A stretch of 40,225 nucleotides of DNA from Candidatus Calditenuaceae archaeon (GTDB taxonomy: Archaea; Thermoproteota; Nitrososphaeria_A; Caldarchaeales; Calditenuaceae), in assembly GCA_025058225.1 (NCBI GenBank), contig JANXEE010000017.1, positions 66,084 to 106,308 on the forward strand, read 5' to 3'. This document shows, piece by piece, positions 1-40,225 of this stretch. Both the position numbers and the translations under genes were made by a program. The notes beneath the pieces were generated by a model. That model worked only from the letters and a program-made list of their open reading frames with translations. It was not told the DNA's origin and made no database searches. Each line of letters begins with the position of its first letter. The stretch's first letter is position 1.

Positions 1-562
1 TAGCGTTGAGATAGCCGTGTCTTAGGAGGTTGATGACGTCCGCCCTCCCTTCGACGATAATCACCTCTTCGCTGCCTAAGGCCTCAGGTCCTGCGGGCAG
101 GTTGTCGGGTCCGATCTCGACGACCCTGGCCTTGGCGATCGTCTCCTCGAGCTCCTTGAGCGCCTCATCCACCTCAGGCACCCTCTTCCTCTCCCACTCG
201 ATCAGAAGGGACCTAGCCCTCTCGACGATCCGCTTCCTCTTCTCGGCCCTGACGTCCTCTATCTTCTCTATCGAGACCCTTGCTGAATACGGTCCTACCC
301 TGTCGACGCTCTCGACCATGGCCGCGATCAGCGCGGTGTGAAACCTGTCGACGTTGGTGGGCACGAGGACCTTCCCGACGGTCCGGTCGCCCTGGCCGTG
401 AATGTGGACCTCGATCCTTCCAATCCTCCCGGTCTTCTGGAGCTCCCTGAGGTCCAAGTCGGCGCTGAAGATGCCCTCGGTCTGACCGAATACCGCCCCT
501 ATTACGTCGTTCTTGTCGACTATGCCGTCCACCTCTACTTTAGCCTCAATCACGTACTTCAC
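1..562 (-). CDS. dnaG: Archaeal DnaG-type primase, N-terminal part (cut by window edge)
   Basis: I translated the minus strand from a GTG at 560-562. The first residues read VKYVIEAKVEVDGIVDKND, the typical opening of archaeal DnaG. The motif EGRADV, the acidic start of the Toprim domain, appears near residue 170, just before the left edge, so about 187 residues are visible and the rest lies outside. In archaea this protein is a Toprim primase that also associates with the RNA exosome. It diverges from rps13. A TATA-like CCTTAAAAATG on the minus strand at 615-625 could serve it with a leader of about 30 bases. The Toprim metal residues beyond the first Glu cannot be checked here. Confidence 0.9.
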   Translation of the reverse strand, partial: MKYVIEAKVEVDGIVDKNDVIGAVFGQTEGIFSADLDLRELQKTGRIGRIEVHIHGQGDRTVGKVLVPTNVDRFHTALIAAMVESVDRVGPYSARVSIEKIEDVRAEKRKRIVERARSLLIEWERKRVPEVDEALKELEETIAKARVVEIGPDNLPAGPEALGSEEVIIVEGRADVINLLRHGYLNA

Positions 563-694
563 TGATGTCTGTTGCGAGGTCAACCTTCAACCCTGTTCCG
601 AATCCACTCCGTTCATTTTTAAGGTTGAACGTGGTCCCCGGCAGGCGGTGCCTCTCAGGAACGTTTTTTATGAGCTGGGGGCGTTCGAGGGGGG

Positions 695-1153
695 ATGACG
701 GCTCAGCAGAAGGAGACCAGGTTGATCGTGAGGCTTCTGGGCACCGACCTGGACGGCACCAAACACGTGCCCTTCGCCTTAGCGGAGATAGACGGCGTTG
801 GCATCAACTTCGGGTACGCGATAGCCAGGGCCCTCGGCGTCGACCCGACGGTGAGGTTGGGACAGCTCAGCGAGCAGCAACTCGCTCAGATCGAGGACGC
901 GATAAAGAACCCGGCGAAGCACGGCGTGCCGGTCTGGATGCTCAACAGAAGGAGCGACCCCGTAACGGGTAAGAACCTCCACCTTCACGGTCCGGACCTC
1001 AACCTCACGATCAGGGAGGACATAGAGAGGGAGAAGAAGATCAGGTCCTGGAGGGGTGTCAGGCACTCGCTGGGGCTGAAGGTCAGAGGTCAGAGGACCA
1101 GGACCACGGGAAGGAAAGGAGGGCCCGTGGGCGTCGCAAAGAAGACCAAGTGA
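695..1153 (+). CDS. rps13: 30S ribosomal protein S13 (uS13)
   Basis: The 152-residue product has the archaeal uS13 pattern: an N-terminal helix-two-turn-helix (DGVGINFGYAIARALG) and the basic C-terminal tail with RGVRHSLGLKVRGQRTRTTGR, which reaches the ribosomal A-site finger and tRNAs. The ATG follows a strong Shine-Dalgarno run (GAGGGGGG, 688-694), and a TATA-like CGTTTTTTATG lies at 662-672, about 27 bases upstream. In most archaea uS13 is followed by uS4, uS11 and rpoD. Here the next gene is a convergent metE-like gene, so rps13 is monocistronic. The family assignment is certain; the isolation is directly visible. Confidence 0.97.
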   Translation: MTAQQKETRLIVRLLGTDLDGTKHVPFALAEIDGVGINFGYAIARALGVDPTVRLGQLSEQQLAQIEDAIKNPAKHGVPVWMLNRRSDPVTGKNLHLHGPDLNLTIREDIEREKKIRSWRGVRHSLGLKVRGQRTRTTGRKGGPVGVAKKTK

Positions 1154-1157
1154 TCCT

Positions 1158-2285
1158 TCAGGTCAGAGCTCGCCTCGCCAACTCGGCGCCCTTCACCAAG
1201 CTCCGCTCCTTCTCGAAGGCCACCTCCCACCGCCGCGTCCTGAGGCCGCAGTCGTTGCACGCGATCACCTTGGTCGGATCGCCCATTAACCTCGCCGAGT
1301 AAAGGAGCCTGTCCCTCACGAGCTCCGGAGGTTCAATGAAGTCGGTGTGGACGTCGATTACACCCGGAGCGACCTTGAACGCAACTCCTTGTTCACTGAA
1401 CGTCTTGAGAATCGAGTAACCCCTTCTTGAACGCTCTTCGACGCCCAGCTCTACGGTGTCCCTGTTGGCGCACTCGATCGAGAGCTCGTGTATTCTCATC
1501 TCCGTGAGGTGGGGGAGGAGGAGGGAGTAGTCGCTGTAACAGACGTGCAGCGTCCACGTCGCGTTCAGGCCCTTTACCATCTCGTTGAAGGCCTCGACGT
1601 AATCCCTCACCTCGTCAGGCTTTGTGGTTAACGCGGGCTCGTCCACCTGAATTCTCGTTGCGCCGGCCTCAACGAGGGCCCTGAGCTCTGGCTTCATGAC
1701 GTTCTCGATGAGGCTGTAGAGGAAGTCGAGCCTCGATCTCCTTCTCCTCTCACCGGGGTCCTCAAGGTGTGAGTAGCGCTTCACGAAGAACTCGTCGAAG
1801 CTCCAGTCCATTATCGTGTAAGGCCCAGTAACGGGAACCTTCAGCTCTCTTCTGGCCTTAGACTTCGCGAAGAGGAACTCCTCGATGTAGGCGCTGGACC
1901 TGAGCCTCGGGGCGCTCACGAGTTTGGCCTTGTTGTAGGTCTCGGCGTCCCAGACTTTTACCCTACCTGTGAAGACGAAGTTCTCCACGTTCCTGACGGA
2001 GTGCTCGTACATCTCGACACGCCTCTGTTCACCGTCCCATACCACATCTAGGCCCGCGGCTTCGTGGAACCTGATGCCGTACAGCGAGGCCCATCGGAGC
2101 AGCTTGGCCTGGTCAATGCCGTTGCGTATCAGCCTCACCAACTCGTCGTAATTCTCCACATCCAACACCTTTCCCCAGTACCTCGCCTGGGTCGCCCTTT
2201 CTTCGGTGTTGCCGCCCTTGAGGAAGGGTGCTCTCGATAGACTTCCGACCTCCTGCGTTCTGAAAAGCAAGCCATCAGGCCCCAT
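1158..2285 (-). CDS. metE: Cobalamin-independent methionine synthase, catalytic (MetE C-terminal type) protein
   Basis: This TIM-barrel protein of about 375 residues matches the catalytic half of MetE, which transfers a methyl group to homocysteine. Counting from the ATG at 2285, the zinc ligands are all present: H247 and C249 (LHVC), E271 (LSIEC) and C346 (NDCGL). VDEPAL at 214-219 and HTDFIEP near 313 are further family motifs. I chose this start because it overlaps the upstream stop as TGATG and has GGGAGAGG just before it; an in-frame ATG at 2318 would add 11 residues. The second gene of a two-gene unit. It lacks the MetE folate-binding half, so the methyl donor is unknown, as for other folate-independent archaeal core MetE proteins. 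Confidence 0.88.
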   Translation of the reverse strand: MGPDGLLFRTQEVGSLSRAPFLKGGNTEERATQARYWGKVLDVENYDELVRLIRNGIDQAKLLRWASLYGIRFHEAAGLDVVWDGEQRRVEMYEHSVRNVENFVFTGRVKVWDAETYNKAKLVSAPRLRSSAYIEEFLFAKSKARRELKVPVTGPYTIMDWSFDEFFVKRYSHLEDPGERRRRSRLDFLYSLIENVMKPELRALVEAGATRIQVDEPALTTKPDEVRDYVEAFNEMVKGLNATWTLHVCYSDYSLLLPHLTEMRIHELSIECANRDTVELGVEERSRRGYSILKTFSEQGVAFKVAPGVIDVHTDFIEPPELVRDRLLYSARLMGDPTKVIACNDCGLRTRRWEVAFEKERSLVKGAELARRALT

Positions 2286-3250
2286 CACGTCCACCTCTCC
2301 CTCAGTAACCTCGCGCACTCCGACAGCACCCTCAGTTTCTCCTTAGCCACCTCTACGGGCAGATATTCGAGGTCCGTGTTAGCTGTCAAGTGGACCGCTC
2401 TGGCGCCTGTAGCATCGACTGCTTTCTCAGCGAGCGAAGCACACGCATTCGGCTCCTCAACCACAACGCTCCTCGCGTCGACAACGCCGAGTGCCAGTTC
2501 GCGGTCTACGTCTACGCCCTTTAGAGCAGAGACCGGTGTAGCGTGGAGGTCTATGCCGACGATGTCAGCTCCGGAGTCCAGCAGCGATCTGAGCGTTCTG
2601 CCGGCGGGGAAGAAACACGTGTGCAGCTGCAGTGCGCACCCGAACTTCTTCCTGAACGACCCGACGATCTCACGGACTAAAACGAGCTCGTCCTCGCTCA
2701 ATCTCCTTGCCATCTCGGGAGCCGTCAACTGAACCAACCTCACATCCAGCGCCCACTTAAGGACCATCCTATGGGCCTCTGTCGATATGACCTCGCTCAG
2801 GTCGATAACGAGTTCCGATTCGTCAGAATAACCGTTGTTCAGGGAGAGCCTGTACATGGTCAGGGGATCTGGGAGTATCAACTTCACCTTCCTCCCCCTG
2901 AGAAGTGTGGGAAACAGGTACCGATCCAAGAAGGGTTCGCTAAGCCCGAGCTTACTTTTAATCACGGGTACTTTGTAAAAAGTGTTGTTATCGTACCATC
3001 TAGAAAGTCCATTAACTTCCATTCCCACTACGTTCTCCGTAAACGGTCTGAAGTGGTCGTGCCATAGCAGCATCGGATCTGTGACGAGGGTGAGGTTGTT
3101 CTCGATGAAATAGATCCACCCGATAGTCTCCCGCTCCGCGCCGGCCCGCACCTCTTCCCAGCTGGTCTTGCCCCTTGAGTGCCTGCGAAGGAGCCTGAAG
3201 AGCACCTCGCTCCTCGGGAGGTTTCCGGACAGGTGTGTCTCGACGCGCAC
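2285..3250 (-). CDS. MetE-like partner protein (core-MetE paralogue lacking one zinc ligand)
   Basis: A 321-residue protein of the same barrel family as its downstream neighbour, starting at GTG 3248-3250. It keeps H210 and C212 (LQLHTC) and D234 (GIDLHAT). At the site where catalytic members have D/N-C-G-L it reads N291-T-D-L, so the last zinc cysteine is missing. The following segment (LEYLPVEVAKEKL) is the usual C-terminal helix region of this superfamily. It is translationally coupled to the catalytic gene by a one-base overlap. Split N-like and C-like MetE gene pairs are known in Thermoproteota. Inference: a structural or methyl-donor-binding partner rather than an independent enzyme. 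Confidence 0.75.
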   Translation of the reverse strand: MRVETHLSGNLPRSEVLFRLLRRHSRGKTSWEEVRAGAERETIGWIYFIENNLTLVTDPMLLWHDHFRPFTENVVGMEVNGLSRWYDNNTFYKVPVIKSKLGLSEPFLDRYLFPTLLRGRKVKLILPDPLTMYRLSLNNGYSDESELVIDLSEVISTEAHRMVLKWALDVRLVQLTAPEMARRLSEDELVLVREIVGSFRKKFGCALQLHTCFFPAGRTLRSLLDSGADIVGIDLHATPVSALKGVDVDRELALGVVDARSVVVEEPNACASLAEKAVDATGARAVHLTANTDLEYLPVEVAKEKLRVLSECARLLRERWT

Positions 3251-3366
3251 CTATCGAATCACCGCCCCGAATGAAGAGGACTCCATCAAAAACCGTGTGT
3301 TGTCCAGCAATAATAGAGCCGAGTCTCTACTCGAGCCGTATTGGGAGGACATCCTCACGAACACTA

Positions 3367-3375
3367 CTTTAAAAA
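3367..3375 (+). promoter_or_regulatory. TATA element of rpo10
   Basis: The sequence CTTTAAAAA is centred about 33 bases before the TTG start at 3404. It helps choose that TTG over the longer in-frame ATG at 3341, which lies upstream of the element. Confidence 0.6.
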
Positions 3376-3403
3376 CCAGAACGGAAGGTGGTGGAGAGGG
3401 CCC

Positions 3404-3625
3404 TTGCTGTTCCCGATCAGGTGCTTCAGCTGTGGTAAGCCCCTTGCTCACCTCTGGGAGAAGTACAAGAACGAGGTCGAGTCCGGACGGCAACCCGGCG
3501 ATGTGCTGAACGATCTCGGCATCAGGAGATACTGTTGCAGGAGGATGTTCCTCACCCACGTCGAGTACATAGACGAGCTCATCACCTATGAGATCCAATC
3601 AAGGCAGAAGGTCATTCGCAGGTGA
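3404..3625 (+). CDS. rpoN: DNA-directed RNA polymerase subunit N (Rpo10)
   Basis: A 73-residue protein with the invariant Rpo10 layout: LFPIRCFSCGK near the start, giving C7 and C10, and YCCRRM giving C44 and C45. These four cysteines bind one zinc ion. The start is a TTG at 3404 preceded by GGTGGAGAGG and a TATA element. The longer reading frame from 3341 would add 21 residues that the family does not have. Rpo10 sits at the Rpo1/Rpo3 platform of RNA polymerase. The order rpo10, enolase, S2 is a conserved archaeal cluster and continues directly downstream. Confidence 0.95.
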   Translation: MLFPIRCFSCGKPLAHLWEKYKNEVESGRQPGDVLNDLGIRRYCCRRMFLTHVEYIDELITYEIQSRQKVIRR

Positions 3626-3673
3626 GCAGATAGGCAGAGTTATATCACGAGGAGATCCCTTCTTGACGTGTCC

Positions 3674-4924
3674 ATGGGCAAGCGGCTGGAGAGGGTAGCT
3701 GCGAGGGTGGTTTTCGACAGCAGGGGCGACAAGACCGTAGAGGTCGAGGTCACCGTTGAAGGTCACACGGCTAGGGCTGCAGCACCATCCGGTAAGAGCA
3801 GGGGCAAGAGAGAGGTCGTTCCGTTCCCAGAGGGTGGCCCCGAGGAGGCGGTACGGGTTGTGAGAGACAAGGTAGTTAGACTCTCAGGTGTTGAGTTAGA
3901 GGGTTTGGTGGCCTTCGACCGGTTGCTCACGGACCTCGACGGCACACCCAACCTCTCCTCGATCGGTGGCAACACGGCCATCGCACTCTCAGTTGCTTGC
4001 GCTACCGCTTACGCCGCCTCCGAGGGCAAGAGGCTCTACGAGGCCCTCTCAGAGCTGGTGAATGAGGTGCCCGCACTACCGCTGCCCCTCTCCAACGTTT
4101 TAGGTGGTGGTGCGCACGCCGGACCCGGAGCACCCGAGATCCAGGAGTTCTTGCTGATCCCCCTCGGAGCGAAGACGATGAAGCAGGCCGTTGAGGTGAA
4201 CGTGGTAGCCTACAGGAAGCTCGGCAGACTCCTCCAGCGCGAGCTGCCCGATTTCCCCCTCGGTAAGGGCGACGAAGGAGGATATGCTCCACCCATAGGC
4301 AACAGGAAGGCCCTGGAGCTCGTGAGGGCCGCGGCTGACGAGACCTCCGATGAGACGGGTGTTGAAGTGGGGGTGGGTCTCGACGTGGCAGGGAGCAACG
4401 TCTTCGATCCCAGGTCGAACAGATACGCCCTCAGGTCCGAGGGCCTCTACCTCACAGGTCCTGAGTTCAAGGAGTACCTAGTTGACCTGGCGGATGAGTT
4501 CAAGCTCGTCTACATAGAAGACCCCTTCTCTGAGGACTCACCCGAGCTCTATGCCGACCTTCAGCGCGACCTGCGGTCGGTGTTTGTCTGCGGCGACGAC
4601 CTCGTCGTCACCAGAGCGGAGCTGATAGAACATCAGGTCGGGAGAGGAGCCATCAGGGCCGCAATCATTAAGCCGAACCAGGTTGGCACGGTCTCGCTGA
4701 CGGTCGACGCAGTCAGAGCCTGTACGGCCCACGGCGCAGTGGCTGTCGCTTCCCACAGGTCCGGTGAGACGACGGACGCCTACATCTCGCAGATCGCAGT
4801 GGGACTGGGTTGCAAAGTTATAAAGTGCGGACTGATCGGCGGAGAAAGGGTGGCGAAGCTGAACGAGCTGATCCGGATAGAGGAGGAAATAGGGGCCGGG
4901 AAGATCAGGAGGTTGACGGCCTGA
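3674..4924 (+). CDS. eno: Enolase
   Basis: Phosphopyruvate hydratase converts 2-phosphoglycerate to phosphoenolpyruvate in glycolysis and gluconeogenesis. About 416 residues, normal for archaea. Visible motifs are DSRGDKTVEVEV near the start, the catalytic loop GGGAHAG, EDPF, GDDL, KPNQVGT and SHRSGET, covering the metal ligands and the catalytic lysine regions. I used the ATG at 3674; a GTG two codons upstream (3668) is equally possible. A TATA-like TTATATC lies near 3640. The stop overlaps the S2 start as TGATG (4922-4926), so the two are coupled. Confidence 0.96.
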   Translation: MGKRLERVAARVVFDSRGDKTVEVEVTVEGHTARAAAPSGKSRGKREVVPFPEGGPEEAVRVVRDKVVRLSGVELEGLVAFDRLLTDLDGTPNLSSIGGNTAIALSVACATAYAASEGKRLYEALSELVNEVPALPLPLSNVLGGGAHAGPGAPEIQEFLLIPLGAKTMKQAVEVNVVAYRKLGRLLQRELPDFPLGKGDEGGYAPPIGNRKALELVRAAADETSDETGVEVGVGLDVAGSNVFDPRSNRYALRSEGLYLTGPEFKEYLVDLADEFKLVYIEDPFSEDSPELYADLQRDLRSVFVCGDDLVVTRAELIEHQVGRGAIRAAIIKPNQVGTVSLTVDAVRACTAHGAVAVASHRSGETTDAYISQIAVGLGCKVIKCGLIGGERVAKLNELIRIEEEIGAGKIRRLTA

Positions 4925-5556
4925 TGTCGGACGCAGCGGTCTCCCCAGAGGTCGAGGTCGCAGAGGTCCTCGTGAGGTCCAACGCCCATCTGGGTGCGAA
5001 GGTCAAGGTGGCCCACATGGAGCGGTTCGTCTTCCGGCAGAGGTCCGACGGCGTCCACCTCTTCGACGTCAAGAAGGTCCTGGAGAGGCTCAACCTGGCG
5101 GCGCGGTTAATCGCTCTTTATCCACCCGAGAAGGTCGTCGCGGTCTCGACTCACGTCTATGGGACCAAGGCCGTTCAGAAGTTCGCGGAGGTGACCGGCT
5201 CCCATGCGATCTCGGGGAAGATACCCGCAGGTGCGTTCACCAACAGGGCCCTGCGATACTATATGGAGCCTGAGGTGATCGTTGTCTCGGATCCGCGGTT
5301 CGACGCGCAGGTTGTCAACGAGGCCCGGATCGCAAAGATACCGATCGTGGCCATGTGCAGCAGCGATAACACCACCTCAAACGTCGACCTGATAATACCC
5401 ATCAACAACAGAGGGAGGCTGTCGTTGCCTTTCGGTTTCTGGTACCTCGCCCGTCGCGTGTTGATCGAGAGGGGGCAGGCTACTCCTGAGCTTCTCTCCG
5501 GCATTACCCTGGAACAGTTCGTCACCACAGCCGCAGTTGAGGGCGTTGAGGAGTAA
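4924..5556 (+). CDS. rps2: 30S ribosomal protein S2 (uS2)
   Basis: A 210-residue uS2. The archaeal features are visible: LVRSNAHLGAKV near the start, the middle HAISGKIPAGAFTN segment, EPEVIVVSDPR, then SSDNTTSNVDLIIPINNRG and a C-terminal FWYLARRVL. The longer open frame starting at 4810 lies inside enolase and is rejected; the ATG at 4924 fits the family N-terminus and overlaps the enolase stop by one base. The protein is part of the small-subunit head-body junction. Confidence 0.96.
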   Translation: MSDAAVSPEVEVAEVLVRSNAHLGAKVKVAHMERFVFRQRSDGVHLFDVKKVLERLNLAARLIALYPPEKVVAVSTHVYGTKAVQKFAEVTGSHAISGKIPAGAFTNRALRYYMEPEVIVVSDPRFDAQVVNEARIAKIPIVAMCSSDNTTSNVDLIIPINNRGRLSLPFGFWYLARRVLIERGQATPELLSGITLEQFVTTAAVEGVEE

Positions 5557-5577
5557 CCACTGCGCTGAGGCGGGTCC

Positions 5578-6300
5578 TTGAACCCATTGGAGCTCGTGAA
5601 CACAGTGATCTCTTCACTGATGCTGATAGTCGCGTCCTTCATGGACCTTAAGAGAAGAGAGGTGGACGATTGGGTGTGGTTGCTGCTCTCCTCGCTGACC
5701 CTTCCCTCCACCGCGTACCTCTACCTGCTGCTGTGGGACACTCAGTATCCGGTAATAGCCACGGCGTCCATCGCGCTATCCAGCACACTAGCGCTGGTCT
5801 TTTACAAGTTCGAGCTCTACGGTGGTGCAGACGCGAAGGCCATAATATCGCTCGCGCTGGCCCTTCCGGCCTCGTTCCACGGCAACAGGTTACACCCTTT
5901 CTCTCCGGTCACGGTGTTCCTCAACGGCCTCTTGATCTCACTGTCGGTGCCCGCATCACTGCTCGCCTACAACCTGGTCGTCAGACCCGTCCTTCACAAG
6001 GAGTCGCTCTTCGCCGGCCTCGAGGGTCTACCTCTCCACCTGAGGATAGGTGCTCTTTTTTTGGGAACAAGGGTAGACTGGCCCAAGAACTTCTGGGCGA
6101 AGATCCTCGTCAAGAACGGTGAACGGCTCTCCTTCTCCCCACCCCTGGAGAGTTACTTCCCCACGTCATCGGGCGGGGCATCAGATCGGACATGGGCTAC
6201 GCCAGGAATACCGCTGATACTCTTCATCGCCGTGGGCCACGTGCTGAACGTCCTCTACGGCGACCTCCTCTTCCCGATCTTCAAGCTGCTGTCGAGATAG
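5578..6300 (+). CDS. A24-family prepilin/preflagellin peptidase
   Basis: A 240-residue membrane protein starting at TTG 5578. The first catalytic aspartate is in SFMDLKRREVDDW near residue 23, and the second is in the FlaK-type motif YGGADAK near residues 81-87. These are the two aspartates of the A24 aspartyl proteases, which cut class III signal peptides of archaeal pilins and archaellins. Several hydrophobic segments follow. A soluble insertion with many charged residues sits between about residues 150 and 210 before a last membrane helix. No pilin or archaellin gene is in the window, so the substrate is unknown. The 3' end overlaps the convergent regulator by 20 bases. Confidence 0.85.
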   Translation: MNPLELVNTVISSLMLIVASFMDLKRREVDDWVWLLLSSLTLPSTAYLYLLLWDTQYPVIATASIALSSTLALVFYKFELYGGADAKAIISLALALPASFHGNRLHPFSPVTVFLNGLLISLSVPASLLAYNLVVRPVLHKESLFAGLEGLPLHLRIGALFLGTRVDWPKNFWAKILVKNGERLSFSPPLESYFPTSSGGASDRTWATPGIPLILFIAVGHVLNVLYGDLLFPIFKLLSR

Positions 6301-6625
6301 CCTTCTCTATCTCCCTCATTCCGATTCCCAACTTCTCGACCTCTCTGAGTCTGGGCAATATGCCTTCGAGTATCCTCTCTGCCTTAGCTCTGTTCCTCGC
6401 AAGGACGAAACCGCGCCTTGTCAAGCTGAACTTCCTGTTCCGCTTAGCCTTGTCGCTGGTCACCAGCCCGTTCTTCACGAGTCTGTTCAGTGAAAGGTAT
6501 AGCGTCGGTTTCTTTATCCTCGTCTCCTTCTCGAGTTGAGACACCGTCATAGGTGATTTCAGTAGCGTTTTCAATATTATTGGTTCCGAGTAGCCTTTAG
6601 GATTTCTCTTAGACCTCTTAGCCAT
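6281..6625 (-). CDS. Small winged-helix transcriptional regulator
   Basis: A basic 114-residue protein. Residues about 17-70 form a winged helix-turn-helix: ILKTLLKSPMTVSQLEKET, then the recognition helix KKPTLYLSLNRLVKNGLV and a wing with KRNRKFSLTRRG. A helical tail of about 40 residues probably mediates dimers. The start ATG at 6625 is 28 bases from a clear TATA element, so the message is nearly leaderless. The base composition upstream is AT-rich. Its target is not evident; the neighbouring SpoIIM-like gene on the same strand is a candidate only by position. Confidence 0.75.
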   Translation of the reverse strand: MAKRSKRNPKGYSEPIILKTLLKSPMTVSQLEKETRIKKPTLYLSLNRLVKNGLVTSDKAKRNRKFSLTRRGFVLARNRAKAERILEGILPRLREVEKLGIGMREIEKAISTAA

Positions 6626-6645
6626 CGATCTAGATACAGATAAAC

Positions 6646-6660
6646 CACTATATATTTTTA
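6646..6660 (-). promoter_or_regulatory. TATA element of the winged-helix gene
   Basis: On the minus strand the bases read TAAAAATATATAGTGG. The centre is about 28 bases before the ATG at 6625, the usual spacing for a leaderless archaeal message. Confidence 0.6.
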
Positions 6661-6684
6661 ATTCAACACTAATTTCTGGTAAAT

Positions 6685-7215
6685 TCAGGTTCCAATCATA
6701 TTAATGGATTGTAAGGACAGCAATATCAGAAATTCTAGGAGTGCTGCAACGAACAGCACAAAAATCCCGAGCCCAACCATCAGACCGACGAATCTGAGTT
6801 CGGCTCTGAGTTTTTTCGATAAAATTGCCAAAAGAATTCTAATGCCTTCGTTGATGCAGATTCCGTATGCGAAGAACTCCAGCGCTCCGTACACTGTCAG
6901 AATCGGAATGAACACAAGCACTGCCGGCGGAAAGCCAGACGTTATTGCGACAGCTGATAGGTAGATACCGGTGTTGTAGATGACGTAGAGACCTCCCGCT
7001 GTTCCCAGAACTGGAACTACCATCAGCAGAGCGATAGCTGCGTTGTTCGCGAAGATCACCAACGGCGAGTTGATGGAGGCTGTGAGGGACGCCAGCTCGT
7101 TAGACATCCGCTGAGCGACTTCGGGATCAAGAGGTATGTGCGCGGAGACTGCGAAGGTCACATAGAGCAGAACAGTGGATACGGCGGCCCACTTCAGCCT
7201 GCTCATGAGCCACAA
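6685..7215 (-). CDS. SpoIIM-like (DUF95) integral membrane protein
   Basis: A 176-residue protein with about four to five membrane segments. The signature NNAAIALLMVVPVLG followed by GGLYVIYNTG and a downstream PHG-like region (YGALEFFAYG, where the usual His is Leu/Phe) matches the stage II sporulation M family, which is widespread in non-sporulating archaea and has no firm function there. The TTG start at 7215 has GGAGGGTGA eight bases upstream, inside the end of the PGI/PMI gene; an internal ATG at 7206 is the alternative. It is the last gene of a likely operon with PGI/PMI and the CinA-type gene. Confidence 0.75.
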   Translation of the reverse strand: MWLMSRLKWAAVSTVLLYVTFAVSAHIPLDPEVAQRMSNELASLTASINSPLVIFANNAAIALLMVVPVLGTAGGLYVIYNTGIYLSAVAITSGFPPAVLVFIPILTVYGALEFFAYGICINEGIRILLAILSKKLRAELRFVGLMVGLGIFVLFVAALLEFLILLSLQSINMIGT

Positions 7216-7218
7216 GCG

Positions 7219-8253
7219 TCATTCACCCTCCACGGCACGCCTGATCTTACCGATCGTTGGGATCTCTCTGGGATCGACGTTCCTCAGCGCTGCAGCGTAG
7301 AGGCTGCAGGCATCTGCCCACATGACCGCAGACATCAGTTCGTAAACTAAGCTACCAGAGAACGTGAACGTGTGTTCCAGATCGAGCAGCGCACCTATCG
7401 CGCTGAATTGTGTCGAGACGTCCTGTGGTTCGTTCCTGGACCTCAGGGCTACGTGCTTGAGACCCTTAAACGCTGACAACCCCTCGACGGTGTTGTGAAG
7501 GTTCTCGGGGACCTCGTGGACTACGCACGGAAGCTTCGCGTTCTCCGCGAGCTGGTTTCGAAGCCGTACGGCTGCCGCGTGAAGGTGGCCCCATGCGAAG
7601 ACGCTGAGGGTCCCCAACGACGTCAAGATAGCGCATCTCTTCGCGTCGTTCTCCTCGGGACGCACTTCAGGCGATATTCGCCTCCAGTAGGTCGCGAGCC
7701 TTTCGGCCGTGGAGGAGATCGATTCTGGAGACAGCTCACCACAACCTGAGACCCTGTGATAAACTGCTGCCAGAGCGCCGAACATCTCAGGCACCGACAT
7801 CCTCGGGGTCATGTCAGGTGTCAGCCTCACGACGTTCAGGTTCAATTCTTCAGCGTATTGCAGCAATCTGCCGCCGCTCGTGATCACCAGCGGCTTCACG
7901 CCCCTTTTGGTCATGAGGTCCAGCGCCCTGATCACCTCCTGCGTTCTACCGGAGTAGCTGACCAGAGCCACGAGGTCGTCTCTGCTTACCCAAGAAGGTG
8001 GATGGGAGCCGCATGAGACCGTCACCGGCACTCCCGCGAGGGAAGACGCCAGCGACGCGAGCATCGTGCCAGGCATCGCGGAACCACCCAAGCCGAAGAC
8101 TACGAAGACCCTCACTGGTCGATCACCGACGGTCACCTTCGCACCCTTCACGAGCCCCAACTTGTAAAGGACCGGTTGATCTGAAACCTGCTTGATCATC
8201 GGACCGTATCTCTCGTCGCTCATGAGGGCGGCCGCGTCAGGGAGAGAGCTCAA
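7219..8253 (-). CDS. Bifunctional phosphoglucose/phosphomannose isomerase
   Basis: The 344-residue enzyme has two SIS subdomains. GLGGSA (54-59) and SYSGRTQE (99-106) form the sugar-phosphate site, and PRMSVPEMFG carries the conserved arginine. Further on, HEVPENLHN supplies the glutamate and histidine of the archaeal PGI/PMI family. The enzyme interconverts glucose-6-P, mannose-6-P and fructose-6-P. It starts at a TTG (8251-8253) that overlaps the upstream stop as TTGA and has GGGAGG before it, so translation is coupled to the CinA-type gene. Confidence 0.9.
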   Translation of the reverse strand: MSSLPDAAALMSDERYGPMIKQVSDQPVLYKLGLVKGAKVTVGDRPVRVFVVFGLGGSAMPGTMLASLASSLAGVPVTVSCGSHPPSWVSRDDLVALVSYSGRTQEVIRALDLMTKRGVKPLVITSGGRLLQYAEELNLNVVRLTPDMTPRMSVPEMFGALAAVYHRVSGCGELSPESISSTAERLATYWRRISPEVRPEENDAKRCAILTSLGTLSVFAWGHLHAAAVRLRNQLAENAKLPCVVHEVPENLHNTVEGLSAFKGLKHVALRSRNEPQDVSTQFSAIGALLDLEHTFTFSGSLVYELMSAVMWADACSLYAAALRNVDPREIPTIGKIRRAVEGE

Positions 8254-9098
8254 CTTCCTCCCTTCACCTCAAGCCTCTCGATGTGGTCCGGCATAAGTCC
8301 CTTGACGCGATCGTGAAGCTCTTGTAGAACGGTTCCTACCAATCTCTCCACCTCCTCCTCGTTCCTTCCCTCTGCGTGAACCATCACCTCGACGATCGAT
8401 CGCCCTGCCTCGATGCCCTTCGGGTGGGATTTGATGTAAACTGATCTGAACTTCCTGCTGACGGCGCTCAGTACGGGTGCGAGCGTTGACTCCGGCACAC
8501 CACTTACAATTAGCCCGTCGACGCGGCGGTGGACCCTCTTCGCGTGGCTGAGGATCAGCGGCTCAACCTCGTTCTCGTAAATGTCCCTCATCTCGGATGG
8601 AACACCTGGCAGCGAGATCACCCAAGACCTACCGTATTTGAGGGCTGACCCAGGAGCAGAACCGACGCGGTTCCTGAGAGCTCTCGCGCCCTTCGGTAGC
8701 ATGGCCATCTTCAACCTTGCCGGGGTCAGCTCCCTCTCCCTCACGACGCCCATCTCGTAAAGCCTCGCGTAGCGCTCCCTCAGCATCTCTAGGGCCTCAG
8801 GGTTCAAGGTGGTCTTCCTCCTCGTAGCCAGAGAGACACCCTGGAGCGTCATGTCGTCGTCAGTTGGTCCGAGTCCGCCGGTGGTGATGATCCACTCCGT
8901 TCCCCTCCGGAGTGACTCCCTTATCGCGGCGGATATCTCCCGCAGGTTATCCCTCACAGCGGTAACCCTTTTCAGGTGCAGCCCTGACGAGTAGAGTCGC
9001 TTCGCGAGCCAGTTGCTGTTAGTGTCGAGGACCTCGCCGTTCAGCACCTCGTTCCCCACGACCACTATCTCCGCGGTCGACGGCCTGAACTTAGCCAT
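8250..9098 (-). CDS. CinA-type molybdopterin-binding domain protein
   Basis: About 282 residues from the ATG at 9098. The MoCF/MPT-binding fold is clear: EIVVVGNEVLNGEVLDTNSNW near the start, then TTGGLGPTDDD and the motif ISLPGVPSEM. This is the N-terminal domain of CinA without the NMN deamidase domain; in bacteria CinA has ADP-ribose pyrophosphatase activity, and the archaeal stand-alone role is not settled. The frame is open up to 9296, but that part overlaps the divergent Dph6-type gene and lacks family similarity. GAGGGG just precedes 9098, and AAAAAGAAGATAATA upstream may be its TATA region. Confidence 0.85.
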   Translation of the reverse strand: MAKFRPSTAEIVVVGNEVLNGEVLDTNSNWLAKRLYSSGLHLKRVTAVRDNLREISAAIRESLRRGTEWIITTGGLGPTDDDMTLQGVSLATRRKTTLNPEALEMLRERYARLYEMGVVRERELTPARLKMAMLPKGARALRNRVGSAPGSALKYGRSWVISLPGVPSEMRDIYENEVEPLILSHAKRVHRRVDGLIVSGVPESTLAPVLSAVSRKFRSVYIKSHPKGIEAGRSIVEVMVHAEGRNEEEVERLVGTVLQELHDRVKGLMPDHIERLEVKGGS

Positions 9099-9164
9099 CC
9101 CCTCGACGGCCCACTCGGAACCTATTATCTTCTTTTTAGGAGCGTTGAGAGGTCCTCTGACCGG

Positions 9165-9860
9165 TTGCGCGTCGCAGTGTCGTGGAGCGGTGGTAAGGAC
9201 AGCGCGCTCACGTTTCACGAGGTGATGCTCGAGCGTCACGAGGTCGTCTGTCTGTTGACGTCGCTCACCGAGCGTTACAGCAGGGTGACCATGCATGGCG
9301 TGAGGAGGGAGCTCCTGAAGAAGCAGGCAGAAGCTCTCGGTGTGGAACTCGTGGAGGTCTGGCTACCTCCGAACGCTCCCAACAACGTTTACGAGCGCAG
9401 GATGGCTGAGGCCCTGACACGGCTCAGAAGGGATTACGGTGTCGAGGCGGTTGCGTTCGGCGACATCTGGCTGGAGGACGTCCGTCGGTACAGGGAGGAG
9501 AGGATGGCGGGCACTGGTATGAAGTTGCTCTTCCCGCTCTGGGGCACGGACCCTGTCGAGGTGGTCGAGCGGTTCCTCGCGTTGGGCTATAGGGCGGTGA
9601 TCTGTGTCGTTGACGGTTCCCTCGCTGACCCCTCTGAGCTGCTGGGACGGGAGCTCAGCATCGAGCTCCTTAGGTCTCTTCCCGGAATCGACGCCGCAGG
9701 TGAGCGGGGGGAGTATCACACCTTCGTCTACGACGGACCGGCCTTCAGGTTCCCCGTGCGGTTCGAGCTGGGTCAGGTGGTCGTCAGGGAGGGAAGGTTC
9801 CACTACATCGACCTGCTGCCGAAGCAGAACGAGGACGTCGTTCACCCCGAAGGTTTTTGA
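9165..9860 (+). CDS. Dph6-type ATP pyrophosphatase (diphthine-ammonia ligase family)
   Basis: The 231-residue protein carries the PP-loop SGGKDS at residues 8-13 and the family pattern TERYSRVTMHGVRRELL, FGDIWLEDVRRYREE and GERGEYHTFVYDGPAF. The last motif is diagnostic for the Dph6/MJ0570 group, which amidates diphthine to diphthamide on elongation factor 2. The start is TTG at 9165, lying over the region upstream of the divergent CinA-type gene. The stop overlaps the next ATG as TGATG, coupling it to the PAC2 gene. Confidence 0.88.
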   Translation: MRVAVSWSGGKDSALTFHEVMLERHEVVCLLTSLTERYSRVTMHGVRRELLKKQAEALGVELVEVWLPPNAPNNVYERRMAEALTRLRRDYGVEAVAFGDIWLEDVRRYREERMAGTGMKLLFPLWGTDPVEVVERFLALGYRAVICVVDGSLADPSELLGRELSIELLRSLPGIDAAGERGEYHTFVYDGPAFRFPVRFELGQVVVREGRFHYIDLLPKQNEDVVHPEGF

Positions 9861-10615
9861 TGTGGTCGGCTGCTTTCCCGTTCAAGGTGGACCGGCTGGG
9901 CTTCAGGGACTCGATCCTCAGGACCCATGTGGTCTACGATCAGGGTATGGAGGGTTACCGGCTGGACGGAGCCACGTTCATCGAGGGGTTGCCTGGGATC
10001 GGGATGGTCTCGAAGGTGGCCATAGCGCACGTCCTAGGTGTCGTGAGGGCCAAGAGGGTCTGCAGGCTCTATTCCCCAGAGTTTCCGACCTCGGCATTCG
10101 TCTCGGACGGCAAGATAGTCCTGAACTTCGCTGACATCTACGCAGTTGAGCACCCATCCCCCACGCTGGTCATGTACGGCACCTCTCAGCCCTCATCGAG
10201 TTACGGTCAGTACGAGTTCTGCAGCAGGGTGATCGAATGCGTGAAAGAAATGGGCGCGGTGAGGGTCTTCACGATAGGAGGTCTCGGAGGGAGGGAGAGC
10301 ATCACCCCCAGGCGTGAGGTCTACTGCTCCTCCACAAACAAGTCAGCCCTTCAGAAGTACGTCAAGCTGATCGACGGTCAGGTTTACTCGGGTCAGATAG
10401 TCGGCGCTGCAGGGATACTGATGAACTTGGCTGGAATGGCGGGCATGGAGAACATGGGTATGCTGATTGAGGTCTCAGAGACCACACCAGACTACTACGC
10501 CTGCAGGAGGGCCGTGCAGGTGCTTGACAGGCTTGCGAACCTCGGGATAGGTGAGGTCACGGTCGACCAGGTCATCTCGGTCTCCTCCAAGACAATCGCA
10601 CGTCTCGAGTACTAG
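9860..10615 (+). CDS. PAC2-family protein (proteasome assembly chaperone-like)
   Basis: A 251-residue protein matching the archaeal PAC2 family: FIEGLPGIGMVSKVAIAHV at the start of the fold, then FTIGGLGGRE and GAAGILMNLA, with a C-terminal helical region. Eukaryotic PAC2 helps assemble proteasome alpha rings; the archaeal members are assigned by fold only. I start at the ATG (9860) overlapping the Dph6 stop; the TTG one codon before is also in frame. The alternative description is a generic ATP-grasp-associated PAC2 protein of unknown function. Confidence 0.8.
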   Translation: MWSAAFPFKVDRLGFRDSILRTHVVYDQGMEGYRLDGATFIEGLPGIGMVSKVAIAHVLGVVRAKRVCRLYSPEFPTSAFVSDGKIVLNFADIYAVEHPSPTLVMYGTSQPSSSYGQYEFCSRVIECVKEMGAVRVFTIGGLGGRESITPRREVYCSSTNKSALQKYVKLIDGQVYSGQIVGAAGILMNLAGMAGMENMGMLIEVSETTPDYYACRRAVQVLDRLANLGIGEVTVDQVISVSSKTIARLEY

Positions 10616-10616
10616 C

Positions 10617-11069
10617 TCAGGTTGAGCTCTGAAACCTCTCGACCTCCTCCTTCCTCCACTCCTCCCATATCTTCTGGACCCTCTGGGCAGCCGTACCGGT
10701 TCCCTCCACGACACCGTCCTTAGTAACGCGTATCCTGTCCATTACCACTATCACGCCCGCGTCCTTCAGGTACCTGACCATGTTGGGGAAGGTCTTGTTG
10801 AGCTTCTCGTAGAGAGAGTCGAGCTCCGGCCCTTTCTCCAGCACCTCTATTGAGGAGATCTCGCTACCCGCGACGAACAGTTTCCTCACCGCCCTACCGT
10901 CCGACGACGTGACATCCGCCAACCAGAGGCTGTAATCGGACTGATTGAAGGCCATGACTCTGCCCACAAGCTTTAGGCCCGACTTGAGCGACACGGAGAC
11001 GGACCTGTCGAGAATAGACGCGAACTCCTCCGTGAACCTCTTCGCTGCGACCGCTGACACCCCTAGCAC
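10617..11069 (-). CDS. Sm-like archaeal protein with C-terminal domain (SmAP3-type)
   Basis: The first about 80 residues fit an Sm fold: FTEEFASILDRSVSVSLKSG, LVGRVMAFNQSDYSLWLADV and LFVAGSEISSIEVL correspond to Sm1 and Sm2 strands. A charged C-terminal domain of about 70 residues follows (LDSLYEKLNKTF to the end). This two-part layout is that of crenarchaeal SmAP3. Sm rings bind RNA; the role of the extra domain is unknown. The start is GTG at 11069; another GTG three codons later is possible. It lies 53 bases downstream of the oxidoreductase gene's 3' end on the same strand. Confidence 0.75.
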   Translation of the reverse strand: MLGVSAVAAKRFTEEFASILDRSVSVSLKSGLKLVGRVMAFNQSDYSLWLADVTSSDGRAVRKLFVAGSEISSIEVLEKGPELDSLYEKLNKTFPNMVRYLKDAGVIVVMDRIRVTKDGVVEGTGTAAQRVQKIWEEWRKEEVERFQSST

Positions 11070-11122
11070 CCATTTAACTGAAAGACTGCTAGTACGTAAC
11101 GTTTAACACGAAAACTCCAGTA

Positions 11123-13090
11123 TCACTTGCCCCTGCTGGTGACGAGCCTCTTGATCCCCGACCTGAGGACCGCTTTGATCGCGTCCCTGACCTCGGTCAT
11201 CGTGAAAGGCCGGCCGTTGAACTTGAGGACGTGATTGGTGGGCTCGAGGCCTGTAGTCATCCTCATCAGCAGCGCCAGCTGACCGGTGTAGTTCTGCTCC
11301 AGGTCGATCACCCTCTTCGCGTCCTTGAGGGTCTCTTTGATCAGTTCACCTGGGAACGGCCACAGCAACTTAACCTGAAGGAACGCCACGTCCTGGTGGA
11401 AACTCTCCTCACGCAGCAACTCGAGGGCGTCAAGGATCGGGCCCTTCGTGGAGCCCCAACTGATGACCCAGTTCTCTGCAGAGGGGTCGCCGTAAACGGA
11501 TACCTTCTCACTCGCAGGTATCTCTCTGCTGGCGACCTCGAGCTTCCTCATCCTCTTCTCCATCATCCTCACCCTGTTGACGGGGTCCTCGGAGATGTGA
11601 CCGAGCTCGTCGTGCTCGTCGCCAGTGTTCCAGAAGACCGCGTCCTTCGTGCCGAGCGGAATTCTCGGTGATATCCCGGAATCCCCTATCTCGAACCTCT
11701 TGTAGCCCCTGTTCGTGGAGTCCATCAAGAGTCCCCTGTCTATCACGACCTTGTTCAGGTCTGGAAACGGCACGCTCTGGGTCGAGTTGGCTATCGACTT
11801 GTCGAGCAGGTGTATCACGGGCATCTGATAGCGCTCGGCGTAGTTGAAGGCCCTGATCGTGTCGTAGAAGGCCTCCTCGATGTCCCCGGACGCCAGAACG
11901 ATCCTCGGAGCCTCACCGTGTCCCGCGAAGACGCTGAAGAGCAGGTCTGACTGCTCGTGTCTGGTCGGTAAGCCCGTGCTCGGCCCTCCCCTAGAATATA
12001 TGGTTATGACGACTGGCACCTCGTTTATGCTAGCCCAGTCCAGGCCCTCCGGCATCAACGAGAACCCCGGTCCAGAAGTTGCGGTCGCCGACCTAGCTCC
12101 GGCCAGCGCGGCACCGATCGCCAGGTCTATCGCGGCAAGCTCGTCCTCTGTCTGGAAGACGACCACACTCCCCTTCTCCGTGAGAACCTTCGACTCGGCC
12201 AGTGCGGGTAGGTCGGGCTCGCCTTCAGGCCTCATACCGAACTCCATCTCGTCCTCGAGGTAGAAGCTCTCGTCAGCTGCAGGCGTGATGGGGTAATAGG
12301 ACTGTACCCTGCAACCCGCGGCGATCTTCGCGATGCCCACCATGGACGTCCCGGAGATCAGTACCCTCCGATTACCGTTGCCGTTGGGTAAGGGTTTCAG
12401 GTTGACGTCGAGCTTCACATCACCGAACTCCGAGCCTACGTGCTCGTATGCTACCTGACACGCGATCACGTTGTTTCTCACTATTGCCTTCTTGGCCCTG
12501 AAGGCATAGTTGAGGCCCTTCTCGAGGAAACTGATGTCGCCATCGAGGACCTTGAAGGACGCTGCGACCGCGAGCGTGTTGACCATCCTCGTCAGGGCAC
12601 TGAGCTGGGACTCACCGATGATGTCACCGACCTTCTTGAGAAGGTCCATGTAGGGCATCGGGATCACCTTCACGCCCACTTCTTCGACGGCCCTCACTAC
12701 GTCTTTGAGCGTACCTGAAACGCCTCTCTCAGCCAGATCGTGCTCGATGCGCTCCATCTCCTCCGGTTCCAGCATGGATTGGTTCTTGAGCCGTTCACCT
12801 TCAAGGTACTTGTCGTAGATCAGAACACCGTCCTTCATCACCCCGAAGGCATGTCTGAAGACCGTCTCGGCGTCGAAGCTCGTGAGCACGTGGACCTCGT
12901 CTGTAACGCTCCTCACCGGACCGTCGGATGCGACGACCGTGAAGTAGCTGTGTCGGCCTTTGATGTTGGAGAAGTACTCCCTCTTGCCGTAAACATTGTA
13001 GCCCGATGAGGCGACGGAGTACGCGAAGAAGTTCGCGGATGAGTCGACTCCGCTTCCCTGGGCCCCTCCTATCATCCACGAAACCCGCAT
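11123..13090 (-). CDS. 2-oxoacid:ferredoxin oxidoreductase, fused gamma-alpha subunit
   Basis: A 655-residue protein. Residues 1 to about 200 are the gamma domain (GGAQGSGVDSSANFFA), and from about 240 the alpha domain begins with the family motif YPITPAADES at 266-275. This is the gamma-alpha fusion of crenarchaeal OFORs, which oxidatively decarboxylate 2-oxoacids to acyl-CoA with ferredoxin as acceptor. A beta subunit with the TPP site is needed for activity. Neither neighbour is one: downstream is the Sm protein, upstream Hsp20. A TATA element (CTTAAATAG) lies 28 bases before the ATG, so this is its own transcript. Substrate cannot be told from sequence alone. Confidence 0.9.
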   Translation of the reverse strand: MRVSWMIGGAQGSGVDSSANFFAYSVASSGYNVYGKREYFSNIKGRHSYFTVVASDGPVRSVTDEVHVLTSFDAETVFRHAFGVMKDGVLIYDKYLEGERLKNQSMLEPEEMERIEHDLAERGVSGTLKDVVRAVEEVGVKVIPMPYMDLLKKVGDIIGESQLSALTRMVNTLAVAASFKVLDGDISFLEKGLNYAFRAKKAIVRNNVIACQVAYEHVGSEFGDVKLDVNLKPLPNGNGNRRVLISGTSMVGIAKIAAGCRVQSYYPITPAADESFYLEDEMEFGMRPEGEPDLPALAESKVLTEKGSVVVFQTEDELAAIDLAIGAALAGARSATATSGPGFSLMPEGLDWASINEVPVVITIYSRGGPSTGLPTRHEQSDLLFSVFAGHGEAPRIVLASGDIEEAFYDTIRAFNYAERYQMPVIHLLDKSIANSTQSVPFPDLNKVVIDRGLLMDSTNRGYKRFEIGDSGISPRIPLGTKDAVFWNTGDEHDELGHISEDPVNRVRMMEKRMRKLEVASREIPASEKVSVYGDPSAENWVISWGSTKGPILDALELLREESFHQDVAFLQVKLLWPFPGELIKETLKDAKRVIDLEQNYTGQLALLMRMTTGLEPTNHVLKFNGRPFTMTEVRDAIKAVLRSGIKRLVTSRGK

Positions 13091-13113
13091 CTGCGTTTTG
13101 CCGCACCGCCCAT

Positions 13114-13122
13114 CTATTTAAG
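13114..13122 (-). promoter_or_regulatory. TATA element of the OFOR gamma-alpha gene
   Basis: CTTAAATAG on the minus strand, centred about 28 bases before the ATG at 13090. Confidence 0.6.
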
Positions 13123-13184
13123 ACATCCTCAACCCTCTGATTGCGTTGGAACCTGAGCTGCGGTTCCGAGCCGGGAGTGGCCCC

Positions 13185-13754
13185 TCAGTCGACTTTGATC
13201 TGCCTCGTGGGCCGTTTGGCGACCTTCTTGGGTAACGTGACCTCGAGGACGCCGTTGTTGTAGCTGGCCTTCGAGTTGTCGGCGTCCACCTCCGCCGGCA
13301 AGTCGATCTCCTTGTAGTACCTGCGCTGCTCGGTCTCGACCCTGATGACGAGCCTGGAGTCTAAGACGTTCAGGTTTATGTCCTCCTTCCTCACACCGGG
13401 GACCTCCGCGACCACCCTAACCTTGTCCTCTTCGTCGAGAACGTCGACCAGCGGCTCCCTTTCCACCTTTAGCATCGGCGGCTCCCCCCTCCTCCCGGGT
13501 CTCACGTTCCCGAACTCCCTCACGACCGGTCTGCCGTCGGGGCCGATGGTGATGGAGTACCCGTAAACTATCGGGCCGATCTCCCGTCTCACACCGGTCG
13601 GTGTCCTCACCTCCCTCACTAAATCCTTGGGCAGCTCCCTCTCGAACCTCCTGAACTCCTCTTCAAACCAACGTTCGAACTCCCTCATCATCTCGTCGAT
13701 GAGCTCGAAGGGCCTCCACCGCCTCCTCCACCAGGCAGGGAAATCATCACTCAT
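13185..13754 (-). CDS. hsp20: Small heat shock protein (Hsp20/alpha-crystallin family)
   Basis: The 189-residue protein has an unusual N-terminal arm rich in Trp, Arg, Glu and Phe (WWRRRWRPF, then REFERWFEEEFRRFERE), followed by the alpha-crystallin domain from about residue 95. In that domain EVPGVRKEDINLNVLDSRLVI and the A-x-x-x-N-G-V-L-E-V motif (SYNNGVLEVTLPKK) are clear. The C-terminal tail ends with RQIKVD, where an I-x-V pair can act as the inter-dimer anchor. These chaperones hold unfolding proteins in large oligomers. The promoter has two TATAAAAC repeats described separately. Confidence 0.93.
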   Translation of the reverse strand: MSDDFPAWWRRRWRPFELIDEMMREFERWFEEEFRRFERELPKDLVREVRTPTGVRREIGPIVYGYSITIGPDGRPVVREFGNVRPGRRGEPPMLKVEREPLVDVLDEEDKVRVVAEVPGVRKEDINLNVLDSRLVIRVETEQRRYYKEIDLPAEVDADNSKASYNNGVLEVTLPKKVAKRPTRQIKVD

Positions 13755-13756
13755 TT

Positions 13757-13787
13757 CGCGTTTTATACGTGATCGGTTTTATAAAAG
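13757..13787 (-). promoter_or_regulatory. Heat-shock promoter with two TATAAAAC direct repeats
   Basis: On the minus strand CTTTTATAAAACC lies at 13775-13787 and GTATAAAACG at 13759-13768. The shared TATAAAAC copies are offset by 17 bases. The distal copy is centred 26 bases before the ATG at 13754 and has the right spacing for the TATA box. The proximal copy sits between it and the transcription start, where an archaeal heat-shock repressor would be expected to bind. The repressor role is inference. Confidence 0.55.
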
Positions 13788-13965
13788 TTTCCTTAAACCT
13801 GCCGATGGGGGGACGGCGCGATCGCGGTGCGTCTTCGAGCCTCGTAAGGGTCCTGCTGGTTGATGCGGTTCCGAACGCACGCCATAAGACAACCGCTGGA
13901 GCTCCCGATCCTCGCGTTTGAAGGGGATCACACTTAATTTGTCTGCTAAAGAAGGTGTGACCGGA

Positions 13966-14418
13966 TTGATTGAGATAGTACTCTATGGACTGCTGGCAGG
14001 CTTCGTCGCGACCGCTGTGATGAGTCTGCCGCAGTACGTCTTCTGGAGGAGATGGTCCACGATGGGCATTCTGGAGTGGCACGAGAACCAGATGATCGCA
14101 TCGAGAGTTTTGAGACGCAGACCGGAGGACTCCTTCGCGATCGGGTTCGTGTTTCATTTCGCGAACGGAGGTATCGCAGCTGCAGCCTATGCACCGATAG
14201 TCGCTCTCGTGCCGCAGCTCCTCCAGTTGGGTCCCTCAGTTCTCGGGCCTGCCTTCGGAATAATGCTCTGGGTTCTCACGCTCGCACCGATACACAAGCC
14301 GCTGACGGGCCTCTCTATAACGAGGCACCCACTCGGGTGGAGGCCAGCAGCCCTGAGCATCGCGCTCCACATCGTCTATGGGACGGTGGTTGCGCTACTG
14401 GTCGACTTACTGGTCTGA
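13966..14418 (+). CDS. Hypothetical four-helix membrane protein
   Basis: I do not recognise the family. About 150 residues with hydrophobic segments near IVLYGLLAGFVATAVM, FANGGIAAAAYAPIVALV, LGPAFGIMLWVLTLAP and ALHIVYGTVVALLV. A cytosolic-looking loop contains WHENQMIASRVLRRRPEDSF, and conserved-looking His and Pro residues sit at loop ends (HFANG, ITRHPLGW, LHIVYG). The frame is open from TTG 13918. I prefer TTG 13966 because GAAGGTG precedes it and a TATA-like CTTAATTT lies at 13933-13940. Start uncertain; coding status supported by its length and membrane-type composition. Confidence 0.6.
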   Translation: MIEIVLYGLLAGFVATAVMSLPQYVFWRRWSTMGILEWHENQMIASRVLRRRPEDSFAIGFVFHFANGGIAAAAYAPIVALVPQLLQLGPSVLGPAFGIMLWVLTLAPIHKPLTGLSITRHPLGWRPAALSIALHIVYGTVVALLVDLLV

Positions 14419-14421
14419 AGA

Positions 14422-14955
14422 TTAAACCCCGATCAGATTCTTCACGCGTTTCACGAACCTCTCATATACCCGCAGGTCCTCCCAGATCCAGCTGTTGATT
14501 CCGCTTATCGGTGTGGGCGGGGTCTCTATCACCTCGATCACCTCCTCCCTCGGGAAGGCCTTGACGTAGTGTTTGGGCTCCTTCATCAGGAGGATCCTCC
14601 GGTATTCTATCTCGTGGACTCGTGTAACTGGGGTGCCCTCTGTCGAGTCAACTCTTGCCAGCAGATGCTCGATGTCCTCAAGCGAGATAGAGCTCCTGAA
14701 CCCCCTGCTGCGCCACTCGTTCACGCAGGCATCGAAGAAGCCCAAGATGTCATCAATGTAGGGTCTCCCGCTGTTGTAATACATCAACACGATCGGGTGG
14801 TTAAGCCAACCCCTCCGTCCGTCGTTCAGCTGTCCGAGCTTCCTGAGAATTGCGTTCAAAACCTGCTTGCATTCGACGCGCTGTTTCCCGAGTCTCCTGT
14901 CGTCGAGGACTGCTGCAGACCTGCGCCGGTCAACATAGGGGCGGAAGATCTGCAT
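14422..14955 (-). CDS. Pyr_excise-like (MSMEG_6728-type) protein
   Basis: A 177-residue protein opening with IFRPYVDRRRSAAVLDDRRL and GKQRVECKQ, then RGWLNHPIVLMYYNSG. This is the pattern of a bacterial and archaeal family grouped with T4 pyrimidine dimer glycosylase (PF03013) and annotated as MSMEG_6728-like. A DNA-repair role is family-level inference; most members are untested. ATG start at 14955. Convergent with the membrane protein gene, three bases from its stop. Conserved positions are R/K-rich and could contact a phosphate backbone. Confidence 0.6.
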   Translation of the reverse strand: MQIFRPYVDRRRSAAVLDDRRLGKQRVECKQVLNAILRKLGQLNDGRRGWLNHPIVLMYYNSGRPYIDDILGFFDACVNEWRSRGFRSSISLEDIEHLLARVDSTEGTPVTRVHEIEYRRILLMKEPKHYVKAFPREEVIEVIETPPTPISGINSWIWEDLRVYERFVKRVKNLIGV

Positions 14956-15062
14956 CCCTGAACTGAGGGAGCCTCCCGGACCATAAACACGATGCCCCTT
15001 TTGGAGTTGAGTGCTGTTCGAGTCGAGAAAGGTGTAAAACTCGCTCGAGCGGGTACGGCCAT

Positions 15063-15941
15063 ATGACGCGGGTGGCCTTCATAGGCCTCGGATTGATGGG
15101 GAAGCCCATGGCCAAGAGACTGCTTCGATGCGGTCACGAGCTGACGGTTCACAACAGAAGTCGAGGGCCGGTAGAGGAGCTGGAGGCGTTGGGCGCAAGG
15201 GCAGCATCGAGTCCGGAAGAGGCTGCGAGGTCCTCGGAGGTGACTTTCCTCATGCTCCCCGACTCGAAGGACGTAAGGGATGTCGTCCTCGGTGAGGGGG
15301 GACTGATGGGTGGACTCAAGTCAGGTTCGATAGTAGTCGACTGCTCCACGGTCTCGCCTATGACGGAGGTCGAGATCGCCTCCAAACTCGCGGGTCTCGG
15401 AGTGAGTTATCTAGATGCGCCCGTCACGGGAGGCACGGTCGCCGCTGAGGCCGGTACGCTGACCTTCATGGTAGGTGGCGAGAGGGAGGCCTTCGAGAGG
15501 GTGAGGCCGCTGCTCGAGTGCATGGGTAGGCGGATCGAGTACATGGGGCCGTCGGGGAGCGGCCAGCTAACGAAGCTCGCGAACCAGATCGCTGTCGCGG
15601 GGACGCTCCTCGCGGCCGCGGAAGCCCTGGTGTTCGCTGTGAAGGTCGGGCTCGACCCCCGGAAGGTCCTCGACGTGATCGGGTCGGGCGCCGCGGGGTC
15701 CTGGCAGCTCAACAACCTCGGGCCCAAGATGATCGAGCGGGACTACTCGCCCGGCTTCAAGGTCGAGCACCTTAGGAAGGACCTGAGGATCGTGCTTGAG
15801 GTCGCCGAGCGGACGGGTGTCCCCCTCTTCGGCGCTTCGACGGTCCACCAGCTGACGAAGGTCCTCTCCGCGATGGGGTTCGATAAGCACGGCACTCAAG
15901 CGGTCTTCGAGGTGCTCCTGCGATTCAGCCACGAGGCCTGA
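15063..15941 (+). CDS. NAD(P)-dependent beta-hydroxyacid dehydrogenase (HIBADH family)
   Basis: A 292-residue enzyme with the N-terminal Rossmann motif GLGLMGKPMA, the family signature DAPVTGG for the substrate site, and the catalytic lysine in KLANQ. The C-terminal helical domain follows. The family includes 3-hydroxyisobutyrate dehydrogenase, tartronate semialdehyde reductase and succinic semialdehyde reductases; sequence alone does not separate them. GTGTAAAACTC at about 15031-15041 may be its TATA region. The last 46 bases overlap the convergent TRAP permease gene, leaving little room for terminators. Confidence 0.88.
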   Translation: MTRVAFIGLGLMGKPMAKRLLRCGHELTVHNRSRGPVEELEALGARAASSPEEAARSSEVTFLMLPDSKDVRDVVLGEGGLMGGLKSGSIVVDCSTVSPMTEVEIASKLAGLGVSYLDAPVTGGTVAAEAGTLTFMVGGEREAFERVRPLLECMGRRIEYMGPSGSGQLTKLANQIAVAGTLLAAAEALVFAVKVGLDPRKVLDVIGSGAAGSWQLNNLGPKMIERDYSPGFKVEHLRKDLRIVLEVAERTGVPLFGASTVHQLTKVLSAMGFDKHGTQAVFEVLLRFSHEA

Positions 15942-17878
15942 AGGGACCGAGCCCGAGCCGGTGCCGAGCCTGAGTTCCTGACCCTAGTCTTAGCGATCTG
16001 AACTGACAGGACTCCCGCGATCAAGACCAGCGAGGAGAAGACGGCGAGCTGGTTCTCCGGGTAGAGGCCTATCACGGAGCCCGCGACTGCGAGGGCCGCG
16101 ACCTCCGTCGGGCTCAGGTTGGCGAACAGGTGTCCTGCCATGGCGGCGCTCAACATCACCACCCCTACGATCGATGCCGTGAGGGGCACGATCAAGCCCT
16201 GTGGGTCGGAGAAGACGACGTTCCTCGGGTCCTGCAGTAACAGCAGTTGCTCCCCATCCGCCGTGAAGGTGAAGAAGAAGGGTATGATGAACGCCGGGAG
16301 CGTGTACCTCCAGGCCTCCATCATGGTCCTGAAGGGGTTCCCGCCGAAGATCGATGCGGCAGCCATGGGGGCCAGCCCTATTGGGGGTGAGACCTCCGAG
16401 AGCACTGAGTAGTAGAAGACGAAGACGTGCGATACGTGTGGGGGTATGCCGAGGGAAGCGAGGGCCGGCGTGACGACTGCAGCCGTGACCACGTAGGAGG
16501 CGGTTATCGGGACGGCCAGACCCACCAGTATGACCGCTAACCCGCTGAGCAGGACCGCAACCTCCCTGATTCCCCCGCTCGCAGCCACAATAATTCCGGC
16601 GAGCTTGAGGCCCAGCCCCGTGAGGGTGAAGACTCCGATCACGATCCCCACACCCGCGAGTATGCACCCCACCGGCAGGAAGCTCTTCCCCCCGTCCACG
16701 AGCGCCGTGATGAGCCTCCTGGGGGTCAACCACTCACTCCTGTCCCTGCTGAGGAAGCTCGTGAAGATCGTGACGAATATCGCCGACGTTATGGCCATTC
16801 CGGGTGAGCGTCCGATGAGCAGGACCGCTATCAGGACCGCCATCGAGAGCAGGTGATAGAGCCCCCTCAACACTTTGCGTGTTTCAACCCTCGGAAGCTC
16901 AACGGGTTTGAGGTCCAGGGCCTTCGCTTCGAGCCAGACCGTCACGTAGAGGACGATGTAGATGAGCAGGGTGGGGACCAGAACGAGGACCATCACGCTG
17001 ATCAGGGGGATCCTCAGGAATTCCATCATCAGGAAAGCTGCCGCACCTAAGAGTGGGGGCGATATCACGGCACCCATTCCGCCGGCCGACAGCAGCCCCG
17101 CGGCCTTCTCCCTTGGATAGCCGGCCCTCAGCAGGTATTCCTTCACCAGCGGCCCCACCGAGAGCGTCGTGGCGACCCCGCTGCCCTGAGGCCCGCCTAT
17201 GAGCGCTGTGAGGAGCACGGTCGCCCTCCCGGCGGCTGAGGGGCTTCTTCCCATCGATAGGTACACCAGCTCCATGAAGAACTTGCTGGCCCCTGAGGCG
17301 TCCATGAGGGCCCCGTACGCGACGAACAGGATGACCAGCGTGGCGGAGACGTCGATGGCGACGCCGAATATCCCCTCTAGAGTCATGTACAGGTGTCCGA
17401 TAAGCCTCTCGAAGCTGTAGCCCTTGTGGGTGAAGGGCTCGGGCCAGTAATACCCGGTCACCGCGTAAACTATGAAGAACAACAGCAGCAGTGTGACCGC
17501 CAGGCCGCTGCTCCTCAGTACCGCGTAAAGCAGTAGCCCGATAGTCATCAGGCCGACGACCACGTCGATGGTGTTGGGAGTCGCGGCCGAGTAAACGAAC
17601 CTGTCGAACTGCGAGACCTGATAGAACAGGCCTCCGAATGCCAGCAAAAGCAGCGGCAGCGTCCTCGCTCTGGACTTCGTGTAAGTTAACGCCGCTAGAG
17701 CAAGTATCAGGGTCAGGTGGACCCACCTGAACTTGTAGGTCTCTACAGGCGGCCTGAGGGGCAAGAGCTGGATCGCCCAGTCCGGCAGAACCAGTTGTAT
17801 GGGTGCCACGCTGTACAGCGACCAGAGGACCAAGGCCACCGCAAGGGCGTCCGTCAGAAGCCTACGCGCATCCACCAA
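15896..17878 (-). CDS. TRAP transporter fused permease (DctQ-DctM type, TAXI system)
   Basis: A 660-residue membrane protein. The N-terminal part (about 1-150) holds the helices corresponding to the small DctQ subunit. The rest is the DctM-like large permease, with repeated glycine-rich helices such as ALIGGPQGSGVATTLSVGPLVK and SAGGMGAVISPPLLGAAAF, and the late motif VSPPIGLAPMAAASIFGG. Fused 4TM/12TM permeases pair with TAXI binding proteins and use an ion gradient for solute uptake. It lies downstream of DUF1850 with a 17-base overlap. Substrate unknown; dicarboxylates, glutamate or other organic acids are family examples. Confidence 0.9.
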   Translation of the reverse strand: MVDARRLLTDALAVALVLWSLYSVAPIQLVLPDWAIQLLPLRPPVETYKFRWVHLTLILALAALTYTKSRARTLPLLLLAFGGLFYQVSQFDRFVYSAATPNTIDVVVGLMTIGLLLYAVLRSSGLAVTLLLLFFIVYAVTGYYWPEPFTHKGYSFERLIGHLYMTLEGIFGVAIDVSATLVILFVAYGALMDASGASKFFMELVYLSMGRSPSAAGRATVLLTALIGGPQGSGVATTLSVGPLVKEYLLRAGYPREKAAGLLSAGGMGAVISPPLLGAAAFLMMEFLRIPLISVMVLVLVPTLLIYIVLYVTVWLEAKALDLKPVELPRVETRKVLRGLYHLLSMAVLIAVLLIGRSPGMAITSAIFVTIFTSFLSRDRSEWLTPRRLITALVDGGKSFLPVGCILAGVGIVIGVFTLTGLGLKLAGIIVAASGGIREVAVLLSGLAVILVGLAVPITASYVVTAAVVTPALASLGIPPHVSHVFVFYYSVLSEVSPPIGLAPMAAASIFGGNPFRTMMEAWRYTLPAFIIPFFFTFTADGEQLLLLQDPRNVVFSDPQGLIVPLTASIVGVVMLSAAMAGHLFANLSPTEVAALAVAGSVIGLYPENQLAVFSSLVLIAGVLSVQIAKTRVRNSGSAPARARSLQASWLNRRSTSKTA

Positions 17879-18353
17879 GTCTGATTTCGACCCCCTCGCC
17901 CAGACCGAAGACGTCGGAGAGGTCGATCTGAGTGTTCCCTATCGTCAGCACGGGTCTTCCTACGTCGCCGACCCTCAACTTCAGCCCGCCGAGCCGGACG
18001 TTCAGCCCCTCGATCCTGACGGCTCCACCGTCCATGAAGGACATGCCCTCGTCGTAGAGGGCGCTCGAGGCTCCGTCGCCCATCTTCACGCTCCTTAGGA
18101 CGATAGCACCCCGCTCGATGTGGTAAGTCTCGATCGTAACCGTCTGCCTCACCGAGTGCGTGTACCGAAGAACTATGGTCCTGTCCTCAGGTACGTCCAG
18201 TACCAGCGCCTTCCCCCGTTCTCCTCTCACGCAAACGGTCTCGCGGTTCACGTCGACCGACGCAACTAGAGCGATCACGGTCACCAGGACCATGAAGCCG
18301 GTCAGTAGGTCCAGCGGACTGGCCTTCAAGTTCGACGAGCTATCTCCAGACAC
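17862..18353 (-). CDS. DUF1850 domain protein of the TAXI-TRAP operon
   Basis: A 163-residue protein with an N-terminal membrane helix (about residues 14-31, DLLTGFMVLVTVIALVA) and an extracytoplasmic beta-rich domain. LRYTHSVRQTVTIETYHI is the hallmark segment of DUF1850. This family is found almost only between TAXI binding proteins and fused TRAP permeases, so a role in the transporter is likely, but none is proven. GTG start at 18353 lies inside the end of the binding protein gene, giving a 14-base overlap; GAGAAGG precedes it. Confidence 0.85.
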   Translation of the reverse strand: MSGDSSSNLKASPLDLLTGFMVLVTVIALVASVDVNRETVCVRGERGKALVLDVPEDRTIVLRYTHSVRQTVTIETYHIERGAIVLRSVKMGDGASSALYDEGMSFMDGGAVRIEGLNVRLGGLKLRVGDVGRPVLTIGNTQIDLSDVFGLGEGVEIRLGGCA

Positions 18354-19335
18354 CCTTCTCCCTGTAGTACCTTATCGCGCCCTCGTGGAAGGGTATCGGC
18401 GAGTACATTGACTTCTGGAACTCGAGCTTGATGTCCTTGATGACGGCGTGGGCTCCCACGATCTCATTCATGTTGTCGAACAGGGTCTTCGTCAACTGGT
18501 AGGCGAGCGACTCGGGCATTCGGGCGTGAACCACCAAGAGGTTCGTGGCCGTCAGGACCTCGAGGTCCGTGTCCTGGCCCGCGTACGTCCTGGCGGGTAT
18601 CTTGGCGACGAAGTAGATGGGCCCGTACTGCTCCCTCAGCTTGTCGACGACTTCGGCGCTCGGCAGGAGGACGACCTTCAGGCCCGGCGCAGACGCTAGC
18701 TCTGCGACGGCCGCGGTCGGTATGCCCCCGCTCCAGAAGAACGCGTCTATCTTCCCGTCCCTGAGCGCGTCAGCGGACTCCCTCACCCCCAACCTCTCCC
18801 TTACGATGTCCTTGTCGGGGTCGATGCCCGCAGCTCGAAGGATCCTCAGGGCTATCACCTCGGTCCCGCTCCCCGGCGCACCCGTCGAGACCCTCTTTCC
18901 CTTGAGGTCGGCGATCTTCGTGATGCCCTTGCCCTCGAGGGTCACTATGTGCTGGAAGTTGTTGTACAGCACCGCTAGGGCTCTGACCTCGACCCTCGAG
19001 TCCGAGAACGCTCCCGTCCCCCTGTGGGCCTCGTAAGCTGTGTCAGGCAGCGTGAAGGCCACCTCGACCTTCCCGTCCCTCAGGAGCTTAAGATTGTCCA
19101 CGGAGGCCGTCGTAGCCTCGACGGTGGCAGTCACCGTCGGCCCGAGGTACTTGTTCCAGAGCGACGCGAAGGCCCCACCCACGGGATAGTAGACTCCTCC
19201 CACACCTCCAGTCGCTATGCTAAGCGTCACTTTTTCGGGAGGCCTCGCGACCGTGGTGAAGTAAGTCGCGGCGATGATCGCCGCGACGACCACCACACCG
19301 ACGACCACCAAGAGCCTGATTCGGGTCTTGTTCAT
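18340..19335 (-). CDS. TAXI-family TRAP transporter solute-binding protein
   Basis: A 331-residue protein with an N-terminal membrane anchor or signal (residues about 8-26) followed by the TAXI fold. SIATGGVGGVYYPVGGAFA is the family opening motif, and GKRVSTGAPGSGTEVIALRIL and FFWSGGIPTAAV are further family segments. It should capture the solute outside the membrane and deliver it to the fused permease. First gene of the three-gene operon. The start ATG at 19335 has CTTATCTG-type AT-rich sequence about 28 bases upstream. The gene next to the operon's 3' end, a beta-hydroxyacid dehydrogenase, may use the imported acid, but this is only positional. Confidence 0.92.
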   Translation of the reverse strand: MNKTRIRLLVVVGVVVVAAIIAATYFTTVARPPEKVTLSIATGGVGGVYYPVGGAFASLWNKYLGPTVTATVEATTASVDNLKLLRDGKVEVAFTLPDTAYEAHRGTGAFSDSRVEVRALAVLYNNFQHIVTLEGKGITKIADLKGKRVSTGAPGSGTEVIALRILRAAGIDPDKDIVRERLGVRESADALRDGKIDAFFWSGGIPTAAVAELASAPGLKVVLLPSAEVVDKLREQYGPIYFVAKIPARTYAGQDTDLEVLTATNLLVVHARMPESLAYQLTKTLFDNMNEIVGAHAVIKDIKLEFQKSMYSPIPFHEGAIRYYREKGVWR

Positions 19336-19494
19336 ACATCAGTAGATGGTTTTGACCCAGATAAGTTTTTTGGAAAATGTGTAGTGAAAACCTTCACAGT
19401 TATCCGAATGGAGACACCTTTGACTCCTGCGCGCCTCGCGCCCGAGCCCGGATTATCGCACCGCTTGAAGATGCAGAGCAGGCCGCGAATCCGC

Positions 19495-21081
19495 TCAACT
19501 GTCATCTAGCACCCTCGTTATCCTCCCGATCCCCTTGACCCTGCCCTCCCTCAGGACGAAGACGTCGCCCTCCCTCACGAACTCCGGCCTGTACTTGAAC
19601 GAGAACGTCGCGGTCCCCTGCTCGCCGGGAGCGACGAAATCTTCGTTGTGAACGAGTGTCTTCACCGATTGGGCGATCGTGTGGCAGTGGAATATCGGCT
19701 CGTAACCGGTCGCCACCCTCGTCGGATGATTGAGGACGAGGAACTCACCGTCGAAGCGCCTCACCGCCCTCAGCCGAACTTCAGAGTCGGAGAGCACCAT
19801 ACCTCTCCTGACCGTGTTGTGCGGTACTCCCCTGATGGCGATGCCTACGAGCTGACCCGCCGATGCCTCCTCCACTTTTGAGTGGTGGACCTCGATGCTC
19901 CTGGCTCTCACCTCGGTGAAGCCCCCCTTGTTGTCTGGTCCCAGCAGCAGCGAGTCTCCGCTCCTCAGCCTCCCCTGCAGTATCGTGCCCGAGACCACCG
20001 TACCCGCGCCTTCGACGTTGTAGACGCGATCGACGTACATCAGGAAGGGGCCGTTGAGCTTCTTGGGCCTCGGAGGCAGGATCGCCAGGAGGTCGTAGAG
20101 CAGGTCAAACCCCTGCCTCGTCGCTGAGGAGACCTCCACTATTGGCACCACGGGGTTCACTTTGTCCACCACGACGTCCACATCCGACCTGTCCCTCAGA
20201 GGATAGGGGACACGACCGACGCGCTTGATGAGCCTCGAAACCTCATCCCTGACCTCCTCCAGCCTCCTCCCACCGACCTTGTCGACTTTTGTGATGCAGA
20301 CGATCACGGGTAAACCCGAACCGAACATTATGCCTAGGTGCTCCCGGGAGATGTGAGTGGGGCCGTCGTCTGCAGCGACCACCAGCAGGCCGTAATCCAG
20401 CTCCTGACCCAGAAGTCCTCTGATGGTGGTCCTGAGCCAGGGCTCGTGGCCGACGGTGTCGACGATGCTCACGACCTTCTCCGCCTCCCTGACGACCCTG
20501 GACTTCTCCTGCCTGTCCCGAGGGGCCTTCAGGAACAGGGGTTTCCCTCCCCTGAAACCCAGAACCGTGAAGTGGAGGTCGGCCGAGAGGTTACGGGAGA
20601 TCTCGTGGGGCAGGGTGTCCATGTAGAGCCATTTGGTTCCGTCGTCCCTCTCCCCTGTGACCAGACAGGCTATCAGGGTTGACTTGCCGTGGTTCACGTG
20701 TCCAGCTATTCCGACCGTCAGGTGGTTCCTCGGAGAGTCCGCGACCCTCTCTATCACGACCTTCGCCATGTGGCCCCTCTCGGTCGAGAACCTCTCCACC
20801 TTCCTGACCTTCGCACCGCACTCCGCGGCCAGGGAGTTGATCACCGCGAGGCTCTCCTCCAGCTCGACCTCGCTGAGCCCAGAGACCTCACCGTCGTCGT
20901 CTACCCCGAGCACGTAGACCGCGACGCCGTTCCCCTCCATCAGCCTCGACTTCATCTGGGCAACGAGCTGCTGCCGCCTTTCGGTCCTGAGGTGAACGGA
21001 TGTCAGGAGCCTCGACTTGAACTCGATGTATCTGTCCTCCGAGGCCGGCACTGAGACCCGCTCCCCCACGTCCGAGGTCAT
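19495..21081 (-). CDS. GTPBP1-like translational GTPase
   Basis: From the ATG at 21081 the protein has 528 residues. The first about 115 (DRYIEFKSRLLTS, then QMKSRLMEGNGVAVYVLGVDDDG) resemble the N-terminal region of eukaryotic GTPBP1/GTPBP2. Then come an EF-Tu-type G domain with GHVNHGKST (127-135), DTVGHE and TKVD, and beta-barrel domains II and III with a GTVVSGT motif. It is not EF-1A, SelB or aIF2-gamma. In animals GTPBP1/2 act in ribosome rescue and mRNA turnover with Pelota; the archaeal role is unproven. The frame is open to 21240 but that overlaps the divergent gene's promoter; nearby GTG codons (21069, 21051) are alternative starts. Confidence 0.8.
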   Translation of the reverse strand: MTSDVGERVSVPASEDRYIEFKSRLLTSVHLRTERRQQLVAQMKSRLMEGNGVAVYVLGVDDDGEVSGLSEVELEESLAVINSLAAECGAKVRKVERFSTERGHMAKVVIERVADSPRNHLTVGIAGHVNHGKSTLIACLVTGERDDGTKWLYMDTLPHEISRNLSADLHFTVLGFRGGKPLFLKAPRDRQEKSRVVREAEKVVSIVDTVGHEPWLRTTIRGLLGQELDYGLLVVAADDGPTHISREHLGIMFGSGLPVIVCITKVDKVGGRRLEEVRDEVSRLIKRVGRVPYPLRDRSDVDVVVDKVNPVVPIVEVSSATRQGFDLLYDLLAILPPRPKKLNGPFLMYVDRVYNVEGAGTVVSGTILQGRLRSGDSLLLGPDNKGGFTEVRARSIEVHHSKVEEASAGQLVGIAIRGVPHNTVRRGMVLSDSEVRLRAVRRFDGEFLVLNHPTRVATGYEPIFHCHTIAQSVKTLVHNEDFVAPGEQGTATFSFKYRPEFVREGDVFVLREGRVKGIGRITRVLDDS

Positions 21082-21094
21082 GCGCTCCGAGTGA

Positions 21095-21104
21095 GTTATA
21101 TCGG
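21095..21104 (+). promoter_or_regulatory. TATA element of the SAM hydroxide adenosyltransferase gene
   Basis: GTTATATCGG is centred 28 bases before the ATG at 21127. On the minus strand it reads CCGATATAAC, which lies 18 bases from the GTPase ATG, too close unless a GTG further in is the real start. Confidence 0.5.
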
Positions 21105-21126
21105 TATCCCGCAGATCCGTGCGTGT

Positions 21127-21918
21127 ATGAAGACGATAGGTTTCCTCTCCGACTACGGTTCGAGGGACCCTTACGTGGGAGAGGTCAAGGCGGTCTTGGT
21201 CGGGCGATGTCCTGATGCGGTCGTGATCGACATTACCCACGAGGTGGAGCCCTTTAACGTCCTTCAGGGAGCTTTCCTGCTCTACACCTCCTACAGGTTC
21301 TTCCCGAGAGGGACGATCTTCCTAGCGGTCGTCGATCCGGGTGTTGGGACAGGGCGCCGCGGTGTTGTCGTGAAGACAAGAAACTACTGGTTCGTCGGTC
21401 CCGACAACGGCCTCCTCTACCCATCCGCCTTCGAGGACTGTCTTGAGGAATGTTACGAGATCAGGCTGACCAGCTACCCGAGATACGGCGGTGAGACCTT
21501 TCACGGACGTGATGTGTTCGCGCCGGTCGTGGGTTCGCTGGCCTCAGGTCTCATCCCGGACCTCATCCCTTTGCGTCCTGAAGAGTTGGTGAAGCTCGAG
21601 CTCGAGGGGCCCTCAGTCTCGGAAGGAGAGGTGGTCGCCAAGGTACTGCACGTCGACAGGTTCGGGAACTGCGTCACCAACGTCAGCCTGACTTCTTTGC
21701 CGACGTGGATGGAATTCGGCTCCAGGTATCGGGTGGAGGTCGGTATGAGGGGGGTCGAGGCCCCGCTGGTGCGCGCATACGGTTCAGTCGGGGTCGGTGA
21801 TTTCCTACTGACGTTCGGGGGCACCGGTTACCTAGAGCTGTCCGTGAACAGGGGGAGCGCTGCCTCGGAGCTCGGGCTCAGACCTGGGGACGCTTTCAGG
21901 ATCAGGATGAACGTCTGA
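21127..21918 (+). CDS. SAM hydroxide adenosyltransferase (DUF62 family)
   Basis: A 263-residue protein with the DUF62 signature: FLSDYGSRDPYVGEVKAVL at the start, VIDITHEVEPFNVLQGAFLL, VVDPGVGTGRRG, GPDNGLL, FHGRDVFAPV and DRFGNCVTNV. These give the Asp, Arg and His residues that position SAM and activate water. The enzyme splits S-adenosylmethionine to adenosine and methionine, a reaction shown for Pyrococcus and Salinispora homologues. The ATG at 21127 begins the family N-terminus; 12 extra codons upstream overlap the promoter. Convergent with atpA, five bases between stops. Confidence 0.92.
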   Translation: MKTIGFLSDYGSRDPYVGEVKAVLVGRCPDAVVIDITHEVEPFNVLQGAFLLYTSYRFFPRGTIFLAVVDPGVGTGRRGVVVKTRNYWFVGPDNGLLYPSAFEDCLEECYEIRLTSYPRYGGETFHGRDVFAPVVGSLASGLIPDLIPLRPEELVKLELEGPSVSEGEVVAKVLHVDRFGNCVTNVSLTSLPTWMEFGSRYRVEVGMRGVEAPLVRAYGSVGVGDFLLTFGGTGYLELSVNRGSAASELGLRPGDAFRIRMNV

Positions 21919-21922
21919 GACT

Positions 21923-23716
21923 TCAGGCCAGTATCTCGGGCTTCAGGGCAGAGATGGCCGCCTTAACCTCCTCCTCGAGGGCCTCGATCTTCTCGACCTC
22001 CTCGTTCCTGTACTCGGCCTTGGACCTGACGACCTTGGCGATGATCGGGAGCTGTCTGATCTTAATCAGAGGCACACCCTTCCTGAGGGCCTCCTCTGCG
22101 TTCCGGTGGAAGGTCGTGAAGAGCCGCATCAGCGCGTGCTCTTTCCTCGGTGAGCAGTAAGAGTCCACCTCGTCGAAGGCGCTCTGCTGCAGGAAACCCT
22201 CCCGTATCATCCTGCCCACGTCGAGGATCAGCTTCTCCTCGTCGGCCAGCGACTCGGGCCCTAGGAGCCTCACCAGCTCCAGCAGCTCCTCCTCCCTTCT
22301 CAGAAGTCTGTAGATGTAGGCCCGCAGGTCGTACCACTCCTTGTGGACGTTATTCGCCCACCAGTCCTTGACCGTTTCGACGTAGCCCGAGTAGGACATC
22401 ATCCAGTTGATCGCGGGGTAATGCCTCGTGTAGGCTAGGTTCGGGTCGAGCGCCCAGAAGGTCCTCACGAACCTGAGCGTGTGGGTCGTCACGGGCTCGG
22501 TGAAGTCTCCCCCGGGTGGCGATACGGCTCCCACCAGCGTCATGCTGCCCACCCTGTCCGGCTTCCCTAACACTTCAACTCGCCCTGCCCTCTCGTAGAA
22601 CTCGGCGAGCCTGCTGGCGAGATAGCTGGGATAACCCTCCTCCGCGGGCATCTCCTCGAGCCTTCCGCTGATCTCCCTGAGGGCCTCCGCCCACCTGCTC
22701 GTCGAGTCGGCCACCAGCAGGACGTCGTATCCCATGTCCCTGTAGAACTCGGCGATGGTCGCACCAGTGTAGATGCTGGCTTCCCTCGCGGCGACCGGCA
22801 TGTTGCTGGTGTTCGCGATCAGCACGGTCCTCTCCATCAGGGGCCTACCTGTGTAGGGGTCCTTGAGGTGCGGGAACTCGGTGAGGACCTCAGCCTCCTC
22901 GTTGCCGCGTTCGCCGCAGCCTATGTGGAGGATGACCTTCGCGTCGCTCCACTTCGCGAGCTGGTGCAGGGTCACCGTCTTACCGGTACCGAATGCTCCC
23001 GGTATGCATCCCGTACCCCCCTTGGCCATGGGGAAAAGCGTGTCGAGCACCCGCTGACCCGTGATCAGCGGCACCACAGGGTCTAGCCTCTTCCTGAAGG
23101 GCCTCGGCGTCCTCACGGGCCACCTGTGGGCCATCCTGACCTTCTCGACGCCGTCCCTAGTCTTCACCTCAGCCACGACGTCGTTCACCGTGTAGTCTCC
23201 CTCGGGAGCGATCTCCTCGATGGTGCCCCGCGTCGCGTCGGGCGGTATCATAATCTTACTCGCGACCAGCGGCGTCTCTTGGACCTCTCCTATGACGCTT
23301 CCAGCCTCTACCTCGTCGCCCCTCTTGACTGTCGGGACGAAGTGCCACTTCCTGTCCTCAGGGATCGACGGGACGTCGACTCCTCTCCTCACGAAGGGCC
23401 CCACCTTTGAAGCGACCCTATCGAGAGGTCTCTGAACGCCGTCGTAGACGCTCCCCACCATCCCGGGTCCCAGGTTCACCGAGAGCGGCGCGCCTGTTCC
23501 TACGACGGGTTCCCCCGGAGAGAGGCCTGAGGTGTTCTCGTAGACCTGAACGAACGCCACATCGCCCGTGAGCTTGATGACCTCACCGACCAGACCCTCT
23601 CTCCCCACCCTGACGACCTCGTACATCCTAGCGCCCATCATCCCGTCGGCCTTCACGGCAGGCCCCGCTATCCAGACTATCCTCCCCTTGGCAGGCATCT
23701 CGACGTCCCTGCTCAT
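21923..23716 (-). CDS. atpA: A-type ATP synthase catalytic subunit A
   Basis: The 597-residue catalytic A subunit carries the extra non-homologous region (about 110-200) that distinguishes A from B subunits. The P-loop is at residues 240-247, GAFGTGKT, and [15 protein letters not shown] and [18 protein letters not shown] follow. Archaeal A subunits usually read GPFGSGKT, so Pro to Ala and Ser to Thr changes are present. It should be the nucleotide site of the proton- or sodium-driven A1Ao ATPase. No other ATP synthase subunit is next to it. The ATG at 23716 gives the usual N-terminal length; the Met at residue 7 is an alternative. Confidence 0.95.
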
Positions 23717-23796
23717 CGGTCTCTAAAAAACGATCGTTCGTCAAAACGGGGTCTTCATGTACCGTAAAATCGGAGCCCCAGCCCACGTGTAAGCGG

Positions 23797-24492
23797 ATGT
23801 CGGTCGCCCTGTTGAGGGCCAAGCTCGATGAGGTCCTGTCGAAGTTTCCGGAGCTCGGGGAGCTCTGTGACCGCTGCATCTCGTCGAGGAGGTGGGGAGG
23901 GAGCGCGGTTCTCATGGTGCTGGACGCGTCGTTCACATCGATAGGTCTGAGCTACTTCAGGTCCGTCGTTCCCGCGGTAGCCAGGATCAAGCGCGAGTTG
24001 GTCGAGACGGGGGCCCTGAGAACTTTGGAGGACCTCATGGACGCAGACGTCGAGCTCCTCAGGCCCTTCTGGAGGAACAGGAGGTCATGGGAGGTGGCGA
24101 AGGGGGTCGCGGCCACCCTACTGCAGCATCGCGGCAACGACGACGTCTCCAAATTGAGGGCATGGGCCTCTTCCTCCAACCTCGAGGGCTGGCGGCTGGA
24201 CCCCATAGGTTCGCTGAGGGGTGTGGGCCTGGTGACCTACCAGTACCTCAGGATGATGGGCGGGGTGGACACGGTCATGCCGGACAGAGTAGTGAAGCGC
24301 GTGATCAACGGCGTTCTGAGGGAGTGCGGGTTCGAGGCCGTCGAGGACGACCTGGAGTTCGTCAGGACGGTCGAGCGGGTCGCCAGCCAGACCGGTCGCA
24401 GGCCCGTGGAGCTCTGCTGGTTCACCTGGCTCCTGTCCGAGACCGAACTGATGAAGGGACCGAGCTATCGGGACGTCGTTCACCTGATCTGA
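23797..24492 (+). CDS. Divergent helix-hairpin-helix (HhH-GPD-like) protein
   Basis: A 231-residue protein without a confident family name. Residues 137-157 (IGSLRGVGLVTYQYLRMMGG) form a good helix-hairpin-helix, followed by D163 in VMPDRVVKRVI, the position of the catalytic Asp in HhH-GPD DNA glycosylases (compare VDTHVxR). The hairpin lacks the lysine of bifunctional glycosylase-lyases, and no cysteine cluster for an FeS centre is present. A second helical lobe follows. ATG 23797 is 30 bases from a TATA-like CCGTAAAAT. Likely a monofunctional glycosylase or a DNA-binding relative; function is inference. Confidence 0.6.
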   Translation: MSVALLRAKLDEVLSKFPELGELCDRCISSRRWGGSAVLMVLDASFTSIGLSYFRSVVPAVARIKRELVETGALRTLEDLMDADVELLRPFWRNRRSWEVAKGVAATLLQHRGNDDVSKLRAWASSSNLEGWRLDPIGSLRGVGLVTYQYLRMMGGVDTVMPDRVVKRVINGVLRECGFEAVEDDLEFVRTVERVASQTGRRPVELCWFTWLLSETELMKGPSYRDVVHLI

Positions 24493-24495
24493 GCC

Positions 24496-24885
24496 TCAGT
24501 AGACGTATCCGAGGAGCTTCCCGCCCAGACCTCTCTGCTTCGCCTCCCTGTGGGACATCACGCCCTGGTTCGTTGTGACCACCAGTATCCCCACGTCCCT
24601 GCTCGGAAGGTAGCGCTTCTCGAACTCCTCGAAGCCGTCCTTGCTGACGCTGGACCTCGGCCTTATCGGCCCCGCTCTGTTTATCCTTCCCAGAAGCTGG
24701 ATGACCACCTTCCCTCCCCTCCTGTCCTCAAGGTACTCGAAGGCCCCAACGTAACCGTGCCTCTGCAAAGTCCTCAGTATCTCCACCACGAGCTTCGAGT
24801 ACTTGTGGACGCACTCCTTGTTCCTGACCATCTCGTTGTTGTAGAGCTTCGTGAATAGCCCGCTCACGTGGTCGAACGTCGCCAT
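24496..24885 (-). CDS. rps8: 30S ribosomal protein S8 (uS8)
   Basis: A 129-residue archaeal uS8. DHVSGLFTKLYNNEMVRNKEC opens the protein, and the C-terminal motif SRDVGILVVTTNQGVMSHREA is the rRNA-binding region of this family. It normally lies in the spc cluster between uS14 and uL6. Here it is alone, convergent with the HhH gene three bases away, and with tRNA DNA upstream. GAAGGAG abuts the ATG at 24885 and a TATTTTAGG sequence lies about 35 bases upstream. Confidence 0.96.
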   Translation of the reverse strand: MATFDHVSGLFTKLYNNEMVRNKECVHKYSKLVVEILRTLQRHGYVGAFEYLEDRRGGKVVIQLLGRINRAGPIRPRSSVSKDGFEEFEKRYLPSRDVGILVVTTNQGVMSHREAKQRGLGGKLLGYVY

Positions 24886-25136
24886 CTCCTTCAGTCCGCC
24901 GTGCCGTCCCTCCTAAAATACGTGGGACCGATTCCCCAGGGACTCGGCGCCGCAGCCATCGATGGATCGCCAGTCAAACCCGCAAACGGCTGAGGTCGTA
25001 GCGCCCTCGCTCGCTCTGCTCGACGCGGTAGAGGAGGGCATAGCAGTCGTGGACGATGTGACTTCCTTTGGGGAGGCGGTGACGTGATGGCGTAGAGTCA
25101 GCGCTCAAGGCCGCACCTTGACGGGGGTCGTAGTAT
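24886..25136. other. Intergenic stretch upstream of rps8, no gene recognised
   Basis: I found no convincing protein or RNA gene in these 251 bases. They contain the rps8 promoter region at the left end. A 41-codon open frame (24962-25087, plus) and a longer minus frame (24974-25210) exist but have no family similarity, no ribosome binding site, and the second runs through tRNA-like sequence. A structured RNA cannot be ruled out by eye. Confidence 0.4.
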
Positions 25137-25184
25137 GGGTGGGGCTGGGACTTGAACCCACGAACCCCGGCGGGACGACCGCGG
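25137..25184 (-). tRNA. 3' half of a class II tRNA (orphan or split; no 5' half seen)
   Basis: On the minus strand a T-arm is plain: GTGGG, loop TTCAAGT, CCCAG (25161-25145), with one G-G mismatch at the outer pair. Before it is a variable arm TCCCGCCGGGGTTC (25175-25162), nearly that of the neighbouring tRNA-Leu. After it are CCCCACC and C, in the place of the acceptor 3' strand. A matching 5' strand GGTGGGG with a D-arm is not found in the next 300 bases on that strand. The sequence upstream (GCGGCCGCCTCCGCGG) is GC-rich and self-complementary. It may be the 3' piece of a split tRNA, a tRNA with large introns, a pseudogene or an old attachment site. Confidence 0.5.
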
Positions 25185-25470
25185 AGGCGGCCGCATGTCT
25201 CAGTATTCACGGCAAGACCGTTTCGGCTGATATTGTTACATGTGAGCGTTACAGAACTTCTAGCGGATGGTCGCGTCTCTCTCGAGACGGCTCGGCATGT
25301 TGTATGCGAGTCTGTACCGAAGGTTTGGCGGCGAAGGGTTCACGTCCAGCGACGTGGCTGAGCTGCCGGGGTGGCGTTGCTGAGGCTGGGGAAGGCTGGT
25401 GCGGCCTACGTTCATGATAAAAGCTCCACATGCACCTGCTCCAAAAACAGGAGATGGCCCGAAAAATGTC
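25185..25470. other. Stretch between the tRNA 3' half and tRNA-Leu
   Basis: These 286 bases hold no protein-coding frame that I accept. They are flanked on both sides by the same tRNA 3'-end sequence in direct orientation (15 identical bases). GC-rich inverted segments such as GCGGCCGC are present, and the composition is mixed. It could hold introns, a structured RNA or the remains of an insertion; none is demonstrated. Confidence 0.35.
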
Positions 25471-25555
25471 TGCGGGGGGTGGGATTCGAACCCACGAACC
25501 CCTACGGGACAGGGCCCTGAGCCCTGCGCCTTTGACCAGGCTTGGCTACCCCCGC
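25471..25555 (-). tRNA. tRNA-Leu (CAG anticodon)
   Basis: Reading the minus strand, GCGGGGG pairs with CCCCCGC and the discriminator is A. The D-arm is GCC...GGC. The anticodon stem CAGGG/CCCTG closes a loop CTCAGGG with anticodon CAG. The variable arm TCCCGTAGGGGTTC has a small stem as expected for leucine tRNAs, and the T-arm is GTGGG TTCGAAT CCCAC. No intron is needed to fold it. The terminal CCA is not encoded. A TATA-like TAATAGG lies about 40 bases upstream. Confidence 0.95.
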
Positions 25556-25636
25556 GGTACCGTACTCGTCACCACATCCCCATGCCGTCCTATTAGCCTT
25601 AACCGGGTAGGCACCGGCAACGACGCATCAAGTCGA

Positions 25637-25852
25637 TCACTGGCGGAGGATCAGGAGGAGGTAGACCAGCAGCAGGGCGATCAGTAGGAGCGGCGAGGTA
25701 CCGACCGTCAGACCGTCGAGCCTAACGGTCACCAGAAGCAGCGGATGCACCTCCTCAATCCTGGGCAGGACCCTGGGAAGCACCGAGAGCAGGACCAGAG
25801 ATATCCCTATCACGGTCAGCAGGATGCCGGTCAGCAGGATCGGGTCCCTCAT
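25637..25852 (-). CDS. Small two-helix membrane protein (DUF131-like)
   Basis: A 71-residue protein with membrane helices at about residues 5-25 and 50-69. The stretch between (LLVTVRLDGLTVGTSP) resembles the archaeal DUF131/TIGR00304 pattern in which a short polar loop with a G-T/S-x motif precedes the second helix, but the match is loose. Function unknown. Its ATG at 25852 overlaps the phosphoribosyltransferase stop as ATGA, so the two are co-transcribed. Confidence 0.55.
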   Translation of the reverse strand: MRDPILLTGILLTVIGISLVLLSVLPRVLPRIEEVHPLLLVTVRLDGLTVGTSPLLLIALLLVYLLLILRQ

Positions 25853-26493
25853 GCCCTGATCGACCTGGAACGGGTCAGGAGCTCTCTCACCGTGTTGTCG
25901 TCGACCTGACTGAAGTCCTCGTAGAACTCTCCTACGGCCAGGAAGTCCTCAGAGACGTACAGGGCGACCAGCTCGTCAGCCTCCCTCGAGACCCTGCTCG
26001 CAGCCTCTGCGGACGCGACCGGTACGGCCACCACCAGCCTGCGGGGAGACCTGCTCCTCACGCACCTGCAGGCCGCGATCACCGTCGACCCGGTTGCGAT
26101 GCCGTCGTCCGTAAGTACAACCTCCTTGCCCTCGATCGGCAAAGGCCTCAGGCCTCCCCTGAGCTCCGAGGCCCTCCTTCTGAGCGTCTCCAGCTCGGAC
26201 CTCGCCCTCGCGGTGACGTACTCCGCATCAAGGCCGTAGAGCTCGAGCACCTCCTCCTCGACGTACACCTCTCCACCCTCGGCGACCGCACCCGCTGCGA
26301 GCTCCGGGTTCCCCGGAACTCCTATCTTCCTCACCATCACCAAGTCAAGCGGAGCGCCGAGGCCTTCCGCTATGACGTAACCGATCACGACCCCTCCACG
26401 CGGTATCGCCAGCACGGTGCTCTCTCCGCCCACCTTCGACTCGAGGGCGGTCAGCAACCTCCCCCCTGCGTCCCACCTATCCCTGAACCTCAT
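25849..26493 (-). CDS. Predicted phosphoribosyltransferase (COG1926 type)
   Basis: About 214 residues from the ATG at 26493. The PRPP-binding loop is VVLTDDGIATGSTVIAA, with the two acidic residues that hold PRPP and Mg. AIPRGGVVIGYVIAEGL and MVRKIGVPGNPELAAGAV are typical of the COG1926 group, which has no established substrate. TATA-like AAATATT sits about 30 bases before this start; the longer frame to 26514 would overlap it. Downstream is a coupled two-helix membrane protein. Confidence 0.82.
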   Translation of the reverse strand: MRFRDRWDAGGRLLTALESKVGGESTVLAIPRGGVVIGYVIAEGLGAPLDLVMVRKIGVPGNPELAAGAVAEGGEVYVEEEVLELYGLDAEYVTARARSELETLRRRASELRGGLRPLPIEGKEVVLTDDGIATGSTVIAACRCVRSRSPRRLVVAVPVASAEAASRVSREADELVALYVSEDFLAVGEFYEDFSQVDDNTVRELLTRSRSIRA

Positions 26494-26533
26494 CCAGATT
26501 AAGATCAGGCCCACGGAATATTTGTTTGACGTC

Positions 26534-26725
26534 CTAAGTGTGGAAGAGCTTCGTCTCCTCGGATATCTTGGTGGAGCTGAGGAGCTTCGCGACCGGTGGC
26601 CGCGGTTTCCTGACGACCGTGAAGCCGCAGTTCGGGCACTTGAGCTGTGCGGCCCTCGGACTTATATCGGCCTCGAAGAGCGACTTGCACTTCAGGCACT
26701 GATACGTCGTTCCCGGCCTAGACAA
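26534..26725 (-). CDS. rpoP: DNA-directed RNA polymerase subunit P (Rpo12)
   Basis: A 63-residue protein with a zinc ribbon C-x-x-C (YQCLKCK, residues 10-13) and C-x-x-C (KCPNCG, 30-33), followed by the Rpo12 signature RKPRPPVAKLL that contacts Rpo3 and Rpo2. It has about ten residues more than many homologues at the C-terminus. TTG start at 26725; a TATA element is centred 29 bases upstream and is shared with the divergent PduO gene. In many archaea rpoP follows rpl37ae; here it is alone. Confidence 0.85.
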   Translation of the reverse strand: MSRPGTTYQCLKCKSLFEADISPRAAQLKCPNCGFTVVRKPRPPVAKLLSSTKISEETKLFHT

Positions 26726-26748
26726 CCCGCTGCGTACTGGAGAGGCCC

Positions 26749-26759
26749 GTTAATATAAC
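26749..26759. promoter_or_regulatory. Shared bidirectional TATA element for rpo12 and PduO gene
   Basis: GTTAATATAAC reads GTTATATTAAC on the other strand, so a TATA-like element is present in both directions. Its centre is 27 bases before the PduO start at 26781 and 29 bases before the Rpo12 start at 26725. Both genes would be leaderless. Confidence 0.6.
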
Positions 26760-26780
26760 CATGACAGAGAAGGCCCTGAG

Positions 26781-27341
26781 TTGTCGGCGAGGCCCTACGG
26801 GACCGGAGACGACGGAAGCACCTGGCTGCTGGAGGGGAGACGCGTACGGAAGTACGACCTGAGGGTGATCTGCTGCGGAGAAGTCGATGAGCTCAACTCG
26901 CTCCTCGGAGTATGCAGGGCGTTCGTCAGGGAGAGTCACGCCGAAATCGACGAGCTCCTGAGAGGGGTTCAGTCGGTTCTCTTCACGGTCGGAGCGGAGC
27001 TCGCTGCAGAGGACCCGAAGTCCCTGGGGATAAACGTCGTCACCGAAGCGGACGTGAAGGCGTTGGAGAGGGCCCTCGACTCTTACCTGGACATGCTGGA
27101 GCCGCTGAAACACTTCATCTATCCTTCAGGATCGGTTGCCGGGTCGCTGCTGCATCTGGCCAGATCGGTGACCAGGAGGGCCGAACGCCACATCGTCATG
27201 CTCTCCGACCGTGAGCGGATCAATCCCCAGATAATCAGGTACCTCAACAGGCTATCGACTCTGCTGTTCCACCTCGCGAGGTTCGTGAACGTTAGGGATG
27301 GCAGGCGCGAGGACGTCTGGCTGGGAAGGGGTTACGGCTGA
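26781..27341 (+). CDS. pduO: PduO-type cob(I)alamin adenosyltransferase
   Basis: A 186-residue enzyme with the ATP-site motif GTGDDGSTWLL near the start, a helical bundle with EVDELNSLLG, and the C-terminal FIYPSGSVAGSLLHLARSVTRRAER that contains the cobalamin and ATP-binding Arg residues. It makes adenosylcobalamin from ATP and cob(I)alamin. The start is a TTG immediately downstream of the promoter. The 3' end overlaps the DUF3786 gene by ten bases. No other corrinoid gene is next to it. Confidence 0.9.
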   Translation: MSARPYGTGDDGSTWLLEGRRVRKYDLRVICCGEVDELNSLLGVCRAFVRESHAEIDELLRGVQSVLFTVGAELAAEDPKSLGINVVTEADVKALERALDSYLDMLEPLKHFIYPSGSVAGSLLHLARSVTRRAERHIVMLSDRERINPQIIRYLNRLSTLLFHLARFVNVRDGRREDVWLGRGYG

Positions 27342-27970
27342 GTCACGGGGCTGCGCCTCCTCGGACGCCTCGTACCTCTCAGCCTCTTGACGAGGAACTC
27401 CGCCGCGCTCACGGCGTCCTTCCCGTCCCATATCTTGACGCTGTGGGCAGAGAACATGATGTTGGCTGAGGGCTTTCTGAGGGCCCTCTCGTCACCGGGC
27501 CAGAGCTGAACCAGCGCGAAGAGCTTCGGTAGGAACCTGAAGCTGAAGGCGACACCTCCCAACTTCTCCGACGTGCCTCCGATCTGCTTCGATGCGGACT
27601 CGAAGAGCTGTCTGTTGTATCCGAAGTGTTCCAGGAAAGGCCTCATCACCCTCCTGACGAAGTCACCGTGATGCTGCGCCGCACCTGCGAACCTGTCGAT
27701 CCCTATCCAGCCCTTCTCCTGTTCGGTGGAGCACTGGAAGATCAGGTACTTCAGCACGAGTCTCGTGAGTCCAGCGTCGGCCTGGTCCTCGGTCACCACC
27801 TCCTCAGCGACTCCGCGGTCCAAGTGGATGCAGTAGGACAGGTCCAAGACGTTGACGAGGTACCTCGCGCCGGCCCCTTCCTTCGGCGGGAGGAACGCGA
27901 CCTCGCACCTCTTCGCGACCTCTTTATGGTCCTTGCCTCTCAACCGCTCTAAGGCTTCCTGAACCTCCAA
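27332..27970 (-). CDS. DUF3786 family protein
   Basis: A 212-residue protein that follows the DUF3786 layout: an N-terminal helix with EALERLRGKDHKEVAKR, a middle YLIFQCSTEQEKGWIGIDRFAG segment, and the C-terminal VQLWPGDERALRKPSANIMF motif. The family is common near corrinoid-dependent enzymes in anaerobes and has no known activity. The convergent PduO neighbour agrees with a cobalamin link. A basic, arginine-rich tail ends the protein. TATA not clear. Confidence 0.75.
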   Translation of the reverse strand: MEVQEALERLRGKDHKEVAKRCEVAFLPPKEGAGARYLVNVLDLSYCIHLDRGVAEEVVTEDQADAGLTRLVLKYLIFQCSTEQEKGWIGIDRFAGAAQHHGDFVRRVMRPFLEHFGYNRQLFESASKQIGGTSEKLGGVAFSFRFLPKLFALVQLWPGDERALRKPSANIMFSAHSVKIWDGKDAVSAAEFLVKRLRGTRRPRRRSPVTQP

Positions 27971-28017
27971 CCCATTTGAACGCCAAATTCAACGGAAATA
28001 AGCCTAACAGGGGTTGC

Positions 28018-28458
28018 TCATACTTGCGTACTACGGAGGCATTCCTTCGGTGATACCACGTTCACGGGCATCTTCCCCCGATAGAGTTTCCTCCACGTGA
28101 CGTACCTCCTGATCTCGTGGTGAGACGCGACGGTCATCGCGATCAGCGCACCGTTGTGGTCGAGGCCCTTCAGCACGTAAGGCATCAGCTCCTCCATCAG
28201 CTCCTCCCATGAACCCGGAGGTCTGGGGAAGAGGACGACGTGCTCCTCGCTCCTCAGGTACGCGGCGTAGAGCTCCCGAGCCTCACGTTCACCGACAGCG
28301 TCCGCGACCGACCCGATGAGGTTCAAGAGGTCGTAAACGGTCACGGCCTTCACCTCGCCCTTGAGGGACTGGAGGTAGAGCTCGTTGTCACGGTACCTCG
28401 GATCTGACTCGACGGCCAGGTGATGGAGCGTCAACACGTCTGATCCGACGGCGTCCAA
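28018..28458 (-). CDS. PIN-domain toxin (VapC-like)
   Basis: A 146-residue protein with a PIN-like fold. An Asp lies at residue 2, Glu at 26 region (DNELYLQSL), and the C-terminal half GLDHNGALIAMTVASHH with YVTWRKLYRGKMPVNVVSPKE matches the last strands of PIN domains (compare ALIAAT...IVTWN...VLTPEEF). The TTG start is directly after the stop of the ribbon-helix-helix gene, so translation is coupled. A ribonuclease toxin is inferred; the first acidic residue lies unusually near the N-terminus. Confidence 0.65.
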   Translation of the reverse strand: MDAVGSDVLTLHHLAVESDPRYRDNELYLQSLKGEVKAVTVYDLLNLIGSVADAVGEREARELYAAYLRSEEHVVLFPRPPGSWEELMEELMPYVLKGLDHNGALIAMTVASHHEIRRYVTWRKLYRGKMPVNVVSPKECLRSTQV

Positions 28459-28716
28459 CTAGAACTCGACCTCCACCTCCCTCTTAGGCTTGAAGACCAT
28501 GTCCGACGGCGACCCGGACCTCGCCAGCCTTCCGCCCAGATAGAGCGACGTGAGCTTCCCCTCCGGCGATGTCCTGGAGTACCTCAACACGAGATATCTC
28601 AGCGCGTCGTTGACCGCGTCGCTCCTGTTCTTGAAGAGCCCCTCGGCGCAGAGCTCGTCGACCCTCCTTAACAGCGATGCGCTCACCCTGACCTGCAGCA
28701 GGACCGTATCTGTCAT
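28459..28716 (-). CDS. Ribbon-helix-helix antitoxin
   Basis: About 85 residues from the ATG at 28716. LLQVRVSASLLRRVDEL is the beta-strand and first helix of an RHH DNA-binding domain, and FKNRSDAVNDALRYLVLRY is its second helix. The tail (KLTSLYLGGRLARSG to the end) would wrap the PIN toxin. A TATA-like ATATTATATAC lies about 40 bases upstream, so a short leader is likely; the TTG at 28737 would be too close to it. It forms an operon with the PIN toxin gene. Confidence 0.8.
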   Translation of the reverse strand: MTDTVLLQVRVSASLLRRVDELCAEGLFKNRSDAVNDALRYLVLRYSRTSPEGKLTSLYLGGRLARSGSPSDMVFKPKREVEVEF

Positions 28717-28823
28717 TTCTCTTCTTGAATACTTCAAATCGCATTCGCGTATATAATATTGTTCCGGTACCTGTACTCGTTACGAGCCGAAAATCATATT
28801 CCCTGGGCGAGATCCGTTGAGGC

Positions 28824-29063
28824 ATGGCGAGGCTCGTGGTTCACACCGGCAAGAGGCCCTACAGGCACGTAACGGAGAAGGGTGACGAAGTGTGGATCTG
28901 CATGTGTGGACTCTCCGAGACGTATCCGCTCTGCTCCGGCAAGCACAGGGTCGTGGCGAGGGAGTCAGATAACGAGCACCTGATGTACGACCAGCGAGGT
29001 GAGCCGATCGGTCAGGCTACAGGCATTCAACCCGAAGTACTGGTCAAGCTCAGGAGGGTCTAG
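28824..29063 (+). CDS. CDGSH-type iron-sulfur protein
   Basis: A 79-residue protein. The cluster motif is C26-x-C28, S31, P35, C37 and H41 (CMCGLSETYPLCSGKH), with exactly the CDGSH spacing, so a 3Cys-1His 2Fe-2S cluster is expected. The Asp after the third cysteine is replaced by Ser (CSGKH). The ATG at 28824 follows a TATA-like TCATATTCC. Its stop overlaps the convergent topoisomerase stop by about four bases. CDGSH proteins carry electrons or clusters; the partner is unknown. Confidence 0.88.
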   Translation: MARLVVHTGKRPYRHVTEKGDEVWICMCGLSETYPLCSGKHRVVARESDNEHLMYDQRGEPIGQATGIQPEVLVKLRRV

Positions 29064-30835
29064 CGCGGAGCGCCCTGTAGTCTACTCCCCCTTCGCCTAG
29101 TTGGAGGATGGGCTGAGGAGCTGCTGATGGTCCCCACAAGCTCGCCAGCGACCGAGTCCCATGAGGAAGCCAGCTTCGAGAGCAGCTCCTCATAGCGGGT
29201 AACGGTCTCCTCAAGCAGAGCCCTCCAGTCGCTACCGTTTCTCTCGACCTGAGACATCATCTCCTCAACGTGCCTTCTGGTCAGCGGTGAGACAAGCCTC
29301 TCGTCAACGCGCTGTAGCACCGAGATCAGCGACCTGCCCAGCTCGGTCGACCTGAGGCTTTTGCCGACCCTCGCGACGTACCCTCTATCGACGATCAGCG
29401 ACGGGAAGGAGGCCCTCGTTGCGTCGGTGCCGATCCCGCTCCGCTCCATCAGCGCGATGAGCTCAGACTCGCTCATCCTAGGAGGAGGAGAGGTCTCGCC
29501 CCTGTTCAGCTTCAGGTCGACCACCTGGAGCCTCTCTCCGGTAGTGAGCCTCGGTATCGGATGATCCGTCATCCTTTGGTAGACGTAGACGTCCAGGAAA
29601 CCCCTACGCGTCACGCTCCTCCCTGAAGCCGAGAGCTCGATCCCAGACAGCTCCAAGAGGGCCTCCTGATTCAGGACGGCAGCGTCCTCGAGGAAGGCGT
29701 TCGCGACGAACCTCCTAGCGACGTACTCCCATATCGCGCCCAAGAGTCCTCCCGACCTGTAGGGCTTGATCGGGTAGATGGGCGGGTGAGCGCCGTCGTC
29801 GAGTCTTCCCTGTCTAGGTCGAGCGGAGCTCAATAGCCTCTGGCCCTCCAGCAACCCCGACTTCAGGACCGCCATGAGGGGCCTCCGGTAGTCGAACCCC
29901 CTCGGATACCGGTTGGTGTCGGTCCTGGGATAGGAGATGTAGCCCTCCGAGTAGAGCCTCTCCATGGCGTTGAGCACCTCGTTGGCGCTCCTGCCTGTTA
30001 TCCTCACCAGGTCCCTGAGGGCGTCATCGGTCCTCAGCGGCGTCGGCCTCTGTACGATCGATGTGTCCTCCGAGTAGCGCTTCACAGCCGCCTCCTCGGA
30101 GCCTCTCGCCCGCATGTGGGCCTCCTTGGCCGCGTTCTCTTCCCAAAACCTCTGAGAGCTGGCCTTGATCGTCTCGCCAGACCGCGTCCTCAGCGTCGCT
30201 TCGATGTACCAGAAGGGCCTCGGCCTAAAGGACTCGACCTCCAGGTCTCTCCGGACGACGAAATAGAGCGTCGGCGTCTGGCAGGACCCCCAGCTGATCA
30301 CGCCTCTGTGTCCGAGCTTTCTGGCCCTTAAGGTCAGGAAACGCGTGTACGCGGCACCCGTCAGCAGGTCGAACGTCCTCCTGAACTCGGCCTTGTGGAC
30401 CCAGTTCCACCTGAGCTCCGGCTCCAGGTTTCTCCAGGCCGTCAGCAGGTCTTCCCGCTCCACGGAGTTGAACCTCATCCTGTAGTAGGTGCTCCTCTCA
30501 CCCCTGACGCCCCTGTAGATGGCCAGTATCTCGCTGCCGATTAGCTCGCCCTCGTGGTCGTTGTCGGTCGCGATGATTAGCGGTGCGTGCTTCCTGAACA
30601 GATCTGACAAAGCGCTGTAGGACTCGTGGTCCCTGACCACATACCTGAACCTCCTAACCCTGATGAGCTCTAGGGGGTCGACTCTGCTCCAGATGCGGTA
30701 CTCCACTGGGAGGTCGGCGTCGAGCACGTGTCCCCTGACGCTGGCGACGACTACGTTCTCTCCGATGGAGGAGAGGGCTGCGTGTATCGCCCTTGCGACC
30801 GACGGTTTCTCTGCGACGACTATACCCTCCCTCAT
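29060..30835 (-). CDS. topA: Type IA DNA topoisomerase (topoisomerase III-like)
   Basis: A 591-residue enzyme. The Toprim acidic cluster is D91-x-D93 with E95 and E97 (TDNDHEGE), and the catalytic tyrosine is Tyr302 in GYISYPRTDTNRY. The segment SWGSCQTPTLYFVV resembles topoisomerase III and archaeal TopA (SYGSCQ.PTL) rather than bacterial TopA (GRVQTP). No zinc ribbon is present at the C-terminus. It relaxes negative supercoils or decatenates. The upstream XPF gene ends two bases before this ATG, so they are likely co-transcribed. Confidence 0.9.
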   Translation of the reverse strand: MREGIVVAEKPSVARAIHAALSSIGENVVVASVRGHVLDADLPVEYRIWSRVDPLELIRVRRFRYVVRDHESYSALSDLFRKHAPLIIATDNDHEGELIGSEILAIYRGVRGERSTYYRMRFNSVEREDLLTAWRNLEPELRWNWVHKAEFRRTFDLLTGAAYTRFLTLRARKLGHRGVISWGSCQTPTLYFVVRRDLEVESFRPRPFWYIEATLRTRSGETIKASSQRFWEENAAKEAHMRARGSEEAAVKRYSEDTSIVQRPTPLRTDDALRDLVRITGRSANEVLNAMERLYSEGYISYPRTDTNRYPRGFDYRRPLMAVLKSGLLEGQRLLSSARPRQGRLDDGAHPPIYPIKPYRSGGLLGAIWEYVARRFVANAFLEDAAVLNQEALLELSGIELSASGRSVTRRGFLDVYVYQRMTDHPIPRLTTGERLQVVDLKLNRGETSPPPRMSESELIALMERSGIGTDATRASFPSLIVDRGYVARVGKSLRSTELGRSLISVLQRVDERLVSPLTRRHVEEMMSQVERNGSDWRALLEETVTRYEELLSKLASSWDSVAGELVGTISSSSAHPPTRRRGSRLQGAPR

Positions 30836-30836
30836 C

Positions 30837-31523
30837 TCAGCTTCCTATCTTGAAGCTGGCGTTGACCGTCTCGTATATCGTCCTCACCATGGTAGCAGGC
30901 ATCCTCCTCCCTCCCACCTTGACCTCCTTCAGCCTCGACTCGACGACGGGGAACGGATTCGATCTGACGAAGCAGAACAGGTCGCCGAGGGTACCGAAGT
31001 GGTTCAGCAGAGCTAGGGCGGTCTTGTGGCCGCAGACTCCTTCCAGCGCGTAGAGCGCCCTCTCCGGTGGGCTCATGTCGCGACGCGCCACCCTGAGCGG
31101 GTACTCTCTCGGCTCAGGAGGCGTACCGAGCCTCTTGTCCTTCCAGAGGATGTAGGTGACCGTAGCGCTGGAGTCGGGGACCGGTAAGATAGGCACGTCC
31201 ATGTCGAGGACGATCTTGTCGATCATGGCCAGCACGGCAGTCTCGTTCCATCCCGTTCTCCTGTAACCCACGATGTTGCCTTCAAGGAGTATCAGCTTCG
31301 GCCCCTCGTGCTGCCTCATCCTCTCCAGTTGATCCCAGAGCCTTCCCTTGAGGCTGTTCAGGAAGTCGAAGACCCTCTTGCGTTCTATCAGGACGCTCCC
31401 CTGTGATCCGCGTATGAAGTAATCGCCCGCCTCCAGCGGTTTCACGGCCACCTCCGCCCTCTTCCTGAGGGCCTCGTGGATCTCAGGTGCCTCAGCGGCC
31501 TCGTTGCTGTCGATCACGATCAT
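30837..31523 (-). CDS. xpf: XPF/Mus81-type structure-specific endonuclease (archaeal short XPF)
   Basis: A 228-residue protein with the ERCC4 nuclease core: VIDSNE at the start, GDYFI near 33, and ERK-x-x-x-D (E47-R48-K49 ... D53, in IERKRVFDF). A helix-hairpin-helix pair follows (ALEGVCGHKTALALLNHFGTLG). The archaeal XPF cleaves flapped and branched DNA. I see no clear PIP-box for PCNA binding at the C-terminus. Start ATG 31523 with an AT-rich TTAATCC about 27 bases upstream. Followed without gap by topA. Confidence 0.92.
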   Translation of the reverse strand: MIVIDSNEAAEAPEIHEALRKRAEVAVKPLEAGDYFIRGSQGSVLIERKRVFDFLNSLKGRLWDQLERMRQHEGPKLILLEGNIVGYRRTGWNETAVLAMIDKIVLDMDVPILPVPDSSATVTYILWKDKRLGTPPEPREYPLRVARRDMSPPERALYALEGVCGHKTALALLNHFGTLGDLFCFVRSNPFPVVESRLKEVKVGGRRMPATMVRTIYETVNASFKIGS

Positions 31524-31548
31524 CCGCGCTCCGTTTACCGGGAGAGGA

Positions 31549-31971
31549 TTAATGCTTAACCCGTCTGGGCTGGCGACGCGCTCGCTTGATCTCGACTATT
31601 CTCATGAGTGGGTAGTTGAGCTCCCTCACGAAATCGAGCTCGCCGATCACATCCGCTGACCCGTACCTAACCCTGACCCTCGCGTAGATGTCCGACGGTC
31701 CTATCTCACCGTACGAGTACGGACCTTCGCGTCTGTAGCGCCGCGGCCTCCTGAGCCTGACCTCGACCTCGACCCTGAAGGGCTGGGAGAGGACCGCAGA
31801 CGCCACGCCCTCGGCCAGCTCCTCCAGTCCCCGCCTCGTGGCCGGGGCCGGAAGTCCAACCAGTGAGTGATAGATCGTCGCCAGCGCTATGCCGACCTCG
31901 AACGCCGCCCTCTCGCGGTCCGTGACCTCGCTCGAGAAGCGTGATGCCGCCGGGTCCCGCTCGGACTTCAT
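31549..31971 (-). CDS. mptD: Dihydroneopterin aldolase, archaeal MptD family
   Basis: A protein of about 140 residues from the ATG at 31971. TDRERAAFEVGIALATIYHSLVG is the diagnostic opening of the archaeal MptD family; EELAEGVASAVLSQPFRVEVEVRL follows. MptD cleaves 7,8-dihydroneopterin in tetrahydromethanopterin or archaeal folate synthesis. TATA-like CTTTAACG is about 26 bases before this ATG; the frame from TTG 31980 would add three residues. No other pterin gene is next to it. Confidence 0.82.
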   Translation of the reverse strand: MKSERDPAASRFSSEVTDRERAAFEVGIALATIYHSLVGLPAPATRRGLEELAEGVASAVLSQPFRVEVEVRLRRPRRYRREGPYSYGEIGPSDIYARVRVRYGSADVIGELDFVRELNYPLMRIVEIKRARRQPRRVKH

Positions 31972-32010
31972 AAACCGCAAAAAGGAGTCTTTTGCGTTAA
32001 AGGTAACTCC

Positions 32011-32493
32011 TCAGAGCTTCGCCAGGAACCTCTCCCACTCCTCCTCGTCATCGACTTCGTCCTCGAGGAGGTCCTCGAAGATCTCGTAGGTGACGACGTC
32101 GGTCGCTCTGTACTTCTCCACCATCTGGCTGTAGAACCTGATCGCGCACTGCTCTGCTTTGAGGACATCCTCAACGACTTTCCTGAGGTCTGTGGGGTCC
32201 TCCGGAGGAGCTATGTAACCGCACTTAGACGTGTTGAGCAGCTTCGAGAAGTCCATCACCGGCCTTCCGCCCAGCTGGATGATCCTCTGCGCCAGCTTCT
32301 CTGCGTGCTTAAGCTCGTCCATCGATTGCCTCAGAAGTACTGGTCTTAGGGTGTCGGCGTCTATGCCCCTGATCCACTGCGCGGCGAGCCAGTACTGATA
32401 GTGAGCTAGCCACTCGTCCGAGTAGGCCTGGAGGAGGTCCTTGATTACCTCGTCCAAGTTCGCCTTTACGATCTCGCGAGCCGTTCTTCCCAT
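32011..32493 (-). CDS. dpsL: DPSL ferritin-like protein (Dps-like, thioferritin type)
   Basis: A 160-residue four-helix bundle. The DPSL cysteine pair is present: SKCGYIAPPEDPTD and KAEQCAIRFY, with ferroxidase-type acids in DEWLAHYQYW, MDELKHAEK and EVDDEEEWE. In Sulfolobus and Pyrococcus this family forms 12-subunit cages that store iron and detoxify peroxide. Single-gene unit with CCTTAAAACC about 28 bases before the ATG at 32493. It lies close to mptD but with a gap. Confidence 0.92.
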   Translation of the reverse strand: MGRTAREIVKANLDEVIKDLLQAYSDEWLAHYQYWLAAQWIRGIDADTLRPVLLRQSMDELKHAEKLAQRIIQLGGRPVMDFSKLLNTSKCGYIAPPEDPTDLRKVVEDVLKAEQCAIRFYSQMVEKYRATDVVTYEIFEDLLEDEVDDEEEWERFLAKL

Positions 32494-32529
32494 AGCGACT
32501 CAGTTCATTAGAGAGAGGTTTTAAGGGTT

Positions 32530-33099
32530 TTACGCGTCCTCGTCGAAGAGCGTGCGTATCGAGATCGAAGGGGTAGTTGGGACAGTCGGCCCCATTCCGG
32601 ATCCAGATCGACCGATTCTCCTGACGACATCGCGGATCCTGTACAGATAGAAGAGGTGGGTCCTGGCGGTCGTGTCGGACCTCAACCTGAGAACCTCAGA
32701 AGGCTCCCAACCCGGTATCGGATAGTCGTGGGTCATGACGAGTGTTTCTTCATCAGCGGTCATGAGGACGGGTTTGATCGCTTCGAGTGCGTCTGACGTC
32801 AGGTAAGCGAACACGACGTCCACTGACCTGAGGTCGACGTGCCTTATGTCGGCCTTCACGTATCTGACGTCGTTCAAGCGGAGCCTTCTGCGACTCTGCT
32901 CCGCGTGGTGAACGAGGGCATCGTTGATCTCAAAGCCGACTGCCTTCGCACCGAACTCCTTAGCAGCTATCATCGGAGCCCTCCCGTCTCCGCTGCCCAA
33001 GTCCACCATCAGAGATCCAGGCACGATGCCCGCCTCTTCGAAGGCCCTGTTCAAAACGTCACGCGGCGACGGAACGAAGGGGTTAAGCCTCCGCCCCAT
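32530..33099 (-). CDS. aKMT-type protein lysine methyltransferase (class I SAM)
   Basis: A 189-residue enzyme. The N-terminus NPFVPSPRDVLNRAFEEAG and SAM motif I VDLGSGDGR, then VGFEIND and the motif THDYPIPGWEPSEV with HLFYLYRI, match the broad-specificity archaeal lysine methyltransferase of Sulfolobus (aKMT4) closely in order. The protein has an extra tail of about 25 residues beyond the usual end. TATA-like TAAATTATG precedes the ATG at 33099. It is likely a modifier of chromatin and other thermophile proteins. Confidence 0.85.
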   Translation of the reverse strand: MGRRLNPFVPSPRDVLNRAFEEAGIVPGSLMVDLGSGDGRAPMIAAKEFGAKAVGFEINDALVHHAEQSRRRLRLNDVRYVKADIRHVDLRSVDVVFAYLTSDALEAIKPVLMTADEETLVMTHDYPIPGWEPSEVLRLRSDTTARTHLFYLYRIRDVVRRIGRSGSGMGPTVPTTPSISIRTLFDEDA

Positions 33100-33158
33100 C
33101 CGCCGATCGAGGGGAAAGGCATAATTTAGGTTTCAGCGGCGAGCCTAAGTCGGTCACC

Positions 33159-33797
33159 TCATCTCTTCGGCGACGCGGTGATCCACGAGTACCTGTTGAA
33201 GAAGGGCAGGGCCCTCAGCACCGAGCGGTGTATCGCGTAGGCGGGAATGACGCTCACGAAGACGTGGATGAGGTTGAAGACGGCGTTGAGCACGGTCATC
33301 AGCAGCGCGAGCGTCAGCTCTCCTTGGACGGTTATTCCGACCCTCTGCAACGCCCTCGACCCGAAGGGCAGGTAAACGCTGGGGAGCAGCACGTAGTAGA
33401 GCACGAAGGTGGCAAGGGCCATGATCAGCGTCCTTGAGGCGAGCGCCCCGATCAATCCCCACCAGATCGATCCGCGTCCCAGTCGTATACCCGCGTACAG
33501 TCCCAGCAACGTCGAGAGCACGGCCAAGAGTTTCATCGTCTCACCGACACCTGGGACCAAGGAGCCGCCGTTCAGGACGAGGCCGTACCAGTGGGCGAGC
33601 GAGGTGACGACTCCTCCCATCGGCCCGAAGAGCGTCATGGAGAGGACATCGAAGATCTCGGCGCCGTCGAACCTCAGGAAGGGCAGCAGAGGAAACGGGG
33701 TGCTGAGCCTTGCCACGCCCGCAGCTATGGCCGCACCTCCGAGCGCAGCCACACCTGCAATCCAGACCGCCTTAGGCATCCTGTTCTCCTGAACCAT
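33159..33797 (-). CDS. ECF-type substrate-binding membrane protein (S component-like), copy 1
   Basis: A 212-residue protein with about six membrane helices. PFPLLPFLRFDGAEIFDVLSMTLFGP is close to the RibU-type pattern (P-x-P-x-L-x-F-D-x-x-x-x-P/F), which lines the substrate cavity in ECF transporter S components. The helix motif GVVTSLAHWYGLVL follows. No EcfA ATPase or EcfT partner is near. Vitamin specificity cannot be read. ATG at 33797 is 28 bases from a TATA element (33821-33829). It lies downstream of the ArsR-like gene on the same strand. Confidence 0.75.
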   Translation of the reverse strand: MVQENRMPKAVWIAGVAALGGAAIAAGVARLSTPFPLLPFLRFDGAEIFDVLSMTLFGPMGGVVTSLAHWYGLVLNGGSLVPGVGETMKLLAVLSTLLGLYAGIRLGRGSIWWGLIGALASRTLIMALATFVLYYVLLPSVYLPFGSRALQRVGITVQGELTLALLMTVLNAVFNLIHVFVSVIPAYAIHRSVLRALPFFNRYSWITASPKR

Positions 33798-33820
33798 CGA
33801 CGATGATTGATGAGATGATA

Positions 33821-33829
33821 CATATAATG
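33821..33829 (-). promoter_or_regulatory. TATA element of ECF-S copy 1
   Basis: CATTATATG on the minus strand, centred 28 bases before the ATG at 33797. Confidence 0.55.
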
Positions 33830-33890
33830 TTTGTTAATAACTTAGCAAATATGTGATAACTAAATGCCAATTTTCGTTATCTATAGATCA

Positions 33891-34181
33891 CTATTTAGCA
33901 AATAATTCAACAATTTTTAGTAAATCATCTAACTCCTTTCTGCGACGTAGCGCTACCACGCGGGATCGACCTACCTCGTGGATCGTAACGATGCCAGCCC
34001 TTCGGAGCGTGGCCACGTGACGGTAAACGGCGCTGTACCGCACCTTTAGGGTCCTCGAGAGCGCCTTGATGTGAAGAGGTCTATCGGTCTCAGAGACGAG
34101 TCTGATGATCCGGAGCCTCGTTATGTTCCCGAGCGCGCTGAGGACCCTTGCGAGGTCGCTCAGGCCTTCATCTCCGCTCAC
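33891..34181 (-). CDS. ArsR-like winged-helix regulator
   Basis: A 96-residue winged helix-turn-helix. ALGNITRLRIIRLVSETDRPLHIKALS is the start of the DNA-binding domain, KVRYSAVYRHVATLRRAGIV is the recognition helix, and HEVGRSRVVALR the wing. No cysteine metal site is visible, so an arsenic-type sensor is unlikely. GTG start at 34181. A TATA-like TTCTTATTATG lies about 24 bases upstream. It sits between the two ECF-S-like genes, and the tandem palindromes before copy 2 are its most likely targets. Confidence 0.8.
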   Translation of the reverse strand: MSGDEGLSDLARVLSALGNITRLRIIRLVSETDRPLHIKALSRTLKVRYSAVYRHVATLRRAGIVTIHEVGRSRVVALRRRKELDDLLKIVELFAK

Positions 34182-34273
34182 GTGATGAGGATATCACTGC
34201 ATCATAATAAGAATTGACGAAGGCTAATTTATCGAGAACTGTTTGTGTATGTCCTATAAGAATATTAACTTAA

Positions 34274-34307
34274 TACTCAATCTTGAGTAACTACTCAAAA
34301 TTGAGTA
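34274..34307. promoter_or_regulatory. Two tandem perfect palindromic operators before ECF-S copy 2
   Basis: TACTCAA-TC-TTGAGTA lies at 34274-34289 and TACTCAA-AA-TTGAGTA at 34292-34307. Both 7-base arms are perfect inverted repeats, and the two copies are 18 bases apart centre to centre. They overlap the expected transcription start, just after AT-rich TATA-like sequence near 34261-34272, and directly precede the GGAGG ribosome site at 34311. This is the layout of a dimeric repressor bound twice to block transcription. The ArsR-like gene is the nearest candidate. Confidence 0.8.
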
Positions 34308-34329
34308 AAAGGAGGAGGGGCCCGTCGGT

Positions 34330-34947
34330 GTGAACGCCCTCAAGACGGCGACTGGAGCCTCTCTTGGCGTGATATCGGCCGCCATCGCTGTACTGCCGAT
34401 GAGCTTCGCCTACCCGCCGATTCCGTACCTGAGGTTCGACTTCGCAGAGGTTCCGGCGTTCGTGGCGACGCTCGGCTTCGGACCGTCGGTCGGACTGCTG
34501 GCCTCCACCATATACCTCCTCGGTTTGCTGGTGATGGGCGAGTTCTCACCGCTCGGGCCTCTGATGAAGTACCTGGCCATCGTATCGACGTTCGGTGGTA
34601 TCTGGATGGTCACCCTCCTCCTGAGGAGGGGGTCTCCGAGGGTCTTGAGGGTCATCAGCTGGACCGCCGGTTGCGTCTCGCGGGTCCTCGTCATGAGCGC
34701 GGTGAACTACGTGGTCCTGGTGGTCTTCTTTCCGGACTTCCTGGGTTTCGCGGTCTCGACGCTCTCTGTCTTTCTGCGAACGGAACTCGTCCCCGACCAT
34801 CACGGCCTGATCATGGTTCTCATCTACACAGCGATCTACAACGTCCTCCATACGATTCTGAGCATCGTTGCGTCGGTCACGGTGATCAACGCTATCAGGA
34901 GGTCTGGAGCTTTGGGAGCCGGTTGGAGACCCTGGTACAGCGACTGA
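34330..34947 (+). CDS. ECF-type substrate-binding membrane protein (S component-like), copy 2
   Basis: A 205-residue membrane protein, paralogous to copy 1: PPIPYLRFDFAEVPAFVATLGFGPSVG fits the same RibU-like segment, with a better-conserved FDFAEVP. A central loop and further hydrophobic helices follow. GTG start at 34330 with GGAGGAGGGG nine bases upstream. Its control by the palindromic operators suggests that supply of the substrate is sensed, and that this copy is induced on starvation. Substrate unknown; riboflavin-like vitamins are possible. Confidence 0.78.
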   Translation: MNALKTATGASLGVISAAIAVLPMSFAYPPIPYLRFDFAEVPAFVATLGFGPSVGLLASTIYLLGLLVMGEFSPLGPLMKYLAIVSTFGGIWMVTLLLRRGSPRVLRVISWTAGCVSRVLVMSAVNYVVLVVFFPDFLGFAVSTLSVFLRTELVPDHHGLIMVLIYTAIYNVLHTILSIVASVTVINAIRRSGALGAGWRPWYSD

Positions 34948-35021
34948 GATACTTCCCTCGGCGTCAATCGTGGGGACAAGCCGACCCTATCCTTAATTAG
35001 ACCAAAGAACGCTGTTAGTGC

Positions 35022-35168
35022 ATGGCGATCGATCCGGTCTGCGGGATGAAGGTCGACGAGAGGACCACGAGGTACAGTTATGCCTTTCAAGGGACGTCCT
35101 ACTACTTCTGTTGTCAGCACTGTCTCGAGACGTTCAAGAAGGACCCCGCGAAGTACCTGAAGAAGTGA
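35022..35168 (+). CDS. Small YHS-domain metal-binding protein
   Basis: A 48-residue protein below the usual length cut-off. It begins AIDPVCGMKVDERTTRYSYAF, then GTSYYFCCQHCLETFKKDPAKYL. That is the complete YHS (TRASH-like) motif, with cysteines at DPVCGM and CCQHC that can bind a soft metal such as copper or mercury. ATG at 35022 lies 27 bases after a TATA-like CCTTAATTAG (34991-34999 region), suggesting a leaderless gene. It follows the ECF-S gene but has its own promoter. Confidence 0.85.
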   Translation: MAIDPVCGMKVDERTTRYSYAFQGTSYYFCCQHCLETFKKDPAKYLKK

Positions 35169-35233
35169 GCGAGCCTACGCCGGCGCCAGAAAGCAGTACC
35201 TGGATTCAGCTCCCGCACTATCGAGTGGTTTGA

Positions 35234-36268
35234 TCACGACCCTGACGGACGCTTGATCGGGGTCATCTTGGGCTTAGGCGTTGTCAGGTTGAGCGCGATC
35301 TCGGACACGTCCATGGAGTATTCGACCACCCTCTTCACGTTATCGAAGAGCATCCTGTACAGCACGATCGGGTCGTGTCTGGAACATTTAGACTGAAGCT
35401 CTGAGAAACTCAGCTCTAACCTCGTGATGAGCTCGTCTGTGTCCTCTAAAGACTTGAGTGCCGATCTGTGGTCGGGCCTGAGGACCAACTCGACGGCGTT
35501 CCTGAAGGTCTGCCCCGATTCCAGGCAGATGTTGTAGAAGTCGCTGATCGGTTCGAACTTCCATGACTTGTCCAGGGAGATCGATGCGATGTTCGTTGCG
35601 TGGTCCGCGACCCTCTCAACGCTCCTGGCGACCAGTGTGTAGCCGATGAGGACCTGTGGATCGCTAACTTCAACCGCCCTGAGGGTCCGAGGGTCGATGA
35701 GCGAGGCGTTCACGCTCCTGAGCAGGTAATGGTAGAACCGGTCGACCTCGTCGTCCCTGTCCAGCAGATCGGCCACCTCCTCTGGCGACGGATTCTCCAG
35801 TAAGGAGAGACTGTCGTACACCATGTTCGCGGCCATGGTTCCCATCCTCTCCAGCACGGTCAGTGGTGTCAGGTTCTCGTAGAGCCTCATCACGCTCAGG
35901 ACCATACCGTCCAGGCGCTCATCGACGACCTCCACGCCTACCAGCCATCTCCTGATGAGGTTCTTGAGGGCCCTTTGAATCGCCACGCCTCCCTTATCAC
36001 TCACGACGATCGTCTCGTAGCCGGCCAAGTACAACGAGATCAGCATGCGAGTGGCCTGCTCCAGCGTCGTCCCGGGCTCAATCACCAGCTCTCCGTCAGA
36101 AAGTGCGACGTTCTTCGGCATCAGTATCAGAGGTCCGTCATCACCTTCGACCTCGATGAGTTCACCGCCTCTCCCCAGCCCGAACCTTTCCGCCCAAGAC
36201 TTGGGTAGCGACACCGTCAGAGTCGACCCGCCGGTCTGTTGGACCCTTCTGTGGTGCAACCTGATCAT
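35234..36268 (-). CDS. phoU: Phosphate uptake regulator (AbrB-PhoU fusion)
   Basis: A 344-residue protein. The first about 50 residues are an AbrB/SpoVT DNA-binding domain (VQQTGGSTLTVSLPKSWAERFGL). Two helical PhoU repeats follow from about residue 125, with metal-binding acidic patches such as LLDRDDEVDRFYHYLLR and ARSVERVADHATNIA. This architecture is common in archaea. Divergent from pstS, and probably regulates both. Start ATG 36268. A TATA-like TAAATAAAG on the minus strand at 36292-36300 has the right spacing. Confidence 0.92.
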   Translation of the reverse strand: MIRLHHRRVQQTGGSTLTVSLPKSWAERFGLGRGGELIEVEGDDGPLILMPKNVALSDGELVIEPGTTLEQATRMLISLYLAGYETIVVSDKGGVAIQRALKNLIRRWLVGVEVVDERLDGMVLSVMRLYENLTPLTVLERMGTMAANMVYDSLSLLENPSPEEVADLLDRDDEVDRFYHYLLRSVNASLIDPRTLRAVEVSDPQVLIGYTLVARSVERVADHATNIASISLDKSWKFEPISDFYNICLESGQTFRNAVELVLRPDHRSALKSLEDTDELITRLELSFSELQSKCSRHDPIVLYRMLFDNVKRVVEYSMDVSEIALNLTTPKPKMTPIKRPSGS

Positions 36269-36291
36269 AATCTTATATATAGTACACTTCC

Positions 36292-36370
36292 TCTTTATTT
36301 AGGGATTTCATGTCCCATTAGTTCAGTTTTCTATTTAGAATATATAGAGGACTATATAGAATTTAGGGAA
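36292..36370. promoter_or_regulatory. phoU-pstS divergent promoter region with ATTTAG repeats
   Basis: The minus-strand TATA-like CTAAATAAAG (36292-36301) is 28 bases from the phoU start. On the plus strand ACTATATAG (36351-36359) is about 34 bases from the pstS ATG. ATTTAG occurs three times on the plus strand, at 36297, 36333 and 36361. The first overlaps the phoU TATA on the other strand and the last abuts the pstS TATA. TTATATATAG at 36273-36282 lies next to the phoU start. A shared regulator is likely. Confidence 0.5.
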
Positions 36371-36389
36371 TCTACTTATTGAGCTTGAG

Positions 36390-37568
36390 ATGGGGCCTGC
36401 CGAGATGGGATCTGTAAAGAAATCGGAGGTCAAAGGCGCTACGCCGACGGCGATGGCAGCGGTGATGCTGGTGGTAGGTCTGGTGGTGGGAGCGGTGGCG
36501 ATGTTCTTCGTTGGGGGAGGGTTAGGCCAGACAGGCGGCGTCGTGACCCGCGTCGAGACCGTTACGGTGGGCGGTGGTGCGACGGTCGTGAGGACGGTGA
36601 CGCAGCCGGTGACACAGCTCGTAACCGTGACGGTGACTCCGCCGCCACCAACTCCGCCAAGGCTGACAGGGACGATTGAGATCGACGGCTCCAGCACGGT
36701 TTACCCGCTTACCGAGGCTGCAGCGGAGGCCTTCATGAAGCTTCACTCAGGCGTTAAGATCTCCGTCGGGATCTCTGGTACCGGAGGAGGCTTCAGGAGG
36801 TTCGTCATTGGTGAGACCGACATCAACGACGCCTCGAGGCCGATAACGAGGGCTGAGGCAGAGTCCGCGGCTAAGAACAACATCGTCTGGTTCGAGGTCC
36901 CGCTGGCCCTTGAAGGTCTGGCGATCGTCGTCCACCCGACCAACAACTGGGTCGACTGCATAACGATATCCGAGTTGAGGGAGATCTGGAAGCCCGACAG
37001 CAGGATAACTAGGTGGAGTCAGGTGAGGTCAGGGTGGCCGGACCAGCCGATTAAACTCTACGGCGCCGGCCCAGACTCAGGCACCTTTGACTACTTCACC
37101 GAGAGGGTCGTAGGGAGGGCAAAGGCCTCGAGGACCGACTACGTCGCCTCCGAGGACGACAACGTCCTGATCGCCGGTGTTGCCGGTGAGCGGTTCGCGC
37201 TCGGCTACATCCCGTACGCGTATGTCGCGGAGGCTGCGGGCAGGGTGAAGGTAGTGCCGGTCAGGGACGACGCTGTTGCAGGCGCGACCTGCGTCGAGCC
37301 CAACGACGAGACCGTCTCGACGTTCAGGTACCCGCTCTCGAGGCCGCTGTTCATCTACGTCAACAAGAAGAAGTACGAGGAGAAGCCGGCGCTCAAGGAG
37401 TTCGTGATCTTTTACGTCCAGAACGGCGCGGAGTTCGCCAAGAAGGTGAAGTACACGCCGCTCCCGAAAGTCTACTACGAGCTAGCGGCTTACATGCTGA
37501 AGTCCGGAGTCACCGACGGGCTCTTCGGGCTGACGCAGATCGCGCTCAGGAACGCCGGCCCGCGCTGA
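36390..37568 (+). CDS. pstS: Phosphate ABC transporter substrate-binding protein PstS
   Basis: A 392-residue protein. A membrane anchor spans about residues 21-44 (MAAVMLVVGLVVGAVAMFF), and a Thr/Val/Pro-rich linker of about 40 residues, ending in TVTPPPPTPP, leads to the PstS fold. The phosphate-binding pattern is IDGSSTVYPLTEA, GTGGGFRRFVIGETDINDASRPI and YGAGPDSGTFDYF. The anchor and linker place the lobe outside the cell, as in other archaea. First gene of the pst operon; its promoter region is described separately. Phosphate affinity is inferred from family. Confidence 0.95.
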   Translation: MGPAEMGSVKKSEVKGATPTAMAAVMLVVGLVVGAVAMFFVGGGLGQTGGVVTRVETVTVGGGATVVRTVTQPVTQLVTVTVTPPPPTPPRLTGTIEIDGSSTVYPLTEAAAEAFMKLHSGVKISVGISGTGGGFRRFVIGETDINDASRPITRAEAESAAKNNIVWFEVPLALEGLAIVVHPTNNWVDCITISELREIWKPDSRITRWSQVRSGWPDQPIKLYGAGPDSGTFDYFTERVVGRAKASRTDYVASEDDNVLIAGVAGERFALGYIPYAYVAEAAGRVKVVPVRDDAVAGATCVEPNDETVSTFRYPLSRPLFIYVNKKKYEEKPALKEFVIFYVQNGAEFAKKVKYTPLPKVYYELAAYMLKSGVTDGLFGLTQIALRNAGPR

Positions 37569-37611
37569 ACAACGGTTATAATGCCGAATTTTTCTGATCT
37601 GGTGGGAATTC

Positions 37612-38532
37612 TTGGGTTACCTCTCGTCTGAGCAGTTCCTCAGCTCCGTCAAAAGGAGGCGTGCACAGGACAGGCTCTTCATGGTCGTCGTCCTGGCTGC
37701 GACCCTCGTCTCGACCCTCGCCCTGATCGTGATCTTCGTTACGCTCTCCGTCGAGTCGGTCAGCTTCTTCACGCGGGTCAGCATCATCGAGTTCCTGACT
37801 GGGACCAAGTGGACGGTGCTGTTCGCGGACAAGCACTTCGGCGTCCTCCCCCTGCTCAACGCAACGCTGATGACCTCCGCGATCGCGGTCGCGGTCGCCG
37901 GGCCCGCGGGGATCGCAGCGGCCATCTACCTGAGCGAGTACGCGTCCCAGAGGTTCAGGAACCTCATGAAGCCCGTGATCGAGACGCTCTCGGGGGTACC
38001 GACGGTCGTGTACGGTTACTTCGCCCTATACTTCATCACCCCGAACTTCCTGAGGGGCTTCTGGGAGGACCTTTCCATTCACAATGCGCTGGCCGTCGGA
38101 TTGATGATAGGCGCCCTCACGCTGCCGATCGTGGTCTCGATCAGCGACGACGCGATGAAGGCGGTCCCCTACGACCTCAGGCTCGCGGCTTACTCTTTGG
38201 GCTCGAGGAAGATCGACGTGGTCTTCAGGGTAGTCTTGCCTGCGGCGCTCTCCGGTGTCGTCGCCTCGATAGTCTTGACGTTCGCGAGAGCGATGGGCGA
38301 GACGATCATAGCCGCGATAGCCGGAGGGTTCAGGCCGGTCCTCTCGTTCAACGTCGGCGAGTCGATGCAGACGATGACCTCATACCTGGCCCAAGTGGCG
38401 ACCGGTGACGCGCCCCACGGCACGATCGAGTACCAGTCCCTCTTCGCGGTCGGGCTCCTGCTCCTCGTGATTACCGCGACCCTGAACTTCATCGGACTGA
38501 AGGTGATCAGGAGATGGGAGATCAGGTACTGA
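37612..38532 (+). CDS. pstC: Phosphate ABC transporter permease PstC
   Basis: A 306-residue permease with about six membrane helices and the inner-loop EAA-type motif ([29 protein letters not shown]). Other PstC features include the [24 protein letters not shown] region and [16 protein letters not shown]. The TTG start at 37612 is preceded by GGTGGGA. A TATA-like GGTTATAATG (37574-37583) suggests an internal promoter after pstS. Its 3' end overlaps the pstA start by 19 bases. Confidence 0.93.
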
Positions 38533-39410
38533 GGTACGAGGACCTAGCTCGGAGGAGGAACGACCTCAAGAAGACCCTCGACAGGGTCGTGCCGGTGGTG
38601 CTGAGCCTCGGCGTCTTCCTGGGCGTCACCGTGCTCGCGGCCCTGCTCTTCGACGTGGTGACGACCGGTTACGACAGGCTCAACCTCAACCTGATCACCG
38701 AGTACCCGTCAGCGAACCCCGCGGAGGCCGGCATGAGGTCGGCGGTGCTCGGGACGATCGTCACTGTGGGGCTCTCAGCGATATTCTGCATCCCCTTGAG
38801 CATCGCTTCCGCGATCTACCTCGTCGAGTACGCGGGAGGGAGGAGGTGGGCCGAGGTCCTCAGGTACAACATCGCGAACCTCGCGGGCGTCCCGTCGGTC
38901 GTCTTCGGGATCGTGGGGCTCGGGTTCCTGGTCTACGGGCTCGGCCTCGGGAGGAGCGTGATCGCTGGTGCCTTCACGTTGGCCATACTAACGCTGCCCT
39001 ACGTCACGGTGACGTGCGTCGAGGCGATCAAGACGGTCCCGGAGGACCTGAAGTTCGGGGCGTACGCCCTTGGAGCGACGAGGCTTCAGGTCGTCAGGTC
39101 GATAATCCTCCCCAGGGCCCTCCCGATGATGCTCACGGGCGGAATCCTGGGCATCTCGAGGGCGATAGGCGAGGCGGCTCCGATACTGATCATCAGCGGC
39201 CTCCTCTTCATCAGGGAGGACCCAGTCTCGCTCTTCAGCAGGTTCACGGTGATCCCGCTTCAGCTCTTCAACTGGATCTCGAGGCCCCTGCCAGCCTTTC
39301 AAGAGCTCTCCGCGGCAGCGATAATCGTCCTGCTGCTGATTCTACTGGCGCTCAACTCAGCCGCAATTTACTTGAGGTACAAGCTATACAGGAGGCTCGA
39401 GGCGGCGTGA
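38514..39410 (+). CDS. pstA: Phosphate ABC transporter permease PstA
   Basis: A 298-residue permease. The EAA motif is [28 protein letters not shown], and [18 protein letters not shown] is the typical PstA helix. ATG at 38514 is inside the end of pstC, indicating coupled translation; later starts such as an internal Met would lose the first membrane helix. The stop overlaps the pstB start as GTGA. Confidence 0.93.
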
Positions 39411-40225
39411 CGGCCGAGGAGGAGGTCCTGGAGCGGATAAAGGTTATCATCTCAGAGAGGAAGGACGAAGTGGGAGAAGTCGTGGAGAAGGACGCGGCGG
39501 TACTCACGGAGGGCCTCTCGGTCTCATATCACGATAGGGTCGCGATCGAGGACATCAGCATCAAGTTCAGGAGGAACGCGATCACCGCGATCATAGGGCC
39601 CTCGGGCTGCGGTAAGTCGACGCTCCTCAGGTCCCTGAACAGGATGAACGACCTGATACTTGGCGCGGTCGTAAGGGGGAAGGTCCTCTTCAACGGGATC
39701 GACATCTACTCAAAGGACGTCGACCCGGTCTACATTAGGTCGCGGATCGGGATGGTCTTCCAGCGGCCAAACCCATTCCCCATGAGCATCTTCGATAACG
39801 TCGCGTTCGGGCTGAGGGTGAACGGGTTCAAGCTCACTAGGGACGAACTTAGGAAAAGGGTCCAAGAGGCGCTCGTGAAGGCAGCGCTCTGGGACGAGGT
39901 GAAGGACAGGCTCGACGCCCATGCCTACTCCCTCTCAGGAGGCCAGCAGCAGAGGCTCTGCATAGCGAGGGCCCTTGCGGTTGAACCTGAGGTCCTGCTC
40001 CTCGACGAGCCGACGGTCTCCCTCGACCCGATATCCACCTCGAAGATCGAGAGGCTGCTGGTCGCCCTCAAGAACGACTACACGATCATCATCGTGACCC
40101 ACAACATGCAGCAGGCCGCCAGGGTCTCGGACTACACCGCGGTTATGATGCCCGACGAGAACCTCATTGGCAGGTTGATCGAGTTCGGGCCGACGAAGGA
40201 GATCTTCACGTCCCCGAAGGACTCG
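39407..40225 (+). CDS. pstB: Phosphate ABC transporter ATPase PstB (cut by window edge)
   Basis: Translated by hand from GTG 39407: 273 codons to the right edge, no stop seen. Walker A is GPSGCGKST (64-72), the Q-loop is [10 protein letters not shown], the ABC signature is [17 protein letters not shown], and Walker B is VLLLDEPT. An extra acidic-basic segment of about 30 residues precedes the usual start, with no ATG to shorten it. After Walker B the protein reads EPTVSLDP where PstB proteins usually read EPTSALDP. It energises phosphate uptake with PstC and PstA. Confidence 0.95.

What the first reader, a model, noticed from the sequence alone, without database searches (positions are those of the whole stretch)
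25137..25184. Orphan 3' half of a class II tRNA next to a complete tRNA-Leu
The variable arm and T-arm of a leucine- or serine-type tRNA are clear on the minus strand, but I see no 5' acceptor strand, D-arm or anticodon arm within the next 300 bases. The upstream edge is GC-rich and self-complementary, as in leader sequences of known split tRNAs in Caldivirga and Nanoarchaeum. A discriminator C and a G-G mismatch in the T-stem point the other way, to decay. Split tRNA, multi-intron tRNA, pseudogene and integration remnant are all open.
Basis: partly seen in the sequence, partly recalled or inferred. Interest (0 to 1): 0.62.

Follow-up and report, generated by a model that had tools for sequence, protein, structure and literature searches.

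The report
Decayed tRNA-Leu scar from DNA insertion
The lone tRNA half in this hot-spring archaeon is most likely the worn-out footprint left where mobile DNA once inserted beside a leucine tRNA gene, not half of a working split tRNA; such footprints are a known kind of feature.

Summary
Window 25176-25137 (minus) is a 3' part of a class II tRNA, variable arm to acceptor strand. It is 86% identical over 36 nt to the intact tRNA-Leu(CAG) at 25555-25471, same strand, 295 nt upstream (43.7 bits; best of 200 random windows 29). The genome is a Calditenuaceae archaeon. No 5' half with a GGTGGGG acceptor was found in the genus. The only orthologue (G003) is broken at the T-stem/T-loop border and the GC-rich "leader" hairpin is weaker there. 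G003 has all five Leu isoacceptors. Between tRNA and fragment lies a decayed nucleotidyltransferase gene, longer in G003. The same anatomy recurs at other tRNA-Leu genes: intact tRNA, toxin-antitoxin-type genes or debris, degenerate 3' half on the same strand. At Leu(CAA), G002 has the empty site and G003 a ~130-nt insertion ending in a degenerate 3' half at the native tRNA/flank junction. I read the fragment as a decayed att-type 3'-half duplication in a tRNA-Leu insertion hotspot. No integrase and no empty Leu(CAG) site were found, so the agent is inferred. Known kind, low interest; exchange of flanks among tRNA-Leu genes is the more interesting by-product.

The parts
25137..25176 (-). Orphan, decayed 3' part of a tRNA-Leu: variable arm, T-arm, 3' acceptor strand
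   Evidence: 86% identical over 36 nt to tRNA-Leu(CAG); alignment
25175..25194 (-). GC-rich hairpin just upstream of the fragment (the supposed leader); possibly a decayed anticodon arm
   Evidence: Folded; weaker in the G003 orthologue
25471..25555 (-). Intact tRNA-Leu(CAG), the presumed insertion target, 295 nt upstream of the fragment
   Evidence: ARAGORN, Rfam 55.1 bits; 100% identical in G002 and G003
25415..25470 (-). tRNA-adjacent remnant; the homologous stretch in G002 leads into a VapB/AbrB-like reading frame that is also found next to Leu(UAA) in G003
   Evidence: BLAST and alignments
25267..25420 (+). Remnant of a nucleotidyltransferase-domain protein gene (N-terminal part only, frameshifted)
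   Evidence: G003 reads on for 178 aa to its contig end and hits NTP_transf_2, E 9e-10; G002 keeps a different decayed part
24886..25129 (-). rps8-side flank of the island, partly conserved in G002 and G003
   Evidence: 72% to G002, 96% over the last 72 nt to G003
24496..24885 (-). rps8 (ribosomal protein S8), gene beyond the island
   Evidence: 88-93% identical in three same-genus genomes

Best explanation
The fragment is a non-functional scar. Mobile DNA inserted at the 3' part of a tRNA-Leu gene: one border carries the reconstituted complete tRNA (25471-25555) and the other a duplicate of its 3' half (25137-25176). The DNA in between, which carried a nucleotidyltransferase gene and probably a VapB-type gene, has since been almost wholly deleted, and the duplicate has decayed (C at the discriminator, G-G T-stem mismatch, altered acceptor). 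Shown: the anatomy, the decay, the recurrence at other tRNA-Leu genes, and one empty-site versus scar pair at Leu(CAA). Inferred: that a tyrosine integrase made the original insertion.
For: Same strand and order as tRNA / element / 3' half, with similarity to the tRNA 295 nt upstream. Decayed gene between them, longer in G003. 3'-only Leu fragments at five separate places in the genus (the window one plus four more in G003), four of them on the same strand as an intact tRNA-Leu in the same contig, and no 5'-only Leu fragment seen. Empty site in G002 C92 versus ~130-nt insertion in G003 C16 that ends in a degenerate 3' half at the native tRNA/flank junction. Mobile cargo: a VapB-like frame follows Leu(CAG) in G002 and Leu(UAA) in G003; an MNT-HEPN pair, 91% over 1189 nt, lies in two G003 islands. 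The conserved rps8-side flank (CGACCCCCGTC) starts within about 8 nt of the fragment's end. Literature: integration at tRNA 3' ends leaves a complete tRNA and a direct repeat (PMC3293823, PMC6563490); partial tRNA fragments possibly of this origin are reported in A. pernix (PMC3218864).
Against: No integrase gene or fragment was found in the islands: PF00589 gave one hit in the genus, on another contig of G000, and PF16795 none over cut-off. No empty-site genome was found for the Leu(CAG) locus itself. In G003 the orthologue is not seen next to tRNA-Leu(CAG) because of a contig end and a rearrangement. The fragment differs from the host tRNA at 5 of 36 aligned positions and more in the acceptor, so exact att borders cannot be read.
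Confidence: 0.8

Rival explanations
1. Ordinary pseudogene: a whole tRNA-Leu was duplicated in tandem or by recombination between tRNA-Leu genes and its 5' half was lost by deletion; no mobile element was needed.
For: tRNA-Leu genes recombine in this genus: their downstream flanks are exchanged. A nearly full-length degenerate Leu(UAA) copy stands at G000 C32:67484, about 2.2 kb from the intact gene.
Against: Leu fragments are 3'-only, none 5'-only (few independent cases). The Leu(CAA) empty/scar pair shows a 3' half at the flank junction with other DNA between. Toxin-antitoxin-type genes recur between tRNA and fragment.
Confidence: 0.15
2. Split (trans-spliced) tRNA: the fragment is the 3' half of a working tRNA whose 5' half lies elsewhere.
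For: 3' half with GC-rich upstream hairpin; split tRNAs exist in other hyperthermophilic archaea (PMC3218864); the genome is only 73% complete, so a 5' half could be in the missing part.
Against: Two pattern searches found no tRNA-like 5' half. The G003 copy is cut at the T-loop. All five Leu isoacceptors are complete in G003. Discriminator C and G-G mismatch do not suit Leu or Ser. The hairpin is weaker in G003.
Confidence: 0.02
3. tRNA with large or several introns whose 5' exons lie upstream within the 295 nt.
For: tRNA-Leu genes in this genus carry up to three apparent introns.
Against: In G003 the upstream 217 nt are 88% alike and belong largely to a protein-coding gene on the other strand; no acceptor or D-arm sequence is there; ARAGORN finds nothing.
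Confidence: 0.01

Closest known systems
tRNA 3'-half direct repeats (attL/attR) left by archaeal integrative elements of SSV, pNOB8 and pTN3 type
   Same: Complete tRNA at one border, 3'-half duplicate on the same strand at the other, cargo between; tRNA-Leu is a known target (pTN3 in Thermococcus, PMC5495485)
   Different: Here no integrase is left, the element is nearly all deleted and the repeat is decayed
tRNA-Thr disruption by a mobile element in Caldiarchaeum subterraneum (PMC3293823), a related lineage
   Same: tRNA fragment and intact gene bordering inserted DNA in a related archaeon; flank rearrangement
   Different: There the fragment is a 5' part and a recombinase gene is present; here 3' parts of tRNA-Leu and no recombinase
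Split tRNAs of Nanoarchaeum, Caldivirga, Desulfurococcales (PMC3218864)
   Same: A separate 3' half with a GC-rich upstream stretch
   Different: No 5' half, decayed acceptor and T-stem, broken in the only orthologue

Membership tests
Integrase-made tRNA 3'-half duplication (att scar) | 3' part of a tRNA gene duplicated on the same strand, downstream of the complete gene | tested here: met
   86% over 36 nt, 295 nt downstream, same strand
Integrase-made tRNA 3'-half duplication (att scar) | Empty site without the insertion in a close relative | tested here: inconclusive
   Shown at Leu(CAA): G002 empty, G003 scar; not available at Leu(CAG), where G002 looks like a deletion derivative and G003/G001 are rearranged
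Integrase-made tRNA 3'-half duplication (att scar) | Integrase gene or fragment inside the element | tested here: not met
   PF00589 and PF16795 searches of the genus gave nothing in these islands
Integrase-made tRNA 3'-half duplication (att scar) | Mobile cargo between the repeats | tested here: met
   Nucleotidyltransferase remnant here; VapBC and MNT-HEPN genes in related islands
Split tRNA | Matching 5' half elsewhere in the genome | tested here: not met
   Pattern searches with up to 3 and up to 1 mismatches found no tRNA-like candidate; the genome is 73% complete
Split tRNA | Intact T-arm and acceptor, conserved in relatives | tested here: not met
   G-G T-stem mismatch; G003 orthologue truncated at the T-loop
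Split tRNA | Bulge-helix-bulge between the two half transcripts and a spliced product | not testable with these tools
   No 5' half to pair with and no RNA data

The most novel reading that the evidence does not exclude
In this genus small toxin-antitoxin-bearing modules without an integrase of their own repeatedly enter tRNA-Leu genes, mobilised in trans, and the resulting tRNA-Leu repeats also drive exchange of the chromosome regions downstream of different tRNA-Leu genes.
Probability: 0.2. Interest if true: 0.45.

Novelty: new member of a known kind. Interest (0 to 1): 0.22.

Why it matters
It removes a candidate split tRNA and shows that tRNA-Leu genes of Calditenuaceae are insertion and rearrangement hotspots. 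That bears on the proposal that tRNA introns and split genes arose as protection against integration (discussed in PMC3218864 and PMC3293823): this genus has many tRNA introns and several tRNA insertion scars side by side.

Tried and rejected
Split tRNA: two pattern searches for a 5' half; the own-genome candidates read as non-tRNA sequence, in part within coding frames. Rfam/ARAGORN on the fragment: no tRNA call. Exact 22-mer of the fragment in IMG/VR viral contigs: none. Integrase families in the genus: nothing near the islands. A combined search with 12 non-Leu tRNAs gave partial hits that I did not resolve into fragments versus intron-split genes. The 12-nt match CAGCCCCACCCA between the fragment's end and the G003 nucleotidyltransferase gene was noted but not explained. 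The sigma-70/terminator scan is not informative for an archaeon.

Full report
What is there. The window lies in a 1.17-Mb, 73%-complete archaeal assembly. Its named close relatives are Candidatus Calditenuaceae. On the minus strand the only tRNA gene called is tRNA-Leu(CAG) at 25555-25471. 295 nt further on, 25176-25137 reads GTCCCGCCGGGGTTCGTGGGTTCAAGTCCCAGCCCCACCC, the variable arm, T-arm and 3' acceptor strand of a class II tRNA. It aligns to the tRNA-Leu(CAG) sequence at 86% over 36 nt (43.7 bits). In 200 first-order Markov copies of the window the best score was 29.2 bits, so this is not chance. Standard tRNA models do not recognise it.

It is decayed. The T-stem has a G-G mismatch, the base at the discriminator position is C (Leu uses A, Ser uses G; general knowledge), and the acceptor strand CCCCACC does not fit the GCGGGGG acceptor of the Leu genes here. 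In the same-genus genome G003 the orthologous stretch is 84% alike over 286 nt up to GTTCGTGGGTT and then stops at the T-loop, running into an unrelated nucleotidyltransferase-HEPN gene pair. The GC-rich hairpin upstream folds at -8.9 kcal/mol here and -3.5 in G003. A working tRNA half would not be expected to look like this.

No 5' half. A 24-nt pattern for GGTGGGG plus a Leu-type D-arm, with up to 3 mismatches, found in the own genome only three intact Leu genes and one degenerate Leu(UAA) copy. A shorter pattern with 1 mismatch gave as many hits as its reversed control in the own genome, none tRNA-like. The 27% of the genome not assembled is a real limit. G003 has complete genes for Leu CAG, GAG, UAG, CAA and UAA.

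What lies between. On the plus strand, from 25267, there is the start of a protein (MVASLSRRLGMLYASLYRRFGGEGFTSSDVAEL...) that soon stops or shifts frame. In G003 the same reading frame runs on for 178 aa to the contig end and matches the nucleotidyltransferase domain (PF01909, E 9e-10). G002 keeps another decayed part of this gene, preceded by a VapB/AbrB-like frame, and lacks the tRNA fragment. The first ~56 nt after the tRNA are shared by the window and G002. In G002 the rps8-side flank resumes with CGACCCCCGTC, about 8 nt beyond where the fragment ends in the window.

The same anatomy elsewhere in the genus. Leu(UAA) in G003 C9 is followed by a VapB/VapC-type pair and then a degenerate Leu 3' end. 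Leu(GAG) in G003 C15 is followed by nucleotidyltransferase genes and, 4.3 kb on, a Leu(UAA)-type 3' part. A second Leu 3' fragment lies between the MNT-HEPN pair and rps8 in G003 C39. I saw no 5'-only Leu fragment, though the number of independent cases is small. The clearest case is Leu(CAA): in G002 C92 the tRNA end is followed directly by the flank, whereas in G003 C16 a ~130-nt insertion ends in a degenerate 3' half, after which the same flank follows. The VapB-like frame follows Leu(CAG) in G002 and Leu(UAA) in G003 (78%), and an MNT-HEPN pair 91% alike over 1189 nt is in two G003 islands, so cargo appears to have moved between tRNA-Leu sites.

Mechanism. Insertion at the 3' part of a tRNA gene, leaving a complete tRNA at one border and a 3'-half repeat at the other, is the standard outcome of archaeal tyrosine integrases (PMC3293823, PMC6563490, PMC8371274), and tRNA-Leu is the target of pTN3 in Thermococcus (PMC5495485). 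I therefore read 25137-25176 as the decayed far repeat of such an insertion. The step that is not shown is the agent: no integrase was found in the islands, and there is no empty Leu(CAG) site among the genomes at hand. Recombination between tRNA-Leu genes is the main alternative or may have contributed: G003 Leu(CAG) has the upstream of CAG but the downstream flank of GAG, and the G003 Leu(GAG) island ends in the flank that follows Leu(UAG) in G002.

Verdict. Observation confirmed; split and multi-intron tRNA unlikely; scar in a tRNA-Leu insertion hotspot most likely. It is a new instance of a known kind. Partial tRNA fragments tentatively attributed to integration have been reported before in A. 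pernix (PMC3218864), and a tRNA-Thr case in Caldiarchaeum (PMC3293823).

Noticed in passing
G003 C25 (L118), C15 (L109, L135, L140), G001 C1 (L115), against G000 C10 (L137) and G002 C59/C92 (L139, L138): Downstream flanks of tRNA-Leu genes CAG, GAG and UAG are exchanged between species while the upstream flanks stay put, suggesting chromosome rearrangement at tRNA-Leu genes.
   Followed up: partly
G000 C32 around 67484, minus (L108): Nearly full-length but degenerate tRNA-Leu(UAA)-like sequence with an apparent D-arm insert, about 2.2 kb downstream of the intact Leu(UAA), same strand.
   Followed up: partly
L144 2602-3785 and L079 4755-5959: Nucleotidyltransferase-HEPN gene pair, 91% identical over 1189 nt, at two tRNA-Leu-associated islands of one genome.
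   Followed up: partly
L111 388-518, L108 2828-2998: tRNA-Leu(UAA) genes with apparent introns in several places, including D-arm or variable arm.
   Followed up: no
window 25137-25148 and L079 near the G003 nucleotidyltransferase start: 12-nt identity CAGCCCCACCCA between the fragment's 3' end and a stretch of the G003 nucleotidyltransferase gene that is missing from the window copy.
   Followed up: no
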